Source: an uncultured Opitutaceae bacterium
GTDB taxonomy: Bacteria; Verrucomicrobiota; Verrucomicrobiia; Opitutales; Opitutaceae
Direction of reading: 5' to 3'
DNA: 64,000 nt
NCBI GenBank assembly: GCA_951813085.1
Contig: OX638348.1
Coordinates: 3,295,627-3,359,626 of the forward strand
In this document: one piece after another, positions 1-64,000 of the stretch
How the letters are laid out: every line of letters starts with the position of its first letter
Position numbering within the stretch: position 1 is the first letter of the stretch
The notes under the pieces: model-generated
Database searches by the model: none
Told to the model about the DNA's origin: nothing
What the model saw: only the letters and a program-made list of their open reading frames with translations
Translations under genes and position numbers: made by a program

Positions 1-672
1 GATGGTGGCATCTATCAGCACGCAGGGCCGGAAATTGGTGTGGCATCGACTAAAGCATTCACCTCCCAGCTGCATATTCTCTCGATGCTCGCCTTGTACC
101 TCGGCCGCCTTAGAGACATGTCATTCCAGAAAGGGCTCGAGTACGTTGAAGCGTTGAAAGAAGCTCCCGAACTCGTTACCGAGGCGGTAAAGCTAAACGA
201 TTCGATCCTTGAAATATCAAAGAAGTACAAGGACATGCAGGGTTGTCTTTTCCTCGGACGACAAGACATGTTCCCAATCGCCCTGGAAGGCGCTTTGAAA
301 CTAAAGGAAATTTCCTATATCCACGCCGAAGGCTATCCCGCGGCGGAGATGAAGCATGGTCCGATTGCGTTAATCAACGCCGAATGCCCCGTCATTGTCC
401 TCGCGACGCAACCCGATATTCACGGGAAGCTCCTTTCCAATATCCAAGAAGTGAAAGCGCGTGGAGCGCCTGTCATCGCAGTCGCCAACAAAAGCAATCC
501 CCTCCCCGACGACATCGTCGACGACCAGATCCTCATCCCCGATTGCCACCGGGCGGTCTTACCCGTACTTGCGAGTATCCCAATGCAACTTCTGAGCTAT
601 CACATAGCGAAGCTGCGCGGGTGCGATGTCGACAAGCCACGCAATCTGGCCAAATCCGTAACGGTGGAATAG
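1..672 (+). CDS. glmS: Glucosamine-fructose-6-phosphate aminotransferase, C-terminal part
   Basis: This is the 3' part (223 codons) of GlmS, which makes glucosamine-6-phosphate from fructose-6-phosphate and glutamine for cell-wall amino sugars. The frame is open from base 1, so the glutaminase domain and first SIS domain lie outside the window. Seen here are the second SIS (isomerase) domain, with the AEGYPAAEMKHGPIALI segment characteristic of GlmS, and the conserved end DVDKPRNLAKSVTVE followed by TAG. That C-terminus is nearly invariant in the family. The TAG stop shows that amber is an ordinary stop in this genome. Confidence 0.97.
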   Translation, partial: DGGIYQHAGPEIGVASTKAFTSQLHILSMLALYLGRLRDMSFQKGLEYVEALKEAPELVTEAVKLNDSILEISKKYKDMQGCLFLGRQDMFPIALEGALKLKEISYIHAEGYPAAEMKHGPIALINAECPVIVLATQPDIHGKLLSNIQEVKARGAPVIAVANKSNPLPDDIVDDQILIPDCHRAVLPVLASIPMQLLSYHIAKLRGCDVDKPRNLAKSVTVE

Positions 673-685
673 GCGGAATCCAGGA

Positions 686-991
686 CTACGCCTTTTCCGA
701 AATCAACTGCCCCACCGTATCTTCCGTTCCCAAGGCACCCTGTCGATTGTAACCCATCTTGACCGATAGGGCCTCGCGGAGCTTCTCCCGCGCGAATCGA
801 TTCACGCTCGCTTGCGAGATGTTAACGGACTGGACCGGCTCGACGGTTCGGGGAACCGAGCGCTCACGTACACTCAACCCTTCCAAGGCAATACGAGCGT
901 CACTAGCGACATTAACGGGAATAGCGTCCGAAAAAGGCACGGCCGAATAATAGGGAAACACAGCCAAACCACAATAGAGTAAACTACTCAA
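686..991 (-). CDS. Small hypothetical protein, possibly exported
   Basis: A 101-codon frame convergent with glmS, starting at a TTG. The first ~23 residues are fairly hydrophobic and could be a signal peptide. The rest is polar, ending in KMGYNRQGALGTEDTVGQL. I recognise no family. It is the most protein-like frame in a gap otherwise without a gene, but the weak start codon and absence of a clear ribosome site keep the call tentative. Confidence 0.4.
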   Translation of the reverse strand: MSSLLYCGLAVFPYYSAVPFSDAIPVNVASDARIALEGLSVRERSVPRTVEPVQSVNISQASVNRFAREKLREALSVKMGYNRQGALGTEDTVGQLISEKA

Positions 992-1131
992 ATATTACTG
1001 TTTTTTGAGGAAATCCTCCGATTTTGCACAAAAACGCGCCCGTTAGCGTACTCAAGGCCCTAGATTCAACTTCCAAGATTTCACCTCGAGACTAGCGATG
1101 CGAGTCTATGGCTCTAGATGGATCGCGATCC

Positions 1132-3996
1132 CTAGGGCGCTAGGTGAGATACATCTCCTGCAACCACGAGCCGGATTGAATCCAAGCGTAAACGAGCATT
1201 ATCGATACATGCAGTCAGGCCCACGATCTCGTCTTTGGCCAATTCGATTTCTTCGAGGCGAACATTCGAGTTTATCATTCTCAGATCGCGCAGACGCTGC
1301 AGCTCATCTCCAAGCACGGTCGTCATCCTGGATTTCGCCTCGCGTTTCAAGCGTGACGACTCTTCAAGAACGATTTCCTCCGCCTGATCGATCATGTCTA
1401 CAAGCGCCTCCCTGGCGAGGCCTCGCGTTTCAAGAAATCGGTTTAACGATCCATCCTTCAGCTGGGTTTCCATCCAAGCCCGATCCTTTTTTTGGCTAAT
1501 ATCGTTCCCCGATATATCCACTACCGCTCTAAGCGGGGTCCGCGCCATAAACCGTTCTACATGCAAACTAGATTGAGCGACTGGCTCTAGCACGAATATC
1601 GCTTCGACAAGCGCGTTCGACTCCTCGGATTCTACGATCGAGAAGCAAGACGAACCTTGATCCGAATCAATCAATAGTCCCATCACTTCTCCAAACAATG
1701 GATGGTCCTGCGAAACGAAATCGATATCTTCGCGCTCAATCGCGCGAGCGCGCTGAAACGTTGCGAGCATTCCTTCTTCGGGAATTTGCGGAAAGGAGTC
1801 CACATAGGCATGACGCGCATTTAAGAAGAGGTCCCCTGACTCGTGCTCATCGATGCGAACGCCGAAGTGGTCCATCAGCTCAAGGACGATCGGACGAAAC
1901 GCATCCTTTACTTCCTGATCCCGAATCGAGGCAACGACATCCGCGGCTACATCCGCATCGAACGAGTTCATCTCTAGCAAACGATCTCGACCTTCCTTCA
2001 ATGCCGTATCCAATTTCTCGCGAAACGCTATTGTCTCCTCAATGAACGACTCGAGCGATTCGCGACTAGGACCCTTCTTATCCGCGCCGTACGCCATCGC
2101 TTTCTCGTATAGGCGATTCTCGAACTCCTTGCGGTATTCCGAAACGCCATGGACGCAGGTTTCGAATGCATCCAATCCCTGATGGTACCAGTCCGCCACG
2201 TATTCCTGGGAGCTCCCGACGGCATAAGGCACATGAATTTGAATCGTCGCCGTTTGCCCAATACGGTCCAATCGTCCAATTCTCTGCTCGAGCAAACCTG
2301 GATTAGAAGGGAGATCGAACAATATGAGGTGATGGGCAAATTGAAAATTGCGCCCTTCGCTTCCGATTTCGGAACAAATCAATAAACGTGCCCCTTCAGG
2401 CTCCGAAAACCAAGCAGCATTTCGATCCCTCTGCACCAATGCTAAATCCTCGTGAAACAAAGCGACCTTGACGTTGATTTTCTCTCGCAAGGCTGCTTCG
2501 AGAGCGAGGGCCTTTCGCTTCGTTTTGCAAATCAGAAGCGCCTTCGCCTCCCGTTTCCCTTTTAGAAACGAAACAAGCCAGTCCAGTCGCGGATCCCCTT
2601 TGAATGAGTACCTTATAGGCGCTCCCTCATCTCGGAACTCCGCATCGAACTCCTTCACCAAGCGATCCATCAGCGTTCGCGAGTCCCCACCTGCGTTCAA
2701 GGGGGCAGGACAATACATGCGTTTCGCAAATCCTTTCATCTGTCCCCTCGTATTTCGAAACACCACGCGTCCGGTCCCGTGCTCATCCAAAAGCGCCTTT
2801 AGCAGGGCTTCTTTCGCGTTCCGCTTGCCCGACTCAAAATCCGAAAGTCGCGCTTTTAGGCCGCCCAAGTCCTTGTTGAAGATTCGTGTGAGCTGTTCGC
2901 GATCTGACTTATCGAGCGCCGTTCCATCCGCGATCTTTCCTGCTATCGAAGCAACTGCTCCATAATCGTCCGCCTCTTTCCTAAACGCCTGCAATTCGCC
3001 ATACCGATCTGGATCCAACAATCGAAGTCGCGCGAAGTGACTGGCCAACCCCAGCTGAGTGGGAGTTGCCGTTAAAAGAAGAAGGCCCGAGCTAATTTTG
3101 CCCAGCCTCTCGACCAAGGCGTACTCGGGGCTAGACGATTCAGGCGTCCACTCCAAGTGATGCGCCTCATCGACGACTACCATATCCCAGCCCGCTTCGA
3201 TCGATTGGGTTCCACGCGCTTCATTGGACGCAAGAAAATCTACTGCGCACAGTACTAGTTGCTCATCGAGAAACGGATTTTGCCCATCGCTGCTATTTTC
3301 GGCAGCGACGCAACGAGCCTCATCGTAAATGCTAAACCACAGATTGAATCTTCGCAGCAACTCGACGAACCATTGATGTACCAGAGATTCGGGTACGAGT
3401 ATGAGGATGCGATTTGCCCGGCCAATCGCTCTCATCCGCTGAATAATCAAGCAAGCCTCGATAGTCTTTCCCAATCCCACTTCATCAGAAAGCAGCACTC
3501 GGGGTGATTGTCGCGCAGAGACCTCATGCAGAATGTACATCTGGTGTGGAATCAGATCTACACGCCCTCCCATGAAGCCACGCCATGGAGATCGCAGCAG
3601 TCGATTTTTGGCTCTCAAGGTCCTGTACCTCAAATCGAAGGTGTCACCTGAATCGCCCATCCCCCCAAAGAGTCGATCGATCGGTCCGCTAAATGTGGCT
3701 ACGTCTGAAAGCTGGTCCTCTCTCGCCTCTTCATTCGCGCCAAAATATATAAACAGCCCATCCGTCTCATCGAAGCGTACCACCGGAAAGGCGCGGCCAT
3801 CCTTAGTCGTGATCGTCTCGCCCTCGTGAAAACGAGCTCGCTTGAGAACCGTTGTGTCCACAGCGTAGATACGATTCTCCCCGGATGCCAAAAAGGAAAT
3901 TCCTACTTGATAGCCATCTACACGGACGACGGTTCCCAAGCCCAGCTCCGGCTCTGGACTGCTCACATATTTTTGCCCTACGACAAACTCTGCCAT
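1132..3996 (-). CDS. rapA: RNA polymerase-associated SNF2-type ATPase RapA
   Basis: RapA binds RNA polymerase and uses ATP hydrolysis to recycle it after transcription. The protein is 954 residues from the chosen start (MAEFVVGQKYV), close to E. coli RapA (968), and the N-terminus matches the family pattern GQ-(W/Y)-(I/V)-S...E-ELGLGTVV. Seen: the Tudor-like N-terminal region, helicase motif I DEVGLGKT (about 171-178), DEAH box (about 276-279) and LLLTATP motif, then the C-terminal helicase motifs with EGRNFQFAHHLILFDLP and QRIGRLDRIGQ. An upstream in-frame ATG (to 4056) would add 20 residues not seen in relatives. The frame is intact. Confidence 0.95.
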   Translation of the reverse strand: MAEFVVGQKYVSSPEPELGLGTVVRVDGYQVGISFLASGENRIYAVDTTVLKRARFHEGETITTKDGRAFPVVRFDETDGLFIYFGANEEAREDQLSDVATFSGPIDRLFGGMGDSGDTFDLRYRTLRAKNRLLRSPWRGFMGGRVDLIPHQMYILHEVSARQSPRVLLSDEVGLGKTIEACLIIQRMRAIGRANRILILVPESLVHQWFVELLRRFNLWFSIYDEARCVAAENSSDGQNPFLDEQLVLCAVDFLASNEARGTQSIEAGWDMVVVDEAHHLEWTPESSSPEYALVERLGKISSGLLLLTATPTQLGLASHFARLRLLDPDRYGELQAFRKEADDYGAVASIAGKIADGTALDKSDREQLTRIFNKDLGGLKARLSDFESGKRNAKEALLKALLDEHGTGRVVFRNTRGQMKGFAKRMYCPAPLNAGGDSRTLMDRLVKEFDAEFRDEGAPIRYSFKGDPRLDWLVSFLKGKREAKALLICKTKRKALALEAALREKINVKVALFHEDLALVQRDRNAAWFSEPEGARLLICSEIGSEGRNFQFAHHLILFDLPSNPGLLEQRIGRLDRIGQTATIQIHVPYAVGSSQEYVADWYHQGLDAFETCVHGVSEYRKEFENRLYEKAMAYGADKKGPSRESLESFIEETIAFREKLDTALKEGRDRLLEMNSFDADVAADVVASIRDQEVKDAFRPIVLELMDHFGVRIDEHESGDLFLNARHAYVDSFPQIPEEGMLATFQRARAIEREDIDFVSQDHPLFGEVMGLLIDSDQGSSCFSIVESEESNALVEAIFVLEPVAQSSLHVERFMARTPLRAVVDISGNDISQKKDRAWMETQLKDGSLNRFLETRGLAREALVDMIDQAEEIVLEESSRLKREAKSRMTTVLGDELQRLRDLRMINSNVRLEEIELAKDEIVGLTACIDNARLRLDSIRLVVAGDVSHLAP

Positions 3997-4081
3997 TGCC
4001 CATGCAGAGAACATAGTTTCGGGCTCAAACCAATTAAAAACAATCCCACGGCGCAAAGGGCATCCACGCTAAGCGCGCGAT

Positions 4082-5076
4082 CTACATTCCCGAACGAATT
4101 CGAGGGCTCGTTGACAGCGCATTGGCTTGGTAGTCCCAAAACCAAATTTCAGGTGGCTTCAATCTTACCCCGCCCAGGCAACGCTCTGGGTAATCGATCA
4201 AGGTATAATTTTCTTCTCCTTTCGCCACTCGAACTCCTTGATCCGTGAGCTCGAGGAACTGGTTCTGAAACTCCTTCCAAGCGAGCTCCTTTGGCGGTCT
4301 TAAAAAGTGATCGCTATCACGAAACGACAACAGAGGGGTCTCACCCAAGGTCAATCGTTCTACCATAGCCAAAATTCCCAATCCGAAAGGAATGGTATCG
4401 ACTCTGTTTCACCGCATCGTCCGAAAAGGTCGCGAGGCGACCCGACTCCTAGGGATACGGCATCGAGTATTTGGGCCTCAGTAAGAGACAAGCCGTTGTC
4501 CGCGCTGGGAAATTCCTTCAATAAGCGCAAGAACGCCTCTTTTCGAATCCCCGCTCCCCAATTCTGAACGCGCTCCGCAAGATTAGTCGGATCGGGAGAG
4601 ACGAAATCACGCCAGGCCAAGGACAAAGTTTGAACCAGATCATCCGAAAGCGGCTCCGCTTGCCTAACTCTCTCTGCGAGCGACTCTCCCGAATACTCGC
4701 TCGCCCGGGAATGCAGCAGAGCCAAGCGGGTATTCTCAGGAGCGCTCTCGCCCACATTGAATATGAAATGGCAAAGCCGCGCCAAGGTAAGCTGGTCCCG
4801 AATGCCCGCTCCAAATAGCAGAACCAACTCTTCATTGTCATCCAATGCCTTGGTCAACGCATTGTTTCTCAATATCATATCGCTGTCCACTTCCCCACTC
4901 GCATCCCAGCCCCAAGTCCTGAATAGCGCTGCCCGCTTACTCGAGAACGCATCAAGCTCAGCTTCATCGCTAACAAGGCCTACGTGGAGCGACTCGTCCC
5001 ATGCCCATACGTCCCAATCGGGCGCCGTCTCCAGCAGAGCGTTCACGGTAGCGGCATCACTTGTAAAAACGACCAT
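4082..5076 (-). pseudogene. DUF1835/DUF3658-like protein, frameshifted
   Basis: Two overlapping frames together make one protein. Positions 5076-4360 encode 238 residues ending GRCGETESIP. Positions 4381-4082 in another frame continue with GILAMVERL and LTDQGVRVAKGE, and finish with a CLGGVRL...WFWD motif like the ending of DUF1835-family proteins. Translating upstream of the second frame gives VDTIPFGLGILAMVERL, which places the shift near 4395-4402. The function of this family is unknown to me. The gene reads away from the HDOD gene. It is either a pseudogene or an assembly indel; no slippery heptamer is visible. Confidence 0.7.
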
Positions 5077-5388
5077 TCGACTCGAAATGCCTGAATCGAT
5101 TTCAGGCTAAGGTCAAATACGATCTAAAACCTACTAAAACCAACAATTCTTTCATAGGTGTTATCCCTTAATAAGATGAGTCTTCTACCCAATATTACGC
5201 CATTGAATTCATTGAAAAATTCCCCCTCTGTAGGAGATAAAACAGGAGATTTCAGCGCTCCGTGCTGCTGCCTACTTGAAGGGATAAAATACCTTAACAA
5301 TTTCGCGCCGCGGACGATCTACAATTTTCGCCATCAGTATTTCCGTCATTCACGTGGCGTTGCCAATTTTTTACAAGCAATAGAGAAT
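5077..5388. other. Divergent intergenic region, no gene seen
   Basis: A 312-base AT-rich gap between the DUF1835-like gene (leftward) and the HDOD gene (rightward), so it should hold both promoters. In-frame codons extend the HDOD frame upstream to 5158, but that stretch (Cys-rich CCCLLEG, then basic and aromatic) does not resemble any HDOD N-terminus, so I read it as untranslated. No convincing promoter pair or hairpin was found. Confidence 0.4.
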
Positions 5389-6232
5389 ATGTCCCAAGAG
5401 TCTCAGTCTACCACATCTACTTCTCCAAAGCATCAGATCGCTGCCGAGCTTGAGGAAGGATTGAATTCCTCGAATCTAGAGCTTCCGGTAATGCCACGCG
5501 TAGCGAGCAAGGTTTTCACGCTCACGAACGATCCCAACGCAGAAGTAAGCGATCTTTCTAAGCTGATCCACAGCGATCAGTCCATCGCGTCTCACGTATT
5601 GAGAATCGCCAATTCCGCGGCCTACGGCGGTGGCGATCAGATCGTATCGCTTCAACAAGCTGTAGCTCGACTAGGCATGAACCTGCTGGGCGAAATCGCT
5701 ATCGCGGTATCGGTCCAGAGCGATCTTTTCAAGGCGCCCGGATTTGAAGCTCAGATTACTCAGCTTCTTAGGCATGCGCTCGCTTCGGCCGCCTACGGAA
5801 AGGAAATTTCACGCAAGCGTCGGCGCAATGTCGAGGGTCAGTTCCTTTGCGGGCTCCTTCATTCAGTCGGGAAGCCCATCGCTGTCCAGTTGATCGCTAA
5901 GCTCACTAAGGAAAAGGACCTCACTTTGGACAAGAAAAGCGTCGCTCAGCTCGCAGGCGCTTTTCATCGAAAGATCGCCGCCAAGGTAGCGGTGGACTGG
6001 AAGCTGCCCGAGCAGCTTCCAGTCCACCATCTACTACAAGCGATACGAGTCCGCTGCGACCTACCTATCGCAGCTGCTCGCGAGCTGGGTTATCAATCCC
6101 GCCAATTTCAAAGCGAACGAACTCATTAAGAACCCTGTTTTCGGCTATCTGAATTTCTATCCAGATGACGCGGATGACCTCCTTGATAAAAAAGACGATG
6201 TTAAGGCCATGGTATCGGCGATGGAGATATGA
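5389..6232 (+). pseudogene. HDOD-domain signalling protein, frameshifted near its end
   Basis: The HDOD domain is a degenerate HD-hydrolase fold used in bacterial signalling; it usually lacks enzymatic activity. The start MSQESQS was chosen because the domain begins soon after, with ELPVMPRVASKVFTL, SDLSKLIHSDQSIASHVLRIANSAAYG and CGLLHSVGKP. After PVHH the frame goes wrong. A +1 shift at about 6029-6033 restores the family-like tail YKRYESAATYLSQLLASW and runs to a TGA at 6230-6232. That TGA overlaps the sthA start codon as ATGA, so the true gene end is 6232 and the two genes were translationally coupled. Unshifted translation stops early at 6129. Confidence 0.75.
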
Positions 6233-6277
6233 AGATAGACGAAGAATTCGACTTGATCGTTATCGGTTCGGGTCCCG
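6229..6277 (+). pseudogene. sthA: sthA 5' fragment (first 16 codons)
   Basis: ATG at 6229 overlaps the HDOD stop. The codons give MKIDEEFDLIVIGSGP, the start of a flavin-dependent pyridine nucleotide transhydrogenase, and then the homology ends abruptly inside the FAD-binding GxGxxG motif. The rest of the same gene resumes at 12112 in the same frame: CCC-G here joins to GG-GGA-CAG there, giving IGSGPGGQKAA, as in E. coli SthA (IGSGPGGEGAA). The gene is therefore split by the intervening 5.8 kb. Confidence 0.93.
6273..6277 (+). other. attL core TCCCG of the sthA-inserted element
   Basis: The pentamer TCCCG recurs at 12108-12112, and both copies occupy the same codon phase of sthA. The wider left site reads GGTTCGGGTCCCG and the right site GGTCGAATCCCG, matching at 8 of the last 10 positions. 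Both resemble a tRNA T-arm (consensus GGTTCGAATCC). Crossover anywhere inside TCCCG gives the same products, so the exact cut is undetermined. Confidence 0.8.
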
Positions 6278-6563
6278 AAAATCCGAAGTGTATATTCATT
6301 ATCAATAACTTACAAGTTTATTGTGGATATTTGTGGGCAATGATGCCTTTTACAGTCGCCTCGATCAATCCCATATGAGGCACTTAAAACTAAATCGAAT
6401 TGCGTTTCCGCGATTTTGCAAGAGGCCATCGATAGCCTGAAAACGCCTTCGAATTAGAGATATCACATTGCGATAAATCTAACCTTGAGTCGAGCGTCTC
6501 TTTCGATTCCATTTCCGTTTCAAGCTATGTATTATCGCCGCCATTGCAAGGGCCGAAACGCCT

Positions 6564-6936
6564 TCAGGAGCGCTCCCGCCGCCTTCCCGGGCGGTCCCTT
6601 CCGGCCACGCCCTTGAATTTCTCGCAGGTCCGCAGGCCGCCCAGCCCCAGCATTCCGAGCAGGATCGTCATGAGCTCCCCCGTGTCCAGTTTCGGAGCGC
6701 CGGAAAGATCGTGGCCCGAAAGAAATCCGATCCACATCAGGATTGGCTGGGCGATGTAGTTCCACCCCAGCGCGGCGCCGCAAATCCAGCCGATGGCCGG
6801 GCGCCGCCTCCCGCTCGTTGACCCGGGTTTGGGCCGCCGACGCTTCCAAGGCGCCCTCGTTCTTGTTCGGGATGAGATCCAGGACCTTCTCGACGGCGGG
6901 GCCCAGGATGGGTTTTAAAAATGACGGGATGGCCAT
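6564..6936 (-). pseudogene. Holin of the 3-TM gene-transfer-agent type, frameshifted
   Basis: Holins of this family (PF11351, named for gene transfer agent release) make membrane holes during lysis. Frame one gives MAIPSFLKPILGPAVEKVLD then runs out of homology. A one-base shift near 6785-6795 gives RRPAIGWICGAALGWNYIAQ followed by LDTGELMTILLGMLGLGGL and a TGA ending at 6564, matching the holin pattern of an RPAIGW segment, hydrophobic helices and a GELM-xxL-xGMLGLGGLRT tail. AGGAG lies 9 bases before the ATG. The start is 3 bases after the stop of the upstream small gene. Its presence points to a phage origin for this part of the element. Confidence 0.75.
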
Positions 6937-6939
6937 CGG

Positions 6940-7185
6940 TCAGGTCTCCTTGCCTTTATGGATTTTCAGTTCGGTCTCCAGCTCCTTGATCCCGATGCCG
7001 CGCCCGCCTTTGTCCGCCTTGTAGACGGTGAGTATCGAGTCTATCCGCTCTGCATTGTAGTCAACGTCCTCTATCATCACGATGAGCTTGTCGCCCTCCT
7101 CGATGTAGACCGCGCCGGGCTCGAAGGAGCCCTTCTCTGGAACGCTTTCCAGGATATGATCTAGGAAGTCTCTGTTTTTGGCCAT
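6940..7185 (-). CDS. Small hypothetical protein of the element
   Basis: 81 residues, acidic and basic mixed, predicted soluble. The segment PGAVYIEEGDKLIVMIEDV looks like strands of a compact beta domain, followed by a helix rich in Lys/Glu. It ends 3 bases before the holin start, so the two form an operon. I do not recognise a family; position suggests a phage-derived accessory gene. The frame is intact and the composition protein-like. Confidence 0.65.
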   Translation of the reverse strand: MAKNRDFLDHILESVPEKGSFEPGAVYIEEGDKLIVMIEDVDYNAERIDSILTVYKADKGGRGIGIKELETELKIHKGKET

Positions 7186-7244
7186 AGCAATTCAGTGAAT
7201 CTATCGTCGAAATCCTTCGGGAACTTAGAAAATGCGGGACTCTC

Positions 7245-7511
7245 CTAGACCATGTCCCAGTCGAATATCTCGTCTCTATCGTTTACGAACACCACGAAAA
7301 GTCTGTCAGGCGGGAAAGGAACTTTAATACCTTTGTCAAGAAATCTCGTTTTCGCAACACCGCAGTAGCATCGCCCGTCCGCCATGTTCTCCCGCTTGAG
7401 GCCGCCGAAAACGCATAGCGGTTTCTCTAGAACCTCCTTGATCATCAGCGAATCCAGATACTTGGTCCTGCTTTTCGGCTTCACCTGCAGAAGTCCCGCG
7501 ATTCCTAGCAT
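7245..7511 (-). CDS. Small hypothetical protein of the element
   Basis: 88 residues with ATG start. Visible are a basic N-terminal third, a single CYCG pair in the middle, and a C-terminus FVVFVNDRDEIFDWDMV that looks like a beta strand with an acidic end. No family recognised. It lies upstream of the 81-residue gene on the same strand, 59 bases away. Its 5' end abuts the point where the P63C homology on the other strand begins, which suggests a rearrangement joint there. Confidence 0.6.
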   Translation of the reverse strand: MLGIAGLLQVKPKSRTKYLDSLMIKEVLEKPLCVFGGLKRENMADGRCYCGVAKTRFLDKGIKVPFPPDRLFVVFVNDRDEIFDWDMV

Positions 7512-7567
7512 TTAAGAACCTGCAGCCGTTCATAACCAAGCATTTAGGTCACCTGCAGAATATCACA

Positions 7568-8233
7568 GTGAAATACAGGACTGAAAACGGGAGGTCGGCG
7601 ATCGGGATCAAGGCCGAGATCATTCCAAAAATATGCGACGTATGGCTAGACGCCGACGAAAACGGCAAACTTCGCAAAACCCAAATCGAGATAGCAGCGA
7701 AAGCGAAACTGATAATGCGAGCCCTGGCGCATGTTGGCATCACGGCACTGGTTGACGAGGCTACGGGCTACCAATACGAACGGGCCCGAAACGCCTTGGG
7801 GGAGATTCTAGAGCGCTTTATTGCCAAAGAGCTGCAACCTTGGACAAAGACATTTCCGACTGATTTCTATGAAGAAATATTTCGATTGAAGAAGTGGAAA
7901 TTTGATCCTGCCACAATGCAGGGGCCAAGGGTCATTAGCGCCTACACGATGGATATTGTCTACAAAAGACTTGCCCCTGGTATCGTCGATGAATTGAAAT
8001 CTAAATCTCCACCGGTGGCTAAGGGAAGAAGGAAGAACAAGCTTCTTCAGTGGCTTACCGGAAATGTAGGACATCCGCAACTGAGAGCCCACATTGAGGC
8101 CGTTACCGCCTTGATGAGGGTCTCAAATAGCTGGGAGCAGTTTAAGAAATTCATAGACAAGGCTTATCCAATAATTGAGGTAACCGAACTCGGAACGTCT
8201 ACCCCGATAAAGAAAAGAAAATCGGTTCGTTAA
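7568..8233 (+). CDS. P63C-domain protein, N-terminally truncated
   Basis: P63C (PF10546) proteins occur in phages and mobile elements; their function is unknown to me. Seen: ALVDEATGYQYERARNALGEIL, then FPTDFYEEIFRLKKW, YKRLAPGIVDELK, GRRKNKLLQWLTGNVGHP and LMRVSNSWEQF, the family landmarks in order. The only usable start is GTG at 7568, but homologous-looking codons (LQPFITKHLGHLQNI) continue upstream in frame to about 7514 without a start codon. This fits loss of the 5' end of a longer gene. It may therefore be a remnant rather than a functional gene. Confidence 0.75.
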   Translation: MKYRTENGRSAIGIKAEIIPKICDVWLDADENGKLRKTQIEIAAKAKLIMRALAHVGITALVDEATGYQYERARNALGEILERFIAKELQPWTKTFPTDFYEEIFRLKKWKFDPATMQGPRVISAYTMDIVYKRLAPGIVDELKSKSPPVAKGRRKNKLLQWLTGNVGHPQLRAHIEAVTALMRVSNSWEQFKKFIDKAYPIIEVTELGTSTPIKKRKSVR

Positions 8234-8287
8234 ACTCCTTATTGATGGGGGCGGCAGAGGCTGGCCGGACTCTACAATCGTGGCCCA

Positions 8288-8315
8288 TGGGGTTTGATTC
8301 CCCACACCTCCACCA
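8288..8315 (+). other. tRNA/tmRNA-like T-arm and acceptor 3' half ending in CCA
   Basis: Bases 8288-8304 form a perfect 5-bp T-stem (TGGGG/CCCCA) around a 7-base loop TTTGATT. They are followed by a 7-base acceptor strand CACCTCC, a discriminator A and an encoded CCA (8313-8315). The GGGGGCG at 8247-8253 could pair with the acceptor strand at 6 of 7 positions, including a G3-U70 wobble as in tmRNA and tRNA-Ala. A D-arm-like stem AGAG/CTCT (8256-8259, 8270-8273) is also possible. Only 14 bases remain for an anticodon arm, too few for a tRNA. It is best read as an element-borne 3' fragment of a tRNA or tmRNA gene, such as an old attachment site. Confidence 0.6.
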
Positions 8316-8500
8316 ATTTCAAAAATGACATAGTTCCGGATTTCATCAATTCAAATTAGGACACTACCCGACTATTCCAAGCCTTGACTAGTCTGATAGA
8401 ATCGCGGATGGATACATCTGTTCCCGTTCCTTATGTCCAAATCTGAACCTATTTTAGCAGCTTTCCTGTTTTCAGACAGTACAATTGTAGAGGCGCGATC

Positions 8501-9382
8501 ATGAGTGCGGCTACGGCTGTAGCCGATTTTCCCGTTTCCCGGATCCCGGTCGTCAATGTCGCGACCGTTCCGCAGCGCAGTCCCTTGCGCTATCCCGGTG
8601 GCAAGACGTGGTTGATCCCGCACATCAGAGAGTGGTTGCGTCATGCGGGCGCGCGGCTCCTGATCGAGCCGTTTGCGGGGGGCGGCATCGCGACCTTGAC
8701 GGCGATTGCGGAAAACCTTGTTGGTGAGGCCGTGATGCTGGAAATTGACAGGGACGTTGCCGCGTTTTGGCGGGGCGCTTTTGAATCAGGGACAACGCTG
8801 GCTGAACGGGTTAGGCAATTCGAGCCAACCCTGGAAAGCCTGAACAAGCTGTTGAACGAACCGCCTAGATCCCTTGAAGAGCACGCCTTTCGCACTCTCG
8901 TTTTGAACCGTACCCGGCGGGGCGGGATTTTGGCTCCGGGCGCATCGTTTAGCCGCCAGGGCGAGAATGGGCGCGGCATCCTGTCGCGCTGGTATCCTGA
9001 TACGCTTGCCGAGCGTCTGTTGGCCTTGCAGAACTGCAATGATCGCATCACTTTCCTCGAAGGCGACGGGGTAAAGCTGTTGCCGTCTCTATTGCGCGGC
9101 TGGGGCCGCCAGGCAGCGGTGTTTCTAGATCCCCCATATACCGGTGACGGCGGCAAGCGCGCCGGGTCTCGGCTCTATGCGCATTCGGAAGTTGACCACG
9201 CAAGATTGTTCGCGCTGCTTGCCAAGTATCGTCCTTGCTTCCTAATGACGTATGACGCATCTCCCCAAATTATTGATCTGGTAAGGAAGCACGACTTCGA
9301 CGCGGTTTTGCTATCCATGAAGAACACCCATCACAACCAAATGCCGGAACTGGTGATTACTTCCAGCCCGCTGTTTGCATGA
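8501..9382 (+). CDS. D12-class (Dam-like) N6-adenine DNA methyltransferase
   Basis: The modification half of a restriction-modification pair. Landmarks in D12-class order: RYPGGK (30-35), SAM-binding EPFAGGG (56-62), an acidic residue after the next strand (EID, 81-83), and catalytic DPPY (210-213). Length 293 is typical for the class, which methylates adenine N6. AGAGG lies 9-10 bases before the ATG, and a TACAAT box is visible about 20 bases upstream. Its stop overlaps the start of the nuclease gene as ATGA, so the two are cotranslated, methylase first, as is common for type II systems. It looks more GC-rich than the flanking phage-like genes, which suggests separate acquisition. Confidence 0.92.
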   Translation: MSAATAVADFPVSRIPVVNVATVPQRSPLRYPGGKTWLIPHIREWLRHAGARLLIEPFAGGGIATLTAIAENLVGEAVMLEIDRDVAAFWRGAFESGTTLAERVRQFEPTLESLNKLLNEPPRSLEEHAFRTLVLNRTRRGGILAPGASFSRQGENGRGILSRWYPDTLAERLLALQNCNDRITFLEGDGVKLLPSLLRGWGRQAAVFLDPPYTGDGGKRAGSRLYAHSEVDHARLFALLAKYRPCFLMTYDASPQIIDLVRKHDFDAVLLSMKNTHHNQMPELVITSSPLFA

Positions 9383-10206
9383 GCCGGTACGGAATCGCTG
9401 AGTGGTTCGGCCATCCATTAACAACGCTTGCGCCGCCTCAAAGGCAGGCTTTCGCCCGAGCCGCATTGAAACAGACCGCCCCGCCGCCCTGTCCTTTCCA
9501 GTCGGGAAACCCGCCTTGCAGCAAGAAAGGCGGCGTGTGTTCGATCCAATCCAGGGAGAACGACCCGGTTATCACCTGTCCGCGGCGATTCGAGGAGGGA
9601 AATCTGATTCCACTGTGGCTCGCTGAGATTGTTGGCTTTCAAGATGTGTATGTCGCGCCCGAAGTACCATTTATGCGATCACCGTCAACCGGGCGTGCCG
9701 CAGGGCGAATCGATCTAGTAGTAGCCGGGAATAACCAGGCGTCGGACTGGTACGGGTTGGAGATTCAGGCTGTTTATTTCTCTGGCAAAGGCATGGAGGC
9801 CGATTTCCGAATGCTGTTGGAGAGTGAAGAAAGGGACCCGCCTTCGCCATCTGCGCCGCGCCGTCCTGACTGGCGGTCTTCAAGCGCAAAAAGGCTCATG
9901 CCGCAACTTCAAGTTAAGGGGCCGACCTTGCGACGATGGGGCACCAAACTCGCCGTTTCTGTCGATTATCCGTTCTTTGAAGCGATTGGTGGTCCGTCCG
10001 GCAACCCATCTCAGGACCTTGATGACGGCGACATTGTTTGGCTTGTGCCGCGCATGGGTGCAGATCGTCGTTTGAAGCGGGGCCATTGGGAGGTCCTGTC
10101 GCTTGAAGCATCCAGCGACAAGCTCTTGGCGGCGGACACCATCAAGCGCGGAGAATTCGAACAAAACTTGCGAGACAAACTTGAGAAACTGGGGAGCCGA
10201 CTATGA
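9379..10206 (+). CDS. NotI-family type II restriction endonuclease
   Basis: The restriction half of the pair. It shows two hallmarks of the NotI family (PF12183): four cysteines near the N-terminus (38, 47, 54, 67, with ITCPRRF around the last), as in the NotI iron-binding site, and a PD-(D/E)xK-type active site in its Gln variant, GRID at D112 followed by LEIQ at E128 and Q130. NotI itself uses Asp-Glu-Gln. Length 275. Translational coupling to the adenine methylase implies they share a target. That target should contain an adenine, unlike the all-GC NotI site, so the specificity is probably different. The frame is intact and likely functional. Confidence 0.85.
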   Translation: MSRYGIAEWFGHPLTTLAPPQRQAFARAALKQTAPPPCPFQSGNPPCSKKGGVCSIQSRENDPVITCPRRFEEGNLIPLWLAEIVGFQDVYVAPEVPFMRSPSTGRAAGRIDLVVAGNNQASDWYGLEIQAVYFSGKGMEADFRMLLESEERDPPSPSAPRRPDWRSSSAKRLMPQLQVKGPTLRRWGTKLAVSVDYPFFEAIGGPSGNPSQDLDDGDIVWLVPRMGADRRLKRGHWEVLSLEASSDKLLAADTIKRGEFEQNLRDKLEKLGSRL

Positions 10207-10261
10207 CACACCCCTACAATATCGGCTGTAATCGGGGTCATCAAGTAAGGCGGCATCACAA

Positions 10262-10402
10262 ATGCGATACAATTCACTTGTTCAAATGTTGGAAGTTTTC
10301 CGTGACGAACAATCCTGTATCAACCACTTGGAAAAACTGCGATGGGGTGCAGGGATAGTGTGCGCCTGTTGTGGTAGTACGCGGAAGATATACAAAAATT
10401 AG
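10262..10402 (+). pseudogene. IS1595-family transposase, N-terminal fragment
   Basis: 46 codons: a helix SLVQMLEVFRDEQSCINHLE, then KLRWGAGIVCACCGSTRK ending at TAG. The spacing F-x(3)-E-x-C...LRW-x-x-G-x-x-C-x-x-CG is that of the N-terminal zinc-ribbon region of IS1595-family transposases. The DDE catalytic domain is absent, so only a scrap of the insertion sequence remains. It starts 56 bases after the nuclease gene and marks an old insertion at the cargo edge. Confidence 0.7.
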
Positions 10403-10545
10403 GGAATGATATACTTAATAACCCCAATTATACCGGACGTTTTAGGGGTGCAAGGTCATACAATGCAACTGGAGTCAACTCATGGAAACGCCTCCCCCCT
10501 TGCGGGGCTTTCTACCCCTTTTTTCTATACCTTCTTGCCTGTTTT

Positions 10546-10569
10546 CCGGTTTTCGGCGTCGAAAACCGG
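10546..10569. repeat. Perfect 10-bp inverted repeat with 4-base loop
   Basis: CCGGTTTTCG, a GCGT loop, then CGAAAACCGG. It lies in the 293-base gene-free stretch 10403-10695 between the IS fragment and the integrase. No T-run follows on either strand, so it is not a standard terminator. Just upstream (about 10493-10530) is a C/G-rich hairpin followed by T-rich sequence that could be a weak terminator. Otherwise this gap shows nothing. Confidence 0.6.
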
Positions 10570-10695
10570 CGTTGACAGTCAGGCGTTTACGGTTGCAAGA
10601 TGTTGATTGTGAAAGGGTAGCGAATCTCAGTTAATTTCTGAAGTCCCTATCCTCTGTCTACGTAGAAACACCTACGACATACTGCGGCTTATACT

Positions 10696-11948
10696 TCAAT
10701 ACAAACCCGATATTTTATCGGAACTTCCTAAACCTCGCCCCGACTCGCGCTCCCGAAGCACTTCAGTCGATTGCGCATGGCTCATCAAAGTAGACGTCAA
10801 CGCCAAGTCCCCGAACGCCGCCACATGATTGGAGGCGAACGTGTGCCGCGCCCAATTCCTCGGAGGCGACTTCGCGAAGATCCCCTTCTCCGGCCGCTCG
10901 TCCGCCGCCGCGATCTTCAATCCCGCCACCTTCAGAGCGGCGCTCTTCTCATGCATCCAAGCCGTCTTGCGACGGTCGATCCAGTCCTTCCGATGCTCCG
11001 GGCTCTTCGGCTTCTAGCACGCCGGAGCGAAATCCTCCGGCCCCGCCCTCTCGATCCACTTCCAGAGATTCGTCGGCAAGCCCTCGATCAGCTGCCGCCG
11101 CCCCGCCTTCGCCTTCCAGGCCGGAGTCTCTATCCCCGGGAGATCGAACTTGAGGTCCCGCCACTCGAGCCGAGAGACCGCGCTGGCGCGCATCCCCGCG
11201 AACATCTCCAAAGCCAGCTTAGCGCATCGCCCCGGGAATCGCAGGTTCGCCCGCAGCAGGATCCTCCCGTCCTCAAGCGAAAGAAACTCGATGTCCGCCC
11301 GCTTCCTCCTCGGAGGCTTCAGCCTGGCGAACGGATGCCGGTCGATGCGCCCCTCGCAGCGCCCACGAAAACGCCACATTGACTCGCTTGTACTGATTCC
11401 GCTTCGTGTCCTGCGCGTACGGCAAATCGTCCACCCACGCCGAAAACCGCCCCGCCTCGCGAAAAAGCCCCGCCGCCGTCAAATTCCCGAAAGCCCGATT
11501 GAACCGCTTGAAGTGCGATCCGTATTGATTCGCCTCGAAATTCGCGTCCCGGCTTCCGATGATCCAGAAAGCCCGCCAAGATGGCCGACACCGGCTCCTG
11601 CCGAGTCCCCAAAGCCGCCCCCGAATCCGTATTCCGCATCCAAAAGCTAGCGACTTCCACCGGATCCGCCCCGCCGATCATCGCCTCCGCGATCTCCCAT
11701 CGCTTCCGCCTGGCCGGATCCAGAGACTTCGCGACCTTCCCCTCCGCGACCCGCGTCGCGTGGATGTCCGCCGCCCATTTTTCACGGAGCTCGATCTCCG
11801 CGAAACGCCGCCTCGCGGCGACCGACTTCGACCGCCCGTCGCTTCGCGCCTTGGGCGTGTAGTAGTATGCTCCATACGGCGACTTGGCGGACCCTGTCGA
11901 GCGAAAGAAAATCCCTTCGTATCCAGATTCAACCGCATCGCTAGCCAC
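10696..11948 (-). pseudogene. Tyrosine-type integrase of the element, multiply frameshifted
   Basis: Pieces of one tyrosine recombinase occur in successive frames. From 11948 comes an N-terminal arm-binding part (GIFFRSTG...YGAYYYTPKA). Near 11480-11380 comes core-binding sequence (GLFREAGRFSAWVDDLPYAQ). From 11379 comes box I with the catalytic Arg (MFAGMRASAVSRLEWRDL). From 10956 to 10696 comes box II (RNWARHTFASNHVAAFGD) and LMSHAQSTEVLRE, where the expected tyrosine is missing. At least three frame changes are needed. It starts at a GTG about 160 bases from the right attachment core, the usual place for an integrase. Inactive as written. Confidence 0.85.
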
Positions 11949-12107
11949 CGCCCGAAAATTGCGGGTCGTTGTGGGTCAAGCAAGCTTTTTTGAGGGTTTT
12001 AGAGTGTTAAAAACGCCCCTCTCTCAGCCCTATATAAATTTATAAGTTGCTTATATTAAGGTACTTGCTAGACTTTTCCCTCGAAATTCCCCCCTTAAAT
12101 GGTCGAA

Positions 12108-12112
12108 TCCCG
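12108..12112 (+). other. attR core TCCCG
   Basis: Right boundary of the element. The local sequence GGTCGAATCCCGG is closer than the left site to the tRNA T-arm consensus GGTTCGAATCC; its left part should derive from the element's own attP. From 12112 onward the sthA frame resumes. The 12046-12111 stretch is open in the sthA frame but has no start codon, so no fused start is supplied by the element. Confidence 0.8.
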
Positions 12113-13521
12113 GGGGACAGAAAGCCGCAATCCAAGGAGCGAACGCAGGACTCAAAGTAGCTCTAATTGAACGAGAGCGAAAAGTAGGTGGCACCTGCGT
12201 ACATCACGGCACTATCCCAAGCAAAACTCTCAGAGAAGCCGCGCTCACCATTACCACCTTGCGCAGAAATGCGGACGTGTTCGACTTCAAGCTGAAGGAC
12301 AATATGGAGGTATCCACCTTGATGAGGCGGCTCGATTCCGTCCTCGGATCATACACGGACTTCATCGCCGAATATCTCAACTCTCAAGGGATTTCCTACT
12401 TTCATGGCCGCGCGTCGATCGAAGACGCCAACACTGTCTCCCTAACGACACTCAAGGGATCCGCTAGCTACCTGAAAACGAAATTCATGGTGATCGCGAC
12501 CGGGTCCCGACCCAGGACGCCTCCGGACATCACCGTCGATCACGAGAACATTCTCGATAGCGACTCCATCCTGAGCATGATTTATCTTCCGCGATCCCTA
12601 ACCGTCGTCGGCGGTGGCGTGATCGCATCCGAGTACGCCTCCATATTCTCCTTGCTAGGCGTGAAGGTCACCATGTTCGATCGCACACCAAGGCCCCTAA
12701 TGTTCATGGAGCCCGAGTGTACCGAGAAATTCCTGCACCATTTCACGACCAATGGGGGTGAATATATTGGAGACGTTCAGTATGAAAGCGTCGAATGGGA
12801 CTCTGTTTCCCAAGTGATCACCAAACTCAGCGACGGCACCGAAATTTCTAGCGACAAGATGCTGGTGGCCCAAGGTCGGATCGCCAATACTGATCGGATC
12901 GGTCTCGAAACCCTTGGAATACAGCTTGGACGAAACGGAACGATTCCAGTCAATGAGAACTACGAGACAGCTGTCGAAGGCGTCTATGCAGTCGGGGACG
13001 TAATTGATCCCCCATCCCTTGCTTCGGTATCGATGGAGCAAGGACGCCGGGCGATTTGCCATGCCCTAGGGACCGATCTAGGGAGCAAGTTCGAGCTCGT
13101 TCCTATTGGTATTTACGCGGTTCCAGAGCTTTCCAGCGTTGGCTTGTCAGAAGAGCAAGCCAGGGAAAAGTACGGAGACGATATCATTGTCGGCAGGGCT
13201 AGTTTCGACGAAGTCGCTCGCGGACAGATCGCCGGAATCAAGGATGGTCTCCTAACAATGATCGTTGAATCGAAAACGCTGAAAATCGTTGGTGTTCACA
13301 TCGTCGCCGAAGGGGCGACAGATTTGATCCACGTCGGGGAGATGGCGATTCTCAACAACAACGATGTTCGGGTATTTCTCGAGAATGTATTGAATTTTCC
13401 AACACTTGGAGAAGCCTATCGAATCGCTGCGTTGAATATCGTTACAAAGCATGCGGAGCGAGCGGCGAAGAAGCCCGAGTCGCGTATCCAGAATTTGATC
13501 GAGCAAGCCGAACTGAACTAA
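12112..13521 (+). pseudogene. sthA: sthA 3' part: soluble pyridine nucleotide transhydrogenase
   Basis: SthA is a flavoprotein that passes hydride from NADPH to NAD+, balancing the two pools. Seen: GGTCVHHGTIPSKTLREA (as in SthA, with only one of the two disulfide cysteines of its relatives), VIATGSRPRTP, DSDSILSM, the NAD-binding VVGGGVIASEYASIF, VYAVGDVIDPPSLAS and the dimerisation domain ending at 13521. Joined to 6229-6276 it would be about 485 residues (E. coli 466). As it stands the first in-frame ATG is 12259, which would leave out the FAD-binding Rossmann motif and the GGTC segment, so any product should be inactive. Confidence 0.92.
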
Positions 13522-13626
13522 GAGCAGTAGGATTGACGTTCGCGCGCGTACTGCCGCGTTCGAGGGGTTGAGATATCCCGATTTGCAGTTGCCATAGCGT
13601 ATCCATTTGTCTCTTATCACATTCAA

Positions 13627-13914
13627 ATGAGCGAACCTAGAGAACCGCGCGTTTCCATACTATATTGCCGACAATGCCGTTGGATGATGCGCGCGGCCTG
13701 GCTTGCTCAGGAGATCCTAACGACGTTCGCAGATGATATCGGCGAAGTAGCCCTTCAGCCCGGTTCCGGAGGAGTTCTTGAGATTCGGCTCGGTCACGAA
13801 CTAATCTACTCCAGGAAAGAAACAGGCCGTTTTCCTGAGGCTAAGGAAATCAAGCAGCTAATACGTGACCGGATCGATCCCAATCGGGACCTAGGGCACA
13901 GCGACTCAAAATAG
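13627..13914 (+). CDS. SelT/SelW/SelH-family (Rdx) thioredoxin-like protein
   Basis: A short thioredoxin-fold redox protein of the selenoprotein W type in its cysteine form: VSILYCRQCRWMMRAAWLAQE carries the CxxC near the N-terminus, and GGVLEIRLGHELIYSRKE plus GRFPEAKEIKQLIRDRI match the family's second half. Length 95 is typical. The biological partner of this family in bacteria is not settled. It stands alone 105 bases after sthA and converges on the ArsC-like gene. Confidence 0.9.
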   Translation: MSEPREPRVSILYCRQCRWMMRAAWLAQEILTTFADDIGEVALQPGSGGVLEIRLGHELIYSRKETGRFPEAKEIKQLIRDRIDPNRDLGHSDSK

Positions 13915-13924
13915 CCGCCCCTAA

Positions 13925-14287
13925 TCATAGCGCCAAGCGCTCTGTCCACTCTTCAGGCTTGAAACCGACTACGCCGGATGCGGTTCCTAATACGAAGGGT
14001 CGCTTCACAAGGTTTCCGTTACTCGCCAGCAATTCAATCGCCTCGTCAACACTCATGTTGGGCAAGCTGTCTTTCAGTCCTAATTGCCGGTAATCAACGC
14101 CTGATACATTGAACAGTCGACGCAGATTGCCCTGGTAATAGTCTAGCATCTTCCGAAGCTCATCCTTTCTGGGAGGAGTCTCCCTAATCGGTAGATTCTC
14201 AAACGCTACTCCAAGCGAATCCAAATGCTTAACCGCTTTGCGGCACGCGTCGCATCCCTTGTATGAATACATTTTTAGCATGCACAT
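13925..14287 (-). CDS. ArsC/Spx-family thioredoxin-fold reductase
   Basis: Matches the Spx/MgsR/YffB branch of the ArsC family: YSYKGCDACRKAVKHLDSLG with a CxxC, then LPIRETPPRKDELRKML, the conserved KRPFVLGTASGVVGFKPEEW and about 120 residues. These proteins are either glutathione/thiol-linked reductases or RNA polymerase-binding regulators; the sequence cannot decide. Start codons at 14287 and 14281 are both possible. The gene is convergent with the Rdx gene, 10 bases apart. Confidence 0.85.
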   Translation of the reverse strand: MCMLKMYSYKGCDACRKAVKHLDSLGVAFENLPIRETPPRKDELRKMLDYYQGNLRRLFNVSGVDYRQLGLKDSLPNMSVDEAIELLASNGNLVKRPFVLGTASGVVGFKPEEWTERLAL

Positions 14288-14343
14288 GAAGAATGGGCGG
14301 GTTTATAGGCGTCGCAAGCATCATATGGACTTCACCGCGTTGC

Positions 14344-14991
14344 TCAATCCAACCTCCCAAGCGGTTCTATCCATTTCGCCCAATAGCCAGGAGGCTCCGC
14401 CTCTAAGGCTATAATTCCAGAGCCATTGGGATGGGGAAACCGAAGACTGCGCGCATGCAACAGGAGCGGCCCAGCCGAATCCTCCGAATAGAGTCGATCG
14501 CCGGCAATCGGGCACCCGGCATAGGCGCAATGCAGCCGAATCTGATGGGTCCTTCCTGTCTTCGGAAGCGCTTGCATCCAAGAATGGGATGGCGCGACTT
14601 CAAGCGGTCGAAACGTAGTCCGAGAGGGCTTTCCATCATCGTCATGGCACTCGAATCGACCGCCACCGAGCGCTCTAATATGCGTTTCCACAATCCTGCG
14701 CGTTCGGTCCCATTGTCCGCGGACGATGACCCAGTACTCCTTTCGTATGCGCCGCTTCTCGAAGAGGGCCGATAGCTGCGAATTCCATCGCGAATTCTTC
14801 GCGAACAACACCAGCCCAGTCGTCTCCCGATCCAGACGATGAAGCGGGCGAGCAGACCATCCGCAAATCTCGGATGCCCAATCGGTAAGCGTTCTCTCTC
14901 CGTCTTCTACACCCTCAACGAGCGCTCCGGGAGGCTTTTCCAGAGCGAGCAAGTCGTCATCTTCGTAAACGATTCTAGGGCGAAAATCCAA
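14344..14991 (-). CDS. RluA-family RNA pseudouridine synthase
   Basis: Converts specific uridines in rRNA or tRNA to pseudouridine. Catalytic segment RPLHRLDRETTGLVLFAK contains the essential Asp of the HRLDxxTSG motif; also seen are EYWVIVRG, GRTHQIRLHCAYAGCPIAGD and LLLHARSLRFPHP. Length 215 with no S4 domain, so it belongs to the short RluA group (TruC/RluE-like in size) rather than RluC/D. The exact target base is unknown. The frame is intact. Confidence 0.92.
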   Translation of the reverse strand: MDFRPRIVYEDDDLLALEKPPGALVEGVEDGERTLTDWASEICGWSARPLHRLDRETTGLVLFAKNSRWNSQLSALFEKRRIRKEYWVIVRGQWDRTRRIVETHIRALGGGRFECHDDDGKPSRTTFRPLEVAPSHSWMQALPKTGRTHQIRLHCAYAGCPIAGDRLYSEDSAGPLLLHARSLRFPHPNGSGIIALEAEPPGYWAKWIEPLGRLD

Positions 14992-15034
14992 GGCGGTCTA
15001 GACTCATGCTTTCCACGTGACAGGTCAATCTAGA

Positions 15035-17026
15035 CTATTTCCCGGTCAAGTCGTACAACTCGACAAGAGCGATGCCAGCGCCTCCATCGCCACCCTCAAC
15101 AATCGCAGTATAGAGGCCCGGCTCAAGCCACACGAACATCGCGCTGTCAGTGCTTCTAGGATCCAGCTCGAAGGCACCTGCAGAATCCATAAACGCTACC
15201 AAGCGATCTTTGTCTGGATGGTCCTCCCAATCGTCGTTGGACTCAATGACCGTCTGACCGCGGAATAGCCGGAGCGTCGGGTCAAGCAGGACATTGTTCA
15301 CGCCTTGAGCGATCATCCCAGGGCCGATCGCGCGAATCAACAGTCGCTTTGGCAAGTTTCCTTCAGTGACAAATCCCGCAATAAGCACTTCAGCACCAGT
15401 TCCCGATGGACCTCGCATGGAAACATTTGAAAGCGAGGACTCGGAATCATCTACATCCGCGTTGTATATCTCAACAAGGGCAATTCCCGTTTCCGCTCCT
15501 GATTTGCTTAGCCTCGCGGAGTAAAGGCCCGTATCCAAGGTAAGCAAATCCGCGCTATCCGTCGATCCTGGCTCCAAGGCAAAGGCCCCAACGCGAGCCA
15601 TTTCACTCGGCAGGATTGCAGCGGATGGGCTTTCTCCCCAGTCGTCGTTTTCGCCAAACTGTTCCGCTACCTCAAAAAAGTCCAATCTTGGGTCATCGAG
15701 AAATTCGGTAACACCATGTTGAAACAGCCCAGGCCCTACCGCTATCACAAGAAGTTTCTTCTCCCCGGATCCCCCTACGACGAATCCCGCAAAGATATCG
15801 CCTTCACCTCCGAGTGGGGTACCCCGCAAAGCGATATTGTAAAGTCGCTCCTTGTGGGCAATGGGCACAGTAAAGCCTTCCACGCTTCCACGCGAAGCTA
15901 TGCCGGAACGAAATTTCGGCCAGACGGAATTCGATAATCGAGCCCCATTCGAGAACGCATAAAGCTTGCCATCGTTATTTCCAACGTACAGCTGCCCATC
16001 TGGACTTAGGGCAACAGAAGAATCTAAAATATCTGAAAAGGCCACTCGTTGAGCAATCGCTCCATCGGGTGTGACTAGATTCAAGTAACTTAAAGTATCA
16101 TCAACGAAGGAACTCACATATATTCGCCCCAATTCATCAACAACTGCGGAGGTGTAGTAATTCGGGTCAATTTGAGTCCGCCACACCAAGTTCCCATCGG
16201 GATCAATCGAGTAAAGGTATCCATCTCTTGAAGACACCAAAATGTTTCCATCGATGCTGAACGTAGGCGACGCTCCGATTTCACCACCCGTTTCATATTT
16301 CCAGAGCAGTGTGCCATCATCCGTATCCAACGCGTAAAGATAGTAGTTGTTGCAACCAACATACAACGCCCCTCTTCCATCAAGCATAGAACTAGATATG
16401 ATGGCTGTATCACGTTCTGCAGCGCCCGCTTCCACGGGCACATCAAAGCTCCAAATCACGGCACCGGAATTCGAGTCATGCGAGGATATCGCACCCTCGC
16501 TCGTTGCGACAAACAGGTTGCCCGATGGGCCGATAGCGACCGACGAATCCACTTCACCGCCCACAAACTCCTCCCAATTCAGTCCTCCTGCGGGGTCGAG
16601 CGAATATAGAAATCCATCGGCTCCACCGAAGTAGAGAGCCCCATCATCGGCCACCGCCGGTGAAGAGTATACCAGGCTCGTAGGTCCAAAGCACCGACCC
16701 GTCTGCGGTAGAAAGGGCATAGAGCCTATTGTCCCATGAGCCGATTAAATCACGGCCTCGTCAGGGCTCAATGCTGGCGACGATTCAATCTAATCGCCGG
16801 TTTGGACTGACCAGCGTTCCGATCCATCTTTGCTGAGCGAATACGCTTTTCCGTCAACTGAGCCAAAATATATATTGCCCGCGCTATCCAGCGTGGGAGA
16901 ACTCACAACCGCATCGCCGGTTTGAAAGGACCACGCTTCACTTCCAATTTCCGCATCGCTATTATTCAGGCAAAACGCCGACAATAAGGCGGTAACAACT
17001 AGCTTATAATTTCTGTACGAATACAT
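15035..17026 (-). pseudogene. Secreted PQQ-type beta-propeller protein, decayed
   Basis: The N-terminus (from 17026) has a signal peptide (LVVTALLSAFCLNNSDA) and a first propeller blade, AVVSSPTLDSAGNIYFGSVDG. An in-frame TAG follows after VQTGD. Sequence beyond it still reads IESSPALSPDEAVI, then needs two further frame changes (near 16740 and 16675) before the long frame with SSPAVADDGALYFGG repeats. The C-terminus (about 15035-15850) has two copies of a ~120-residue module (FAGFVVGGSGEKKLLVIAVG / IAGFVTEGNLPKRLLIRAIG, each ending GIALVE-(I/L)-Y) typical of Opitutia exported proteins. Not functional as written. Confidence 0.8.
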
Positions 17027-17039
17027 ATCATGGAGTTCC

Positions 17040-18416
17040 CTAATTCACCGCGCGCCATTCTTGGGCTAAGGGCACGGTCAGTTTAATTTCGCTTCCCGAC
17101 GAGGAAGAACGGGTTAGTTCCAAATTCGCTCCTAGGTGACGTGCAAGCTGCTTGCTTATGGCGAGGGCGATTCCCGCGCCCGCTGTTTTGTCGCTTTGCA
17201 CCGGAGTAAATAGATTCTTGCGGGCTGACTGTGAAAACCCAGGCCCCGTATCAATTATGGTAAAGGCAACTTCATCGATTTCAGCGTCGATCCGCGTTTC
17301 GACTTCGCCGCCTATCGACACTGCGTCGATCGCGTTGTCCACTAAATTGGATACAATTAGCTTGGCTATATTCGCATCACGGGCAGAGAGCAAAACATCC
17401 GAGCTCGCGCGAAATCCAAGGTCGAGCTCTTTCTCCTGGGCGCGCGGCTCGAATTTGGCTCTGAGGTATCGAGCGATGTCCTCTCCGCTAAGCGACTCCA
17501 TCTCATCGATGGTTTCATTCTTGAGAACGTCAACAACCTCATTGATCAGCGCTTGCATTCGCGCCGTTGCCTGGCGAGCATCGTTCCATTCCTCGCCATC
17601 GATATCGCTTCCATCGCTCGACAAATGCTCCTTGACTCCTGCTAACGGATTCTTCAACCCGTGAACCAAGTGAGAAGCGACCGCTCCTACTGCCGACGTC
17701 TTGGCCACCATCGCCAATTCCGCGTTGGCCTGCGCGAGATGAGCCGCTCTCTCGGCTACTTCATCGTGGGCCCCACGCAATCTCCAAAACGACCAGAGAA
17801 AAACAGCCGAGACCAATAGGGTACCCGTCGCGAAAGCGAGCGAGGCTTGGCTGAAAAGCTTTTGGTCCACCTCTCCAAACTCTTCTTCTACGGGCTGACC
17901 GTCGAAAATATAGCGAACCATCGCCACCATTTCTTCGCCTCCAATGTCAAAAATCGGAACGTTAAGCTCTAGCTCCGAAATCTCGTCACCCCTCGCCGCA
18001 GTTAGGTACCGTCCCCAAGGGAGCTCTTTTTTCAAATTCTCTATATCGCTCGCTTCAAGAGGCGATTCCTCGACGATATACGGAATTCCATCCATGAATC
18101 TGCCGCTCGCATCGAATACATGCGCTCCAAGGGCCCCCTCGATATCTTGGGCGGACAATAGGGAATAGACGACCGTGTCCTCAAACTCGAGAATACCCAG
18201 CAACTCGTCCTCCATTCCTTGAGCAACGTGAAACTGCGAAATGGGAGCCCAATTGTCCGCGTATCGTTGCAGAATCTTACCTCTGAGCTCTTTGCGAAGC
18301 TGAACGCTAGAGATGCCCACGATCGCGCCAAATATCACGACGACCATCCCCAGAGCCAAGAGAGGCACTAGGAACGACCCCGTTTTGCGGGGATGCGCGC
18401 CATTTTGATCAGTCAT
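17040..18416 (-). CDS. Membrane sensor histidine kinase
   Basis: A two-component sensor: transmembrane helix at about 14-34, extracytoplasmic sensing region, second helix at about 192-211, then the dimerisation/phosphoacceptor segment ASHLVHGLKNPLAG (His about 252) and the ATPase domain with a conserved Asn (NLVDNAIDAV), DTGPGF (G1 box) and AGAGIALAISKQLARHLG (G2 region). 458 residues, intact. Its stop is 13 bases upstream of the propeller gene start on the same strand. The sigma-54-type response regulator at 21729 is a plausible former partner, but that gene is truncated, so this kinase may be an orphan. Confidence 0.9.
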   Translation of the reverse strand: MTDQNGAHPRKTGSFLVPLLALGMVVVIFGAIVGISSVQLRKELRGKILQRYADNWAPISQFHVAQGMEDELLGILEFEDTVVYSLLSAQDIEGALGAHVFDASGRFMDGIPYIVEESPLEASDIENLKKELPWGRYLTAARGDEISELELNVPIFDIGGEEMVAMVRYIFDGQPVEEEFGEVDQKLFSQASLAFATGTLLVSAVFLWSFWRLRGAHDEVAERAAHLAQANAELAMVAKTSAVGAVASHLVHGLKNPLAGVKEHLSSDGSDIDGEEWNDARQATARMQALINEVVDVLKNETIDEMESLSGEDIARYLRAKFEPRAQEKELDLGFRASSDVLLSARDANIAKLIVSNLVDNAIDAVSIGGEVETRIDAEIDEVAFTIIDTGPGFSQSARKNLFTPVQSDKTAGAGIALAISKQLARHLGANLELTRSSSSGSEIKLTVPLAQEWRAVN

Positions 18417-18454
18417 CTAAATTACGAAGGAGTAGCTAAATATAACGGTAGAAT

Positions 18455-19543
18455 TTACTTCATTCTAAGCCCTAGCATTAGACTATTCGCTTCATAACTG
18501 AAAAAGGATTCATTGGATTCCGAGGTATCTCTCTCGGCTAGGGCAAATAGCGCCCAACGCCGGTTCAAGTCTCGCTCCAAATCCAGTGACCACACCCAAT
18601 CATCCTACTTTCGCAACGAGCCGCTGTCTGCGAGCTGGTGCACGTAGTCACGATCCGAACATCCGATATCGGCCCTCAGGCTCCATCTCTCGCCTTCGGC
18701 CTTGATATCGATGAAATACTTGAGCCGATCGCGGTCGTAGTACCCGAAATGCCGATCGTGCCGCATCTCGAAATCCAATCCAACTTCCGCCTCGATATCG
18801 AAGCCTGCCCATCTCGCGGGCTGTTCAAGCGATATCTCCAAGCCCAATTGGTCCGTGCCTAGCATGGCATCAACGATACGATCTCCCTCTCGGTCCCGGG
18901 GCTGCCGATCCGTGTAGTCCCGGGCGAAACCATTTACTGCAACCAGCAAATGCGTCTTTTCCCCAAGCAGGTAGTCGATGTCGATTTCCCAATCCAATGT
19001 TTCATAATCATTTTGAGGATCATCGAAATACATTCGCGATGCGACCGCTTCGAACCCGTACTCGAACTGCCAGAAAAAGCCCTCCCACTCAAGATACAGC
19101 CTCGGTTCCTGAGCTGTGATCACAATCTGCCTAACGTCGAGCACGTCAAACGTGGTATCGAACGCCTGATTGAAATAGATGTACTGAACTCCCCCAGTCA
19201 GCTTTCCATCGACGGTTACGTACTTGCCATACTCGGACAGCAACAACCCAAAGGTTTCATCCGGCAGGTCACCTCCATTGAAATAATGTCGGTTGTCCAA
19301 GAGAGCCATAGTGGTCCACTCCCCTCCAGACTCGATAAACTCCCTTTGGGCGATGCCCTCCAACCCTACATAGGCAAATGGAGAATCGATCGGTACGATC
19401 TCGCTAAAAAGCACATTCTCCTTGTAGCCATAGCCTGAGCTTATGGACCACTCGCCTGCGCCCACCTTGAACGCGTCGTCCTTATCTTACCCCAAAGCGG
19501 TCCCGAACGACAAGCCCGCTAACAATATATTTAACACCCTCAT
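18455..19543 (-). pseudogene. Outer-membrane beta-barrel protein with two in-frame stops
   Basis: One continuous frame runs from ATG 19543 (signal peptide MRVLNILLAGLSFGTALG) to TAA at 18455, about 362 codons. It is interrupted by TAA at 19487-19489, just after the signal peptide, and TAG at 18605-18607, 50 codons before the end. Between them are alternating aromatic strands typical of a barrel (GGVQYIYFNQAF, WQFEYGFEAVASRMYF). The tail LMLGLRMK resembles a barrel end. No family name can be given. Both stops are one C-to-T change from glutamine codons, and the phase is never lost, which argues for base substitution rather than indel error. Confidence 0.75.
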
Positions 19544-19623
19544 GATCATTTGTATACACAGATAACGGACCGCATGAATGCATCATACGGCCCGCTACTG
19601 GCTGATCAAAAAATTATAAGCGC

Positions 19624-19928
19624 TTACGCTTCGTCTTCGCCACGATCGGTACGATCGGTACGACGCTTGCGTGCCTTGTCGCGACGAGCATCCTTGATCG
19701 CTTCGATCTCTTCTGAGAACTGGTCACGAACGCTGTCTCGCGCCGCTTTACGCTCTTCATCCGTAGCATCTTCGCCCAACTCCGCTGCAGCCATCTTGAA
19801 ACGGATGACCCATCTTCCAATACCTCGACCGGGGCGAATTCTTCGACGAAATTTTTCACCACTTGGGAAATTTTCTTATCTTGGCTTTTCAACGTTCTGA
19901 AGGATATAGCCCTCGTTTTCGGAAGCAT
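19624..19928 (-). pseudogene. Hypothetical protein, frameshifted
   Basis: Frame one from 19928 gives MLPKTRAISFRTLKSQDKK and FVEEFAPVEVLEDGSS. After a shift near 19805-19815 the other frame reads FKMAAAELGEDATDEERKA, then a highly charged helical tail ending in repeated RTDRTDRGEDEA and TAA at 19624. The repeat is visible in DNA as a tandem CGATCGGTA. It follows the phage-like gene by 2 bases on the same strand, so it may belong to the same remnant. No family recognised. Confidence 0.5.
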
Positions 19929-19930
19929 AG

Positions 19931-21721
19931 CTAAGAATTGTTGCTGTTTAAGTAATCCCTGTGCACCTGCCCGTTGGGGAACTGTCGCAACGCCTTCGCC
20001 GCCTCGTCGAATTCCTCGACGTTCTGCCGAAATTCGCGCGTCATGTCAGGGTCCTCCGAAAGCTCTTGCAATGCCTCCGCTTCCTTCATGGCCCCATGCC
20101 GTGCGGTACGCGGTTTGATGATGTTGGTTTTTCCAACTCGCCAAAAGTCGGGAATGGATCCGAACGCGGCAGCGGCACTTTCAAACGCAATTTGGCTCGG
20201 TTCGAATTCGCCGCCTGCCGCCGCCGAAACCCCTTCAACGCCTGTTTGAGTCACCGCCGCCGCCCCTACGCCAATGCCGGCGCGTTGTACAGCGGTCCTT
20301 CCCAACGCTGCTGCCCTGCCTGCCGGGGCGAACTTGCCAAGTTCCGCACCTCCCAACGCAAAGTCTGTAAAATCGAATCCGGGCGGGTTCACAAGAGCTT
20401 CCCTGCCATCGGGGAGTTTTCCGATGATATTGCCCTTTTCATCATACCTGTAAGAAATTCCCGGCATTGCATCTTTCATTATTGCAGCATATTCTTCAGG
20501 ACTGCTTGCAAGGAAGGGTGCAAGGATCCTCTTACCGGCCCCCTTATCGAACCCTAAAAAACCATCATTGTTCGGATCTTCCCTCATGTTGCTGCCCGTA
20601 AGCCTCGAAAGACCTCGCGATTCGTCCGTTTGGGCGTACTCGCCTGAAATCAATTCAAAAAGTTCAGCGGGAGGACTCATTGAGTCATTAAACCTTGTAT
20701 AACCTAAATCTCTTAGGAGACGTGCATCACGAGTCTGGCTACGTTCCTTCGCAACCCGTATTGCTGCATCCAGAGCCCGTTTACGGTTTGCGAATATGTC
20801 TTCGCGTGTCCATGCCTTCAGGCAACGCGATCAAGGGTTGATCTTCAGTAAAGTCCAAGAGCCCAATTTTGCGGCTCCCCTCCCTACGCCCGCTGCGGCT
20901 CCAGCGGCTGGAGTGAATTGAACCCCCAGCATGAGGAAATCTACGAAATCGTTCTTGGACATCCCCGGGCGGTTCAATAGGAATCTCTCCCCAGTATGCG
21001 GATTGGCTACAACGGCGAATCCTTTCTCATAGCCTACGCCCCATCCGAACCGTTTCAGGATTGCCAAGCGATCTTTCTCTTCGGAAGCCAAGAGCATAGT
21101 GACGAGCGCGCCGGAATACCCTGCCGCGCCTTGATCGAGCTTCGGCGCAATCTCCGACAGATTGTAAAGATGCTCCGGTATGCCATTCTTCCAAAGGTTC
21201 TTCTCGAGCGCTAGCCTTTCTGTATCTTCATCCATCTTACGAAGCCTGGCATCGTCTTTTTCCAGGTCTTCTTCAGTATATTGCGGCGTTATAGGAGGCC
21301 CAGACTGGGACCCCCCCAAAAGGGGCCCCCTAAGCCTACGACCAATAATTTCACCTCTCCCTTTGTTGACTCGCTTAGTTTCCTCATCGAAATAATCTTC
21401 CCCAGCGAAATAGTCCGAGTCCCAAAAAGGTTCTCCAGCTCCAGGCAGGGGCCCGTATTGCTCCCTATAGAGATTCCCGGCTTCCCAATGCTTCTTTTCG
21501 CGCTTTAGCTTGGCTGCCTCCTTTCCAAGCTGATTGATCCTGCCTTGATTTACTGGGTAGTTAAATTGCCCCCAATGACTAGAGGAATATAGATTGTTGA
21601 TCTCCTCGTTGATCAGCTTAAGCTCCCGGTCAAAATAATCTTCCCCTTCAAAATCGGGCTTTTCCCAATAATTATCCCCTCCTATTTGCAGAGCCTCTGC
21701 GGGTTGAGCTTTAAGGGCCGC
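19931..21721 (-). pseudogene. Phage-like protein with two copies of one domain, broken by a TGA
   Basis: A single frame of 597 codons with one internal TGA (20831-20833). It has no start codon at its 5' edge, so its N-terminus is missing. The two halves repeat the same domain. Copy A (about 21200-20850) has ALVTMLLASEEKDRLAILKR, HTGERFLLNRPGMSKNDFVD and FTPAAGAAAGVGRGA. Copy B (about 20510-20200) has LAPFLASSPEEYAAIMKDA, PDGREALVNPPGFDFTDFAL and FAPAGRAAALGRTA. Sequence before the domains has twin motifs (EGEDYFDRELKLINEE and AGEDYFDEETKRVN). The Ala/Gly-rich, possibly membrane-active segments resemble virion ejection proteins, but that is inference. It abuts the truncated response regulator. 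Confidence 0.6.
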
Positions 21722-21728
21722 TTAAGCT

Positions 21729-22451
21729 TCAGCCTGTTCCTCGCGCCTGCGCCTGCGCATTAGCCTTCGATTTAGCGTCTGTGAAAGCGCCTTTTTCATG
21801 CCCGAAGAGCTCTGATTCGGTCAGGCTTTCCGGCAAAGCTGCGCAATTGACTACTACTAGCTCCTGGTTCTTTCGCGTTCCGTTGGCATGCAGCCACTTC
21901 GCAAATGTGGATTTGCCTGTTCCCGTCTCCCCCTCGAGAAGTATGGGAGGCAGCCTCCCAGATAAGCGCCTGTCCGCCGTTAGGATCTTATCCAGGCTCG
22001 CCTTGAGCCCTTTGAGCGACTCGCCGAAAAACAGCCCCTCGCCCGATTCCATTTCAATTCGGTGCGCCCGAGACCGATCGCTTCTCTTAGCGCTGGCGCA
22101 ACGGGCAAGAATCAGCGGCACTTCCTGGAGCTCGAAAGGCTTCGCCATGTAGTCGCCCGCTCCTCGCTTCATCGCCTCCACCGCTATCTCCCAACCTCCA
22201 TCAGCCGTCATGATAACGCACGAGACATCGTTGGCAAAATCGAGCAAGCGATCCCCCAACCCATCCGGCAAGTGGACATCGAGCAGCGCGAAATCCAACG
22301 AGAGAGACATCATCGCGTTCTTACCCTCCTCGAACGTCGATACAGAAACTACATTCGCGCCTTCAGATTCCAGAAAGCGCGTGAGCCGTTTCCTCAAAAG
22401 CGGTTCATCGTCAACAACTAGGATCTCTCTTCCAGACAGGAAAGCGTTCAT
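21729..22451 (-). pseudogene. Sigma-54-type response regulator, truncated in its AAA+ domain
   Basis: NtrC-class activator: receiver domain with ILVVDDEP and phospho-Asp in LLDVHLPDG, then the start of the AAA+ domain with Walker A LEGETGTGKST and the sigma-54 contact loop HEKGAFTDA. Homology stops right after that loop. The remaining codons (ANAQAQARGTG) derive from a GCGCAG repeat. The rest of the AAA+ domain and the DNA-binding domain are missing, and phage-like sequence begins 8 bases on. The start MNAFLSGREI was preferred over an upstream one at 22463. It cannot activate sigma-54 promoters as written. Confidence 0.85.
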
Positions 22452-22681
22452 TGGCAGCAACAATCAAACGCAGGCCTATTCGGTTTACAAGCGTCGATTC
22501 CCGTAGCCTCTGGATCGCCAAATTGTATCCAATTAGTCACTTCATTCTTATCTAACTAAAATTCGACGGAGGTCTTTCGAATGAAGGCTTCAGGAACGCT
22601 CTCGAATAAAGTCAAAAAACATCAAACAAATGTAAAACGAGCTTGTCCTACCTTTTGAAGCTACCAAAGCTAACGAAATCA

Positions 22682-22900
22682 ATGATCCAACCAACGAATA
22701 GCAATCTGGACACGCAATCTCCGCTCAGGCAGGAGTATATTCGAGAACTCGCTCAACTAGAGCAAATCGAGAAGCGGCTCGGTACCGTGCTGGAACGAGA
22801 AAACGACCTTAACATCGCCCAGGAAATCGCTCATCGGCTGTCCAACATCCAAATGATTCTTGCAATACGTGAGGGCAAGGTATCGGACCCTTCGCTCTAG
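22682..22900 (+). CDS. Small coiled-coil hypothetical protein
   Basis: 72 residues from the ATG of MIQPTNSNLD; an upstream start at 22643 adds 13. The body, RQEYIRELAQLEQIEKRLG and NIAQEIAHRLSNIQMILAI, is a charged helix with heptad-like hydrophobics. No family recognised. It lies alone between the response regulator (divergent) and the exonuclease (same strand, 85 bases on). Composition and gap size make a real gene likely. Confidence 0.5.
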   Translation: MIQPTNSNLDTQSPLRQEYIRELAQLEQIEKRLGTVLERENDLNIAQEIAHRLSNIQMILAIREGKVSDPSL

Positions 22901-22985
22901 CGCGTAAATTCTTCGAAAAAGCCATCCACTTCGTCCCTTCGTTCGTAATTACTGGTAGGCATGAGCCGATATATAACATCAACAA

Positions 22986-23765
22986 TTGCTGAATTGCCAG
23001 GAACGGAGCGTCCCATTCGCAGGTCCTAGCAATCGATCGCATCATCATTTGACACCTACCCCAGTGAAGCCACTGAATTCATCTAGCAGCGCCCAATTCC
23101 ATCCCCTTTTGGGAGTGCGCGAGCTTGTGGCCTTCGATCTCGAAACGACCGGGCTACGGCCTAAGCAAGAAGAGATCACTCAAGTGGCAGCGGTTCGGCT
23201 CGGCGGAATGCGAATGGAGATCGAAGACTCGTTTTGCACTTACGTGAATCCGGGCAAGCCCATCCCCAAGAAAATCCAGACGCTTACACGCGTTCGCGAC
23301 AAGCACGTCGTCGACGCGCCTTCGCCCATTGAGGCCATTCAAATGCTATCGGATTTTGCTGGACCCGCTACGCTGTTCGGCCACGATATCTACCGATTCG
23401 ACTTTAGATTCATCAAGAAGCACGTAAACTCGGATCCATCTGAAAGCCGGACGGTGCGATTTATAGACACCATGGATATATTCGAGGTCTTGTGGGACGA
23501 TTTCTCGCGCCTCCGCAATTCCCTGGACGACATCGCGGAACGATTGTCTGCAGGACTCTCCTCCATCCGTCGTCACGACGCTAAGGGAGACGCTATTCTG
23601 CTGGCTCAAGTGTTCCAGCGCATTCAGGACCATCCCAAGCTGGAGCAACTGTGCTCCAAAGTTCCTGTTCACGAAGCCCAACTTCCGAAGGTGAGGCTAT
23701 CGACCGAGGAAGCGCTCGCTCCTCTTCCGCGCTTCGACGTTTCGCTCGTTAAGGCCAGGTCCTAA
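22986..23765 (+). CDS. DnaQ-type 3'-5' exonuclease
   Basis: DEDDh exonuclease like the proofreading subunit of DNA polymerase III. Exo I VAFDLETTGL, exo II LFGHDIYRFDFRFI and exo III RHDAKGDA (the catalytic His two residues before the last acidic segment) are all present. 259 residues. The first ~35 residues are not conserved, and a GTG at about 23063 is an alternative start. Stand-alone proteins of this kind act in proofreading or repair; the sequence cannot separate these. Nearest neighbour on the same strand is a glycosyltransferase 52 bases downstream. Confidence 0.9.
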   Translation: MLNCQERSVPFAGPSNRSHHHLTPTPVKPLNSSSSAQFHPLLGVRELVAFDLETTGLRPKQEEITQVAAVRLGGMRMEIEDSFCTYVNPGKPIPKKIQTLTRVRDKHVVDAPSPIEAIQMLSDFAGPATLFGHDIYRFDFRFIKKHVNSDPSESRTVRFIDTMDIFEVLWDDFSRLRNSLDDIAERLSAGLSSIRRHDAKGDAILLAQVFQRIQDHPKLEQLCSKVPVHEAQLPKVRLSTEEALAPLPRFDVSLVKARS

Positions 23766-23817
23766 CCGAACCGATCCACTCCTTGACTTCAAGAAGGAGT
23801 GACGACGTTTATGAGGA

Positions 23818-24438
23818 ATGCCTCCGAGCATCTCATACATTATCCCAACGCTCAATGAAGAGGCAGCGCTGGAACGAACGCTGCAAAGCGTCATCAGCCA
23901 AGAGGGCGAAAAGGAGATCGTAATTGCCGACGGAGGAAGCGTGGATCAAACGCTGGCAATCGCGCAGCGATTCGATTGCTCTGTGACGCGGACAGAGCCA
24001 GGGAGGGGAAGGCAAATGAACGCAGCGGCAGAACGGGCCGATGGCGGCATACTCTTCTTTTTGCACGCCGACACGTCGCTTCCACCCAATGCGCAAGTCG
24101 AAATCTCAAGGCTGCTTGATACACCTGGCGTCGTCGGTGGAGCCTTTGGCCTCACATTCGATCCCTGTACGCCTGCGTTGCGATTCTATGCAAGGTGCGC
24201 CCGGCTGAACAGCGCTTGGTTTGCCTATGGCGACCAAGGACTGTTTCTCCACAAAGCTACTTTCGAAGCTATTGGTAAATTTAGACCGTATCCAATACTT
24301 GAAGACGTTGAAATTCAATCTCGCCTTAGAAAAGAAGGTCGATTCGTCAAGTCCAAGCTTTGCGTAACGACTTCATCGAGACGCTTCCTAAAGCGCGGCC
24401 CACTAAAGCTCGCACGAGCCTATTCCCAAATTCGTTGA
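23818..24438 (+). CDS. Family-2 glycosyltransferase of the TIGR04283 type
   Basis: GT-A fold: ISYIIPTLNEEAALERTLQS, the metal/nucleotide DGGSVDQT segment, GRGRQMNAAAERADGGILFF with LHADTSLP, then GGAFGLTFD and FAYGDQGLFLHKATFEAIGKF, EDVEIQSRLRKEGR. This pattern is that of TIGR04283 glycosyltransferases, some of which are linked to arsenosugar synthesis; no partner gene is nearby, so the substrate is open. The frame stops at TGA 24436-24438, but in-frame codons beyond read IAILAALLCIQKDPM up to a TAG at about 24508, so the C-terminus may have been shortened by a CGA-to-TGA change. Confidence 0.82.
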   Translation: MPPSISYIIPTLNEEAALERTLQSVISQEGEKEIVIADGGSVDQTLAIAQRFDCSVTRTEPGRGRQMNAAAERADGGILFFLHADTSLPPNAQVEISRLLDTPGVVGGAFGLTFDPCTPALRFYARCARLNSAWFAYGDQGLFLHKATFEAIGKFRPYPILEDVEIQSRLRKEGRFVKSKLCVTTSSRRFLKRGPLKLARAYSQIR

Positions 24439-24442
24439 ATTG

Positions 24443-24538
24443 CTATTCTTGCGGCGTTACTCTGTATCCAAAAAGATCCAATGCCAGTATCCATAGCGAT
24501 GCCGCTACCGCAATAGCGCATATGACCACTGCTATCAT
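24443..24538 (-). CDS. 31-residue single-helix membrane protein
   Basis: ATG at 24538 preceded at good distance by GGGAGG. The product starts MIAVVICAIAVAASLWILAL, one strongly hydrophobic helix, and ends with a short polar tail DLFGYRVTPQE. Stop TAG at 24443. The good ribosome site and clean hydrophobic profile support a real small membrane protein; no family name is known to me. It overlaps only the doubtful 3' extension of the glycosyltransferase on the other strand. Confidence 0.55.
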   Translation of the reverse strand: MIAVVICAIAVAASLWILALDLFGYRVTPQE

Positions 24539-24603
24539 AGTTCCCTCCCTAAGTATTCGTTTCCCTATTATCCTAATTCGAAGCCTGTGGCTGCATTAGA
24601 TTC

Positions 24604-25392
24604 ATGATTCGAAACATGTGGGCGGTTTCTTTAGGTGTTGACGGTCCAGATCCCATTTCCGAAAACGCGCTCATGAGCCTGCCCGAATCGCTGATTGCAA
24701 CAGCCCAGAACCTATCTGACACCGTTGACAGCTTAAAGTTCTCGGATCCTGTCCGCTATGTATACAATCCGCTCAATTACGCTTGGAACGGGCACCGTCG
24801 GTACCTAGAGAAATTTGGAAGCGCCCCCAAACGGATCGTGTTCCTCGGCATGAATCCAGGCCCTTGGGGAATGTCTCAAACCGGAGTCCCATTCGGCGAG
24901 ATCGCCCATGTACGCGATTGGATGGGGATCGACGAAGTGATCGGCAAGCCAGATAACGAGCATCCGAAGCGCCCCATTTTGGGTTTCGATTGCGAGAAGT
25001 CGGAAGTATCTGGCCGTCGACTCTGGGGACTATTCGCAGATCGCTATTCTGATCCAGCCGATTTCTTCGCTCACCATTTTACGCTCAACTACTGCCCACT
25101 CGTATTCATGGAAGAGACCGCCCGAAACCGGACTCCCGACAGGCTTCCCAAATCAGAAGTAGAATCCCTCTTCACCGCGTGCGATAAACATCTGCGACGC
25201 TGCATAGAGCTTCTGCAACCGGAATGGCTGGTCGGCATCGGTGGTTTCGCGCAGGAACGGGCACGAAACGCTCTGTCCGGCGTCGACATACGTCACGGCA
25301 AAGTCTTGCATCCCTCTCCCGCGAGCCCCGCGGCCAATCGCGGATGGGCGGAAGCTGCCGAGAAGCAGCTCGTGTCGCAGGAGATTTGGTAG
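24604..25392 (+). CDS. SMUG1-type uracil-DNA glycosylase
   Basis: Removes uracil (and oxidised pyrimidines) from DNA in base-excision repair. Motif 1 is GMNPGPWGMSQTGVPFGE, the SMUG1 signature; NYCPL forms the base-binding pocket and HPSPASPAANRGW is the DNA-intercalating motif 2 with the catalytic-site His. 262 residues from 24604; an in-frame ATG at 24673 (MSLPESLIA) may be the true start. SMUG1 is rare in bacteria and known in a few groups including Opitutia. The frame is intact. Confidence 0.93.
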   Translation: MIRNMWAVSLGVDGPDPISENALMSLPESLIATAQNLSDTVDSLKFSDPVRYVYNPLNYAWNGHRRYLEKFGSAPKRIVFLGMNPGPWGMSQTGVPFGEIAHVRDWMGIDEVIGKPDNEHPKRPILGFDCEKSEVSGRRLWGLFADRYSDPADFFAHHFTLNYCPLVFMEETARNRTPDRLPKSEVESLFTACDKHLRRCIELLQPEWLVGIGGFAQERARNALSGVDIRHGKVLHPSPASPAANRGWAEAAEKQLVSQEIW

Positions 25393-25443
25393 GGCGATTC
25401 CCTCAATTTCCTCCCGGCGTCGCTTCCTTAGCTAGAATGGACC

Positions 25444-25650
25444 TTACTTGCTCCAGTCAATCGAATCGAAATTGCTTCGGAATTCTTCGGAAAAGATATT
25501 CCGAGGCCCATCTCCCTTTCCGTTCTGAGCGTTAGGCTCGCTCTTTGGCTTAGGCGAGGATTCATCGGAACTGGTTTTCTTCTCAGCCTTTTTCGGTGAT
25601 TTTTCCTTCTTCTCCGCCTTTTTCGGTGATTTTTCCTTCTTCTCTGCCAT
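25444..25650 (-). CDS. Small Lys-rich repeat protein
   Basis: 68 residues: a basic N-terminal half with the 10-residue repeat AEKKEKSPKK present twice in tandem (30-base DNA repeat), a Ser/Pro/Lys linker, and an acidic-aromatic end FSEEFRSNFDSIDWSK. Predicted disordered. The tandem repeat suggests slippage-based length change. No family recognised; the basic tail resembles those of nucleic-acid-binding proteins, which is only an impression. It is divergent from the msrB region. Confidence 0.5.
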   Translation of the reverse strand: MAEKKEKSPKKAEKKEKSPKKAEKKTSSDESSPKPKSEPNAQNGKGDGPRNIFSEEFRSNFDSIDWSK

Positions 25651-25828
25651 GGATTTAATCGTTTCTGGACTGGCCCTTAAAAAAATGGGCTACGGTTCTG
25701 TCAATGATTTTTGCATCCGAAACAAGAGCTGCAACGTTGATTTCTTCGCGTATTCGATTCTTCAAGACTTGCTAGCCAATGATTATCGAATCGCCAATAG
25801 GCCGCGATTGGCCTTAGCTATATCAATC

Positions 25829-26299
25829 ATGAGTGAACAATCCAATACGTCAAATCCCAGCGCCTGCGGCCTGCCCTCAAACGCCGACATTGGAGGCGAA
25901 GGGCGCCTGAACAGAACCGAAGCCGAGTGGAAGGAGATCCTGTCCCCAGAGCGATACCGAGTCCTGCGAGCTCAAGGCACCGAACCTCCATTCCAAAACG
26001 AATTCTGGAATCACAAGGCCTCCGGCGCCTACGAGTGCGCAGGTTGCGGCGAGACCTTGTTTGAGAGCGAAACGAAATTCGATTCCGGCACCGGTTGGCC
26101 AAGCTTCTTCCGCCCAGCCCAGTCCGATAGCGTAGATGAGACCGTCGACGAAAGCCACGGCATGGTCCGTACCGAAGTCCATTGCTCGAATTGCGGTGGA
26201 CATCTCGGGCACGTCTTCCCTGACGGACCCAAACCCACAGGGCAACGATACTGTATCAATTCAGCTTCGCTCACATTCAGTCCAGGCGAGGCTATCTAA
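25829..26299 (+). CDS. msrB: Peptide-methionine (R)-S-oxide reductase
   Basis: Repairs methionine-R-sulfoxide in proteins. Seen: RVLRAQGTEPPFQNEFW, zinc-binding CAGC and CSNC pairs, SGTGWPSFF, GHLGHVFPDGPKPTGQRYCINSASL with the catalytic Cys. 156 residues from MSEQSNTSN, the usual size; the frame is open upstream to 25649 but that stretch is not family-like. No signal peptide, so cytoplasmic. It ends 10 bases before the next gene. Confidence 0.95.
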   Translation: MSEQSNTSNPSACGLPSNADIGGEGRLNRTEAEWKEILSPERYRVLRAQGTEPPFQNEFWNHKASGAYECAGCGETLFESETKFDSGTGWPSFFRPAQSDSVDETVDESHGMVRTEVHCSNCGGHLGHVFPDGPKPTGQRYCINSASLTFSPGEAI

Positions 26300-26309
26300 T
26301 CGCGTTTCT

Positions 26310-26852
26310 ATGCAAAATCTACAGCAACGGCTTTCTGGCCAAGAGGCCACAACTGCAGGGATACACGAAGCGATGGCCCAGCACGTTGAGGACATATTCA
26401 AGGAATTCCAAGGCATCCTTCCGCTTCTGCTCGGAAAGCGAACCTTGGGCTCATTCGTCACCCTCACACTTCCCCAGGAACTCGGGCGATCCCGTGAACA
26501 GCTACTCGCAACGCTCTCCGATCTCATCGTAGCATTCGATTTCAGGCTGATTTCCTTCATTTCCGCGATCCAATCGCGCAAATCGCCTGAAGACCCGCCG
26601 ACATTGGGCGCCATGCTAATAACTGCGGACAATGCCAATCGCTTGCTTCAGCTTCCATGGGAGCTCGAGTTCGATTCAGAGTCCAATCTCATCGCATTCG
26701 AACGAAGCTCGGCCGAAGGCGAGGTTATTTCCGGCGAGACCTGGCTATCGTTCTTTCAGACCTCCCTTGAGATCGACGAAAAGGAAGCCGCTTATGACCG
26801 ACTGGTCGAGCAGTTTGGGGATGCCTCACTGCTCCCGAAAGTGAATCCCTGA
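26310..26852 (+). CDS. Conserved-looking hypothetical protein
   Basis: 180 residues from MQNLQQRLSG; the start follows msrB by 10 bases, so it is likely in its operon. Largely helical, soluble: HVEDIFKEFQGILPLLLGK, then LTLPQELGRSREQLLATLSDL and a strand-rich middle AMLITADNANRLLQLPWELEF. No family recognised and no catalytic motif seen. Composition matches its neighbours. It ends 42 bases before aat. Confidence 0.7.
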   Translation: MQNLQQRLSGQEATTAGIHEAMAQHVEDIFKEFQGILPLLLGKRTLGSFVTLTLPQELGRSREQLLATLSDLIVAFDFRLISFISAIQSRKSPEDPPTLGAMLITADNANRLLQLPWELEFDSESNLIAFERSSAEGEVISGETWLSFFQTSLEIDEKEAAYDRLVEQFGDASLLPKVNP

Positions 26853-26894
26853 TCCCGTTCGCCTCACTACGGTTCAGTTTTCACAGAATATACG

Positions 26895-27587
26895 ATGCGG
26901 TTTCCATTTCATGCGCTAACGGATAAGATCGATTTTCCGAACCCCGAGAATGCCACTCAGGAAGGGCTCGTCGCGGTAGGAGGCGACCTAAGAATCGAAC
27001 GTCTCCTAAAGGCGTATTCGGAAGGGATCTTTCCCTGGTATTCGGAAGGGCAGCCCATTCTCTGGTTTTCGCCCGATCCACGTATGGTCCTCTATCCAGA
27101 TCGATTCAAGCGTTCGAGCAGCTTGCAGCGGCTAATCAAATCGAATCGGTACACGCTCCGCATCGACACGAATTTCGAGAGCGTGATCAAAGCCTGCGCA
27201 TCTGTACCGCGACCCGGACAAGACGGGACTTGGATTACGCCCGAAATGATTGATGCCTATATAGAACTTCACCGGCTCGGCTACGCTCATTCCTTCGAAA
27301 CGTATCGCGACGGATCTCTCATCGGAGGATTGTACGGGCTCTCGCTGGGGGCCGCATTCTTCGGCGAATCCATGTTTCATCAGGCTCCGGACGCCAGTAA
27401 ATTTGCGTTCCACCACCTTGTTGCCCTGTCGATTAAATGGAATTTCAACTTCATCGATGCGCAGACGCCAACGCCCCACCTGGCAAGCCTAGGCGCAGAA
27501 AACATATCCAGGTCGCAATTCTTGAAAGAGCTTGAAACTGCTCTGAGCGCCGAATCGCGAATTGGCCATTGGACTCCATCGCATTGA
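26895..27587 (+). CDS. aat: Leucyl/phenylalanyl-tRNA-protein transferase
   Basis: Adds Leu or Phe to proteins with N-terminal Arg or Lys, marking them for ClpAP degradation by the N-end rule. Family landmarks: FPNPENATQEGLVAVGGDL, YSEGIFPWY, ILWFSPDPRMVL, GTWITPEMIDAYIELHRLGYAHS and GGLYGLSLGAAFFGESMF. 230 residues, intact. Convergent with bioC, with a single base between the two stop codons. Confidence 0.96.
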   Translation: MRFPFHALTDKIDFPNPENATQEGLVAVGGDLRIERLLKAYSEGIFPWYSEGQPILWFSPDPRMVLYPDRFKRSSSLQRLIKSNRYTLRIDTNFESVIKACASVPRPGQDGTWITPEMIDAYIELHRLGYAHSFETYRDGSLIGGLYGLSLGAAFFGESMFHQAPDASKFAFHHLVALSIKWNFNFIDAQTPTPHLASLGAENISRSQFLKELETALSAESRIGHWTPSH

Positions 27588-27588
27588 C

Positions 27589-28296
27589 CTAGCGAACCTC
27601 GCATTCCAAACGGATAGACTCCCAAGAAACATCGAAACTAGGCGATTGGGCGCCTTCAAGCTGAGATAAACAACGCCTCAAGGCTGCGCCGCTCATCCGT
27701 CTCTCCGAAATAGCGCCGATGTCATGGATGGCTCGAAGCGCTTCCCTTGGTGAACTATAAGAAATTGCATCTGATCGGGATTCCACACGAACGACCCTAA
27801 AACCCGCTCCTTCGAACAATGAAGTCCACTCATCGCTACTTCGCCATTCCAAGGCAGAAAACCCTTCAACCCCGTTAACGAATTCTCGTAGCGACCCCAC
27901 CACGAAGAGCCCGGCAAGAACGCGTCCTTTCGGGTGAAGCATACGTACCCAATTACTTAATACTTTATCCGGCTCGCTCGCCCATTGCAATAGGCTGCAA
28001 GAATAAATCCTATCTACCGTTCTCTCATCCCAAAACCATGCATCCTGCTTTTCCCATTTGAGCGCTGGCAATCGGCGTTTCCCTTCCTCGAGCATAGACT
28101 CCGCAATGTCCGTCGCTCTAAAATCCTTGAAGTCCCGCAAACCCAAATGGCGCGTAAACAGCCCCGTCCCTGCGCCTAATTCCAAGCCGGACAAGCCAGA
28201 ACAGTCGGTCTCTATCCACTCCGATACCCAATCCGCCACCTTCTTTTGAATACTCGCTTTCGGATGATAGCGCGCCGCCTTCTCTTCAAACCTCAT
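27589..28296 (-). CDS. bioC: Malonyl-ACP O-methyltransferase BioC
   Basis: Methylates malonyl-ACP to start pimeloyl synthesis for biotin. Class I SAM fold: LELGAGTGLFTRHL (motif I), FRATDIAESML and CSLLQWASEPDKVL, with the N-terminal RFEEKAARYHPKASIQKKVA segment typical of BioC. 235 residues. It is the last gene of the biotin operon and its ATG overlaps the esterase stop (ATGA). Confidence 0.88.
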   Translation of the reverse strand: MRFEEKAARYHPKASIQKKVADWVSEWIETDCSGLSGLELGAGTGLFTRHLGLRDFKDFRATDIAESMLEEGKRRLPALKWEKQDAWFWDERTVDRIYSCSLLQWASEPDKVLSNWVRMLHPKGRVLAGLFVVGSLREFVNGVEGFSALEWRSSDEWTSLFEGAGFRVVRVESRSDAISYSSPREALRAIHDIGAISERRMSGAALRRCLSQLEGAQSPSFDVSWESIRLECEVR

Positions 28297-28898
28297 AGCT
28301 CGATTCCAGACTGGGACAATAGTTCTTCCAACCCATGCCCAACGCCGTTGACGATATTTAGCTTTGGATTGATTTTCGCCAACCTGGACGCATCCAGCAA
28401 GCTGTCCTGAGACCCTACCCAGCTTTCTTCTTCCGAAAGAACGTCCTGATCTAGGGCGCCCTCCAGCAATCGCGATACCCCCCAGTCCAGCATGACGGGA
28501 TCGAGATCGCTCTCATTCAAAGGAGGATGCCCAATATTGGCTTGATCCCAAAAATCGCTCAATGCTCCGCCGGGATCCCGCTTGAGCCAACGTTGCAAGT
28601 AATGCAATTGAGCGCGTCGTACCTTTCCGCCCAAATCAGATTCCCGCTTGAAGTCCACAAACGGCGCTAAAAGAACGACCCTTTGGAATCGCTTCCTCAA
28701 ATCGGGACGGCTCAACAGCAGAAATGCCCCGAGGGAATATCCTAGCAATGTGGCGCTTATTGGCAATTTTTCCAATTGATCCGACCAATCGACATCCGGA
28801 TTAATCACCGTGTGTTCGATATTTGGGTACTGACTGGCAACAATATTGCGTGTATATCTTCTGCACAGTCCCCAACCATTTATCCAAATCGCGCTCAT
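28293..28898 (-). CDS. Alpha/beta hydrolase, probable pimeloyl-ACP methyl ester esterase
   Basis: A 201-residue hydrolase with nucleophile elbow LLGYSLGAFLLLS (GxSxG) and a late His in VNGVGHGLEELL. It begins INGWGL, as BioH/BioG-type proteins do, and lies between bioF and bioC with 4-base overlaps on both sides. In this place it should demethylate pimeloyl-ACP methyl ester, the step done by BioH, BioG, BioK, BioJ or BioV in other bacteria. Which of these it matches, or whether it is another replacement, cannot be told by eye. Confidence 0.8.
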   Translation of the reverse strand: MSAIWINGWGLCRRYTRNIVASQYPNIEHTVINPDVDWSDQLEKLPISATLLGYSLGAFLLLSRPDLRKRFQRVVLLAPFVDFKRESDLGGKVRRAQLHYLQRWLKRDPGGALSDFWDQANIGHPPLNESDLDPVMLDWGVSRLLEGALDQDVLSEEESWVGSQDSLLDASRLAKINPKLNIVNGVGHGLEELLSQSGIEL

Positions 28899-30049
28899 TT
28901 CAGCGAGCCTCTCAACTCTTCGAATGCAGAAATTAGCCGCTCTTGGACAGCTTCGTCCATTGACGCCTTCAATGACAATCGCAAGCGGCTGGTTCCTTCA
29001 GGAACCGTAGGGGGACGAACTGCGCCCACCAAGATTCCTTTGCGTTTCAAATATTCCGCTGCCGAAACCGTCTTTTCAGCAGTATCCATACGAATCGACA
29101 CGATTGCCGAGTCCCCACGGCTAGCGTTGTAACCCAATTCAATTAGTTGGGCTCGAATTCGCCGCGATGCCTCTTGACCGCGCGCGGCGGCGGCCTTCGA
29201 AACCTGGCGTATCGCTTCTTCCGCCATTGCCGCGCAAACCGGAGGCAAATAGGTAGAATATATGAATTCACCCGCAAAATTTACCAGGTAGTCTGGCGCT
29301 AAGCTGTCTTTAAAAAGCGTATACGCTCCCATCGACCCCAGGGCCTTACCCAAAGTCCCCACAATGCAGTCGACCTGATCGAGCGCTTCAAATGCTTCGC
29401 ACAATCCAGAGCCTTTATCCCCGTACCAGCCAACCGCATGCGCTTCGTCGACAATCCAAAAGAACCCATACTTTTCTTTCAGCGCAGCGATCGCTTTCAA
29501 GTCCGGATAGTCGCCATCCACGCTGAAAACCGACTCCGTCACGACAAATACCATTCGTTCCGAATTCTTCGCTTCGACAAGCAACGATTCGAGATGGGCC
29601 ACATCGCAATGTCGATATCGGGTTAACCTGGCTCCACTAGCCAGTATCCCAGAAATCATGCTGTTGTGGATCAGCCGATCCGCCAAAACGAGGTCGCCTT
29701 TCTCCGGCAACGAACTAAGCAATGCCTGGTTTGCTACGTATCCAGAATTCCATATGACCCCGTGCTCTATTCCATACCATTGCTTTAGCGATTGGAGCAA
29801 CGATTCATGAGCCGGTCCATAGCCCGTGATTAGCGGCGATGCGGAAGAGGAAGCTCCATATCGATCAATCGCCTCGCGCCCTGCCACCTGAATCGATGGA
29901 TGCGAAGAAAGACCAAGATAATCGTTATTTGCGAAATTCAGTATTTCATCACTGATCTTGCATACGTTCAACGACCGAAACCCTCCCGATTCTCTTCGCT
30001 TCTCTAAAGGAATCGAAAGCCGTTGCTTCAATTGCGCGTTCAAAGCCAT
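28895..30049 (-). CDS. bioF: 8-Amino-7-oxononanoate synthase
   Basis: PLP enzyme joining pimeloyl-ACP and alanine. Seen: LNFANNDYLGLSSHPS-like FANNDYLGLSSHP, GYVANQALLS, the Asp of VDEAHAVGWYG and the PLP lysine in VGTLGKALGSMGAY. 384 residues, standard. Its start overlaps the end of bioD by 10 bases. The frame is intact. Confidence 0.95.
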   Translation of the reverse strand: MALNAQLKQRLSIPLEKRRESGGFRSLNVCKISDEILNFANNDYLGLSSHPSIQVAGREAIDRYGASSSASPLITGYGPAHESLLQSLKQWYGIEHGVIWNSGYVANQALLSSLPEKGDLVLADRLIHNSMISGILASGARLTRYRHCDVAHLESLLVEAKNSERMVFVVTESVFSVDGDYPDLKAIAALKEKYGFFWIVDEAHAVGWYGDKGSGLCEAFEALDQVDCIVGTLGKALGSMGAYTLFKDSLAPDYLVNFAGEFIYSTYLPPVCAAMAEEAIRQVSKAAAARGQEASRRIRAQLIELGYNASRGDSAIVSIRMDTAEKTVSAAEYLKRKGILVGAVRPPTVPEGTSRLRLSLKASMDEAVQERLISAFEELRGSLK

Positions 30050-30687
30050 TCTAGTTCCATCTCTCGCGGATTCGTATCCTCAAACGAAGAACATCCCCAT
30101 AAGGGAATTTCCAGATCACGGATGCCTTCCACCGTTGACTGCCTCGATATCGGATTTTGCGGCTCTACCTCATTGAGCCAAATCCCGCACCGGAGTCCCT
30201 TGGCAACGCAGAAGTCATAGGCCAGTCTCGACTGGCCAATCGCGCCCACTCGATGCCTAACGACGAGGACAACGGTATCAATGCCCTGTTGCAACGCGAA
30301 GTCCGTCCAGTCCTCTCCACTGTCCGTTATGGGCGATGCGATGGAGCCGGCTCCTTCGATGACGCGCCAATCAGCGCTTCTCGGCAACGCTTCCATCTTC
30401 TGCGGAAGAGTACGCAGCTCTAATGATTCTCCTTCCAACCGCGCCGCCAATGCAGGCGCGACGGGCTCCCTAAAAGACAGAAGGGTAAAGGCAGAAACTA
30501 GGTCATTGGCCCCGCATGCAGCGACAATTCGCTCGGTATCCGAGCGCCCATCGGCCATCGCTCCCGTCTCAACCGGCTTCACTACCTGGACCGACCCTCC
30601 ACGTTCGCAAAGTAGACGGGTAATCAAACCGGCTACCCAGGTTTTCCCGACGTCCGTATCGCTTCCGCTAACGAGTAGCGACTTCAT
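30040..30687 (-). CDS. bioD: Dethiobiotin synthetase
   Basis: Closes the ureido ring of dethiobiotin using CO2 and ATP. P-loop variant VSGSDTDVGKTW at the N-terminus, KPVETGAM, and VIEGAGSIASPI in the middle match BioD. 215 residues. It lies 6 bases downstream of bioB and overlaps bioF. Confidence 0.94.
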   Translation of the reverse strand: MKSLLVSGSDTDVGKTWVAGLITRLLCERGGSVQVVKPVETGAMADGRSDTERIVAACGANDLVSAFTLLSFREPVAPALAARLEGESLELRTLPQKMEALPRSADWRVIEGAGSIASPITDSGEDWTDFALQQGIDTVVLVVRHRVGAIGQSRLAYDFCVAKGLRCGIWLNEVEPQNPISRQSTVEGIRDLEIPLWGCSSFEDTNPREMELEWL

Positions 30688-30693
30688 GCGTGC

Positions 30694-31686
30694 CTAGGCT
30701 AAGCTAGCGGCTTCCTCGTCCGCCCGAGCGTGGATCGCTCGAGCATCGTCTGGATCCAGCGAAGTGAGACCGAGCTTATTCAGCAATTTGTAGTCGTCGC
30801 TCGTATCCGGATTGGCAGTCGTCAAAAGCTTGTCGCCCAAGAAAATGCTATTCGCCCCAGCCAAATAGCACATCGCCTGCAGTTCGTCGTTCATCTCGGT
30901 GCGGCCCGCCGACAAGCGTACCATCGTCTTCGGCATCAATATGCGCGCAGTGGCGATAATTCGTACGAACTCGAAGCTATCTACAAATTTCTGATCCTCC
31001 AGCGGTGTCCCCTTGCAAGCGATCAGGGCATTGATAGGTACGGAATCTGGATACGGATCCAAATTAGCGAGCTCTTGCAACATCTTCAAACGATCGTCAA
31101 TCGACTCGCCCATTCCAATGATTCCTCCGGAGCACACCTCCATGCCCGCTTCTCGTACTTTACGAATATTGTCGAGTCGCTCATCATAGCTTCTAGTCGT
31201 GATTATTTCGCTATAGTACTCGCGAGATGTATCCAAATTATGATTATATACGTCGCAACCGGCCTCGCTCAAAGCATTCGCTTGGTCCTGCTCCAAGGAC
31301 CCGAGTGTGCAGCATACCTCCAGACCCATATCGCTAACCGACCGAACGGTATTGATAAGTGAATCGAATTGCTCGCCCCGAGGCACGCGTCGCCACGCGG
31401 CCCCCATGCAAAACCGAGTGGCTCCTCCCCTCTTCGCAGCGACAGCATCTTGTAGGATGGTCTCCGTATCCAGCAAGGCCTCCTTCTCGAGCCCCACATC
31501 GCTGTGCGCCGACTGTGGGCAGTACTTGCAGTCCTCTGGGCAAGCCCCTGTCTTGATCGATTTCAATGTGCACAGCTGCACGCCGGAAGGATCTTGAAAT
31601 TTCTGATGGGCTACTTGCGCCCTATAAATCAAGGTAGTGATTGGCAGATGGTAGATTTCTCTTATCTCTTCTAGGTTGTACCGCAT
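30694..31686 (-). CDS. bioB: Biotin synthase
   Basis: Radical SAM enzyme inserting sulfur into dethiobiotin. The radical cluster motif is GACPEDCKYCPQSAHS (CxxxCxxC), and the auxiliary cluster residues appear in YNHNLDTSREYY, CSGGIIGMGE and the Arg in RLSAGR. 330 residues, standard. Two bases separate it from bioA. Confidence 0.97.
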   Translation of the reverse strand: MRYNLEEIREIYHLPITTLIYRAQVAHQKFQDPSGVQLCTLKSIKTGACPEDCKYCPQSAHSDVGLEKEALLDTETILQDAVAAKRGGATRFCMGAAWRRVPRGEQFDSLINTVRSVSDMGLEVCCTLGSLEQDQANALSEAGCDVYNHNLDTSREYYSEIITTRSYDERLDNIRKVREAGMEVCSGGIIGMGESIDDRLKMLQELANLDPYPDSVPINALIACKGTPLEDQKFVDSFEFVRIIATARILMPKTMVRLSAGRTEMNDELQAMCYLAGANSIFLGDKLLTTANPDTSDDYKLLNKLGLTSLDPDDARAIHARADEEAASLA

Positions 31687-31688
31687 AA

Positions 31689-33074
31689 TTAACTACATAT
31701 TTTATTCATGACCGAATCGATCGAAATCACGAGATTTTCAAACAGGAAGTCTATTTCCTCTCCGCTGATTACTAAGGGAGGGACAATTAGAATAGAGTCA
31801 AGCAGGGGGCGTAGCAATAAGCCCTGGTTTCGAGCTTCAATGCATACCTGCATACCTACTCTATCGTTCAAGGGCCAAGGAGGATTACCCTCTGTAGGAG
31901 CCAAATCGATCGCGGCAGCCAATCCACGTTGACGGATTGAGCGCGCATTTGGATGATCTCGGAACGATTCTTCAAAACGTTCGCCAAAGTGGCGTATAGT
32001 CGCATCCAATCGACCTGTATCCAAAAGCGTCTCCAATTTTTCCAGGCTCTTTATCGCAACCCGAGCCGCCAATGGATTCCCGGTGAATGTATGACCGTGA
32101 TAGAAGCCCGATCCCGATTCTACCGTACCGAGAAAGGCAGCGTATACGTCCTCGGTCGTTAGTGTCGCTGCCATCGGCAGGTATCCCGCAGTCAGCCCCT
32201 TCGCCAAGCAAAGGAAATCAGGTGAAATCTCTTCTCCTTCGCAGGCGAACAGGGAGCCAACGCGCCCGCAGCCCACGAAAACCTCGTCCAAGATAAGATG
32301 CGCTTCGAATTGTCGGCACAAGGACTCGACGCGTTTCAAGAAACCCGAGGGCTGAAGCTTCATTCCAGCCGGCCCCTGAATCGATGGCTCAACCACCACA
32401 GCCGCTACCTTTCCTGCGTTTCCCGAAAGGAGCGCCTCCAACTCCGAAAGGCTCGACTCCATTTCGCTTTGCTGCACATCTCCTGCAACTTCGACGCACT
32501 CAGGGGCAGCGAACGTCAACGTATCGAACAACCAAGGCTCAAAGCGTCCATGGAATCCGACGCTGTTGCCCACCGACATTGCGCCAAAGGTATCACCATG
32601 GTAGCCGTTTTCCATGCCGACCACGAGACGCTTATCAGGCTGCCCTATTTGCTGCCAGAACTGGAAGGAAAGCTTAAGGGCTATCTCTATCGCATTCGAT
32701 CCATTGTCGCTGAAGATGGCGCGGCCCAGCGAATCTGGAGCCAGATCGCAAAGTCGCTTCCCCAATTCGGCCCCTGCAGGATGGCTCAAGCCAAGATAGG
32801 TCGAGTGCGCCACCTTTCCAATCTGGTCTATGAGGGCATTGTTGATCTCGGGATCGTTGTGTCCATGGGCATTCGTCCAAATAGACGCATTTCCATCCAG
32901 GTAGCGATTGCCCTCGGTGTCCCAAAGCCAGCACCCTTCACCGCGTTCAACATGAAGCTGGGGCAGTGTAGCGTATTCTGCCATTTGCGTGAACGGGTGC
33001 CAAGAATGTTCCCGATCCCATTGATCGAGCTGTTCGGTCCTTTCCGATGCGCTCGCTTGCAGCTCCGAATTCAT
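31689..33074 (-). CDS. bioA: Adenosylmethionine-8-amino-7-oxononanoate aminotransferase
   Basis: PLP aminotransferase making 7,8-diaminopelargonate. WHPFTQMAEY at the N-terminus, the LILDEVFVGCGR Asp motif and the PLP lysine in CLAKGLTAGYLP fit BioA, as does TFTGNPLAARVA. The start MNSELQAS was chosen; an in-frame ATG at 33098 would add 8 residues and bring it to within 9 bases of the palindrome at 33108-33126. First gene of bioA-B-D-F-esterase-bioC, which gives a full route from malonyl-ACP to biotin. Confidence 0.95.
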   Translation of the reverse strand: MNSELQASASERTEQLDQWDREHSWHPFTQMAEYATLPQLHVERGEGCWLWDTEGNRYLDGNASIWTNAHGHNDPEINNALIDQIGKVAHSTYLGLSHPAGAELGKRLCDLAPDSLGRAIFSDNGSNAIEIALKLSFQFWQQIGQPDKRLVVGMENGYHGDTFGAMSVGNSVGFHGRFEPWLFDTLTFAAPECVEVAGDVQQSEMESSLSELEALLSGNAGKVAAVVVEPSIQGPAGMKLQPSGFLKRVESLCRQFEAHLILDEVFVGCGRVGSLFACEGEEISPDFLCLAKGLTAGYLPMAATLTTEDVYAAFLGTVESGSGFYHGHTFTGNPLAARVAIKSLEKLETLLDTGRLDATIRHFGERFEESFRDHPNARSIRQRGLAAAIDLAPTEGNPPWPLNDRVGMQVCIEARNQGLLLRPLLDSILIVPPLVISGEEIDFLFENLVISIDSVMNKICS

Positions 33075-33107
33075 TGATTCGGATATGTTAATGCACATTT
33101 TAAACTG

Positions 33108-33126
33108 CTTAACAAGCCTTGTTAAG
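33108..33126. promoter_or_regulatory. Perfect 9-bp palindrome upstream of bioA, candidate operator
   Basis: CTTAACAAG, one base, CTTGTTAAG. It sits 34 bases before the chosen bioA ATG, inside the 113-base gap between the peroxiredoxin gene and bioA. The arrangement (TTAACAA then TTGTTAA, with almost no spacer) is the reverse of a BirA box and is not a BioR site, so the regulator is unknown. There is no T-run, so it is unlikely to be a terminator. Confidence 0.5.
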
Positions 33127-33187
33127 ACCTGTCCTAAATCCTTTTACAAAATCCGTTGCCCTTTGGAAGATCCCTCGAAACGCAGCC

Positions 33188-33664
33188 CTATCCAACCGTT
33201 TCCAGCTGGCTGAGAACTTGCTGGCCGTGGTTCGCAGGGTCCACCTTCTCGCAGATGGCGACCAACCTGCCTCCACGGTCGACAAGATAGGCGGAACGTG
33301 TGGGCCCAAGAAACGTGCGTCCATACATCTTCTTTTCGACAAGCGAGTCCGTCGCCTGGGCGAATAGGTGGTCCGGATCCGATACGAGCGTAAAGCCAAT
33401 CGCGTGCCTAACCGCAAACTTCAAATGCGACCCTACGGTATCCTTGCTCACTCCGATGATCGAGCAGCCGCGCTCAAGGATCTGCGGCGCCTCCTTGGCG
33501 AGCGATAGCATCTGCTTATCGCAGCTGCCAGTATTGTTACGCATATATACCGAAATCAGGGTCAAGCCATCGATCAGGTCATCGAATTGCTTCGCTCTTT
33601 TCTCGCCGCCCTCCGCCACGCGAACTTCGAATTCCAATTGCAAGACCTCGCCTACCGCCTTCAT
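33188..33664 (-). CDS. Peroxiredoxin (AhpC/TSA, Bcp-like)
   Basis: Thioredoxin-fold peroxidase of 158 residues: LISVYMRNNTGSCDKQML holds the probable peroxidatic Cys, then GVSKDTVGSHLKFAVRHAIGFTLVSDPD, YGRTFLGPTRSAYLVDRGG follow the Bcp/PrxQ layout. The active-site context (TGSC instead of the usual TPGCT) is divergent. Third gene of a tight operon (rhodanese, MauE-like, peroxiredoxin), overlapping the MauE-like stop by 4 bases, so it probably handles peroxide or thiol oxidation with them. Confidence 0.82.
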   Translation of the reverse strand: MKAVGEVLQLEFEVRVAEGGEKRAKQFDDLIDGLTLISVYMRNNTGSCDKQMLSLAKEAPQILERGCSIIGVSKDTVGSHLKFAVRHAIGFTLVSDPDHLFAQATDSLVEKKMYGRTFLGPTRSAYLVDRGGRLVAICEKVDPANHGQQVLSQLETVG

Positions 33665-34092
33665 TCCGCTCCTCCCGAAATTTTGAGCCGATCAACGATC
33701 AGGCAGCCATAGAGACCGGCGAGCATCAGAATGTCCCTGATGATTGGCCAGGTATATCCAGATTCAGAATCCGACACGCTGGAGCCGAAGCACCCGCAAT
33801 CCGCGTCCAATCCCCGGAGCGCCGCCTGCGTCAAAAGGCCGATAAAGGCTACAAGCAGCCCAGTGCCGATCAATCGAGCGCCTCCAAGCATGACGCGAAA
33901 CGCCAAGCAGCCTCCAATGCATATCTCCAGATAGGGCGTTATCAGCGATGCCGCTACTGCCAGCTGATAGGGGAACACTTCGTAGGTTAAGATTGCAGAG
34001 AGAAAAGCGCTCGGATCCAGAAGTTTCACTACGCCTGCCCAAGCGAACGCGACACCCACGAGGAACTCAGCGATGCGTCCCGCAATTCTCAT
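33661..34092 (-). CDS. MauE/DoxX-like membrane protein
   Basis: 143 residues with four predicted helices: FLVGVAFAWAGVVKLLDPSA near the start, then two helices around ITPYLEICIGGCLAF, and LIGTGLLVAFIGLLTQAAL. The loop DADCGCFGS is the mark of the MauE family, which supports disulfide formation or cytochrome/amine dehydrogenase maturation. The start MRIAGRIAEF overlaps the rhodanese stop by 4 bases. It may supply electrons or thiols between the two flanking soluble enzymes. Confidence 0.85.
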   Translation of the reverse strand: MRIAGRIAEFLVGVAFAWAGVVKLLDPSAFLSAILTYEVFPYQLAVAASLITPYLEICIGGCLAFRVMLGGARLIGTGLLVAFIGLLTQAALRGLDADCGCFGSSVSDSESGYTWPIIRDILMLAGLYGCLIVDRLKISGGAE

Positions 34093-34517
34093 TTCTCCGG
34101 CCCTCCAACCAAATTTGCTTCCATGAGAGTCTCCCAACCGCCTCGCAGCACATAAACCTCTTCAATATCGAGTTCTTCCTTAAGGCGACGCGCCACTTCG
34201 TGCGATCTCAAGCAGGACTGGCTCGAGCAGTAGACGACCGTAGCCTGGTCCGGTAACCAGCGGTCCAGGAAACCAATGAAAAGCGATTCCCAGTTCTCTT
34301 CATTGAGCGATATCGAATCCTCGTAGTGGCCGGATTGATATTCCTCGTCAGAACGGGCGTCAACCCAGAGAACCGGGGACATTTCGAGAATCTCATCCAA
34401 TTCCCTCTCGAGGTCGTCAACGTGAAAGGATGGGGCCTTTGGGTGCCCAAAATAGGCTACTGTCGAGCAAGCGATCGCGATCGCTAGTAATACGGCTGCT
34501 TCACGGAGGGCCCTCAT
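34089..34517 (-). CDS. Membrane-anchored rhodanese-like protein
   Basis: An N-terminal helix (EAAVLLAIAIACSTVAYF) anchors a periplasmic rhodanese domain with VLWVDARSDEEYQSGHYEDS and the active-site loop VYCSSQSCLRS, whose first Cys is the likely sulfur carrier. 142 residues from MRALREAAV. First gene of the three-gene redox operon, 45 bases after a terminator that ends the Hpt transcript. Confidence 0.88.
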   Translation of the reverse strand: MRALREAAVLLAIAIACSTVAYFGHPKAPSFHVDDLERELDEILEMSPVLWVDARSDEEYQSGHYEDSISLNEENWESLFIGFLDRWLPDQATVVYCSSQSCLRSHEVARRLKEELDIEEVYVLRGGWETLMEANLVGGPEK

Positions 34518-34561
34518 CTGCCCCAATCGCTATAGGGAAAGAGGGGTCAATTCCAAGCTGC

Positions 34562-34588
34562 AAAAACCGGGCTGCGGAAACCGCAGCC
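34562..34588 (-). terminator. Rho-independent terminator after the Hpt gene
   Basis: Read on the minus strand: GGCTGCGG, TTT loop, CCGCAGCC, then CGG and a five-T run. Perfect 8-bp stem, 8 bases past the Hpt stop codon. It separates the signalling gene from the rhodanese operon. Confidence 0.8.
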
Positions 34589-34596
34589 TAAACCCG

Positions 34597-34964
34597 CTAA
34601 TTCTGAAGGGCGACGTACTTGCTCTTAACTTCTTCAGTCGAAGCGAAGAACGCGCTCTCGGCTTCCGATTGGGAGGCCTTGAAAGCTTCGAGAGTGATCG
34701 TATTGATGTTGTCCTCAATATTAGCCAGCGCAGTAGCGACCTTGGCGTAGCCAAAGTTGCTGGAGGAGCCTTTAAGCTTATGGGATTCATTGCCCAGCAT
34801 GTCCTTGTCCGCTTCGAACGAGGCTGCTTTCAAGGTATTGATTCGTTCGACGCCGTCTTCGACGAATTCGTGGAATAGCTCAGCCATATCCTCGCAAACT
34901 CCTCGTCGTCCTCGCCGAAGATCATTTCAAGTTGTTCCCAATCAATAAGTCCTGAGTCGCTCAT
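34597..34964 (-). pseudogene. Histidine phosphotransfer (Hpt) protein, one-base frameshift
   Basis: Hpt domains shuttle phosphate between hybrid kinases and response regulators. Helices with the phospho-His segment ESHKLKGSSSNFGYA are clear. The natural start at 34964 gives SDSGLIDWEQLEMIFGEDDE, then EEFAR, where the frame is lost. Restoring one G in GCGAGGATATG (GCGAGGGATATG) joins it to MAELFHEFVEDGVERIN. Translation from the internal ATG (34887) would lack the first helix. A one-base loss in a G run can be an assembly error, so the gene may be intact in life. Terminator follows. Confidence 0.8.
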
Positions 34965-35056
34965 GGTATTTTATTCGTTTCTATTTGCGACGGAGTGGGG
35001 TCGCGTTCACTAAAGTCGTTTAGGTCGGCTGCGGGGCTGATTTACGTGAAATTAAT

Positions 35057-36019
35057 TTACAGACGGATACTTCCGCTTCCATAGCCCAGGTTTGACGCGA
35101 TCGCCTTCTTGACTCGTTGCTTCACGACGCCGTCCTCCAGGCTCTCTTCACTTCTACGGGGCGTCTTGTCGCTGACAAGGCTCTCTGCCTTCTCGAAGCT
35201 GGCTCTCAATTGATCCACTACCTTCAAGTACTCTTCCTTGGTCAAGTGGAGCAACGCGATCAAGAGCGGATCCGGTCCGACCGCCGCAGCGCTGCTCGCC
35301 GGATCGTTTATGATTGTGCTAATCATTCGCTTCGCGAACGAGACGAGACATGCCATGCGCTCATGCTTGCCTGCCTCGGACGGCTCGAACTGGTTGAGGA
35401 CGGGGATCGCGATCTCGTCTGAAAATCCCCACTCGCACATCATGGCAGCGCCCACTTTCGCGTGATTGATGCCAAATACTTCCAGCTCTTCGTTGGCCAA
35501 GGCCACATCCTCCGGAAGGGAGCTACGAAATTCGATGTGAGGGGCGTTCTTTATCTCGCGCTCCAGAAAAACCATCCCGATCCCGTGGAGCAGTCCCACA
35601 GTGTACGCGACTCCTGCATCCTCGCTGTATTTCCGAGCCAAGCGCTCCATGGCGAAGGCGCAAGCAACCGAGCGTTGCCAGAACTCTCCTGCACTGATGC
35701 CGTAGGACCGGAGCGGCTCGGCCAGCAGATCGGAGAAAGTCAGCATGGTTACAATCTGGTACACATCGCTAAAGCCGAGATGCATGATAGCGTCATCGAT
35801 GCTGTCGATGTGGTAGCCCGGATTGAAGTAAGCGCTATTGGCCGTCTTGAGGATCATTGCGCTCAAGGCTGGATCCATCCGAATCATGTCCCGAATCTCG
35901 TCCGGGTTCGTATTGCAGTCGGATATCATCTGCTGCAGCTTCGGGAGGAGTTGGGGCGACACCGCGATGCCGTCCAACTCCGATTGCATATCTTCGATTT
36001 TTATAGGATGCGGAACCAT
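35057..36019 (-). CDS. HDOD-domain signalling protein
   Basis: 320 residues from MVPHPIKIEDM, the start that lies just before the domain; the upstream in-frame extension to 36151 is not family-like. HDOD landmarks: AVSPQLLPKLQQMI, IRMDPALSAMILKTANSAYF, AIMHLGFSDVYQIVTML, VGLLHGIGMVFLE, NHAKVGAAMMCEWGFSD. These domains usually work as regulatory scaffolds in second-messenger or kinase pathways. Divergent from a small gene and upstream of Hpt on the same strand (92 bases), so the two may act together. It is the second HDOD gene in the window; the first is broken. Confidence 0.9.
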   Translation of the reverse strand: MVPHPIKIEDMQSELDGIAVSPQLLPKLQQMISDCNTNPDEIRDMIRMDPALSAMILKTANSAYFNPGYHIDSIDDAIMHLGFSDVYQIVTMLTFSDLLAEPLRSYGISAGEFWQRSVACAFAMERLARKYSEDAGVAYTVGLLHGIGMVFLEREIKNAPHIEFRSSLPEDVALANEELEVFGINHAKVGAAMMCEWGFSDEIAIPVLNQFEPSEAGKHERMACLVSFAKRMISTIINDPASSAAAVGPDPLLIALLHLTKEEYLKVVDQLRASFEKAESLVSDKTPRRSEESLEDGVVKQRVKKAIASNLGYGSGSIRL

Positions 36020-36240
36020 ATACCTGCTCTTATTAAATGTGGTGTAACGACATGTAATCGCGCTCGATTGAGAAGAGCCTCGAAACGAACGCTGAAAATC
36101 CAAGTTTATCATCGGTCCGAGGGCGCGTTCACTTAAGTTGCATCCGCGCAAAAACTCGCCGCCGCTAGGGTCTGCGCTCTAGCGAAGGAGAATATTACCT
36201 AAAGCCTCATTTGATGCGTCCGATAGATTTTCTCGTGAAA

Positions 36241-36429
36241 ATGAAGATCGAAGTGCCCCTCAACGAAGAAGAATGGTCCATGCTGAACGCCGCCGCCGAC
36301 AGCATCTCATCGAGTCCCGAGGAACTCGCCCGTGTCTCGCTAATGCAGCGATGCCTGGTGATGTCGGAAGACGATGAGATTTGCGATCGCACGCGCCAAA
36401 TGCTGGGCGTTCAGTTCGGACTCAACTAA
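36241..36429 (+). CDS. Small hypothetical protein
   Basis: 62 residues from MKIEVPLNEEEW; an ATG at 36211 would add ten. Helical and acidic: WSMLNAAADSISSSPEELAR and CLVMSEDDEICDRTRQML. The layout resembles a small ribbon-helix-helix or addiction-type protein but no motif confirms it. Lies between a divergent HDOD gene and a convergent peptidase gene with 47 bases to spare. Confidence 0.5.
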   Translation: MKIEVPLNEEEWSMLNAAADSISSSPEELARVSLMQRCLVMSEDDEICDRTRQMLGVQFGLN

Positions 36430-36476
36430 TCCCAGCCCATTGGTTCCCGCGAACTGCTTACGAGCATACCGCAACC

Positions 36477-37949
36477 CTAGTTTTGAACTTCTAGCGAATC
36501 GTCGTAAACAGTGACCTTCCCGAGGGCTTCAAGCGACGCGCCAATTTCCTCCCGCTTCCCGACCACTCCGATTATGCTCGCATCCGGCAGGATGTACTTG
36601 TTGGCGAGGTCCCCTGCCAAGTCGGGCGTAACCGACATCAGCTGAGAGACATAAGTCTGATAGTAGTCCGGCGCGAGGCCGTAAATATCGATTTCTTGGA
36701 CCAGACGCGCAATGGTCAATGGGCTCTCCAGGCTCAGCATGTAATTACCCGCGAGATACTTCTTGTGCATTTCCAGCTCCGCCTCCGGGATCGGCTCCTC
36801 TCGAATCCGATTGAGCTCATTGAAAATCTCGCTGATCGCATCCGCCGTCACCTCATTGCGAACATCAGAATAGGTTACGATCGCGCCTAGTTTCGCCGCA
36901 TTTGCAGCGTACGCGCCCGCCCCATACGTATAGCCCTTGTCCTCGCGGAGGTTCTGGAAGAGCCGCCCGGAGAATCCCCCTCCGAGAACCGACATCACCA
37001 CGCGAAGCTCAGGCGTATCCGGATTCGACTTGGGTACCGATTGCTGGGCCACCCGTACCGTAGATTGGACAGAATCCTCGCGATCAACCAAATGAATGGT
37101 CCCTCCTTCGATTCTTGGAAAATCCAAAGCCGGCAATGGCGGCAGCTCCGCCGATTTCCAACCTTCGAACCGACTTGAAACACGGGATACTTTGTCGGCG
37201 CCATCAAAATCTCCCACGATGGCGAGCGAGGCATTGTTGGGCAGAAAGTGCGCTTTGTGGAAGGCGATCAAGTCATCCCTCGAAATGTCCGCCACACTCT
37301 CCTCGGTCTTATACGCTCCATAGGCCCCTTCCCCATACACCAATTTTCGGCGCAACTTGCCTATCAAGGTATCCGGTTCCGTCCGCTCGGAAATCAAGTT
37401 CGACAGCGTGCGCTGCCGCAGCTTCTCCAGCTCTTCCTCCGGAAAGGTCGGCTCCCTCACTACGCTATTCAGAACTTCCAGCAACTGCTCCCTATACTTG
37501 GAAAGTCCTGAGACCGAGACCGCAATGAAATCCGACGAAGCGGAAGCCGATAGGCTCGCTCCGATGAAATCAATCTCGCTGGCGAGCTCGAATGCAGACT
37601 TTCCCTTTACACCCTTATCGAGCATCTCGGCCACGAACTCTGCTAAGCCCGCTTTCTCTCCATCGAAAAGCCCCCCTGAACGAAATAGCAAACGATAGGT
37701 AATCGTGGGCTGGCGATCAGATTCTATACTATACACAGTCAATCCAGAGTCAGTTTTCTCAGTCTGGTATTCAGGAAATGAGGACGATGGAGCAGGCCCT
37801 GGCTCTGGGCGGACGGAGCGATCAATGGGCTCTGAGGACGCTACAGAAGATTCATCTCTGGCTCCGCAGCCAGAAAGCAGCGCTACGCAAGCGAGCAGCG
37901 GCAGCAACGAGATAGTTCTTTCCATGGAGATAGTAAATTTAGATTTCAT
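36477..37949 (-). CDS. M16-family peptidase homologue lacking the zinc motif (lipoprotein)
   Basis: 490 residues with a lipoprotein signal (ISLLPLLACVALLSGC; Cys is the lipid site), so anchored in an envelope membrane. The inverted zinc motif HxxEH is replaced here by LAEFVAEMLDKG, with no His pair, while the C-terminal M16 part (GGGFSGRLFQNLREDKGYTYG) is kept. In bacterial M16B pairs one chain carries the zinc site and the partner supplies the R/Y pair in the C-terminal half; this is the partner. Start overlaps the stop of the active chain by 4 bases. An internal Met at 37925 is an alternative start. Confidence 0.9.
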   Translation of the reverse strand: MKSKFTISMERTISLLPLLACVALLSGCGARDESSVASSEPIDRSVRPEPGPAPSSSFPEYQTEKTDSGLTVYSIESDRQPTITYRLLFRSGGLFDGEKAGLAEFVAEMLDKGVKGKSAFELASEIDFIGASLSASASSDFIAVSVSGLSKYREQLLEVLNSVVREPTFPEEELEKLRQRTLSNLISERTEPDTLIGKLRRKLVYGEGAYGAYKTEESVADISRDDLIAFHKAHFLPNNASLAIVGDFDGADKVSRVSSRFEGWKSAELPPLPALDFPRIEGGTIHLVDREDSVQSTVRVAQQSVPKSNPDTPELRVVMSVLGGGFSGRLFQNLREDKGYTYGAGAYAANAAKLGAIVTYSDVRNEVTADAISEIFNELNRIREEPIPEAELEMHKKYLAGNYMLSLESPLTIARLVQEIDIYGLAPDYYQTYVSQLMSVTPDLAGDLANKYILPDASIIGVVGKREEIGASLEALGKVTVYDDSLEVQN

Positions 37950-39277
37950 CGTTCTGGCACCGGGTAGTGGAGCGTATTGCGGCTCGCTTTCGTTAGATAG
38001 GTTTTGGCAACTCGCTTTAAATCTTCTTTAGTCACTTTCAAATAGGACTCGAGCTCGGTATTGACCCTGCTAGCATCTCCGTACCACTGATGGTAATAGG
38101 CTAGGGATTGCGCTCTGCGACTCATCGTCCCTAGCGAACTTGCGATCTCAGCTTCTTTCTGGTTCAACGCTTTTTGTAGTTCCCTGTCCGATACGCCTTC
38201 ATCGATCAGCTTGCGAACCTCTTCTTCGATCAGCGCATCGAGTTGCTCAATCGTAATCCCTCTATTGCCAATCGCATACGCGGCCACTAGCCCTGCCTTT
38301 TCCTGAAGCCATGTGAACGCTGCGGAGTTTACGGCGGCGCGCTCGATGTCCACAAGTCGGCGGTACATGCGCGAGCTCTTGCCAGTCGCTAGAATCGTTA
38401 TCAACAAGTCCATCGCTTCCCCGTCGTCGTGAGTCAGGACCGGGGCTCGCCAGATGTGAACAGTGGCGGGAAGCGGAGTCATCGGTTCAACCACCGTCTG
38501 GCTCGTTCCCTCAGCGCCTAAGTCCCATTCAATCGCTACGCGATCGGGTTCAGGCCCCTTCGGAATCGCGCCGAAATATTGCTCTACGAGCCGCTTCGTG
38601 TTGGCGATATCGATATCGCCCGCGATTGCCAGGATCGCATTGTTCGGCACATACCATTTCTTGTAGAAGGCCCTAAACTCATCAATCGTCGCTTCGTCGA
38701 TATACTGCGCGGAACCAATGGGAGTCCAGGCGTAGGGCGTTCCCGCGAAAACCGCCCCAGCCATTTTTTCCATCAAAGAACCATAGGGCTGGTTGTCGTA
38801 CCGTGATCGGCGTTCCTCCTTTACCACTTCACGCTGCGTTTCCACGCCCGTTTCATCCACAACCGCATGCATGAGCCGCTCGGATTCGATCCACAAGGCT
38901 AGCTCAAGCTCGTTCGAAGGCAGGTTTATGTAATAGTCGGTACGGTCAAACGAAGTGGACGCATTCAAATTCCCCCCGGCTCCAGAGATCAACTTGTCGA
39001 TCTGGCCACGCTCGATATTCTCGCTCCCTTCGAACATAAGGTGCTCAAAAAAGTGGGCGAATCCCGTTCTATCCGGCCGCTCATCCTTGCTCCCAACATG
39101 ATAGAGCACGTAAGTCGATACCACCGGAGCATCCGTATTTCTATGAAGGATGACATGAAGCCCATTCTCCAAGTCGTATTCTTCAAATTCAATTTCCGGC
39201 GACTTCGCGTAGCCTCCGCTTGCGTGAGCCAGAAGGCAAAGGAATGCCGCAATACGCGGCCAATCGGTTCGCTTCAT
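37946..39277 (-). CDS. M16-family zinc metallopeptidase, catalytic chain
   Basis: 443 residues from MKRTDWPRIAAF with a signal peptide ending near GGYAKS. Zinc motif FAHFFEHLMFEG (HxxEH) and the downstream Glu region are intact. VLYHVGSKDERPDRTGFAH is the usual lead-in. The frame is open far upstream (to 39514), but that part is not family-like, so it was left out. Cotranslated with the non-catalytic chain; together they should form a periplasmic oligopeptidase of the PqqL/YmxG type. Confidence 0.93.
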   Translation of the reverse strand: MKRTDWPRIAAFLCLLAHASGGYAKSPEIEFEEYDLENGLHVILHRNTDAPVVSTYVLYHVGSKDERPDRTGFAHFFEHLMFEGSENIERGQIDKLISGAGGNLNASTSFDRTDYYINLPSNELELALWIESERLMHAVVDETGVETQREVVKEERRSRYDNQPYGSLMEKMAGAVFAGTPYAWTPIGSAQYIDEATIDEFRAFYKKWYVPNNAILAIAGDIDIANTKRLVEQYFGAIPKGPEPDRVAIEWDLGAEGTSQTVVEPMTPLPATVHIWRAPVLTHDDGEAMDLLITILATGKSSRMYRRLVDIERAAVNSAAFTWLQEKAGLVAAYAIGNRGITIEQLDALIEEEVRKLIDEGVSDRELQKALNQKEAEIASSLGTMSRRAQSLAYYHQWYGDASRVNTELESYLKVTKEDLKRVAKTYLTKASRNTLHYPVPER

Positions 39278-39512
39278 AATTTGTTTCAGTATTTTAGGCT
39301 TAGAAAGAGTTCTGGGGTGAAATGAGAATGCGGCTTGGCGAGCCGAGAGCAAATGGAAAGAGACGGCGCGCACGGCAATCGTCGAAGAATATCGCCTCCG
39401 ACACAGGGGCTGCGAAAAAGGTCCCCCCTCAGCGACCCTATTGCGTTGCGCCCACCAGAGAGAGTCGCTAGTTTTGTGGCGACATTCCTTCGCCAATCCA
39501 TGCCGCAAGCTC

Positions 39513-41874
39513 ATGAAATACTATTGCCTACTCATTATCTGGATATTGGCGCTCCCAATTGACGCTCAGTTTCTTCCTGTCTACGAGGTCGATCGCCAAC
39601 CTCTATCGTCCGCTACTAAACGCTTTGTCGAAGCGCTTCAATTCGCCGGGTCTCCTATAGATCCAGAAGATGCCAACGCTATCGAACGCATACTCTCCGC
39701 CGAATCCACCGGGGACGACATCGGCCTCGAAATCCAAGCGATCTTGGACCCGTATTGCGTCGCCGGAGTCATGATCAATCCAGAAAGTCGAGTCACTGTA
39801 GAGTCCGGTCCCGCTCGAAAGGAACTCGTCCAGCAGGGCTGGCGAACGTTTTTGGTGAAAGTCAACAACGAGGCGGGCATCACGCCATTTCTCCAAGCAG
39901 CCAGTCCGAATGCGGCTCCCCAGTACCGTCGCAGCACTGCGGCGAAGTCCCCTTCCCACGATATTACCATGGCGGATGTGGTCGACAGGTGGCTGGACAT
40001 CGCTATGCTGGATCGCCGTCCTCTCAATCCCAAGCTCTCCGGTTTGAAATTGGAGTACCGGATTATCCAGCTATTCAGCCGAGACGCGGGTCTGCGCGAA
40101 GCGTTGCTGGCATTCAATGTTGGCCAAGGCACCCAAGATATAGGATTCCGAAACGAAGTCGCTATTCTTTCAATTGCGCTCCTGCGCAGGAAGTAGAGAT
40201 CAAGGTGAGAGACATCGATGGGCAGCCAACTAGCGCCGCTTTCGTGGTGAAAGACCGCCAACAACGCATCTACCCAAATCCAGCGCGAAGGTTGGCTCCA
40301 GACTTCTATTTTCACGATCAGGTATACCGCGCTGACGGCGAGTCCATCGCCCTTCCCCCAGGCGAATACGATGTCACGGTCACCCGAGGCCCTGAGTACC
40401 TACCTCAATCCCAATCCCTCTTCGTTGGCCCCGAATACCCCGATGCTAAAATCGATTTCACTCTCGCGCGTTGGGTTCACCCAGCAGCGCGAAGCTGGTA
40501 TTCCGGGGATCACCATATCCATGCAGCGGGCTGCGCCCACTACGAAAACCCGACGGAAGGCGTTTCGCCCCAAGATATGATGCGTCACATTCTCGGAGAA
40601 GACCTGAACGTCGGCTGCGTACTGACATGGGGGCCTGCTGGTATTCCCAAAAACAGTATTTCGAAGGGAAAGATTCCGCGCTATCGTAGGAAAACTATCT
40701 GATGCGATACGATATCGAAGTCAGCGGATTCCCCTCTTCTCATGCCGGCCACCTGTGCCTCCTGAGGTTGAAGGAGGACGGCTATCCGGGAACCACCCTA
40801 GTTGAGGAATGGCCCAGTTGGACGATTCCTGTCCTAGAATGGGGGAAGCAGCAAGGCGGCGTGGTCGGCTACAGTCACTCCGGGTTCGGACTCGGGTTGC
40901 CTGACTTCGGTCCCAATGGCGAACGGCTTCAATTCATGCCTTACCGGAATCGCGCCCAAGCCCGCCTTGGGAAGGCTGCCTCAACGCTCCCCGACTACGC
41001 GGTTCCCCCTTATGATGGGATCGGCGCCAACGAGTTCATTGTAGCCGCCCCGCTTGGGGTCTGCGACTTCATTTCCGCAGTCGACACACCTCTGATCTGG
41101 GAGCTCAATATCTGGTACCATACGCTCAATTGCGGTCTCCGTTCCCGCATATCTGGAGAGACCGACTTTCCCTGCATCTACGGGGACAAGGTGGGCTTAG
41201 GGCGAGTTTACGTTAAACTCGACGAAGGTCAGCCTCTCGATTTCGATAGTTGGGTCATGGGCCTAAAGAACGGTAGAAGCTATTGCGGGGACGGCATGAG
41301 CCATTTGATGGATTTCACCATCGACAACGTTGCCGTAGGCGAACCGGGAACGAACGGCGAAATTTCACAACTCGATCTCGATGGTCCCAGAACCGTCACC
41401 GTTTCCGTCGACGCCGCAGCCATGCTGGCCGAGACGATTACTCCAAAAACTGAGCGTATCCGTTCAAGCAGGCTCGACTCAAAACCTTACTGGCACATCG
41501 AACGGTGCCGTATCGGAGAAACCAGGACGGTTCCTGTAGAAGTGGTCGTCAATGGACAGCCCGTAGAACGAAGAGCGATTCTAGCCGACGGTTCACTCAA
41601 GAAGCTAGAGTTCAATGTCGACATTGACCAATCCAGCTGGGTTGCCTTGCGGATCCTGCCCAGTGTCCATACCAACCCGATTTTCATCGAAATAAATGGA
41701 GAGCCGATCCGTGCAGGCAAGCGAAGCGCTCAGTGGTGTATCGATTCTGTAGATACTTGTTGGGATTCTAAGGAAGGACAAATTCGAGACTCAGAGCGCA
41801 TCCCGGCAAAGCAGGCTTACGACAAGGCCCGCGCCTACTACCAAGAAGCGCTCGCTGAATCCAATCTACCCTGA
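39513..41874 (+). pseudogene. CehA/McbA-like secreted metallohydrolase, three or more frameshifts
   Basis: The start MKYYCLLIIWILALPIDAQ is a signal peptide. Frame one runs to 40196. Frame two continues with VEIKVRDIDGQPTSAAFVVK and the metal motif WYSGDHHIHAAGCAHY (PHP-type) to about 40640. Frame three gives CWYSQKQYFEGKD, and then the frame from 40702 (MRYDIEVSGFPSSHAGHL) carries GGVVGYSHSGFG and the rest to 41874. The parts are colinear with CehA/McbA-family metallohydrolases, amidohydrolase-like enzymes. Shifts lie near 40190, 40635 and 40690. The 3' frame is long and clean, so decay may be recent, or it is an assembly problem. Confidence 0.8.
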
Positions 41875-42396
41875 ATGCCAGAGAGAATCAGCAGGCTTAG
41901 CCGTTCTCGGATAATGAGCCGTGTACCCAGCAAGCACACGAAGCCGGAACGCCTGGCGCGAAGCCTTCTCCACAGCCTAGGCTACCGATTCACTGTAAAC
42001 GGTCCTAAAAACAAGTGCCTCCCCGGTAGACCCGATATCGTTCTTCCCAAGCATAGAGCAGTCATTTTCGTTCATGGATGCTTTTGGCATCGACACCCAG
42101 GCTGCAAGACAGCCACTACGCCAAAAACGAATCAATCGTATTGGCAGCCCAAATTTGCCCGCAACGTAGAACGCGATAGCCGTAACGCTGAGGACCTTGA
42201 AAGCCTGGACTGGCAGGTCATTGTCATTTGGGAATGCGAGCTGAAGAACTTGGAAGCGGTGGCCGCTCGGCTGATTACAGAGCTCCCTAGAGCCTCGAGA
42301 TACGAGCTCCCAGACGAATTGGAAGACACCGCGCTCGTATCCGAAAACCGGAAACGATATGGCTCGCTTGAGCGAGATCCGGAATGTATCCCTTAG
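41875..42396 (+). CDS. vsr: Very short patch repair endonuclease
   Basis: Nicks DNA beside T:G mismatches formed by deamination of 5-methylcytosine. Seen: SRIMSRVPSKHTKPERLARS, LGYRFTVN, LPGRPDIVLPKHRAVIFVHG and CFWHRHPGC, the Vsr core with the metal Asp and the catalytic His pair; then WQVIVIWECEL. 173 residues. Begins one base after the previous stop. Its usual partner, a cytosine-5 methylase, is not in the window. The stop overlaps that of panD by 4 bases on the other strand. Confidence 0.92.
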   Translation: MPERISRLSRSRIMSRVPSKHTKPERLARSLLHSLGYRFTVNGPKNKCLPGRPDIVLPKHRAVIFVHGCFWHRHPGCKTATTPKTNQSYWQPKFARNVERDSRNAEDLESLDWQVIVIWECELKNLEAVAARLITELPRASRYELPDELEDTALVSENRKRYGSLERDPECIP

Positions 42397-42764
42397 GGAG
42401 GTCGCGCATTCGGCTCCTTGAATGCCTTAACCCCATTGTCGCCGTCAACGAGCACAAGCTTAGGGCTGAATGAATCGACATCCCCGTCTTCCACTTCGAT
42501 ATAGCTCGCTATAATGACCAAGTCACCAGGCTTAGCCAGATGAGCAGCTGCACCATTAATGCAAACCTCCGCCGACTTTCCCCAAATCACGTAGGTGTGG
42601 AAACGATTGCCATTGGCGCAATTGTACACATCAACTTTCTCGAATTCGACTAGATCAGCCGCCTTGCACAATGCAGGATCGATGCTGATCGAGCCTTCGT
42701 AGTTGAGGTCCGCGTCCGTTACGGTTGCGCGATGAATTTTAGATTTCAGCATTGAACGCTTCAT
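42393..42764 (-). CDS. panD: Aspartate 1-decarboxylase
   Basis: Makes beta-alanine for pantothenate. MLKSKIHRATVTDADLNYEGSI includes the Gly-Ser self-cleavage pair that forms the pyruvoyl group; NGNRFHTYVI and NGAAAHLAKPGDLVII are also typical. 123 residues. Last gene of panB-panC-coaX-panD, 5 bases after coaX. All but PanE/IlvC-type ketopantoate reduction is covered by the cluster up to 4'-phosphopantothenate. Confidence 0.95.
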   Translation of the reverse strand: MKRSMLKSKIHRATVTDADLNYEGSISIDPALCKAADLVEFEKVDVYNCANGNRFHTYVIWGKSAEVCINGAAAHLAKPGDLVIIASYIEVEDGDVDSFSPKLVLVDGDNGVKAFKEPNARPP

Positions 42765-42769
42765 AGCTT

Positions 42770-43570
42770 TTAGTCTTCTCGATTCAAATTCTCTCCCATT
42801 GGATTCATCTCTAGCATCGTATTCACTCCCTGGAGCACCAGATCAGGCACGATGTCGTCAAATAAATTCTCTTTGTCGTAAAGTTGTGAATGCCCTCCTG
42901 TCGCCACCACGCGGCAATCAAAATCGCCGAAGGCTTCTTTCCCAATTTTCGCCACCAGTTCTCTTACAAGACCGAGGTATCCAAAATATAACCCCCCTTG
43001 AATGCTTTCGATCGATGATCGGCCCAATGCATTCTCGGCGTGTACGATTTCAACATGGGGCAGTTTCGCGGTCTTCGTTCCAAGCGCTTCCATCGCGAGC
43101 CCCAAGCCTGCGCAAATTGACCCGCCAAGATACTCGCGTTCACTGCTCACTGCATCCAAAGTAATGGCGGTTCCGAAATCGACTACGACCACATTTTCCT
43201 CAGGATACAATTCGGTTGCTGCAATCGCATTCGCGATACGATCCGCCCCGACTTCAAGCGGATTTCGAGTCTTTATCTTCAACCGAGTCTTCACTCCGGC
43301 TTCCAGAAAGAGCGGCTCGGAATCGAAATACTCGCGACAAGCGACTCTCAAGGTGAACATTTCTTCGGGAACGACGCAGCTGACGCCGATGCGGTTCACT
43401 TCGCCAGGATCGATGCCCTTCTCGCGGAGCGCTGAAACGAGAAACAAGCCCATCTCATCGCTCGAAACGCGATGGGAGGATTTTTTTCGTATCTGCATCG
43501 CCAAGGACGCATCGTTTCGATAAACGGCGCCATGAAGCTGGGAATTGCCTACATCTATACAGAGGTTCAT
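42770..43570 (-). CDS. coaX: Type III pantothenate kinase
   Basis: Phosphorylates pantothenate, the first step to CoA. ASKHA fold: MNLCIDVGNSQLHGAVY (phosphate 1), EVGADRIANAIAA, VVVDFGTAITLDAVS (phosphate 2), YLGGSICAGLGLAMEAL and VATGGHSQLY. 266 residues from the ATG at 43570; an upstream start at 43612 would run into panC. It overlaps no gene once the later start is used (11 bases after panC). Confidence 0.94.
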   Translation of the reverse strand: MNLCIDVGNSQLHGAVYRNDASLAMQIRKKSSHRVSSDEMGLFLVSALREKGIDPGEVNRIGVSCVVPEEMFTLRVACREYFDSEPLFLEAGVKTRLKIKTRNPLEVGADRIANAIAATELYPEENVVVVDFGTAITLDAVSSEREYLGGSICAGLGLAMEALGTKTAKLPHVEIVHAENALGRSSIESIQGGLYFGYLGLVRELVAKIGKEAFGDFDCRVVATGGHSQLYDKENLFDDIVPDLVLQGVNTMLEMNPMGENLNRED

Positions 43571-43581
43571 TTCAAATCGCC

Positions 43582-44361
43582 CTAAACCCACTCTGGGATG
43601 CTGAGAGCCCAATTGTCAATCAAGCGCACGCCTTCCAAATTCACAGCTCCAAATCGGCGTCCTTCCTGGTCGACAACATACTCTACTGAGAAACCTGCCT
43701 TCTCCAATCGCTTGATTGCCTCCGCTGCGCTTGGAGCCGTATTCATTATCTTAGGAAACTGCGGCGCCTTTTCGCGAGCCGATACCGAAAGCCTGCGATT
43801 ACGCGAACTGAGGGCTAGCCCCTCATCAGTTCGAGCGGTTTCACAGGGAACAATCTCAACGGGTAGGAAAAAGGCGTCCACCATCCCTTTCACCAACTGC
43901 AATTGCTGAAAGTCCTTTTCGCCAAAATAAGCCCGCTCTGGATCAACGAGCGAAAGCAATTTCAAGACCACTGTCAGTACGCCATCAAAGTGCCCTGGGC
44001 GCTGTTCTCCTTCCATCGTCTTCGAATCCCTATCTTCAATCACTCTAAATCGATAGGAATCTGGATACATGGAATCGTATTCAGGGGCAAATACCGCGTC
44101 CACTCCTAAGTCATCAAGCAGCGCCATATCCTGTTCGAAATTCGCAGGGTAGGTTTCGAAATCCGACGCATTGTTAAACTGCGTTCGATTCAAGAACAAG
44201 CTCACTACCGTTAGGTCATTCTCCGAGGTCGATCGACGAGCAAGCGAGGCGTGGCCTTCGTGCAATCCTCCCATAGTAGGTACGAATCCTATCGAATTCT
44301 CGGATCTGACCCGTCGTCGATAAGCTCTCCATTCTGGTACGCTTCTCAATACCTCTATCAT
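43582..44361 (-). CDS. panC: Pantothenate synthetase
   Basis: Ligates pantoate and beta-alanine with ATP. IGFVPTMGGLHEGHASLARR carries the HxGH motif; VVSLFLNRTQFN, YFGEKDFQQLQLVKGMV and the KMSKS-like LALSSRNRRLS are present. 259 residues, slightly short for the family (about 280). Overlaps panB by 4 bases. Confidence 0.95.
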   Translation of the reverse strand: MIEVLRSVPEWRAYRRRVRSENSIGFVPTMGGLHEGHASLARRSTSENDLTVVSLFLNRTQFNNASDFETYPANFEQDMALLDDLGVDAVFAPEYDSMYPDSYRFRVIEDRDSKTMEGEQRPGHFDGVLTVVLKLLSLVDPERAYFGEKDFQQLQLVKGMVDAFFLPVEIVPCETARTDEGLALSSRNRRLSVSAREKAPQFPKIMNTAPSAAEAIKRLEKAGFSVEYVVDQEGRRFGAVNLEGVRLIDNWALSIPEWV

Positions 44362-45149
44362 GGCCGATACTCTCCCTCTTTGGGGTACTCGCTCTCCCTA
44401 ACGTCTTCGCAATAGCCTTCGACGGCGCGAGAAATCATCTGATCTGCATCCATGTATCTGCGGGCGAAAGGAGGAGAGAACGTCGCGTCCATGCCCAGCA
44501 GATCATTCAACACGAGAACCTGTCCCGAGACGTCAGGGCCGCTTCCGATCCCGATCGTAGGGATGGCCAGGGCATCGGTCACTTTCTCTCCAACCTGCCC
44601 CGGGATGCATTCTAGCACGATTGAAAAGCAGCCCGCTTCCTCCAATTCAAGCGCTTCATCAAGCAAGGTCTGCGCCTCTGCATCGCCCTTCGCCTGCATC
44701 TTGAAGCCCCCGAATTCGTTGACGGATTGCGGCGTCATCCCCAAATGCCCCATCACGGGAACGCCCGCTTCGACCAGATCGCTGATCAGCTCCGTATTTC
44801 CTCGGCAGCGCTCCACTTTGACTGCATTCGCTCCAGCGCGCATCAAGCGCGCTACCGCCTGAATAGACCCATCCCTGCTCCCTCGGTAGGAAAGGAAGGG
44901 CATGTCAGCGATGATTACCTTATCCGGAGCTCCGCGGCGCGTAGCCGCCGTATGCGCCTCGATCATTTCCAGCGTGGCCTGAAGCGTGCTTTCGAAGCCA
45001 TGGACTACCATAGCGCAGGAATCGCCAACGAGGAGCGCATCAACGCTCGTCTCGTTCAATATCTTCGCGGTAGCCGCCTCGTAACAGGTCACCATAGTGA
45101 TGGGGACCCCCGCCGCTTTCCGCTTTAGGAATTCTGGTATCGATTTCAT
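44358..45149 (-). CDS. panB: 3-Methyl-2-oxobutanoate hydroxymethyltransferase
   Basis: Makes ketopantoate from 2-oxoisovalerate using methylene-tetrahydrofolate. ITMVTCYEAATAKILNET, LLVGDSCAMVVHGFEST, VIADMPFLSY, GIPVMGHLG-like GVPVMGHLGMTPQSVNEFGG and IGIGSGPDVSGQVLVLNDLLG fit PanB. 263 residues from ATG 45149; the frame extends to a TTG at 45167. First gene of the pan operon, divergent from murA. Confidence 0.96.
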   Translation of the reverse strand: MKSIPEFLKRKAAGVPITMVTCYEAATAKILNETSVDALLVGDSCAMVVHGFESTLQATLEMIEAHTAATRRGAPDKVIIADMPFLSYRGSRDGSIQAVARLMRAGANAVKVERCRGNTELISDLVEAGVPVMGHLGMTPQSVNEFGGFKMQAKGDAEAQTLLDEALELEEAGCFSIVLECIPGQVGEKVTDALAIPTIGIGSGPDVSGQVLVLNDLLGMDATFSPPFARRYMDADQMISRAVEGYCEDVRESEYPKEGEYRP

Positions 45150-45444
45150 TTCGGGTGCCTGTCGCAAGGGATCAGGATCCTAGTGAATTGGAGTTTTTTG
45201 ATTTAATCTAATTGAGCATTCAGCGATCGACGGGATTTCTCCTCATCGTCGCTAGGCCACAAGTACATGAAGATAAACGAACGAGAATCAATCCTAATTG
45301 AGCAAGCGAACCACCCCGGATGAGTCCCATTGATAAATATAGATTGAAAAGCAAGCGACTGCTAAGCTCTATGCTCGCATTGACAGGGGCCAAAAATAGG
45401 ATCTCTCGCCAGCTTTAGCCACCAACCATTCTCAATTACCACCC
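45150..45444. promoter_or_regulatory. Divergent panB/murA intergenic region
   Basis: A 295-base gap that must hold the promoters of panB (leftward) and murA (rightward). A TTGACA hexamer occurs at about 45379 but has no well-spaced -10 box. The 10-mer TAATTGAGCA occurs twice in the same orientation (45209-45218 and 45295-45304), 86 bases apart, a possible regulator site. No gene is seen. Confidence 0.4.
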
Positions 45445-46737
45445 ATGGCGGATTTAATCGTACACGGCGGAAAGCCACTCACTGGCAACATAACGCCTTC
45501 TGGCAACAAGAATGCCGTTCTACCGATCCTTTGCGCTAGCCTGCTGTCTTCCGGGCCGGTCGAGCTTTCCAATATTCCGGCCATCACCGACATCGAGAAG
45601 CTTATCGCGTTCTTTCGCCAAATCGGATCGCAAGTCGACTGGAATCGAGAGGACGGGACCATGCGCCTGGACCACAGCAATCTTGGAGCCTCCTTCGATG
45701 CGGACGACCTGCCTCAGGGAATGCGTTCCTCAGTACTGCTTTTCGCCCCGCTGCTGGTCCGCTTCAAGAAACTCCAACTAGACTCGAATCCAAAAGGATG
45801 CGCATTGGGGATACGCGAGCTGGATCCCCACTTGGAGATCCTCGCGAAGCTAGGAGCCTCAGTCACGCACAACGGATCGCTATCCATCTCGATCGAAGAC
45901 CGATTTCTAGGCGCTGACCATTGGGCGGACTACATGTCTGTGACCACCACAGAGACGTTCGTTATGGCCGCAGCCCTCGCAAGCGGCGATTCAACGCTCA
46001 CCAATGCTGCCAGCGAGCCGCACGTTCAGGACCTGTGCCGCTTCCTTCAAAGCATGGGGGCGAAAGTCAGCGGGATCGGCACGAGCGTTCTCAAGGTATC
46101 GGGCATCGAAAGCCTCGACTCCGCCAGCGCTCGCATATCCTCGGACCACCATGAAGTCGCAACCTTTCTCGCTCTCGGAGCGATCACAGGGGGCGAAGTC
46201 AAGGTCCTCAACTCGACTCCCCAGCATTTCGCGTTGATCGGAAGAAGCTTCTCAAAACTGGGTGTCGAATTGCGCCATGAAGGCGACACTGCCATTTGCC
46301 CAGCAAATCAGTCCTTTCGTATTCAACAGCCCTTTACCAGCAATCTGCTGCCCAAGATCGAGGCTGCTCCTTGGCCCTATTTCCCTGTCGATCTTCTACC
46401 GCTCATGATCGCCCTGGCGACAAAAGCGGACGGCGTTATGCAGTTCTGGAACAAGGTCTACGAAGGAGGATTCTCTTGGCTTCCCGAACTCACGAAATTC
46501 GGAGCGCACGCCGTAATGAGCGATCCGCATCGGATCATCGTCTTCGGTAATCGGCCTATGCGACCCGCATCCGTGGAGCCTCCATACATTATTCGGGCCG
46601 CAGTAGCCCTCTACATGATGGCCGCGAGCATAGAAGGCAATAGCGTGGTCCGCAAAGCGGATCCGATTCGCAGAGCCCATCCTTATTTCGCGGAAAACCT
46701 GTGCAAGCTCGGCGCTGACATCGAGTGGGGCGAATAG
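45445..46737 (+). CDS. murA: UDP-N-acetylglucosamine 1-carboxyvinyltransferase
   Basis: First committed step of peptidoglycan synthesis, transferring enolpyruvate to UDP-GlcNAc. GGKPLTGNITPSGNKNAVLPIL at the N-terminus and the catalytic loop Cys in NPKGCALGIRELDPHLEIL identify MurA; also TTTETFVMAAALA and the C-terminal inverted alpha/beta repeat with MTVLENRF replaced by MQFWNKVYEGGF. 430 residues. The sequence is rather divergent (DPHLEIL for PVDLHL), so it could be a second, specialised MurA copy. Convergent with the anti-sigma gene. Confidence 0.9.
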   Translation: MADLIVHGGKPLTGNITPSGNKNAVLPILCASLLSSGPVELSNIPAITDIEKLIAFFRQIGSQVDWNREDGTMRLDHSNLGASFDADDLPQGMRSSVLLFAPLLVRFKKLQLDSNPKGCALGIRELDPHLEILAKLGASVTHNGSLSISIEDRFLGADHWADYMSVTTTETFVMAAALASGDSTLTNAASEPHVQDLCRFLQSMGAKVSGIGTSVLKVSGIESLDSASARISSDHHEVATFLALGAITGGEVKVLNSTPQHFALIGRSFSKLGVELRHEGDTAICPANQSFRIQQPFTSNLLPKIEAAPWPYFPVDLLPLMIALATKADGVMQFWNKVYEGGFSWLPELTKFGAHAVMSDPHRIIVFGNRPMRPASVEPPYIIRAAVALYMMAASIEGNSVVRKADPIRRAHPYFAENLCKLGADIEWGE

Positions 46738-46751
46738 CGTATTCGCTCCGC

Positions 46752-47327
46752 TCAGTCAACGAGAGCGAACAAGCGATCCGAGTCTTCCCAGATATCGACT
46801 TGGTTTGCCTCGAGATCAACCGACTTGTCGAGCGTCTTCAGGCTAGATAACGGCCCTTTCAAAGAGGCGATGTAAAGCGTGCACAATGCGCCCGTCTTCC
46901 GGTTCTTCACCTGTACATGGGCAGCTTGCTGCCCTTGGAGCTGACAATATCTTGCGCCGAGCACTTCGTAGGCGGAGAGCAGCTTTTGCTTCACTAGCGG
47001 CGTCACTGAAAAGGCCAGATCCTTGAGCTCCTCCTGGACTCCATTGAAGGAAGTGGCCTGCACATCGAAGGAGTCATAATTGTTGTGACGCATCGCGATT
47101 TCGCCCGCGACGTCGAAGTAGAATTCCTCGCTACTCTGATTTCTGGCAAGCTGGAACGAAAGGGCCATTACCAAAGCGGCCGCTGCGGCAACAGGCATCC
47201 AATATTTCCACCATACGGTCTTCGACTGCGATTGGCTTTGATCCAGGATGCGTTGAACCTTCTCAGTCGGCAGCTTTTGGCTGAGAAACAAGTCTCTTAC
47301 GGTTTTATCTATTTCTTGCTCGTTCAT
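46752..47327 (-). CDS. Probable anti-sigma factor, single-pass membrane protein
   Basis: 191 residues: a cytoplasmic N-terminal helix pair (MNEQEIDKTVRDLFLSQK), one transmembrane helix at about 43-61 (WMPVAAAAALVMALSFQLA), and an outer domain with a C-x-L-rich middle (LGARYCQLQGQQAAHVQV, GALCTLYIASL). It lies 21 bases after the ECF sigma gene on the same strand, the standard place for its anti-sigma. No zinc (ZAS) motif is visible, so the inhibitory contact is inferred from position. Confidence 0.75.
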   Translation of the reverse strand: MNEQEIDKTVRDLFLSQKLPTEKVQRILDQSQSQSKTVWWKYWMPVAAAAALVMALSFQLARNQSSEEFYFDVAGEIAMRHNNYDSFDVQATSFNGVQEELKDLAFSVTPLVKQKLLSAYEVLGARYCQLQGQQAAHVQVKNRKTGALCTLYIASLKGPLSSLKTLDKSVDLEANQVDIWEDSDRLFALVD

Positions 47328-47348
47328 GGCAGTTTCTTCCCGTTTCGC

Positions 47349-47891
47349 CTATTTCGTCTCGCGAAACTCGCTCCCGAGGGCTTTGGCGAGCTTTTGCCGC
47401 GCACGGTGAATGTGGCTTAATATCGTCCCGCGAGGGGACCCGGTTTGCTCGGAAATTTCGCTAGCGGTATATCCTTCAACGACATTTAAATAAAGCGCTT
47501 CACTCTCCTCGGGCCTCAACTTGCTCATAAGCAGCTCCATATCCATGGACACCCCCTTCGATTCCAGCTTTCCGTTTTCCGGATGCGAATCCAAAGGCTC
47601 GAATTGAACGATCTTGCTGCGGCGCTTCTGGTCGTAGAACAGATTTCGAACGGCCCGGAACAGCACCGGCGTCCCTTCAACCTTGCCATAGGCTCGCGTG
47701 AGCTTCATCCACGCCTGCTGCACTAGGTCTTCTGCATCCTGGTGATGCCGCGCGATCGAGAGCGCATACCGATACCCCGCTTGCACCAATTCGGTATCGC
47801 TCAGGTTGCTTTGGGTTTTTGGCTTATCGGTCATGCGCTGGCTAGATGAGAGATGATCCGATATAGAAACCGCTGCGGCGCTCATTTTCAA
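47349..47891 (-). CDS. ECF-type RNA polymerase sigma factor
   Basis: 180 residues with sigma region 2 (AGYRYALSIARHHQDAEDLVQQAWMKL, RAVRNLFYDQKRR) and region 4 (LRPEESEALYLNVVEGYTA, SEISEQTGSPRGTILSHIHRARQKL). The N-terminal ~25 residues before MTDKPKTQ are not conserved, so the start may be 47834. Followed by its probable anti-sigma gene. Its regulon cannot be told from the window. Confidence 0.92.
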   Translation of the reverse strand: MKMSAAAVSISDHLSSSQRMTDKPKTQSNLSDTELVQAGYRYALSIARHHQDAEDLVQQAWMKLTRAYGKVEGTPVLFRAVRNLFYDQKRRSKIVQFEPLDSHPENGKLESKGVSMDMELLMSKLRPEESEALYLNVVEGYTASEISEQTGSPRGTILSHIHRARQKLAKALGSEFRETK

Positions 47892-47921
47892 ATTCCTTTA
47901 CTATTCAATTAAAATTTCATG

Positions 47922-47945
47922 CCGCTCTCCAAGATGCGAGAGCGG
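47922..47945. other. 8-bp perfect hairpin in the ECF sigma leader
   Basis: CCGCTCTC, an 8-base loop, GAGAGCGG. It sits 31 bases before the sigma factor start (47891) in the 287-base gap after gmk. On the minus strand it is followed by a mixed ATTTT stretch, not a clean T-run, so it may be a leader structure or a weak terminator. The rest of the gap (47946-48178) shows no gene. Confidence 0.4.
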
Positions 47946-48178
47946 GCGATTGTTTCGAAATCTATCGATTCCGTAACGCTTCGCCCAAAGAACGGGGTTC
48001 CCCCACTGTTGATTGCTCATTGAACGTTGGGAATGCGCTTTTTCAGGTGGATTGCACCCCTGTCCCTGATCGGTTCCTGAAAGACGGAACTCGCTTCAGA
48101 CAACTATTGCTATCCGATCCACATCAAGGCGTAAACCCATTAACTCTCTATCCTTGAGCAACTTATACGAATAGAAGC

Positions 48179-48796
48179 TCAGCTGAACCGCGCTACCTGA
48201 TTCTTCTCCGCTTTCCAAATGCTTTGCACGGCAGCAAAATCGGATTCGCGCGACGCGGACCGAATCACGAAGTCGAACTCCTTCCACGATTCAATCTCCT
48301 TCTCCGCGGTACGGATCCGGCGATCGATCTCGTCATCATCGTCCTGGCCGCGACCGCGAAGGCGCTGCCGCAATTCGTCCAAGCTAGCTGGCATAATGAA
48401 CACCGTGATCAGCCTCTTGGCGATGGAGTCGTGACTACGGGAAGCCTCTCGAATAGCGGAGACTCCTTGCACATCGACATTCAACACTAAATCTATCTGC
48501 TGCGAGAGCTTCTCCTCGATCGAACCGCGGAGCGTGCCATAGCGATTCGCGTGCACCTTTGCCCATTCCAGGAACGCCCCTTCCTCAATTCGCTCATCGA
48601 AGGCTTCATTCGAGAGAAAGTAGTAGTCGTTCCCATCGACTTCCCCCTCTCGCGGTTGACGCGTCGTGCAGGTAACGACGCGTTCGATTGAATCGCCTTC
48701 CGCCACCATGCGTTCGCACAGCGTTGTCTTGCCGCTACCCGCCGGACCCGCGAGAATCATTAGCAAAGCGATCTCTTCTTCGGGCAGCGTATCCAT
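48179..48796 (-). CDS. gmk: Guanylate kinase
   Basis: Phosphorylates GMP to GDP. P-loop ILAGPAGSGKTTLCERM, VTCTTRQPREGEVDGNDYYFLS, FLEWAKVHANRYGT and LVLNVDVQGVSAIRE are family landmarks. 205 residues, intact. Four bases after the preceding membrane protein gene on the same strand. Confidence 0.95.
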   Translation of the reverse strand: MDTLPEEEIALLMILAGPAGSGKTTLCERMVAEGDSIERVVTCTTRQPREGEVDGNDYYFLSNEAFDERIEEGAFLEWAKVHANRYGTLRGSIEEKLSQQIDLVLNVDVQGVSAIREASRSHDSIAKRLITVFIMPASLDELRQRLRGRGQDDDDEIDRRIRTAEKEIESWKEFDFVIRSASRESDFAAVQSIWKAEKNQVARFS

Positions 48797-48800
48797 CGAA

Positions 48801-49346
48801 TTAGTAGGCGAATGCTAGTGCGCTGACGAAGCTACCGTAAATCAGGAAAATCAACCCAAGCGTTCTGGGGTGCATAGAGGTCGCGAAAAGCCACGAAAAG
48901 AAATCCCTCATCCGAAAAGGAGAGTATCCGAGGTACAGCGACAGCGCGATTCCGATATAGATCGGAGTGACAACGAAGAGCCTCAAAGGCTCGTCGTAGT
49001 GCCCGAAGAGCCCATCTAAAATCATATTGGCGACCAGCAAGTAAAGGATGCAGGCGCCGCGCACGGAAAGAAAATCAGGAGCGTACTTGAATGACAAAAT
49101 CCCCACTAGGGCGAAACCTATAAAGATATACTGCTTGAAGTTGCCGTAATTTGCCTCGCCCAGGTGCGCGACCTTGTAAAGCGTCCACGCTCCACCAATA
49201 CCCATAGTCAGGTACGCGGCCAAGCTCGAACGGGGGAATCCCTTGACCATTGTAGTGATGGGCTTGCTTGGAATCGCGAACAGCACCCCTATCGCTACGA
49301 ATAGCAGCCCCGCCAAAATCGTTGATTGAAATAAAGTCAGTTCCAT
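48801..49346 (-). CDS. Polytopic membrane protein of unknown function
   Basis: 181 residues from MELTLFQSTIL with five or six predicted helices (ILAGLLFVAIGVLFAI, YIFIGFALVGILSF, ACILYLLVANMILDGLF, FVVTPIYIGIALSLYLG, LGLIFLIYGSFVSALAFAY). No family recognised. Its start is 7 bases after the miaB stop and its end 4 bases before gmk, so miaB, this gene and gmk form an operon. Confidence 0.75.
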   Translation of the reverse strand: MELTLFQSTILAGLLFVAIGVLFAIPSKPITTMVKGFPRSSLAAYLTMGIGGAWTLYKVAHLGEANYGNFKQYIFIGFALVGILSFKYAPDFLSVRGACILYLLVANMILDGLFGHYDEPLRLFVVTPIYIGIALSLYLGYSPFRMRDFFSWLFATSMHPRTLGLIFLIYGSFVSALAFAY

Positions 49347-49353
49347 ATATTCA

Positions 49354-50718
49354 CTAAATTGTATCCACTCCGGCCAATACGAGATTGCCATAGATCGTGC
49401 TCGCGGTCGCGCGTTCCACTTTCATATCGACAAGCTGCCCGACAAGTCGTTCATCCGCATCGAAAATAGAATTCCTAAAACCGCGCGTTTTGCCAACAAA
49501 TTTGTCGCCCTTCTTGGCAGGGCCCTCTACGAGCACCTCCTGCGTCGTCCCCACCAATTGCTCATTTCGCCACAGTGACCGTTTCGCCAATATATCGAGC
49601 AATACGTGATTGCGTCGTTCTTTCTCTTCCGTGGAAACCTGGTCAGGCATCGATTCCGCTGGGGTTCCGGATCGAATGCTGTATTTAAATATATAGGACA
49701 TATCGAAGCCAATGTCCTCGAAAAACGCCGCCGATTCATCGAAATCCGCCTCGGTTTCCCCTGGAAAACCAACGATCATATCGGTAGAGAAGTACATATC
49801 GGGAACTACCGCTCGGAGGGAATCGACAATCTCCCGATACCGTCCTTTCGTGTAGGGTCGGTTCATTGCCCGCAGCGTCTTATCGCACCCGGCTTGCAAG
49901 GGAAGGTGGATATACTCGCATAGCTTGGGTACATCGCGATAGGCCTCGACGAGATCCTGCTTGAAGCCGCGCGGGTGCGGGGAGGTGAAGCGGATGCGTT
50001 CAATCCCCGCGACATCGTTCACCTTTTCAATGAGCTGCACGAAGGGCGACTTGCCATCGACTACCGGAAAATCGCGCCGCCCGTAGCTGGTCACGATCTG
50101 ACCGAGCAGCGTGATTTCCTTAACCCCTTGCTCCGCCAATTCATGGACCTCCTCCACGATTTGCTCCATGGGACGGGCCCGCTCGCGCCCCCGGGTCTTG
50201 GGAACGATGCAAAAGGCGCAGTTCATATTGCAGCCCTGCATAATGGAGACGAAAGCGCTCACCTGATTCTTCTTTGGCAGGTGGTCCTTGATGGTATTTT
50301 GCGAACCCGCTTCTTCCTCCAAGTCGACAATCGTGGTGGGCTTCGGTCCTTGGGCGGAATAGCTCCGGATCAAGTGGTCCAAGTGGTCGGGGACGGCATG
50401 GAATTTCTGCGTGCCTACGATCAAGTCCAAGTCCGGAAGCCGGTCGACAAGTTCGGAACCTCGGTTTTGAGCCATGCATCCCATAACCCCAATCATGAAG
50501 TTCGGGTCCGTTCGCTTCCGCTTAGCGAGGTAGCCTGCCTTGCCAATCGCTTTTTGCTCTGCCTGGTCCCTCACGCTGCATGTGTTGAGTAGGACGACGT
50601 CTGCATCGAATTCGTTGTCCACGACCGAGTACCCTCGATCGCGCAGCGACGAAGCGACTTGCTCGCTGTCGCGCTCGTTCATCTGGCATCCGTAGGTCTT
50701 GATATAAACGCGGTTCAT
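49354..50718 (-). CDS. miaB: tRNA-2-methylthio-N6-dimethylallyladenosine synthase
   Basis: Radical SAM methylthiotransferase modifying A37 of tRNAs. UPF0004 domain with YIKTYGCQMNERDSEQV, LLNTCSVRDQAEQKAIG and VMGCMAQ; radical motif MQGCNMNCAFCIVPKTRGRE; C-terminal TRAM domain (EVLVEGPAKKGDKFVGKTRG). 454 residues from the ATG at 50718, which starts right before the conserved N-terminus. Confidence 0.96.
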   Translation of the reverse strand: MNRVYIKTYGCQMNERDSEQVASSLRDRGYSVVDNEFDADVVLLNTCSVRDQAEQKAIGKAGYLAKRKRTDPNFMIGVMGCMAQNRGSELVDRLPDLDLIVGTQKFHAVPDHLDHLIRSYSAQGPKPTTIVDLEEEAGSQNTIKDHLPKKNQVSAFVSIMQGCNMNCAFCIVPKTRGRERARPMEQIVEEVHELAEQGVKEITLLGQIVTSYGRRDFPVVDGKSPFVQLIEKVNDVAGIERIRFTSPHPRGFKQDLVEAYRDVPKLCEYIHLPLQAGCDKTLRAMNRPYTKGRYREIVDSLRAVVPDMYFSTDMIVGFPGETEADFDESAAFFEDIGFDMSYIFKYSIRSGTPAESMPDQVSTEEKERRNHVLLDILAKRSLWRNEQLVGTTQEVLVEGPAKKGDKFVGKTRGFRNSIFDADERLVGQLVDMKVERATASTIYGNLVLAGVDTI

Positions 50719-50793
50719 GGCGCAAAGAGAACTCAAACGGGATAGGGCGCGGTTCGAGGAGGTCAAACAAGAACCTCCCGAGACCGAGAGGGC

Positions 50794-50934
50794 CTACTCG
50801 GCCGCCTGCTCGGCAGATTCCGCTTCCGCTGCCCGCCGCATGATATCATTTTTGAGCCGCACCGAGAAAAAGGCCAGCGCAGCGACGAGGGCGAAAATGA
50901 TTCCTACAACCCATTTCCCGTTTTTCTTGGCCAT
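50794..50934 (-). CDS. 46-residue single-pass membrane protein
   Basis: ATG at 50934, AGGTGG just upstream, stop TAG at 50794. A basic start MAKKNGK, one helix (WVVGIIFALVAALAFFSV), then a charged Ala-rich tail (RRAAEAESAEQAAE). Upstream of miaB by 75 bases on the same strand. The start site, helix and tail are protein-like; no family known to me. Confidence 0.55.
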   Translation of the reverse strand: MAKKNGKWVVGIIFALVAALAFFSVRLKNDIMRRAAEAESAEQAAE

Positions 50935-51018
50935 GCCCACCTAGACCGCAAATTTCGGCCGATGCGACAAGCCGGAAATCCGCTTGCGGCCCCTCGACTC
51001 GCGAGCTTGGGTTGGTGG

Positions 51019-51759
51019 ATGCGAAATAAACAGGAAGCACGGGATCGCGTTTTCGCGGAGCCGCGAAGCGAAATTGACAGCTTCGCCTTCGATGAATCAG
51101 TCGCCTAGGTTTTCGACGACATGATCCGACGATCCGTCCCTGGATACGGGATGACCCTTTCGATGATGCCTCTCATCGCAAAACGGTACGCTAAACCTGA
51201 AACCTGCATCTACGATCTTGGATGCTCGCTTGGGGCGGGATTGGTTTCCATCGCTCAAAACGTCCCGGATTCGACCCAACTCATTGGAATCGACAATTCC
51301 AAGCCGATGCTCGACCGATGCCAAGAAGCCCTGAAGACAGCCCTAGAGCCGGGACGCTGGACGCTGAGGCAGGCAGACATCCAAGAAACGCCCATAGAGA
51401 ATGCGAGCATCGTCCTGCTGAATTTCACGCTTCAGTTTATCCCCATCGAGCAGCGCCTCTCACTGCTGAAACGGATCGGGCAAGGACTCGTCCCAGGCGG
51501 GATCCTGCTCCTATCTGAGAAGGTGCGATTTGAAGACGAGAATGCTCAAAACGACCTCTTCGAGCTCCATCACGATTTCAAGAAAGCGAAAGGGTACAGC
51601 GCGCTCGAGGTCAGCCAGAAACGAGCGGCGCTGGAAAATGTACTCGTGCCAGAAACGATCCAAGCGCATCGGGACCGCATCGCATCCGCGGGCTTCGACC
51701 ATTGCGAGGTCTGGCTGCAATGCTTCAACTTCGCCTCTCTGCTCGCCATCAAGGCCTAG
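51019..51759 (+). pseudogene. cmoA: Carboxy-S-adenosylmethionine synthase with in-frame TAG
   Basis: CmoA makes carboxy-SAM for wobble uridine modification. ATG 51019 begins MRNKQEARDRVFAEPRS, then SFAFDESVA, TAG (51106-51108), VFDDMIRRSVPGYG, which aligns with the E. coli [20 protein letters not shown] stretch; the stop replaces a Glu codon (GAG to TAG). The rest is intact: YDLGCSLGAGLVSIA, GIDNSKPMLDRC, VLLNFTLQFIP, LLSEKVRFED and the family tail. Reading from ATG 51121 would give 212 residues lacking the N-terminal helix. Whether the shortened form works is unknown. 10 bases before cmoB. Confidence 0.8.
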
Positions 51760-51769
51760 TCTCAATCCT

Positions 51770-52750
51770 ATGTTCAGAGAACATTACGCGCCCTTGTTCG
51801 ACCAGATCGCTGGCACGGACCTATTCCCTTGGCTGAACGGTCTCGACAAGCGGATCGACAGCGTTTTCGAAGAAGCGAACAATGGGCATTTGCCCGCCTG
51901 GAAGGGCGCGTTGGAAGCGCTTCCTCAAGTCGCTCCGAGCGTGATCGACCTTAAAAGCGACGCGATAAGGATTGGAGGCCCAACCGACTTGACGGGCTTC
52001 GAGGCAACTCGGATTCGGAACGAGCTAAAAGCATTTCATCCCTGGCGCAAAGGACCTTGGGATTTCTTCGGCGTGGAGATCGATGCCGAATGGCGGTCGA
52101 GCTTCAAGTGGGACCGCATTCGCGGCGCAATAACTCCCTTAGCGGGACGGCTCGCATTGGATATCGGGAGCGGGAACGGATACTACTGCTATAGAATGGC
52201 TGGGGAAGGAGCCAAGCTCGCCCTGGGGGCCGATCCATATCTCCTCTACGTAATGCAGTCGCTGACCGCCCGAAAATACCTTCCCGACTCTTGCGGCGCG
52301 TGGGTCATCCCATTTGGAATCGAATCGATTCCACCCGCCATACCTGTTTTCGATACGGTATTCTCGATGGGGGTGCTCTACCATCGACGTTCCCCGTTGG
52401 ACCACCTGCTCAAACTCAAGCAATTGCTACGGCCGGGTGGAGAGCTCGTGCTCGAGACGCTGGTGATCGATGGCGACGCAGACGACGTCCTTCTCCCGAA
52501 GGGGCGTTACGCGAAAATGCGGAATACTTGGTTCCTCCCGAGCTGTCTCGCCTTGGAACGCTGGGTGAAGCGATGCGGGTTTAGCGATATCCGGCTGGCG
52601 GATGTATCGACAACCCGCATTGAAGAGCAGAGATCCACGGATTGGATGACCTTCGATTCGCTGAGTTCCTTTCTCGACCCAACCGACGCGACCAAAACTA
52701 TTGAAGGCTATCCAGCTCCCCAGCGGGCGCTCCTCGTTGCAACTGCATAG
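51770..52750 (+). CDS. cmoB: tRNA U34 carboxymethyltransferase
   Basis: Transfers the carboxymethyl group from carboxy-SAM to hydroxyuridine-34 of tRNAs. LDIGSGNGYYCYRMAGEGAKLALGADP (SAM site), WRSSFKWDRI and TVFSMGVLYHRRSPLDHL are the CmoB signature; start MFREHYAPLFDQIA. 326 residues, intact. Coupled with cmoA. If cmoA is dead, this enzyme has no usual substrate. Confidence 0.94.
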   Translation: MFREHYAPLFDQIAGTDLFPWLNGLDKRIDSVFEEANNGHLPAWKGALEALPQVAPSVIDLKSDAIRIGGPTDLTGFEATRIRNELKAFHPWRKGPWDFFGVEIDAEWRSSFKWDRIRGAITPLAGRLALDIGSGNGYYCYRMAGEGAKLALGADPYLLYVMQSLTARKYLPDSCGAWVIPFGIESIPPAIPVFDTVFSMGVLYHRRSPLDHLLKLKQLLRPGGELVLETLVIDGDADDVLLPKGRYAKMRNTWFLPSCLALERWVKRCGFSDIRLADVSTTRIEEQRSTDWMTFDSLSSFLDPTDATKTIEGYPAPQRALLVATA

Positions 52751-52766
52751 GTCCCACGCAGCAACC

Positions 52767-53348
52767 CTAGCCCGACGCCTTCGATAGACGTTTTCGAAAC
52801 GCGATCGCAGCCACCATCCCAATACCTAGAAAAACCAAAGTGGACCCACTATCGGGGACACCGTGACCGGGCGTCTCATGGCCCCAAACCTTGATCTTGG
52901 CTTCCTTCAGCCACACATCGTTGTTCCACCGATCGTTCACTCGCTCCACAGCGACCGTATAGTTAAGGACGCCATCTTGCAGGTCTGCGATCATCGCCCC
53001 ATTCAGCCCGCGCCAAATCCAATGATAGCCATATCGATGCGTTCCACCGACCTCCTTGTCATTCCAAAGCTGATTCGTCTCCACCCACGCATCGATCCAT
53101 TCGTGACCACGATCCCCTCCCCTGTAGCCATCCGAAAATGGAAATCCAATGCGAGCATTGGTCACCGTGTGCGAAAGAGGATCAAATCCGATTCCTGGAT
53201 CCGTAAGATCGAACGTACCGGAATAGGACTGCCCTTCCCTCAAGAACTTCCCTATGCGATCGTAGTCCTCCCACATCAAAGCGGAGGCCGTGGATGTGAC
53301 GCCGACAAGGCACGATAGGGTCAACAATCTATTGAATAGTACTCTCAT
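52767..53348 (-). CDS. Secreted protein with VPDSG-type sorting tail
   Basis: 193 residues from MRVLFNRLL: signal peptide (LLTLSCLVGVTSTASA), a mature domain with aromatic strands (HRYGYHWIWRGLNG, VAVERVNDRWNND), then VPDSGSTLVFLGIGMVAAIAFRKR, the motif, hydrophobic helix and basic end of VPDSG-CTERM proteins. These are processed by an exosortase, typical of Verrucomicrobiota. The function of the mature domain is unknown to me. No exosortase gene is in the window. Confidence 0.9.
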   Translation of the reverse strand: MRVLFNRLLTLSCLVGVTSTASALMWEDYDRIGKFLREGQSYSGTFDLTDPGIGFDPLSHTVTNARIGFPFSDGYRGGDRGHEWIDAWVETNQLWNDKEVGGTHRYGYHWIWRGLNGAMIADLQDGVLNYTVAVERVNDRWNNDVWLKEAKIKVWGHETPGHGVPDSGSTLVFLGIGMVAAIAFRKRLSKASG

Positions 53349-53503
53349 AGTTCGATTCCGGTTGGATTCCCCCCTAACATCGGTACGCCACTCTACAAGT
53401 TGAAGGCGGGTCAACGCATTCAAGAATTTTTCCAACTCTCGAGATACGAGCGCATTTCCCTTCATTCAATCGGCTCGCTCATCCGTTTCACTGTCAACTC
53501 CGC

Positions 53504-53863
53504 ATGAAACTGATTTTCGTATATAACGCAGACACCGGCGTATTCAATGCCATCACCGACGCCATCCACAAAGTCATGTCGCCCGACACCTACGAGTGTC
53601 GCCTGTGCCAAATCACATACGGCATGACGAGCATGCAAAACGCATGGCGCGAGTTCCTGAGCGATATCGAGGGAGAAAAGGTCTTCTTGCACCGGAATGA
53701 ATTCCAGAAACAGCATCCTGATATTCCCGCGAATCTCCCGGCGATCTTCACGGAGGAGATGGGGCAGCTCTATCCATTCCTTACCGCGGAGGAGATCAAC
53801 GAATGCTCGGATTTGGAATCCCTTATGGAGACAGTCAAAAGCAAGCTTTCCACCAAGGGATAA
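53504..53863 (+). CDS. Conserved hypothetical, short cytosolic protein
   Basis: 119 residues, start MKLIFVYNADTGVFNAITD, a form seen in small conserved proteins of unknown role; CRLCQITYG holds a CxxC, and AWREFLSDIEGEKVFLHRNEF, FPFLTAEEINE-like YPFLTAEEINECSDLE follow. No catalytic motif known to me. Stands alone; the 187 bases downstream to dctP hold no gene, only a possible imperfect hairpin right after the stop. Confidence 0.75.
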   Translation: MKLIFVYNADTGVFNAITDAIHKVMSPDTYECRLCQITYGMTSMQNAWREFLSDIEGEKVFLHRNEFQKQHPDIPANLPAIFTEEMGQLYPFLTAEEINECSDLESLMETVKSKLSTKG

Positions 53864-54050
53864 GCGGCAGTCGGTCTTTTTAGGATGCTGACCGGCTGAT
53901 CGAGCATAGGACTGCGTCAATCTCAAGCCCGCAAAAAGAGGTTGCGGTAGGAGAGCGCACGCTTGAGCATGCAAATCACGAGCGACCGCATGTCCTCGGT
54001 TTGGCGCGCCATCGCAATTCTTTCCCTATACTCATACACTCCCTCTCGCT

Positions 54051-55127
54051 ATGCCAAAATTCACCATCAGTATCCTATGCGCAGCCGGAATCATCCTCAC
54101 AAGCTGCGGAGGACCCGCATCGACCAATGAATCCGGGTCTCAGGCAACCGAACGCAAAACACGGATTGAAGTAGCCAGTTTCGTTCCCCTTTCAGTGAAC
54201 GTTCTTGGAGAGCAAATGACCCATATCGTCGAGGAGCTTTCTGCAGTTAGCGGCGGCAATTTGGAACTGGAAATTTTTGAGCCCAACGCGCTGGTAGGTC
54301 CTCTGGAAATACTAGATGCCGTATCCGATGGGAAGGTTGATGCCGGTTATGGATCGTCTGGATTTTGGGCTGGCAAGATCCCCGCCGCTCCTTTGTTCGC
54401 CGCCATACCTTTCGGTCCCGATACCTCGGAATTTTTATCCTGGCTCTACCATGGAAATGGAATGGATCTGTATCAGGAAATGTATGATATGAATGGATTC
54501 GATGTTAAAGTAATCGTATGCGCCATGCTCCCGCCTGAGACAAGTGGATGGTTCGCCGACGAGATCAATTCCGTCGACGATTTGAAGGATCTGAAAATGA
54601 GATTCTTTGGGTTAGGAGGAATCGTAATGGGAAAACTGGGTGTATCCGTTTCAGTGCTACCGGGAGGAGAAATTTTTCCTGCATTAGAAAAGGGGGTGAT
54701 CGATGCGACAGAATATTCCTTGCCTACCGTGGACGAGAACCAAGGCTTTCACAAGCTGGTGAATTTTAATTATTTCCCCGGCTGGCACCAGCAGTCGACG
54801 ACCCACGAATTGATAATCAACAAGGGTTTTTGGAACAGTCTCTCTCCCACGCAGCAAGCGCAGATCGAAACGACCTGCCGCTCAAGCGTACTTCATGGCA
54901 TCGCCTACAGCGAGGCCATCCAATCCGCAGCGATGGCTCGCAATGCGGAGCGCGGCGTTCAAATTAAGCAATGGTCACCTGAAATGCTTGAGCAATTTCG
55001 AACTGCCTGGGAAGAAGTCGCCAACGAATACTCCGAAAACGATCCTTTCTTCAAGAAAGCATGGGAAGACTTGAAGGCGTTCCGAAGCGAATACTCCAAA
55101 TGGGCTGATAGGGCCTTCTTGCGCTAG
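54051..55127 (+). CDS. dctP: TRAP transporter substrate-binding lipoprotein
   Basis: Signal with lipobox (ILCAAGIILTSCGG), so it is anchored to the membrane and presents solute to the permease. DctP fold: ALVGPLEILDAVSDGKVDAGYG, FWAGKIPAAPLFAAIPFG, DLKMRFFGLGGIVMGKLGVS, DATEYSLPTVDENQGF and the Arg of the family's carboxylate site in LKDLKMRF. 358 residues. The sequence with DAGYGSSGFWAGK resembles the 2-oxoacid/mannonate-like groups, but the ligand cannot be named. First gene of dctPQM. Confidence 0.93.
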   Translation: MPKFTISILCAAGIILTSCGGPASTNESGSQATERKTRIEVASFVPLSVNVLGEQMTHIVEELSAVSGGNLELEIFEPNALVGPLEILDAVSDGKVDAGYGSSGFWAGKIPAAPLFAAIPFGPDTSEFLSWLYHGNGMDLYQEMYDMNGFDVKVIVCAMLPPETSGWFADEINSVDDLKDLKMRFFGLGGIVMGKLGVSVSVLPGGEIFPALEKGVIDATEYSLPTVDENQGFHKLVNFNYFPGWHQQSTTHELIINKGFWNSLSPTQQAQIETTCRSSVLHGIAYSEAIQSAAMARNAERGVQIKQWSPEMLEQFRTAWEEVANEYSENDPFFKKAWEDLKAFRSEYSKWADRAFLR

Positions 55128-55161
55128 AGTCACGCGATTGAGCAGTATAAAGAGTTCTCTG

Positions 55162-55671
55162 ATGAAAGCGCTGGCCAATCGTATTGAAAAGCTGATCACA
55201 TTGATTGGCAGTATCGGCGCCTGGTCGATCGGTGTGCTTCTGTTAGCAATCGTAACGCAAGTAATTCTACGCTACGCCTTTGGAATAACGAACACGACGC
55301 TCGAGGATTCCCTTTGGTATCTATTCGCGTCCACTCTCGTCCTCGGCCTGTCTTATGCAATGACGCACGACGCCCATGTACGAGTGGATTTCATTTATCA
55401 GCGCTATTCGCCCAAGACAAAGAGACGAGTGGATATCATCGGAATCGGTTTATGCGCCATCCCATTGTATGCGTTTCTGCTTTGGCATGGCTGGGACTAT
55501 GCGGCGAAGTCGTTTTCCATCAACGAGAGTTCCCCGAACCCAGGGGGAATGCCATGGCTTTGGATGGTCAAAGGGCTGCTTCCATTCAGCTGTCTCCTCC
55601 TCCTAGTCGAGTCGATGGCTCGAATCGTTCTTTTGGCCACCGATCGGTCTCCTGAATCGCATGGATCCTAG
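55162..55671 (+). CDS. dctQ: TRAP transporter small permease
   Basis: 169 residues from MKALANRIEKL (a TTG at 55138 would add 8), four helices: ITLIGSIGAWSIGVLLLAIV, YLFASTLVLGLSYAM, VDIIGIGLCAIPLYAFLL and LLPFSCLLLLVESMARIV. DDAHVRVDFIY-like HDAHVRVDFIYQRYSP is the family signature. Its stop overlaps dctM by 11 bases. Confidence 0.92.
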   Translation: MKALANRIEKLITLIGSIGAWSIGVLLLAIVTQVILRYAFGITNTTLEDSLWYLFASTLVLGLSYAMTHDAHVRVDFIYQRYSPKTKRRVDIIGIGLCAIPLYAFLLWHGWDYAAKSFSINESSPNPGGMPWLWMVKGLLPFSCLLLLVESMARIVLLATDRSPESHGS

Positions 55672-57052
55672 CACAGTACTGATATTCGCCCTTTTGGGCC
55701 TGTTCATCGGCCTGCTCTTTCTCGGGGTACCGGTAGGATTTTCACTTGGAGGATCCGCAATCGCAATCACTGCGTTCGCGGTAGTTCTCGACACAGTATT
55801 CGGCGTGTACACCGGCCTTAGCTTCCTGCGGTTTTCCATCGTCGTCGATCGCGTATTCGGCATCATGAAGAATGAGGTCCTAGTCGCGTTGCCCATGTTC
55901 ATATTGATGGGCAACGTGCTCGATCAATCGGGAGTCGCGGAAAAGATGATGCGGGCGCAGCAGCGATTGCTGGGTCGCGTATCGGGAGGACTCGCTATCG
56001 GAGTGACCTTGATGGGAATTCTTTTGGCTGCATCCACAGGGATTATCGGCGCCTCCGTCGTCCTGCTTGGAACGCTGACCCTTCCGGCGATGATGCAAGT
56101 AAAGTACTCCCCCGCCTTCGCGACAGGCACGGTCTGCAGCGCCGGCACCCTGGGGATATTGATCCCCCCTAGCATCATGCTGATCCTCATGTCGACCCAG
56201 CTGGATGTTTCGACCGGGGACCTATTCATGGGCGCAGTCATGCCGGGCCTCCTCCTGTCTAGCCTGTATCTAGTTTATATATTCATCTACGCTCGCGCCA
56301 ATCCCAAGGCCGCTCCAAAGCCAGAGGAAGCGGATGCGCTTACTTTGAAAGATTGGATTGATCTGGCGCTAGCGATACTTCCCGCAGTGTTCCTGATCAT
56401 GCTTGTGCTCGGATCGATCTTCTTCGGGGTCGCGACCCCGACTGAATCCAGCGGAATGGGAGCCCTCGGCGCCATGCTCCTGGCCCTATCGAACAAGCGA
56501 CTCAATCTCAGCGGATTCCGCAAATCGCTAAAGGGGACCTTGAGCACAATGGGCTTCTTGGCCGCGATCTTCATTGGCGCCACCTGCTTCTCGCTTGTAC
56601 TGAGACGGCTCGGTGGAGACGAGATGATCGCAAATGCGATAATTGGAGTCGGATCCGGAGACTACGGGACGATATTCGTCATTCTCCTCATCATTTTTGC
56701 GCTGGGTTTCTTCCTCGAATGGATCGAGATCACCATGATCATGCTCCCTATCGTCGCCCCTATCATCGTGCAGATGGATTTCGCATGGCTTGCTGAAAGC
56801 GGCATGGACGCATCATCAAAGCCCGCCCTCATTTGGTTCGCAATCCTATGCGCTGTCGCGTTGCAGACGTCCTTCCTCACGCCACCGGTCGGGTTCGCTC
56901 TCTTCTACATCAAAGGCGTCTGCCCACCCGGGGTGACGCTCAAGCATATCTACCGCGGAGTTGTACCCTTTATCATAATACAGCTCATCGCTCTAGCCTT
57001 GGTTGTGGCTTTCCCCAAAATGGTTACCTGGCTGCCCGGAATAAGCTATTGA
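55661..57052 (+). CDS. dctM: TRAP transporter large permease
   Basis: 463 residues, about 12 helices. Signature segments: PMFILMGNVLDQSGVAEKMM, GILLAASTGIIGASVVLLG, SAGTLGILIPPSIMLILMS, FFGVATPTESSGMGALGA and EWIEITMIMLPIVAPII. Completes a sodium-driven TRAP uptake system with dctP and dctQ. Confidence 0.95.
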   Translation: MDPSTVLIFALLGLFIGLLFLGVPVGFSLGGSAIAITAFAVVLDTVFGVYTGLSFLRFSIVVDRVFGIMKNEVLVALPMFILMGNVLDQSGVAEKMMRAQQRLLGRVSGGLAIGVTLMGILLAASTGIIGASVVLLGTLTLPAMMQVKYSPAFATGTVCSAGTLGILIPPSIMLILMSTQLDVSTGDLFMGAVMPGLLLSSLYLVYIFIYARANPKAAPKPEEADALTLKDWIDLALAILPAVFLIMLVLGSIFFGVATPTESSGMGALGAMLLALSNKRLNLSGFRKSLKGTLSTMGFLAAIFIGATCFSLVLRRLGGDEMIANAIIGVGSGDYGTIFVILLIIFALGFFLEWIEITMIMLPIVAPIIVQMDFAWLAESGMDASSKPALIWFAILCAVALQTSFLTPPVGFALFYIKGVCPPGVTLKHIYRGVVPFIIIQLIALALVVAFPKMVTWLPGISY

Positions 57053-57081
57053 TGAAATGGCGAAGTTACGTCGCTTCTAGT

Positions 57082-58353
57082 TCACTCATCAGTAGTTCGC
57101 GTTTTCGCTAGCATAAGCCATAATCCGAGCGCGAATAGCGCGGGCACCACAGCCATGCCGATCCGTTGGCTAGAGAAGCTTGCCGTAAGCGCCCCGCATA
57201 GCAATGGCCCGAGAAAGGAAGTCGCCTTGCCGGAAAATGCGAAGAACCCGAAAAATTCGTTCACTTTTTCCGCAGGAGCGATCCGGCTCAGGTAAGCCCT
57301 GCTAGCCGATTGGTTGGGTCCGATAAAAATCCCTAGCACGATAGCGCAGGCCCAGAAGCCAACCTTCCCCGTTACGAACACTGCTGCAGCGCTGCTCGCC
57401 AAGAGGCATACGAGCGATATGATGATCGTCATGCGACTGCCAATACGGTCTTCGATAAATGAAAACACGAAGGCTCCCATTCCCGCGCACACGTTCAAGG
57501 CAACTCCGAAGACCAAGATCTCCTTGGGTTCAAACTCGAAGGTTCCTGCAGCGTAAATCGCCCCAAAAGTAAAGGCCGTGACCAAGGCGTCATTGTAGAA
57601 TACGCGGGCAACGAAAAGCCAAAACACGTTGCGATAGCTTTGAATATGGCGAAAGGTTTCGGATAGGCGGGCGACCGCCTGCTTAGCGATTTCTCCAGTC
57701 CCTTGAGCCGGTCGAGGCTTCCGCTGGTCCTTCACCCAAAGGAGCATCGGCAGACTGAAGACAACTACCCAGACGCCCACGAGTAGGTTGGTTGCCCGAA
57801 CATTTACATAGCTATCGTCAGCCAACCCAAACAAGGGGGTCTCGCGGCCTATAAAGACGTAAAGCGAAAGCACCAGGCAGATCAGTCCTCCGAGATATCC
57901 TGCCGCAAACGCTTGGCCCGAGATTCGCCCATGCTCGTCTTTAGGAGCGAGCTCGGGGAGGAAGGCATTGTTGAATACGATGGCAAGCTCTACCGAAACG
58001 GTCCCGATTCCAAATACGATCGCTGCGAGAATTACATCGCCCGGACCCGGAAAAAACAGCGCGAACGAGGCAGCTGCGCAGAGGGAGATGAAAACCCCCA
58101 TCATCCTGCGTTTCCAGCCGTAGGCATCCGCGATCGCTCCCAGAGCTGGCGACAGCAGTCCAATCGACAACGAGGCAATCGCCACGGTCACACCCCAGAC
58201 GAATATGCCTGTCTCATCGTCCGATGCGATCGTCGACGTAAAGAAGGTGGCATAGACGAACGTCCCAACAATCGTTCCATAAGCGGAATTCGCGAAGTCG
58301 AAACAGGCCCAGGAGATTATGCGGCGCTTGCGATCAGAACTCACGGCATTCAC
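57082..58353 (-). CDS. MFS permease of the UMF1/Atg22 type
   Basis: 423 residues, 12 helices; N-terminus RRIISWACFDFANSAYGTIVGTFV is the Atg22/UMF1 signature (WxxYDFANSxY), with SPALGAIADAYGWKRRMM as the MFS A-motif loop and GPNQSASRAYLSRIAPAEKVNEFFGF later on. Substrate unknown; amino acids or peptides are usual for yeast Atg22. Convergent with dctM and divergent from terC. The frame is intact. Confidence 0.9.
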   Translation of the reverse strand: MNAVSSDRKRRIISWACFDFANSAYGTIVGTFVYATFFTSTIASDDETGIFVWGVTVAIASLSIGLLSPALGAIADAYGWKRRMMGVFISLCAAASFALFFPGPGDVILAAIVFGIGTVSVELAIVFNNAFLPELAPKDEHGRISGQAFAAGYLGGLICLVLSLYVFIGRETPLFGLADDSYVNVRATNLLVGVWVVVFSLPMLLWVKDQRKPRPAQGTGEIAKQAVARLSETFRHIQSYRNVFWLFVARVFYNDALVTAFTFGAIYAAGTFEFEPKEILVFGVALNVCAGMGAFVFSFIEDRIGSRMTIIISLVCLLASSAAAVFVTGKVGFWACAIVLGIFIGPNQSASRAYLSRIAPAEKVNEFFGFFAFSGKATSFLGPLLCGALTASFSSQRIGMAVVPALFALGLWLMLAKTRTTDE

Positions 58354-58473
58354 ATAAACGCCAGGCTCGGGGAAATTGCAAGGTCACTTCCAAACGACGT
58401 TGCAGGCGAAGGCAACTGCAAGCGCATCAGGAGATTGCCTTCACTGCCCCATCGCGTATACCTCCAAGTCCAT

Positions 58474-59058
58474 ATGGCGGATTCCATCGCAATACTCGCC
58501 CTGCTGATTGGCCTCGAGCTCGTGCTGGGCGTCGACAATATCTTGGTTATCACGATTTTCGTCAGCAGGCTGCCGGAGGAAAAGCGCAACATGGCTCGCG
58601 TGATCGGACTCGCGGTGGCATTGATCGCTCGAGTCGGCGTGCTTGCGCTATTGCTCGCGCTCTCCGGTCTCAAGGATCCTGTCCTATCAAAGTTCTCCAT
58701 TCGCGACCTGATCTTGATCATTGGAGGGCTGTTCCTCTTGTTCAAGGCGGTCAAGGAGATCCATCATACGGTTGAAGGAGCCGACGTGGCGCACGGTCCG
58801 AAAGGAGGGAAAGCAGGCGTTACCTCGATCATCATCCAAATCGTGCTATTGGATATCGTTTTCTCGGTCGACTCTGTGATCACCGCAATCGGGCTCACCG
58901 ACACTCTCTGGATTATCATTACCTCAGTGATTGTATCCTTTTTGGCCATACTCATATTCGCCAAGCCAATCGGAGAGTACATCCTCAAGCGTCCCGCTCT
59001 CAAGATTCTCGCGCTTCAAGTCGCGGCTCATCAAGTCATTCAAGGCCGCTCGCGGTGA
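58474..59058 (+). CDS. TerC-family membrane protein, C-terminally truncated
   Basis: 194 residues from MADSIAILALLIGLELVLGVDN; relatives are about 230-250. LGVDNILVITIFVSRLP, GLFLLFKAVKEIHHTVEG and LLDIVFSVDSVITAIGL carry the acidic residues of this putative metal transporter family. Homology runs to EYILKRPALKILAL and then ends; QVAAHQVIQGRSR comes from DNA that encodes the GpsA C-terminus on the other strand. The last helices are therefore missing. The frame overlaps the gpsA frame by 135 bases, a sign of a deletion between the two genes. Confidence 0.85.
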   Translation: MADSIAILALLIGLELVLGVDNILVITIFVSRLPEEKRNMARVIGLAVALIARVGVLALLLALSGLKDPVLSKFSIRDLILIIGGLFLLFKAVKEIHHTVEGADVAHGPKGGKAGVTSIIIQIVLLDIVFSVDSVITAIGLTDTLWIIITSVIVSFLAILIFAKPIGEYILKRPALKILALQVAAHQVIQGRSR

Positions 59059-60011
59059 TTTCCCTGAATACAAGATCTGGTACACCTGCTCGAGTATTGG
59101 CGCCTCAATCCCCTTAGATTCCAGCAGCTCATAGAACGACCTCGCAGTACGGTAACCCTCGACGGCTGTATTCTGCGACTCGATAATTTCCTCCGCCGTC
59201 TGTCCTTTGGCGATCGATTCCCCAAAGGTTCGATTGCGGCTCCAGTCTCCATGGCAAGTCGCCACCAGATCGCCGAACCCACTGAGTCCGTAGAAAGTCT
59301 CGTCGCGAGCGCCCAAGCCTTTCCCGACGCGGACCATCTCGGCAAGGGCTCGGGTAAGCAATGCCGCTTGGGCATTGTCGCCCAGCGCCAAGCCCTGACA
59401 GCAATCGGCAGCGATCGCATAGACATTTTTCAAGCAGCCGCCAATCTCCACCCCTTTCAGATCCTCGCTCAAATAAATTCGCATGCTGGGTCTGCTCAGC
59501 GCAGATTGGGTAGCAGCGACGATCGGCGGATCGGATTCGCAAGCGAGCGTCATGGCTGCCGGTTGACCCCGGCCACCTCCCGCGCAAAGGTCGGTCCAGA
59601 GAGGCTCCCTACCCAATCGTCGGCAAATGCATCCTTGACTAGGGCGCACGGCGTTTTCTCCGATTCCAATTCAAGCCCCTTCGCAAGGCTTACGAAAAGA
59701 CGCTTCTCGCCCTCGTGATCGATCGCTACCAAGCGCTCAAGCCATGGCCGGAACGCATAGGAGGGCATACCCAGGAATACGACTTCGGATCCGCCCAACG
59801 CCGATTCGAGCGACGATTCGATTCCGATCGTTGGAGGCAACGGGCATCCCGGCAAGTAAGTCGCGTTCTCGCCTCGCTCTCGCATGGCCTGCGCCTGCTT
59901 CTCTCGTCGGGGGATGAGCGTAACAACATGTCCCTCACGGTCCAAATGGATAGCCATCGCAGTTCCCCAAGCGCCTGCACCGCAGATCGCTACCTTCAGT
60001 TTTTCGTCCAT
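58924..60011 (-). pseudogene. gpsA: Glycerol-3-phosphate dehydrogenase, one-base frameshift
   Basis: Makes glycerol-3-phosphate for phospholipids. From ATG 60011: MDEKLKVAICGAGAWGTAMA (NAD-binding), SLAKGLELE and LSGPTFAREVAG, where the frame breaks at 59565. Adding one G to GCCGGGGTCAACC restores GGQPAAMTLACESD and the rest: GGCLKNVYAIAADCCQGLALG, GLSGFGDLVATC, SRNRTFGE. Beyond the natural end (LMSRDLKRE) it reads on through terC antisense. A single base lost in a G run, in a gene usually essential, could be an assembly error or a phase-variable tract. Confidence 0.85.
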
Positions 60012-60235
60012 TGTTCGGTTTCTACCAACCGTCCTCTCTCCATGGCAATCCATCAAACAAGGGATCCCGCGATTCTCAATCCTCGACGTTCTTCAATGAT
60101 TGTAATCGGAATTCGCTTAGCTCCCGTAGGCCTGACCGTCCTTTGCGACTAAAACAACCGCGATCGGCTGAATATTGAACGGCAACGACCGATTAACTGC
60201 TTGATTAAATACGGTCGAGATCCCTTATTAGAATT

Positions 60236-60499
60236 ATGCTCAGTTTTCTAGGAAATATGCTTCGCAAGAAACGCGTTCGAAACGACGCGCTCCTTGACAG
60301 CAATTCCGAAGATTTCCGAATGCAAAACGCTCAATTTGTCAGCTTTTTGCAGAAGAGCGGGTTTCGCAAGCGGCAGCTCGACAAGCATGAGAAGTCGAAG
60401 CGATTCAAGCGATTGGTCGCGGTGAGCTTTGCCTGGCTCCTATGCGCAGGAATTCTCTGGGTCGTTGTCGAGAGCGCCCAGGCTCTCGAGCTGTTTTAG
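60236..60499 (+). CDS. Small tail-anchored hypothetical protein
   Basis: 87 residues, strongly basic N-terminal two thirds (MLRKKRVRNDALL, KSGFRKRQLDKHEKSKRFKR), then one helix LVAVSFAWLLCAGILWVVV and a short tail. Frame intact; the 224-base gap before it (60012-60235) should contain its promoter and that of gpsA. It converges on sdhB, 24 bases apart. No family recognised. Confidence 0.6.
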   Translation: MLSFLGNMLRKKRVRNDALLDSNSEDFRMQNAQFVSFLQKSGFRKRQLDKHEKSKRFKRLVAVSFAWLLCAGILWVVVESAQALELF

Positions 60500-60523
60500 G
60501 AAAGCGACGCTTCCCCGTTTCCC

Positions 60524-61288
60524 TTACAGGGCACTCGCCTTGAAAGCGCTCTTCACGCTCGCAGCCAAGTAGTCTCGATTCAGTTTCGAGATGAATTCTT
60601 CGCTTATCAGTTTCGGGCAGGCTGCCGAGCATTCATACTGATTCGTGCAATTGCCGAAACCGGCTTCATCCATCGTCGCTACCATGTTCAGAACGCGTGA
60701 ATCCTTTTCCGGCTGGCCCTGAGGCAGCAGATTGAGCTGGCCGGCTTTCGCCGAGACGAAAAGCATCGCGGAAGAGTTCTTGCAAGCAGCGACGCACGCG
60801 CCGCAGCCTATGCACGCCGCCGCATCCATCGCCAAATCCGCAATCTCCTTGCCAATCGGCAGCGCGTTCGCGTCTTCGCAACTTCCCGTCCGGGCCGTAA
60901 TAAAACCGCCGGCCTGCACAACGGAGTCAAACGCTGAACGATCGGTAATCAGATCCTTCTGGACCGGAAACGCGCTTGCGCGGAAAGGCTCGACCGTAAT
61001 GAGGTCGCCATCGTTAAAGCTGCGCATATAGGTTTGGCAGGTAGTCACGCCCGTTTCAGGGCCATGAGGCTTACCGTCAATCATGCATGAGCAGGTCCCG
61101 CAGATTCCCTCGCGGCAATCATGGGCGAATGCGATGGGGTCTTCCCCTTTCGTGGTCAGGTCCTCATTGACGACATCCAGCATCTCCAGAAAGGACATGT
61201 TCGGGTTGAGCCCTTCCGCTTCGTACTCTTCAAACTTGCCAGCGGAATCGCCGTCCTTCTGTCGCCAAACGCGTAATGTTACTTTCAT
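60524..61288 (-). CDS. sdhB: Succinate dehydrogenase/fumarate reductase iron-sulfur subunit
   Basis: Carries the three iron-sulfur clusters of complex II. CREGICGTCSC (2Fe-2S), CIGCGACVAAC (4Fe-4S) and CTNQYECSAACPK (3Fe-4S) are intact. 254 residues from MKVTLRVWRQKDGD. It belongs to the b558-type (Bacteroides/Chlamydia-like) branch. Last gene of sdhC-A-B, 35 bases after sdhA. Confidence 0.96.
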   Translation of the reverse strand: MKVTLRVWRQKDGDSAGKFEEYEAEGLNPNMSFLEMLDVVNEDLTTKGEDPIAFAHDCREGICGTCSCMIDGKPHGPETGVTTCQTYMRSFNDGDLITVEPFRASAFPVQKDLITDRSAFDSVVQAGGFITARTGSCEDANALPIGKEIADLAMDAAACIGCGACVAACKNSSAMLFVSAKAGQLNLLPQGQPEKDSRVLNMVATMDEAGFGNCTNQYECSAACPKLISEEFISKLNRDYLAASVKSAFKASAL

Positions 61289-61323
61289 GGATCTAGCAGC
61301 GTTAAAGTGTTCTCCCAAAAATG

Positions 61324-63240
61324 TTATTTGTAGCTTCGCGTAACCATTTTAACGGCATCGTATTCCAACGTTTCCTTATGCAGCGCGGGCGCCTCTCCCT
61401 TGCCCTTCCATTCCCAGGCCGCTACATGGGCGCAATTTTCATCGTCCCGTTTCGCTTCTCCATCCGGGTATTGATGCTCTTCACGGAAATGTCCGCCGCA
61501 GGATTCTTCCCGAGCCAATGCATCGCGACACATCAATTCGCCCAGCTCGAAAAAGTCGGATACGCGACCCGCTATTTCAAGCGACTGGTTCAAATTGTCT
61601 GCCGTCCCCGGTACGCAGACATCTTCGTCGAATTCCTGTCGCAACTCTGGAATCAACTTGATCGCTTCTTCCAACCCGCTCCGATTTCGAGCCATTCCGC
61701 ACTTGTCCCACATGATTTTGCCAAGCCGCTTGTGGAAGCTTCTTACAGTCTGCTTCCCATTGTTGCTCAGCAACGCATTGGTTCGATTCGCTACATCTTC
61801 CTCCGCCTTCACAAACTCCGGGTGATCAGTCGGAGGAGCGGGATCGCGAGGAACATCCGCAAGGTAATGCGGGATCGTATAAGGGAGTACGAAATATCCA
61901 TCCGCGAGACCCTGCATCAGCGCTGACGCTCCAAGACGATTGGCCCCATGATCCGAAAAGTTAGCTTCTCCCAGCACGAAACAGCCCGGTATCGAGCTCA
62001 TGAGATTATAGTCCACCCAAAGCCCACCCATGGTGTAGTGAACCGCTGGATATATTCGCATCGGTTGCTGGTACGCGCGCTCTCCGGTAATTTCGTGGTA
62101 GATATCGAACAAGTTCCCATACCGCTCCCTGATCGCGCTTTCTCCCAATCGAGCAATCGCATCCTTAAAATCTAGATACACGCCTAGGCCCGTCTCTCCC
62201 ACACCACGACCTTCATCGCAGGCTTCCTTGGCCGCCCTCGACGATATATCGCGAGGAGCCAAATTGCCAAAGCTCGGATATTTCCGCTCAAGATAGTAGT
62301 CGCGCTCATCTTCCGGAATTTGATCCGCGGGGCGATTGTCCCCTTTCTTCTTCGGAGCCCAGATTCGGCCATCGTTCCGGAGAGACTCGGACATCAAGGT
62401 CAGCTTCGATTGATATTCGCCAGAAACGGGGATGCAGGTCGGATGGATTTGCGTATAGCAAGGATTTGCGAATGCCGCGCCTTTTCGGTGGGCCCTCCAT
62501 GCTGCCGTGACATTGGAATTCAAGGCGTTCGTGGATAGATAAAAGACATTGCCGTATCCACCGGTCGCCAGCACCACAGCGTGAGCGGAATGACGCTCGA
62601 TCGCCCCTGTGATTACATTACGCGTAATAATTCCTCGAGCATGCCCGTCGATCAAGACGAGCTCGAGCATCTCATGGTTCGCGTTCATCCGGACGTTCCC
62701 CAGCCCGACTTGACGGCTCAGGCCTGAATAAGCGCCAAGTAGCAACTGCTGCCCCGTTTGTCCACGGGCGTAAAACGTGCGGGACACCTGGGCTCCTCCA
62801 AACGAGCGATTTGCGAGCAGGCCTCCATATTCGCGAGCGAAAGGTACGCCGAGAGCGACGCATTGATCGATAATATTCGCGCTTACCTGAGCCAACCGAT
62901 ATACATTCGCTTCTCTCGACCGAAAATCGCCCCCCTTGACTGTGTCATAGAAAAGTCGGTACACGCTGTCTCCATCATTCTGATAGTTCTTGGCGGCATT
63001 GATTCCTCCCTGAGCGGCTATGGAATGGGCACGGCGCGGGCTGTCATGAAACGTGAATGCATTTACGGAGTAGCCCAACTCGGCCAGCGTCGCAGCGGCA
63101 GACGCGCCCGCGAGGCCGGTACCGACTACGATTACTTCGTACTTCCGCTTGTTGGCCGGGTTAACAAGTTTCCCATCCATTACATGCTTATCCCACTTTT
63201 TCTCTAGCGGGCCGGAAGGAATTTTTGAGTCGAGTATCAT
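61324..63240 (-). CDS. sdhA: Succinate dehydrogenase/fumarate reductase flavoprotein subunit
   Basis: Oxidises succinate to fumarate with covalent [23 protein letters not shown] (FAD fold), [20 protein letters not shown] with the flavin-linked His, [32 protein letters not shown], and [13 protein letters not shown] with a [10 protein letters not shown] tail motif. 638 residues, typical of the b558 class. Intact. 14 bases from sdhC. Confidence 0.97.
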
Positions 63241-63254
63241 CTAGAGGGAATGGG

Positions 63255-64000
63255 TTAGGATTGATTCTCTTCGGAATGGGCTCCTGTCTCAGCAAGAGCT
63301 TCCGCGTTTCGGGCGCCGCAAACCTCGCAATCCGTGCGACAGGCAAATCCAACAGCCTGAGGATTCTGGATACGGACCTGGCCCGTCATGGCCGCCAGCA
63401 CGATAGCGGCATTGCCGATAAAATAGAGAATGCAAACCACCCATACGGTTCGTTCCAAGAAATGGGCCCACGTACGTGTCTTCAGTCCCACCGATTGGAA
63501 CATGCTAACAAGGCCATGGCTCAAGTGCCAGCTTAGCAGCCCCACGGAAACGAGGTAGAAAATTGCGATGAGCGGCTCCTGAAACCCGAGTATCATCATC
63601 GAATGCACGTCGCGCACCGGCGTTCCGTCCACAAGCACAGTCATCGGATAGGCCTCTGGCCCATGGGTCACTCTGACAGTGAAATGCAATAGGTGATAAA
63701 CGATGAAAAGAAAGACGATCACGCCCGTCCATCGCATGTATCGAGACGCTAGCGTCGCTCTCAAGGTAACTTGCTGGCGATAGCCAGTCTTTCGCGCCTG
63801 CCGGTTTTCGATCGTAAGCTGCGCCGCGAGCCAAACATGGACGACCAGGGTCGTGAGGAGAAAGAGCCGAATCGCCCAAAGCGCCGATCCTAGCGACTCG
63901 AGAAAGTGGGCGTATGAGTTGATCTTGTCCGGGTTCGAGAAAATTTGCAGGTTCCCGGTCAGGTGGCCAATTACGAATCCGAACAAGATGAAGCCGGAGA
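63255..64000 (-). CDS. sdhC: Succinate dehydrogenase cytochrome b558 subunit, partial
   Basis: Membrane anchor with haem ligands: FGFVIGHLTGNLQIFSNPD, LRLFLLTTLVVHVWLAAQL-like segment, FIVYHLLHFTVRV, FYLVSVGLLSWHLSHGLVSMFQS. The His residues in GHL, VVHV, YHLLH and WHLSHG fit the b558 family with two haems. The frame is open to the right edge (SGFILFGFV), so the first ~10-30 residues lie outside. Its C-terminus carries an extra CRTDCEVCGARN tail with three Cys, unusual for this family. Confidence 0.93.
   Translation of the reverse strand, partial: SGFILFGFVIGHLTGNLQIFSNPDKINSYAHFLESLGSALWAIRLFLLTTLVVHVWLAAQLTIENRQARKTGYRQQVTLRATLASRYMRWTGVIVFLFIVYHLLHFTVRVTHGPEAYPMTVLVDGTPVRDVHSMMILGFQEPLIAIFYLVSVGLLSWHLSHGLVSMFQSVGLKTRTWAHFLERTVWVVCILYFIGNAAIVLAAMTGQVRIQNPQAVGFACRTDCEVCGARNAEALAETGAHSEENQS

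Follow-up and report, generated by a model that had tools for sequence, protein, structure and literature searches.

An insertion of ~5.8 kb within sthA

The DNA analysed (64,000 nt, hereafter the window) corresponds to positions 3,295,627-3,359,626 of a single-contig 4.85-Mb genome, which, going by its named relatives, probably belongs in or close to the Opitutales (Verrucomicrobiota). Within it, the gene sthA is divided into a short 5' fragment and a long 3' part by an element carrying prophage-like genes and a tyrosine integrase pseudogene (Table 1). Homology to sthA ends after GGTTCGGGTCCCG (6265-6277) and picks up again at 12108 with TCCCGGGGGACAG (GGQKAAIQG...). When the host halves were fused at TCCCG, a single 485-codon ORF (MKIDEEFDLIVIGSGPGGQK...) was obtained without gap or stop, and not one base of host sequence had been gained or lost at the junction. 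The joined product matched to the NF003585 equivalog, Si-specific NAD(P)+ transhydrogenase (SthA), with 518 bits against a cut-off of 465. The initial annotation had spoken of a conserved flavoprotein gene as the one hit; the cut lies inside the FAD-binding motif. The gene is intact in 13 relatives, two of which belong to the same genus (90% and 87% identity). Since the joined ORF is whole and these relatives are uninterrupted, a precise insertion of ~5.8 kb into sthA is certain.

The two attachment sequences quoted previously, GGTTCGGGTCCCG and GGTCGAATCCCG, were both correct. The exact direct repeat common to attL and attR was limited to the 5-bp TCCCG, and from the halves attP was reconstructed as TTAAATGGTCGAA-TCCCG-AAAATCCGAAG (whole site TCCCGAAAATCCGAAGT) and attB, in the GSGPGG codons of sthA, as GGTTCGGG-TCCCG-GGGGACAG. 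Arm-type repeats were sought at both element ends and nothing convincing was found. Transposition with a 5-bp target duplication was considered and rejected: visual inspection showed no inverted repeats at the element ends, and an IS1595-type fragment is the only such sequence present.

The right-hand portion of sthA is still open and exhibits 80 synonymous to 12 nonsynonymous lineage-specific changes, compared to 59 to 8 in the comparison relative with an intact gene. As the remainder is free of lesions and the two patterns are alike, the insertion is recent relative to the split from that relative.

Table 1. Features of the interrupted sthA locus (positions within the window)
Feature	Position	Strand	Details
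sthA 5' fragment, host half of attL	6229..6277	+	Begins MKIDEEFDLIVIGSGP; joined protein scores above the NF003585 cut-off
Left TCCCG copy of the attL/attR 5-bp identity block	6273..6277	+	T-arm-like GGTTCGGGTCC spans 6265-6275
Element left end, absent from second genomic copy	6278..6490
Duplicated segment	6491..11577		Second copy at G000:C1:4542804-4547890(-), single mismatch at 10665
3TM holin gene, frameshifted	6532..6936	-	PF11351 3.4e-7, phrog_3427 5.7e-14, both frames read together
P63C-domain phage protein, N-terminally truncated	7568..8233	+	PF10546 6.5e-30; phrog_2384 profile positions 123-325 of 338
Degenerate tRNA/tmRNA-like 3' end (GGGGTTTGATTCCCCACACCTCCACCA)	8247..8315	+	RF00023 17.7 bits, below gathering
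D12-class adenine DNA methyltransferase, ORF intact	8501..9382	+	PF02086 9.9e-10; phrog_56 7.3e-25
NotI-like restriction endonuclease, ORF intact	9379..10206	+	PF12183 7e-40, 137 bits vs curated cut-off 22
IS1595-type transposase fragment (zinc ribbon)	10262..10402	+	PF12760 3.2e-8
Tyrosine integrase pseudogene (int)	10770..11948	-	Frameshifts near 11546 and 11350, TAG ~11014-11016, catalytic-Tyr C-terminal segment missing
attR element half, GGTCGAATCCCG	12101..12112	+	Right TCCCG at 12108-12112
sthA 3' part	12113..13521	+	Free of stop and frameshift

Contents of the element

Judged by its predicted genes, the element is what remains of a decayed prophage and carries a restriction-modification pair, with methylase and nuclease both intact. 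ARAGORN made no call at the degenerate tRNA/tmRNA-like 3' end, and the IS1595-type fragment has two more 189-bp matches in the genome, 78% identical. The duplicated stretch amounts to 5,087 bp. Its second copy has identical int lesions and is without either att end and the N-terminus of int; with both ends missing, it was ruled out as a source of a further att site.

The integrase and its lesions

The int gene, directed inward, has its GTG start codon at 11948, which leaves ~160 bp to the right junction. The R of GMRAS, the K of WKAK and the RH of NWARHTF, out of the R...K...HxxR...H set of tyrosine recombinases, match to invariant columns of five intact relatives. The reconstructed protein scored under the cut-off against PF00589 (E 0.23), and, with neither a functional ORF nor the catalytic Tyr, int is a pseudogene of its family. 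Both frameshifts sit at G runs, as does that of the holin gene. Such shared frameshifts could in principle be assembly errors, which is hardly so for the missing C-terminus.

These lesions bear on when the integrase was lost. About four disabling lesions in int stand against none in the sthA remainder, a difference with a chance of ~5% had both begun to decay at the same date (our own estimate, from the lengths). A dead integrase moved in trans is therefore conceivable, with int being far more decayed than sthA, and the insertion would then be the work of another recombinase or of illegitimate recombination at the 5-bp match. The identical lesions in the duplicated segment and the shortness of the core also fit such a course. 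Opposed to it are the junction, at which no host base was lost or gained, and the spacing and direction of int relative to that junction, which are typical of the family (see below); overall we regard it as highly improbable.

The best relatives of the integrase, from profile and protein searches, showed 31-39% identity over long alignments, with none above ~39% in the genomes searched. No close relatives were found in phages or plasmids, nor in viral contigs searched with the N- or C-terminal part alone. The tree contained two well-supported groups, clade A with tRNA-linked integrases and clade B with tandem integrases, several of them behind tmRNA or tRNA-Ser. The window integrase sat on a long branch (2.1) with weak support, not firmly in either clade.

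Attachment sites used by the family

To define the sites used by relatives, 50 distinct genomic members were counted, each with 500 bp or more of sequence upstream of int. A tRNA or tmRNA gene was present within 500 bp of int in 28 of the 50. It lay on the strand of int in all 28 and on the opposite strand in none, with its 3' end turned towards int and 44-312 bp away from the int start. Three further members had a tRNA 3' fragment near int on the int strand and one had such a fragment on the other strand. A reversed layout, with the tRNA motif against the int strand, was confined to L022 and L028, both of them distant relatives. In the same genome as the window, three other integrases stand behind tRNA 3' ends. 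The term 'tRNA-type integrase' used in the initial annotation thus holds at the family level, where the sequence places the window integrase in a tRNA/tmRNA-targeting verrucomicrobial lineage.

In clade A, four elements had two readable att copies, giving the blocks CCGACAGGGCCCACCAA, TCCTGTAGCGTCCACCAT, CTCACCGCCCCGACCATCTTC and CTCCTAGGGTCCACCACTT. All four begin at T-arm position 60/61, are 17-21 bp long and extend through CCA; to the left of the block, the arm of the clade A attP shows no likeness to a T-loop. For the tmRNA-linked elements of clade B, distal tRNA fragments were sought within 11-13 kb and none was found. The two near-identical integrases of genome G094 were tried as a natural experiment and dropped, their flanks being too rearranged to define sites.

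The site in the window departs from this rule. Upstream (5') of int stands sthA, with no tRNA gene, and the core is 5 bp compared to 17-21 bp in clade A. In neither orientation does attP contain a tRNA 3' end running from 60/61 to CCA, and it matches none of the genome's tRNAs examined. A search of the genome for a native tRNA, with up to 3 mismatches allowed in 20 nt, returned only two places, both non-tRNA and with 3 mismatches. Read in the orientation of int as a tRNA 3' end (TTTCG GGATTCG A CCA), attP was likewise rejected, no such tRNA occurring among 30 tails.

Unlike the attP of relatives that use tRNA genes, the window attP has no tRNA 3' end, which could point to a lineage whose regular site had become the conserved FAD-motif codons of sthA, conserved protein genes being common integrase targets (PMC10111431). 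Such retargeting is, however, very unlikely: sthA is empty in 13 of 13 relatives, the gene is destroyed with no replacement sequence in attP, and the identity block is just 5 bp.

Resemblance of the sites to a T-arm

Both att sites had been described as T-arm-like, with the GSGP codons spelling a T-arm. Against the consensus used (GGTTCRANYCC), attB showed one mismatch (A58 = G) and attP two when ungapped; the alignment first proposed for attP requires a one-base gap. Random 33-nt zones of the same genome, read on either strand, were equally good in 1.0% of cases for attB and 7.6% for attP, and control zones centred on TCCCG in 1.8% and 10.6%, respectively. Among 30 tRNA 3' tails of the genome, attB was closest to tRNA-Lys(ctt) (14/16; chance 1.2%, both strands) and attP to tRNA-Pro(tgg) (13/16; chance 7.7%). 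The reverse complement of attB had four mismatches, the same as most random zones.

The only inverted repeats of at least 4 bp in attB were GTCCC-gg-GGGAC (shorter pairs nested) and CGGG-t-CCCG, and attP had none; neither site therefore has a T-stem. Of the stem that closes a TTCRANY loop, only the GG/CC part is present, with no 5-bp dyad around a 7-nt spacer. Furthermore, a G-S-G-P run with a TCN serine automatically fixes GG, TC and CC, six of the consensus bases, and three wobble bases supply the remainder, so that by our own estimate ~1/16 of such codon runs would be equally T-arm-like by wobble. The sthA GSGP codons of the 13 relatives had 2-6 mismatches to the consensus. As the T-arm was picked after the sequence had been seen, and as attB and attP have their core in common, the resemblance is suggestive at most. 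What stands of the earlier description is a modest likeness, at a chance level of ~1% for attB and ~8% for attP and with no T-stem, and a spelling of the T-arm that is close in attB but to which the protein motif itself contributes six bases.

It had further been suggested that this likeness could explain the choice of gene. On a mimicry reading, the native attB would be the T-arm of a tRNA, and sthA would have been hit at its GSGP codons since these spell GGTTCGGGTCC. The near-match of attB to the consensus and to tRNA-Lys(ctt) argues for this, as does the tRNA-targeting family of the integrase. The best single point in its favour is the start of the core: in the register of the initial annotation, the window core begins at T-arm position 60, where the relatives' blocks start. 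Against it, the motif lies on the strand opposite to int, unlike in each of the 28 relatives that have a tRNA or tmRNA gene close by, attP has no tRNA 3' end, CCA or matching tRNA, and the T-stem is missing. The T-arm likeness of the left arm of attP is not predicted by mimicry either, because the corresponding arm in clade A is not T-loop-like. In addition, the genome contains 92 perfect GGTTCRANYCC sites, roughly half of them outside tRNA genes, and these dozens of non-tRNA matches were left unused; the choice of sthA is thus unexplained by T-arm likeness. Mimicry as the cause of the insertion is possible, not demonstrated, and we consider it unlikely.

The predicted use of other GSGP-motif genes as secondary sites was not borne out. 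GGNTCNGGNCC was sought within 400 bp upstream of the relatives' integrases and was in none of them, and no further GSGP insertion was seen among relatives. A Rossmann-like GGTGCGGGTG upstream of the L034 integrase was dropped, the upstream ORFs not encoding a flavoprotein. Listing the relatives' att sites, as had been proposed, placed those of four clade A elements at T-arm position 60/61 of tRNA genes and none at GSGP codons. The more specific proposal, that a tRNA-type integrase read the Rossmann codons as a T-arm and crossed over at its relatives' position, with int at the opposite end, and that GSGP codons are predictable secondary sites, is decidedly unlikely.

Discussion

On balance, a prophage-like element of the tRNA family probably inserted in sthA off-target or with drifted specificity, and was then trapped and decayed. 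The integrase, of a tRNA/tmRNA-targeting verrucomicrobial family, would have recombined attP with the GSGPGG codons of sthA, the two sites having only TCCCG in common; an off-target (secondary-site) or drifted-specificity event in coding sequence would be the simplest form of such an insertion. The insertion cut sthA inside its FAD-binding motif and, because attP brings no replacement sequence, disrupted the gene. The element would then have been unable to leave, decaying to a remnant that kept its methylase/nuclease pair, and the T-arm likeness may have added some similarity in binding or overlap. The data show that the insertion is precise, to which family int belongs, which att rule that family follows and that int has decayed; we infer that the window integrase was the maker of the insertion, that the insertion was off-target and that the element was trapped. 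The ~160 bp between int and the junction, with int reading inward, lies within the range of the relatives (44-312 bp) and is consistent with this course. Weighing against it, 5 bp make a short identity block where a tyrosine integrase is concerned, int is non-functional, its relatives reach ~39% identity at most and its placement in the tree is weak.

Insertions of this kind are known from other systems. When ICEBs1 of Bacillus subtilis is deprived of its tRNA attB, it enters protein genes and intergenic sites with 2-12 mismatches in 17 positions to attB, and its excision is impaired (PMC3715440). The likeness is that a tRNA-targeting tyrosine-integrase element comes to lie in protein-coding genes, at secondary sites that partly match the tRNA attB, with left and right ends that retain different crossover sequences (PMC3715440). 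ICEBs1 differs in that it is conjugative and intact, and its 17-bp attB consists of 5-bp arms and a 7-bp spacer (PMC3715440), whereas the window element is a prophage remnant at a site without a T-stem-like dyad.

Among helper-embedded PICIs, some integrase clades disrupt protein genes without a replacement sequence (PMC10111431). These resemble the present case in the insertion into coding sequence, the lack of a replacement in attP and the broken gene, and near-identical integrases use tRNA genes too (PMC10111431). The PICI insertions are recurrent and specific, however, whereas the window holds just one, whose integrase is dead.

Of the same integrase family are the tRNA 3'-end prophages and islands of Opitutales and relatives (clade A: L059 Met, L089 Val, L095 Pro, L103 Ala). 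In these, as in the window, the 5' end of int adjoins att, reads inward and is similarly spaced, and the core starts at 60/61 in the register of the initial annotation. In clade A, however, the tRNA is restored by the 17-21 bp blocks through CCA and lies on the int strand, while the window site is 5 bp long, without CCA and on the opposite strand. The event is of an ordinary kind, to which the T-arm adds an attractive, though weakly supported, twist.

Were mimicry real, protein motifs could serve to predict where tRNA-type integrases find their secondary sites, but this is not established by the data at hand. The locus offers a concrete case in Verrucomicrobiota of an element with a tRNA-family integrase at a coding-sequence site. 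The clean rule of the family, with blocks starting at T-arm position 60/61 and the tRNA on the int strand, provides a yardstick by which off-target sites may be judged.

A second genomic copy of the element segment

The 5,087 bp segment at window positions 6491-11577 was present in two genomic copies differing by a single mismatch, the second of which (L044) was located at G000:C1:4542804-4547890 on the single contig of this genome. Both the NotI-like nuclease and the methylase were encoded inside the duplicated segment. At the left end of the second copy, one extra phage-like ORF was found, and the ancestral element was therefore probably larger. A duplicated VanZ-like gene start adjoins this copy, and the tRNA-Leu(caa) and tRNA-Pro(ggg) genes in its surroundings are also duplicated. 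Another island interrupts tRNA-Pro(ggg), with the 21-bp block GAGTTCGAATCTCGGTGGCCC (G000:C1:4551930-4552004 and 4563085). The reconstituted copy of this tRNA ends at its 3' side in TAGGG rather than GACCA, and therefore has no genome-encoded CCA.

Local features of the element and its flank

A 189-bp stretch (window 10208-10397) overlapping the IS1595-type zinc-ribbon fragment had two 78%-identical genomic relatives, at G000:C1:3898139-3898327 and 1361250-1361438. The degenerate tRNA/tmRNA-like sequence within the element was not called by ARAGORN. By eye, it has a possible CTA anticodon; the window integrase carries an in-frame TAG.

The frameshift of the HDOD gene lies at a palindrome (5991-6028) made up of a perfect inverted repeat of 17 bp, GGTGGACTGGAAGCTGC, and the gene lacks ~8 residues (APAFKDES) present in two relatives. 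The lesion at the palindrome has the appearance either of a template-switch mutation or of an error in the assembly.

Features of the window and of two integrase relatives
Feature	Location	Context	Remarks
tRNA/tmRNA-like sequence	window 8247-8315	between P63C gene and methylase	degenerate; T-arm, acceptor 3' strand, CCA
HDOD gene	window 5158-6231	immediately upstream of sthA	frameshifted
tRNA 3' part, L022	int 1197 (-145)	upstream of int	opposite strand to int
tRNA 3' part, L028	int 831 (-101)	upstream of int	opposite strand to int

Layout among integrase relatives

The int/tRNA layout was reversed, with the two on opposite strands, in two distant relatives (L022 and L028), i.e. int is located at the distal att site. 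Clade B elements carried two tyrosine integrases in tandem, belonging to distinct subclades (L142, L143, L085, L087, L118, L119), and several of these elements were located downstream of tmRNA. This may represent a two-integrase system targeting tmRNA in Puniceicoccales/Opitutales.

Follow-up and report, generated by a model that had tools for sequence, protein, structure and literature searches.

A 28-base motif with the form of a tmRNA 3' end, at positions 8288-8315 of a 64,000-nucleotide stretch of DNA from an uncultured Opitutaceae bacterium (the window, meaning the whole stretch analysed), is probably a displaced attachment remnant of the ssrA type, an ordinary kind of sequence in an unusual place. 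It is most likely the insertion scar of a mobile element rather than a working small RNA, and we expect it to have no product or present function. As a scar, it would record that the end of a phage and a restriction-modification module were welded together and then carried into a housekeeping gene.

Table 1. Features around the motif, in window coordinates, and example loci from the viral contigs.
Feature	Position	Strand	Evidence or detail
Left junction in sthA, GGTTCGGGTCCCG, T-arm-like target	6265..6277	+	Alignment to six sister-genome sthA loci
5087-bp duplicated segment, including the scar	6491..11577	+	Second copy C1 at ~4.54 Mb, opposite strand
Left module, prophage remnant within the duplicated segment	6491..8287		
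P63C-domain phage protein, last gene of the left module	7568..8233	+	Pfam PF10546, E 6.5e-30
Upstream 41 nt	8247..8287	+	Proposed partner 8247-8253, D-like stem 8256-8273
tmRNA-type 3' end	8288..8315	+	T-arm 8288-8304, acceptor 3' strand CACCTCC 8305-8311, ACCA 8312-8315
D12-class N6-adenine DNA methyltransferase, right module	8501..9382	+	Pfam PF02086, E 9.9e-10
NotI-family restriction endonuclease, right module	9379..10206	+	Pfam PF12183, E 7e-40
Broken integrase-like frames (weak evidence)	10696..11948	-	PHROG integrase
Right junction, GGTCGAATCCCG, sthA resumes	12101..12112	+	
TLD-only example loci			L180, L187, L189, L212, L252, L257, L271, L286, L289, L295, L315, L318

The motif reads TGGGG-TTTGATT-CCCCA-CACCTCC-ACCA, with all five T-stem pairs formed around a T-loop of 7 nt. 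The flawless T-arm and acceptor strand with CCA, which a preliminary description had reported here, can be read directly from the letters; the combination is unique in the window on both strands and has no occurrence in 200 Markov-shuffled windows. As in an attachment copy, T-arm, acceptor strand and CCA are present without the 5' part of the gene. Base 56 in the T-loop of tRNAs is usually C56, and the loop TTTGATT carries a T at this position (U56), a base absent from all 13 ssrA ends that we recovered from a genome collection. The unusual T is not disqualifying, because four genomes of the same family carry this loop in intact tRNA-Ala(CGC) genes and, among the matches listed, so do several of the miniature tmRNAs described below (L256, L280, L310, L321 and L323).

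The proposed likeness to known tRNA or tmRNA 3' ends was borne out: near matches exist, and the exact or near matches found elsewhere are nearly all tmRNA (ssrA) 3' ends. Scanning the genome collection for the 28-mer, with C or T permitted at the loop base, returned 13 stretches, all from Campylobacterota and all with C in the loop, which places each of them one mismatch from the motif. All 12 that were submitted to Rfam are tmRNA 3' ends above the cut-off; the thirteenth (L124) lies at a contig edge and was omitted from that scan. A search of 273 genomes of the host's order, tolerating as many as 3 mismatches over 27 bases, turned up, besides the two copies of the window's own motif, only two tmRNA ends and the ends of four tRNA-Ala(CGC) genes from the same family, the latter with 2 mismatches in 27. 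Given these genome-collection and order-level matches, the motif is, by its sequence, a tmRNA-type end, and a tRNA-Ala gene is less likely as its source. No further copy of the scar appeared among the 273 genomes or, using exact patterns, in the viral collection; the viral contigs likewise lacked the 24-base end with exactly this loop.

The host genome, a single contig of 4.85 Mb, carries, ~1.5 Mb from the motif, a normal one-piece ssrA encoding the tag GTSEEMPLAA. Comparison with the host tmRNA end gave a mixed answer: the last 11 bases agree with the motif, but 6 of the 28 positions differ. A 24-base pattern allowing up to 3 mismatches found no site in the host genome besides the motif and its second copy.

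The preliminary description had also seen a possible acceptor partner and a D-like stem in the 41 nt upstream, and had raised the idea of a small tRNA-like RNA. The partner, GGGGGCG, does exist and pairs with the acceptor strand at six of seven positions, including a G3.U70 wobble and leaving C6/A67 mismatched, but it is no better than chance: an equal or better partner at an acceptable distance occurs in 8.3% of 20,000 Markov-shuffled upstreams and at 3.2% of 18,172 real window positions. The D-like stem, AGAG/CTCT at 8256-8259/8270-8273, is likewise present as letters but missing from the minimum-energy fold. Folding of the whole 69-mer is at shuffle level (z = +0.44), with 126 of 200 shuffles doing equally well or better.

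Standard gene finders gave no support for a complete RNA at 8247-8315. ARAGORN called no gene at the motif, and an Rfam scan of the window gave no match there at the gathering level. A sensitive Rfam search returned tmRNA (RF00023) at 6.4 bits, against a gathering score of 47, and mascRNA at 16.7 bits with E 0.85; tRNA (RF00005) was unlisted even at E<=10. We therefore rejected a tRNA gene, for which neither ARAGORN nor RF00005 gave a cloverleaf, a full tmRNA, and a mascRNA-like RNA, whose match is at chance level. Permuted tmRNA genes start with such a 3' end, and the motif could in principle be the acceptor piece of a circularly permuted, two-piece tmRNA; tmRNA_permuted was in fact among the weak Rfam matches. 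Its 14.6 bits fall below the gathering score of 47, however, ARAGORN and Rfam indicated no downstream 5' acceptor piece or tag frame in the window, and the host already has its normal one-piece ssrA. We rejected this candidate as well and regard it as extremely improbable.

The small-RNA reading is best judged against a family of miniature tmRNAs. A relaxed 3'-end pattern found 73 loci in viral contigs, of which ARAGORN called 34 as tmRNA or permuted tmRNA and left 39 uncalled. At some of the uncalled loci, a tmRNA 5' acceptor and TCGAC lie only ~50 bases upstream, and such loci are complete tRNA-like domains without an mRNA-like domain (TLD-only tmRNAs). A second pattern scan of the viral contigs yielded more TLD-only loci among the matches listed. 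With ordinary tRNA-Ala genes and one unassigned tRNA excluded, the set comprises at least 49 distinct sequences from at least 61 loci, 62-91 nt long (examples in Table 1). In a structure alignment of 30 of the 49 sequences, chosen by hand, 99.0% of cells are paired, two-sided changes occur in 99 cells compared to 25.7 in shuffles, and all five pairs of the H2 helix vary on both sides. The alignment strongly backs the predicted structure.

On these comparative data, TLD-only tmRNAs are widespread in viral contigs, where they are common and diverse among the matches listed. ARAGORN overlooks most of them, and Rfam RF00023 catches 11 of 12 sampled loci. As a kind they are already known. The tmRNA of mycobacteriophage DS6A is given as TLD only (PMC4131195), and it is the one named phage precedent in the portions of the literature consulted (PMC4131195, PMC11915505). 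The same portions say that a similar molecule inhibits tmRNA, perhaps via SmpB titration (PMC4131195; PMC11915505; Mao et al. 2009 through these). Their prevalence in viral contigs was not met in the literature searched, which was seen in part, and may already be published; it makes the proposed anti-rescue decoy role testable.

Two named phages carry related genes as well. The isolated Streptomyces phage LuckySocke (OR725497) has an unannotated TLD-only tmRNA at ~17977-18057 (L365 792-872), within a tRNA cluster, which scores 55.6 bits in the family model and 57.1 bits in the Rfam tmRNA model. In Ruegeria phage RpAliso (L115 1435-1778), ARAGORN calls an unannotated permuted tmRNA gene with the tag ANENFAPVEMAVAA.

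On the small-RNA reading, the motif and its upstream 41 nt would be a divergent or decayed TLD-only tmRNA of the prophage, functional now or until recently, and would compete with host tmRNA for alanylation, SmpB or EF-Tu. The phage context is as expected for such an RNA, as are GGGGGCG at a plausible distance with its G3.U70, the widespread TLD-only tmRNAs of viral contigs, some of which share the TTTGATT loop among the matches listed, and the DS6A precedent with its reported inhibitory counterpart (PMC4131195, seen in part). The window's score is nevertheless low. In the family covariance model, 57 of 63 loci score 58-84 bits (training sequences included, among the matches listed; the six lower-scoring loci include three ARAGORN-called tRNA loci retained as controls), compared to 36.0 bits for the window. 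The controls were 73 loci in which a tmRNA-type 3' end follows a different upstream sequence, drawn from the viral set (58 of its 73), the genome collection (12 of its 13) and 3 named records. Among these, L222 (79 bits) turned out to be a miniature itself and was set aside. Among the remaining 72 ordinary tmRNA 3' ends, 23 score 36.0 bits or higher, in a control that is not random, as true H2/GGAC letters in some upstreams raise scores. The random control for the 5' half was a sequence-profile test in which upstreams were joined to the same 28-mer; 3952 of 4000 shuffled upstreams and 3537 of 4000 real ones matched or exceeded the observed score. In the alignments, the window's 69-mer has no H2 helix, no TCGAC-like D-loop at the right place and no GGAC linker, and the C6/A67 mismatch and shuffle-level fold count against it too.

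The proposed 5' half thus failed the controlled tests against the miniature family, and we rejected a TLD-only tmRNA at this site; a small functional or recently functional RNA here is very unlikely. About as unlikely is its most specific form, a highly divergent, anticodon-less 69-nt prophage RNA that would derive from a TLD-only tmRNA and lure away alanyl-tRNA synthetase, SmpB or EF-Tu as a decoy; if it were true, host ribosome rescue would be dampened beside a restriction system. Positions 8247-8287 are most likely ordinary prophage DNA rather than a 5' half. Because the upstream half gives no detectable signal in controlled tests, 8288-8315 is best described as a bare 3' half. The exercise is also a warning that a CCA-bearing 3' half is easily mistaken for a small RNA.

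This bare end marks the joint of two modules. It lies 54 bases past the stop of the P63C gene and 185 bases ahead of the D12 methylase. The P63C protein aligns to positions 123-325 of 338 in PHROG 2384, so that the N-terminal ~122 family positions are missing, and its relatives are located in viral contigs. We sought relatives of the region by its P63C, methylase, NotI and integrase-like proteins. Among the loci examined, P63C accompanies the methylase/NotI pair nowhere but in the window, in its second copy and in the loci cut from both; methylase and NotI occur together without P63C at six loci (L130, L131 and L247-L250). G+C content is ~0.45-0.48 on the left and ~0.60 just right of the motif. 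The module co-occurrence and the G+C step, which are those of a mobile-module boundary, place the joint at the motif. At the DNA level, the two halves have no relatives in related genomes, phages or plasmids besides the genome's own two copies. The suggestion that the motif is an attachment copy left at a joint therefore survives in part: a tmRNA-type end does sit between two modules, but it is not the end of the host's present ssrA. Its position at the boundary is neutral as to which module owned it.

Both modules belong to a 5.8-kb element (6265-12112) that interrupts a gene after its first codons. The interrupted gene, which we take to be sthA, the soluble transhydrogenase, encodes a Pfam pyridine nucleotide-disulphide oxidoreductase and is uninterrupted at six of six sister loci. 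At the insertion point the sthA codons resemble a tRNA T-arm (GGTTCGGGTCCCGG), which suggests off-target insertion by a tRNA-type integrase. The only integrase candidates near the scar are broken frames ~2.4 kb away; two of the pieces have weak PHROG matches (E 0.0085 and 0.066), the third has none, and Pfam found no match in the two pieces scanned. Because these frames are broken and weakly matched, we infer the agent of the sthA insertion. T-arm-like 12-mers with at most one mismatch number 5 in the window, against 2.9 expected. We rejected the idea that one att site is present three times, at 6265, 8288 and 12101, as the flanks of these sites share nothing, and sites without common flanks need not belong to one integration system. 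A near-perfect inverted repeat lies at 5991-6028, close to where the frame preceding sthA ends.

Part of the element, scar included, is duplicated. The second copy, at ~4.543-4.548 Mb (L009 4739-9825), differs by 1 mismatch over 5087 bp and is truncated. Around it, tRNA-Leu(CAA) occurs twice (L009 1874-1960 and 13529-13615) and tRNA-Pro is called twice (4156-4233 and 13864-13940). The second copy possibly sits in an island with duplicated tRNA genes at its borders.

When an integrase uses the 3' end of a gene as its target, a displaced 3' end is left behind at the far end of the insert. Two viral contigs illustrate this arrangement. Both L215 and L245 have a bare ssrA-type end that begins 24 bp after an integrase-like frame, which in L245, the locus tested with Pfam, is a tyrosine integrase (PF00589, E 4.5e-18). 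Neither locus contains an Rfam tmRNA or other RNA at the cut-off, and the arrangement is the anatomy of an ssrA attachment site. At 8 other bare or unclear ends checked, no integrase-like frame lies within 3 kb; three of these (L192, L231 and L243) are permuted tmRNAs.

We infer an original insertion into ssrA, a scar belonging to the prophage and the following order of events. A phage or island carrying the last ~28 bases of an ssrA as its attP would have recombined into a chromosomal ssrA. One side of the insertion would have regained a complete gene, and the other would have kept a bare 3' end in the same orientation. The prophage would then have decayed, and its end, with the scar, would have been fused to a restriction-modification module that had an integrase-like gene of its own. 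Finally, the joined piece may have entered sthA through the T-arm-like target, with part of it duplicated later. No intact ssrA partner or second att copy flanks the element, and no relative still sitting at ssrA was found. Because a matching gene and second att copy are lacking, our claim is of a displaced remnant, not a live att site.

The lack of a partner att site would also fit a captured piece of ssrA or tRNA DNA, brought in by imprecise excision, transduction or random joining and never a true recombination site. The segment is patchy enough for such an origin, with its N-terminally cut P63C, broken integrase-like frames and truncated second copy. Yet the motif runs from T-stem to CCA, a usual extent for an ssrA attachment copy, it stands at a module boundary, and bare ends of the same extent occur directly behind integrases. 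We consider capture unlikely and favor the displaced attachment remnant.

Published islands at ssrA lie between that gene and a 20-bp direct repeat of its 3' end, and tandem islands leave several such repeats, according to the part of the source consulted (PMC3146451). ssrA-specific islands and prophages, such as the vcr islands of Dehalococcoides, are flanked by ssrA, whereas the window's scar adjoins no ssrA. Unlike in the vcr islands, it also differs from the host ssrA and sits in an element within sthA. The window's 69-mer resembles the TLD-only relatives found here in its tmRNA-type T-arm, its CACCTCC-ACCA end, its phage setting and its lack of an mRNA-like domain. It departs from TLD-only tmRNAs in having no D-loop signature, H2 helix or GGAC linker and in its lower score. 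Like mascRNA/menRNA (RF01684), the window's 69-mer is cloverleaf-like in its minimum-energy fold, but its 16.7 bits compare with a gathering score of 42.5 for that family.

What the first reader, a model, noticed from the sequence alone, without database searches (positions are those of the whole stretch)
8501..10206. NotI-family nuclease coupled to a D12 (adenine-type) methyltransferase
NotI itself is protected by a cytosine methylase and cuts an all-GC site. Here the nuclease (Cys4 motif, D112/E128/Q130) overlaps by 4 bases a Dam-like methylase whose class modifies adenine. A working pair must therefore recognise an adenine-containing site, so the specificity is likely new. The classic NotI sequence GCGGCCGC occurs in the window (about 47175), which also argues that this enzyme does not target it or that the site is otherwise tolerated.
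Basis: partly seen in the sequence, partly recalled or inferred. Interest (0 to 1): 0.72.

Follow-up and report, generated by a model that had tools for sequence, protein, structure and literature searches.

The report
NotI-type restriction system, probably cytosine-protected
A bacterial DNA-cutting enzyme of the NotI family sits beside a protective DNA-methylating enzyme that is labelled 'adenine-type', but whose closest tested relative methylates cytosine in GGCC, the core of the NotI site, so the expected adenine-containing target is probably wrong; the pairing itself is widespread.

Summary
Window 8501-9382 encodes a D12-type DNA methyltransferase, and 9379-10206 a NotI-family nuclease overlapping it by 4 bp. 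The pair is intact.

The interpretation mostly fails. (1) 'D12' does not prove adenine methylation. By sequence profile and by predicted structure, the closest solved relative of this methyltransferase is M.CbeI (7m6b), annotated D12/DPPY but shown experimentally to make N4-methylcytosine at GGCC. GGCC is the core of GCGGCCGC. (2) The pairing is not special: 96 of 106 distinct NotI-family nucleases collected have a D12 neighbour and 10 a C5-cytosine methyltransferase. Partner class switched at least four times, once between 84%-identical nucleases. (3) Chromosomal NotI sites (131 in this genome) say nothing about specificity, because a working methyltransferase would protect them.

Best reading: a Type IIP restriction-modification system carried as cargo on a decayed integrative/prophage element inside a transhydrogenase gene. 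It more likely protects a GC-rich, GGCC-core site by m4C than an A-containing site by m6A. Neither modification nor site was measured. A 5,087-bp block carrying the pair occurs twice in the genome with one mismatch.

Verdict: new member of a known kind, moderately interesting because it gives a clean test of D12 = adenine.

The parts
8501..9382 (+). alpha-class (D12, DPPY) amino-methyltransferase, 293 aa; closest solved relative M.CbeI (m4C, GGCC)
   Evidence: PF02086; PDB 7m6b E 9.9e-12, profile 65 bits vs 24-26 for Dam/DpnM; AlphaFold2 pLDDT 89.0, VIA Z 25.3 to 7m6b vs 23.2 to Dam
9379..10206 (+). NotI-family restriction endonuclease, 275 aa, Cys4 metal site and D-ExQ active site; starts inside the stop of the methyltransferase (ATGA)
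   Evidence: PF12183 137 bits; AlphaFold2 pLDDT 95.8; NotI 3c25 Z 18.2 over 259 residues
6491..11577 (.). 5,087-bp block carrying the pair, present twice in the genome with one mismatch (at 10665)
6273..12112 (.). integrated element interrupting a soluble pyridine-nucleotide transhydrogenase (sthA-like) gene in its GSGP-GGQKAA motif; TCCCG present at both junctions (boundaries inferred)
   Evidence: frames on both sides: MKIDEEFDLIVIGSGP from 6229 and PGGQKAAIQGANAGLKVALIERERKVGGTC from 12109; the 3' part has no close second copy in the genome
10696..11948 (-). degraded tyrosine recombinase/integrase, broken by frameshifts and a stop
   Evidence: weak PHROG integrase match for the 11017-11379 frame; successive frames and stop seen
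7568..8233 (+). P63C-domain phage protein (antirepressor-like), probably missing its N-terminal part
   Evidence: PF10546 E 6.5e-30; phrog_2384 matched from position 123 of 338

Best explanation
This is a two-gene Type IIP restriction-modification system. The NotI-like nuclease, probably a homodimer with a structural metal in a Cys4 site and a PD-(D/E)xQ active site, cuts unmodified DNA at a palindrome. The overlapping upstream alpha-class methyltransferase protects the host's own sites. The methyltransferase most likely belongs with M.CbeI-type enzymes and makes N4-methylcytosine in a GC-rich site with a GGCC core, as in NotI's GCGGCCGC, rather than N6-methyladenine. The pair travels as cargo of mobile elements; here it is the intact part of a decayed integrative/prophage element and exists in two genomic copies. 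Shown here: gene identities, folds, conserved catalytic residues, recurrence of the pair, partner exchange, duplication. Inferred: activity, metal, dimer, m4C, the GGCC core.
For: Closest solved relative is M.CbeI by single sequence (E 9.9e-12; the only other match under E=1 is an unrelated protein at 0.54), by family profile (65.1 bits over the full length vs 26.5 DpnM and 24.2 Dam) and by predicted structure (Foldseek top hit; Z 25.3 at 25% identity vs 23.2 at 18% for Dam). 91 of 94 NotI-linked D12 proteins score better against M.CbeI than against three Dam-family proteins. A tree puts M.CbeI on the NotI-linked side of the branch that cuts off the Dam family (support 90), and they share RYPGGK, LY and TYD motifs where Dam has KWAGGK and SN. 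M.CbeI is proven m4C at GGCC despite its D12/DPPY annotation (PMC3425538; PMC8616854). Relatives of these nucleases use a C5-cytosine methyltransferase, once between nucleases 84% identical (L009 vs L010), so that site must hold a methylatable cytosine. The branch nearest bona fide NotI is C5-linked.
Against: Identity to M.CbeI is only about 25%, and phage and actinobacterial alpha-class proteins of unknown chemistry lie between them. Most characterised D12 enzymes are m6A (general knowledge). A C5 partner shows a C in the site but does not exclude an A. The window nuclease is only about 41% identical to the plasmid nucleases of the partner swap, so it may recognise another site. Word counts in 800 kb of this genome are not diagnostic (GGCC observed/expected 0.82, but other palindromes are equally low).
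Confidence: 0.55

Rival explanations
1. The methyltransferase is a true N6-adenine enzyme and the nuclease recognises an adenine-containing palindrome, so this branch of the NotI family has left the all-GC site.
For: PF02086 and DPPY; database annotations call the homologues 'DNA adenine methylase'; the branch is far from bona fide NotI in sequence (no NotI match by single-sequence search; E 0.025 by profile).
Against: Nearest characterised relative is m4C/GGCC, not Dam; the Dam subfamily model scores 28.7 bits against a cut-off of 114.85; homologous nucleases are protected by C5 enzymes.
Confidence: 0.33
2. The pair is decaying cargo of a dead prophage element: both frames are open but one or both proteins are no longer expressed or active.
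For: The surrounding integrase, holin-like and P63C genes are broken or truncated; no sigma-70-like promoter match upstream, a weak test in this phylum; a relative carries a broken copy of the pair (L073/L106).
Against: Both frames are full length with all invariant residues, in two copies differing by one base outside the two genes; a live nuclease needs a live methyltransferase, so joint intactness argues for function.
Confidence: 0.12

Closest known systems
NotI restriction endonuclease (PDB 3bvq/3c25, PF12183)
   Same: Fold over nearly the whole chain, N-terminal Cys4 motif, D...ExQ active site
   Different: About 17% identity in the structural alignment; shorter (275 vs 383 aa); the branch nearest to NotI in sequence is C5-linked, this one D12-linked
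M.CbeI, alpha-class N4-cytosine methyltransferase, GGCC (PDB 7m6b; PMC3425538)
   Same: Best sequence and structure match; shared RYPGGK, DPPY, LY and TYD motifs
   Different: About 25% identity; this enzyme has a longer target-recognition segment and is paired with a NotI-family nuclease; chemistry and site unmeasured
NotI-family plus D12 pairs on plasmids pEST4011, pIJB1, Aeromonas and Thermus plasmids
   Same: Same two families side by side
   Different: Order and spacing vary: nuclease first there, methyltransferase first with a 4-bp overlap here
Dam family D12 m6A methyltransferases (E. coli Dam, DpnM, T4 Dam)
   Same: Same fold and DPPY motif
   Different: Lower sequence similarity, KWAGGK and SN motifs instead of RYPGGK and TYD

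Membership tests
NotI endonuclease family (PF12183) | Match over the curated cut-off | tested here: met
   137.3 bits vs 22; all 44 aligned relatives match PF12183
NotI endonuclease family (PF12183) | Cys4 metal site and D...ExQ active-site residues | tested here: met
   C38, C47, C54, C67 at least 90% conserved; D112, E128, Q130 invariant
NotI endonuclease family (PF12183) | NotI fold | tested here: met
   Z 18.2, rmsd 4.4, 259 residues to 3c25
NotI endonuclease family (PF12183) | Cleavage at GCGGCCGC | not testable with these tools
   needs purified enzyme
M.CbeI-type alpha-class m4C methyltransferase | Closest to M.CbeI among enzymes of known chemistry | tested here: met
M.CbeI-type alpha-class m4C methyltransferase | N4-cytosine product at GGCC | not testable with these tools
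   needs methylation calling or enzyme assay
Dam-type m6A methyltransferase | Match to the Dam subfamily model over cut-off | tested here: not met
   TIGR00571 28.7 bits vs 114.85
D12 (PF02086) superfamily | Pfam match and DPPY | tested here: met
   39 bits vs 22; DPPY invariant in 37 relatives
Type II restriction-modification system | Adjacent nuclease and methyltransferase genes that co-occur across genomes | tested here: met
   all 106 distinct nucleases tallied have a D12 or C5 neighbour
Type II restriction-modification system | Restriction of unmethylated DNA blocked by the cognate methylation | not testable with these tools
   needs an experiment

The most novel reading that the evidence does not exclude
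A large, horizontally spread branch of the NotI family is protected by an alpha-class ('D12, adenine-specific') methyltransferase that really makes N4-methylcytosine in a GGCC-core site, and during evolution swapped this enzyme for a C5-cytosine methyltransferase several times while the nuclease kept its site. Database calls of m6A for many CbeI-like proteins would then be wrong.
Probability: 0.42. Interest if true: 0.6.

Novelty: new member of a known kind. Interest (0 to 1): 0.42.

Why it matters
The case turns a routine annotation rule (D12 means adenine) into a testable question with a sharp prediction: m4C in a GGCC-core site versus m6A in an A-containing site. If m4C is right, it corrects the predicted chemistry of many 'DNA adenine methylases' and shows methyltransferase classes being exchanged under one nuclease lineage. 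If m6A is right, this branch of the NotI family recognises a new, A-containing, possibly useful rare site. Either result is obtainable from long-read kinetics or one cloning experiment.

Tried and rejected
Novelty of the pairing: rejected after the survey. 'The NotI site in the window argues against that specificity': rejected; one site where about three are expected, 131 in the genome, and self-methylation protects them. Avoidance of GGCC, CGGCCG or GCGGCCGC in 800 kb of the genome: no diagnostic signal. Reading the site from the C5 partners: nearest solved C5 enzymes are DNMT1, then HaeIII and HhaI, with no close template of known site; their recognition region is highly conserved, but that gives no sequence. 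Finding bona fide NotI relatives in plasmids and phages with the N-terminal fragment: none. PD-Lambda-5: the methyltransferase matches the PADLOC B model but the nuclease matches no PADLOC model, so the system is not that. Literature on NotI-D12 pairs or M.NotI: nothing useful held.

Full report
OBSERVATION. Two plus-strand genes are present as described: a D12-type methyltransferase (8501-9382, 293 aa) and a NotI-family nuclease (9379-10206, 275 aa), overlapping by ATGA. Pfam supports both over their cut-offs (39 vs 22 bits; 137.3 vs 22 bits). The nuclease is not called by single-sequence search of the PDB and only weakly by profile (NotI 3bvq, E 0.025, Cys4 region), but its predicted structure (mean pLDDT 95.8) matches NotI over 259 residues at Z 18.2, next best Z 8.5. 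D112, E128 and Q130 are invariant, and the four cysteines at least 90% conserved, among 44 relatives. It is a real but divergent NotI-family protein.

THE ADENINE INFERENCE. The only confident PDB sequence match of the methyltransferase is 7m6b, E 9.9e-12. 7m6b is M.CbeI of Caldicellulosiruptor bescii (PMC8616854, section 2.6). M.CbeI was annotated as a D12 N6-adenine enzyme and has DPPY, yet the purified enzyme makes N4-methylcytosine in GGCC and protects against CbeI, a HaeIII isoschizomer; the same paper cites DmtB of Anabaena, 57% identical, also m4C in GGCC (PMC3425538). A family profile of 37 NotI-linked D12 proteins scores M.CbeI at 65.1 bits over the full length, DpnM at 26.5 and Dam at 24.2. 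The predicted structure (mean pLDDT 89.0) ranks M.CbeI first by Foldseek and by VIA-align: Z 25.3 and 25% identity, against 23.2 and 18% for Dam and 21.7 for DpnM. Of 94 NotI-linked D12 proteins, 91 score best against M.CbeI when compared with M.CbeI and three Dam-family proteins. In a tree, the Dam family is cut off from M.CbeI, its cyanobacterial homologue, phage and actinobacterial relatives and all NotI-linked proteins (support 90). Local motifs agree (RYPGGK, LY and TYD against KWAGGK and SN in Dam). The NCBIfam Dam model is missed (28.7 bits against 114.85). These results remove the warrant for 'D12, therefore adenine'. They do not prove m4C: identity to M.CbeI is about 25%, and the chemistry of the intervening proteins is unknown.

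PARTNERS ACROSS THE FAMILY. A scan of genome contigs found 499 relatives of the nuclease; the best 80 were fetched, so the sample leans towards close relatives. More came from plasmids, viral contigs and 384 genomes of the same class, of which 23 have the family. Of 106 distinct nucleases of at least 230 aa, 96 have a D12 neighbour and 10 a C5 neighbour. In 68 of the 96 the methyltransferase comes first on the same strand, and 42 of these show the same 4-bp overlap. The finished nuclease tree needs five changes of partner label, at least four forced by well-supported branches (bootstrap rough). The sharpest case is plasmid pBN5 (C5 partner, Vsr gene alongside) against the Aeromonas and pEST4011 plasmids (D12 partner): nucleases 84% identical. 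Such similar nucleases very probably share a site, which must contain a methylatable cytosine. The branch nearest to bona fide NotI (L114, L115; E 2e-5 to 3e-5) is C5-linked. M.EagI, for CGGCCG, is cited as C5 on the innermost cytosine (PMC4722110). A GC-only, GGCC-core site with interchangeable cytosine chemistries fits all of this without requiring a new site; an A-containing site remains possible.

THE NOTI-SITE ARGUMENT. GCGGCCGC occurs once in the window (2.9 expected) and 131 times in the genome, against 162 for the reversed word. Host sites are expected to be methylated in a working system, so their presence is uninformative. An 800-kb sample shows mild depletion of GGCC (0.82) but similar depletion of other palindromes, and CGGCCG and GCGGCCGC close to expectation.

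CONTEXT. The pair lies in an element that interrupts a transhydrogenase gene exactly in its dinucleotide-binding motif (left part ...LIVIGSGP, right part PGGQKAA...); TCCCG at both junctions suggests site-specific integration (inferred). The element's integrase is broken, a P63C antirepressor-like gene appears truncated and a holin-like reading is frameshifted (by eye), so the element looks dead while the pair is intact. A 5,087-bp block (window 6491-11577) recurs at about 4.54 Mb with a single mismatch outside both genes; the second copy lacks the element's ends. The window nuclease falls in a fully supported clade of 63, all D12-linked, spread over about 11 phyla. Several members carry sponge-symbiont names, or bin prefixes matching the sponge species of PMC8163846, a study that reports restriction-modification genes enriched and laterally transferred among sponge symbionts. 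This suggests horizontal spread in sponge communities; the provenance of most bins was not checked.

JUDGEMENT. An ordinary kind of system (Type II restriction-modification, NotI family) with an unsettled and interesting modification chemistry. Most likely m4C at a GGCC-core site (0.55), next m6A at an A-containing site (0.33), or inactive cargo (0.12).

Noticed in passing
6491-11577; second copy G000:C1 about 4542805-4547891, minus strand: 5,087-bp block with the restriction-modification pair is duplicated in the genome with one mismatch; the second copy lacks the integrase start and element ends and lies near a HerA-like ATPase and other mobile or defence-like genes.
   Followed up: partly
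6229-6277 and 12109-13521: A soluble transhydrogenase (sthA-like) gene is split by the element exactly in its GSGPGG nucleotide-binding motif; no other close copy of the 3' part in the genome.
   Followed up: partly
L015-L080, L088, L093: The nearest pairs (about 50-73% identical nucleases) form one clade across about 11 phyla, many from MAGs with sponge-symbiont names or sponge-study prefixes (RHO, CAR, IRC, COS, APA), suggesting transfer within sponge microbiomes.
   Followed up: partly
L009 2509-2913: On plasmid pBN5 the C5-linked NotI-family system is flanked by a very short patch repair (Vsr) gene, as expected for a 5-methylcytosine system.
   Followed up: no
L073 / L106: A relative of the same class (OX638380) carries a broken copy of the same pair, with both genes interrupted.
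   Followed up: no
6535-7185, minus strand: Frameshifted holin-like reading (GWNYIAQPILMWIGFLSG...) beside small phage-like ORFs, indicating a prophage remnant; judged by eye, no Pfam or PHROG match.
   Followed up: no
L138 2477-3361; L139 2474-3415: D12 proteins inside the NotI-linked methyltransferase clade but without a NotI gene beside them on Bdellovibrio and Deinococcus plasmids: orphans or differently paired.
   Followed up: partly
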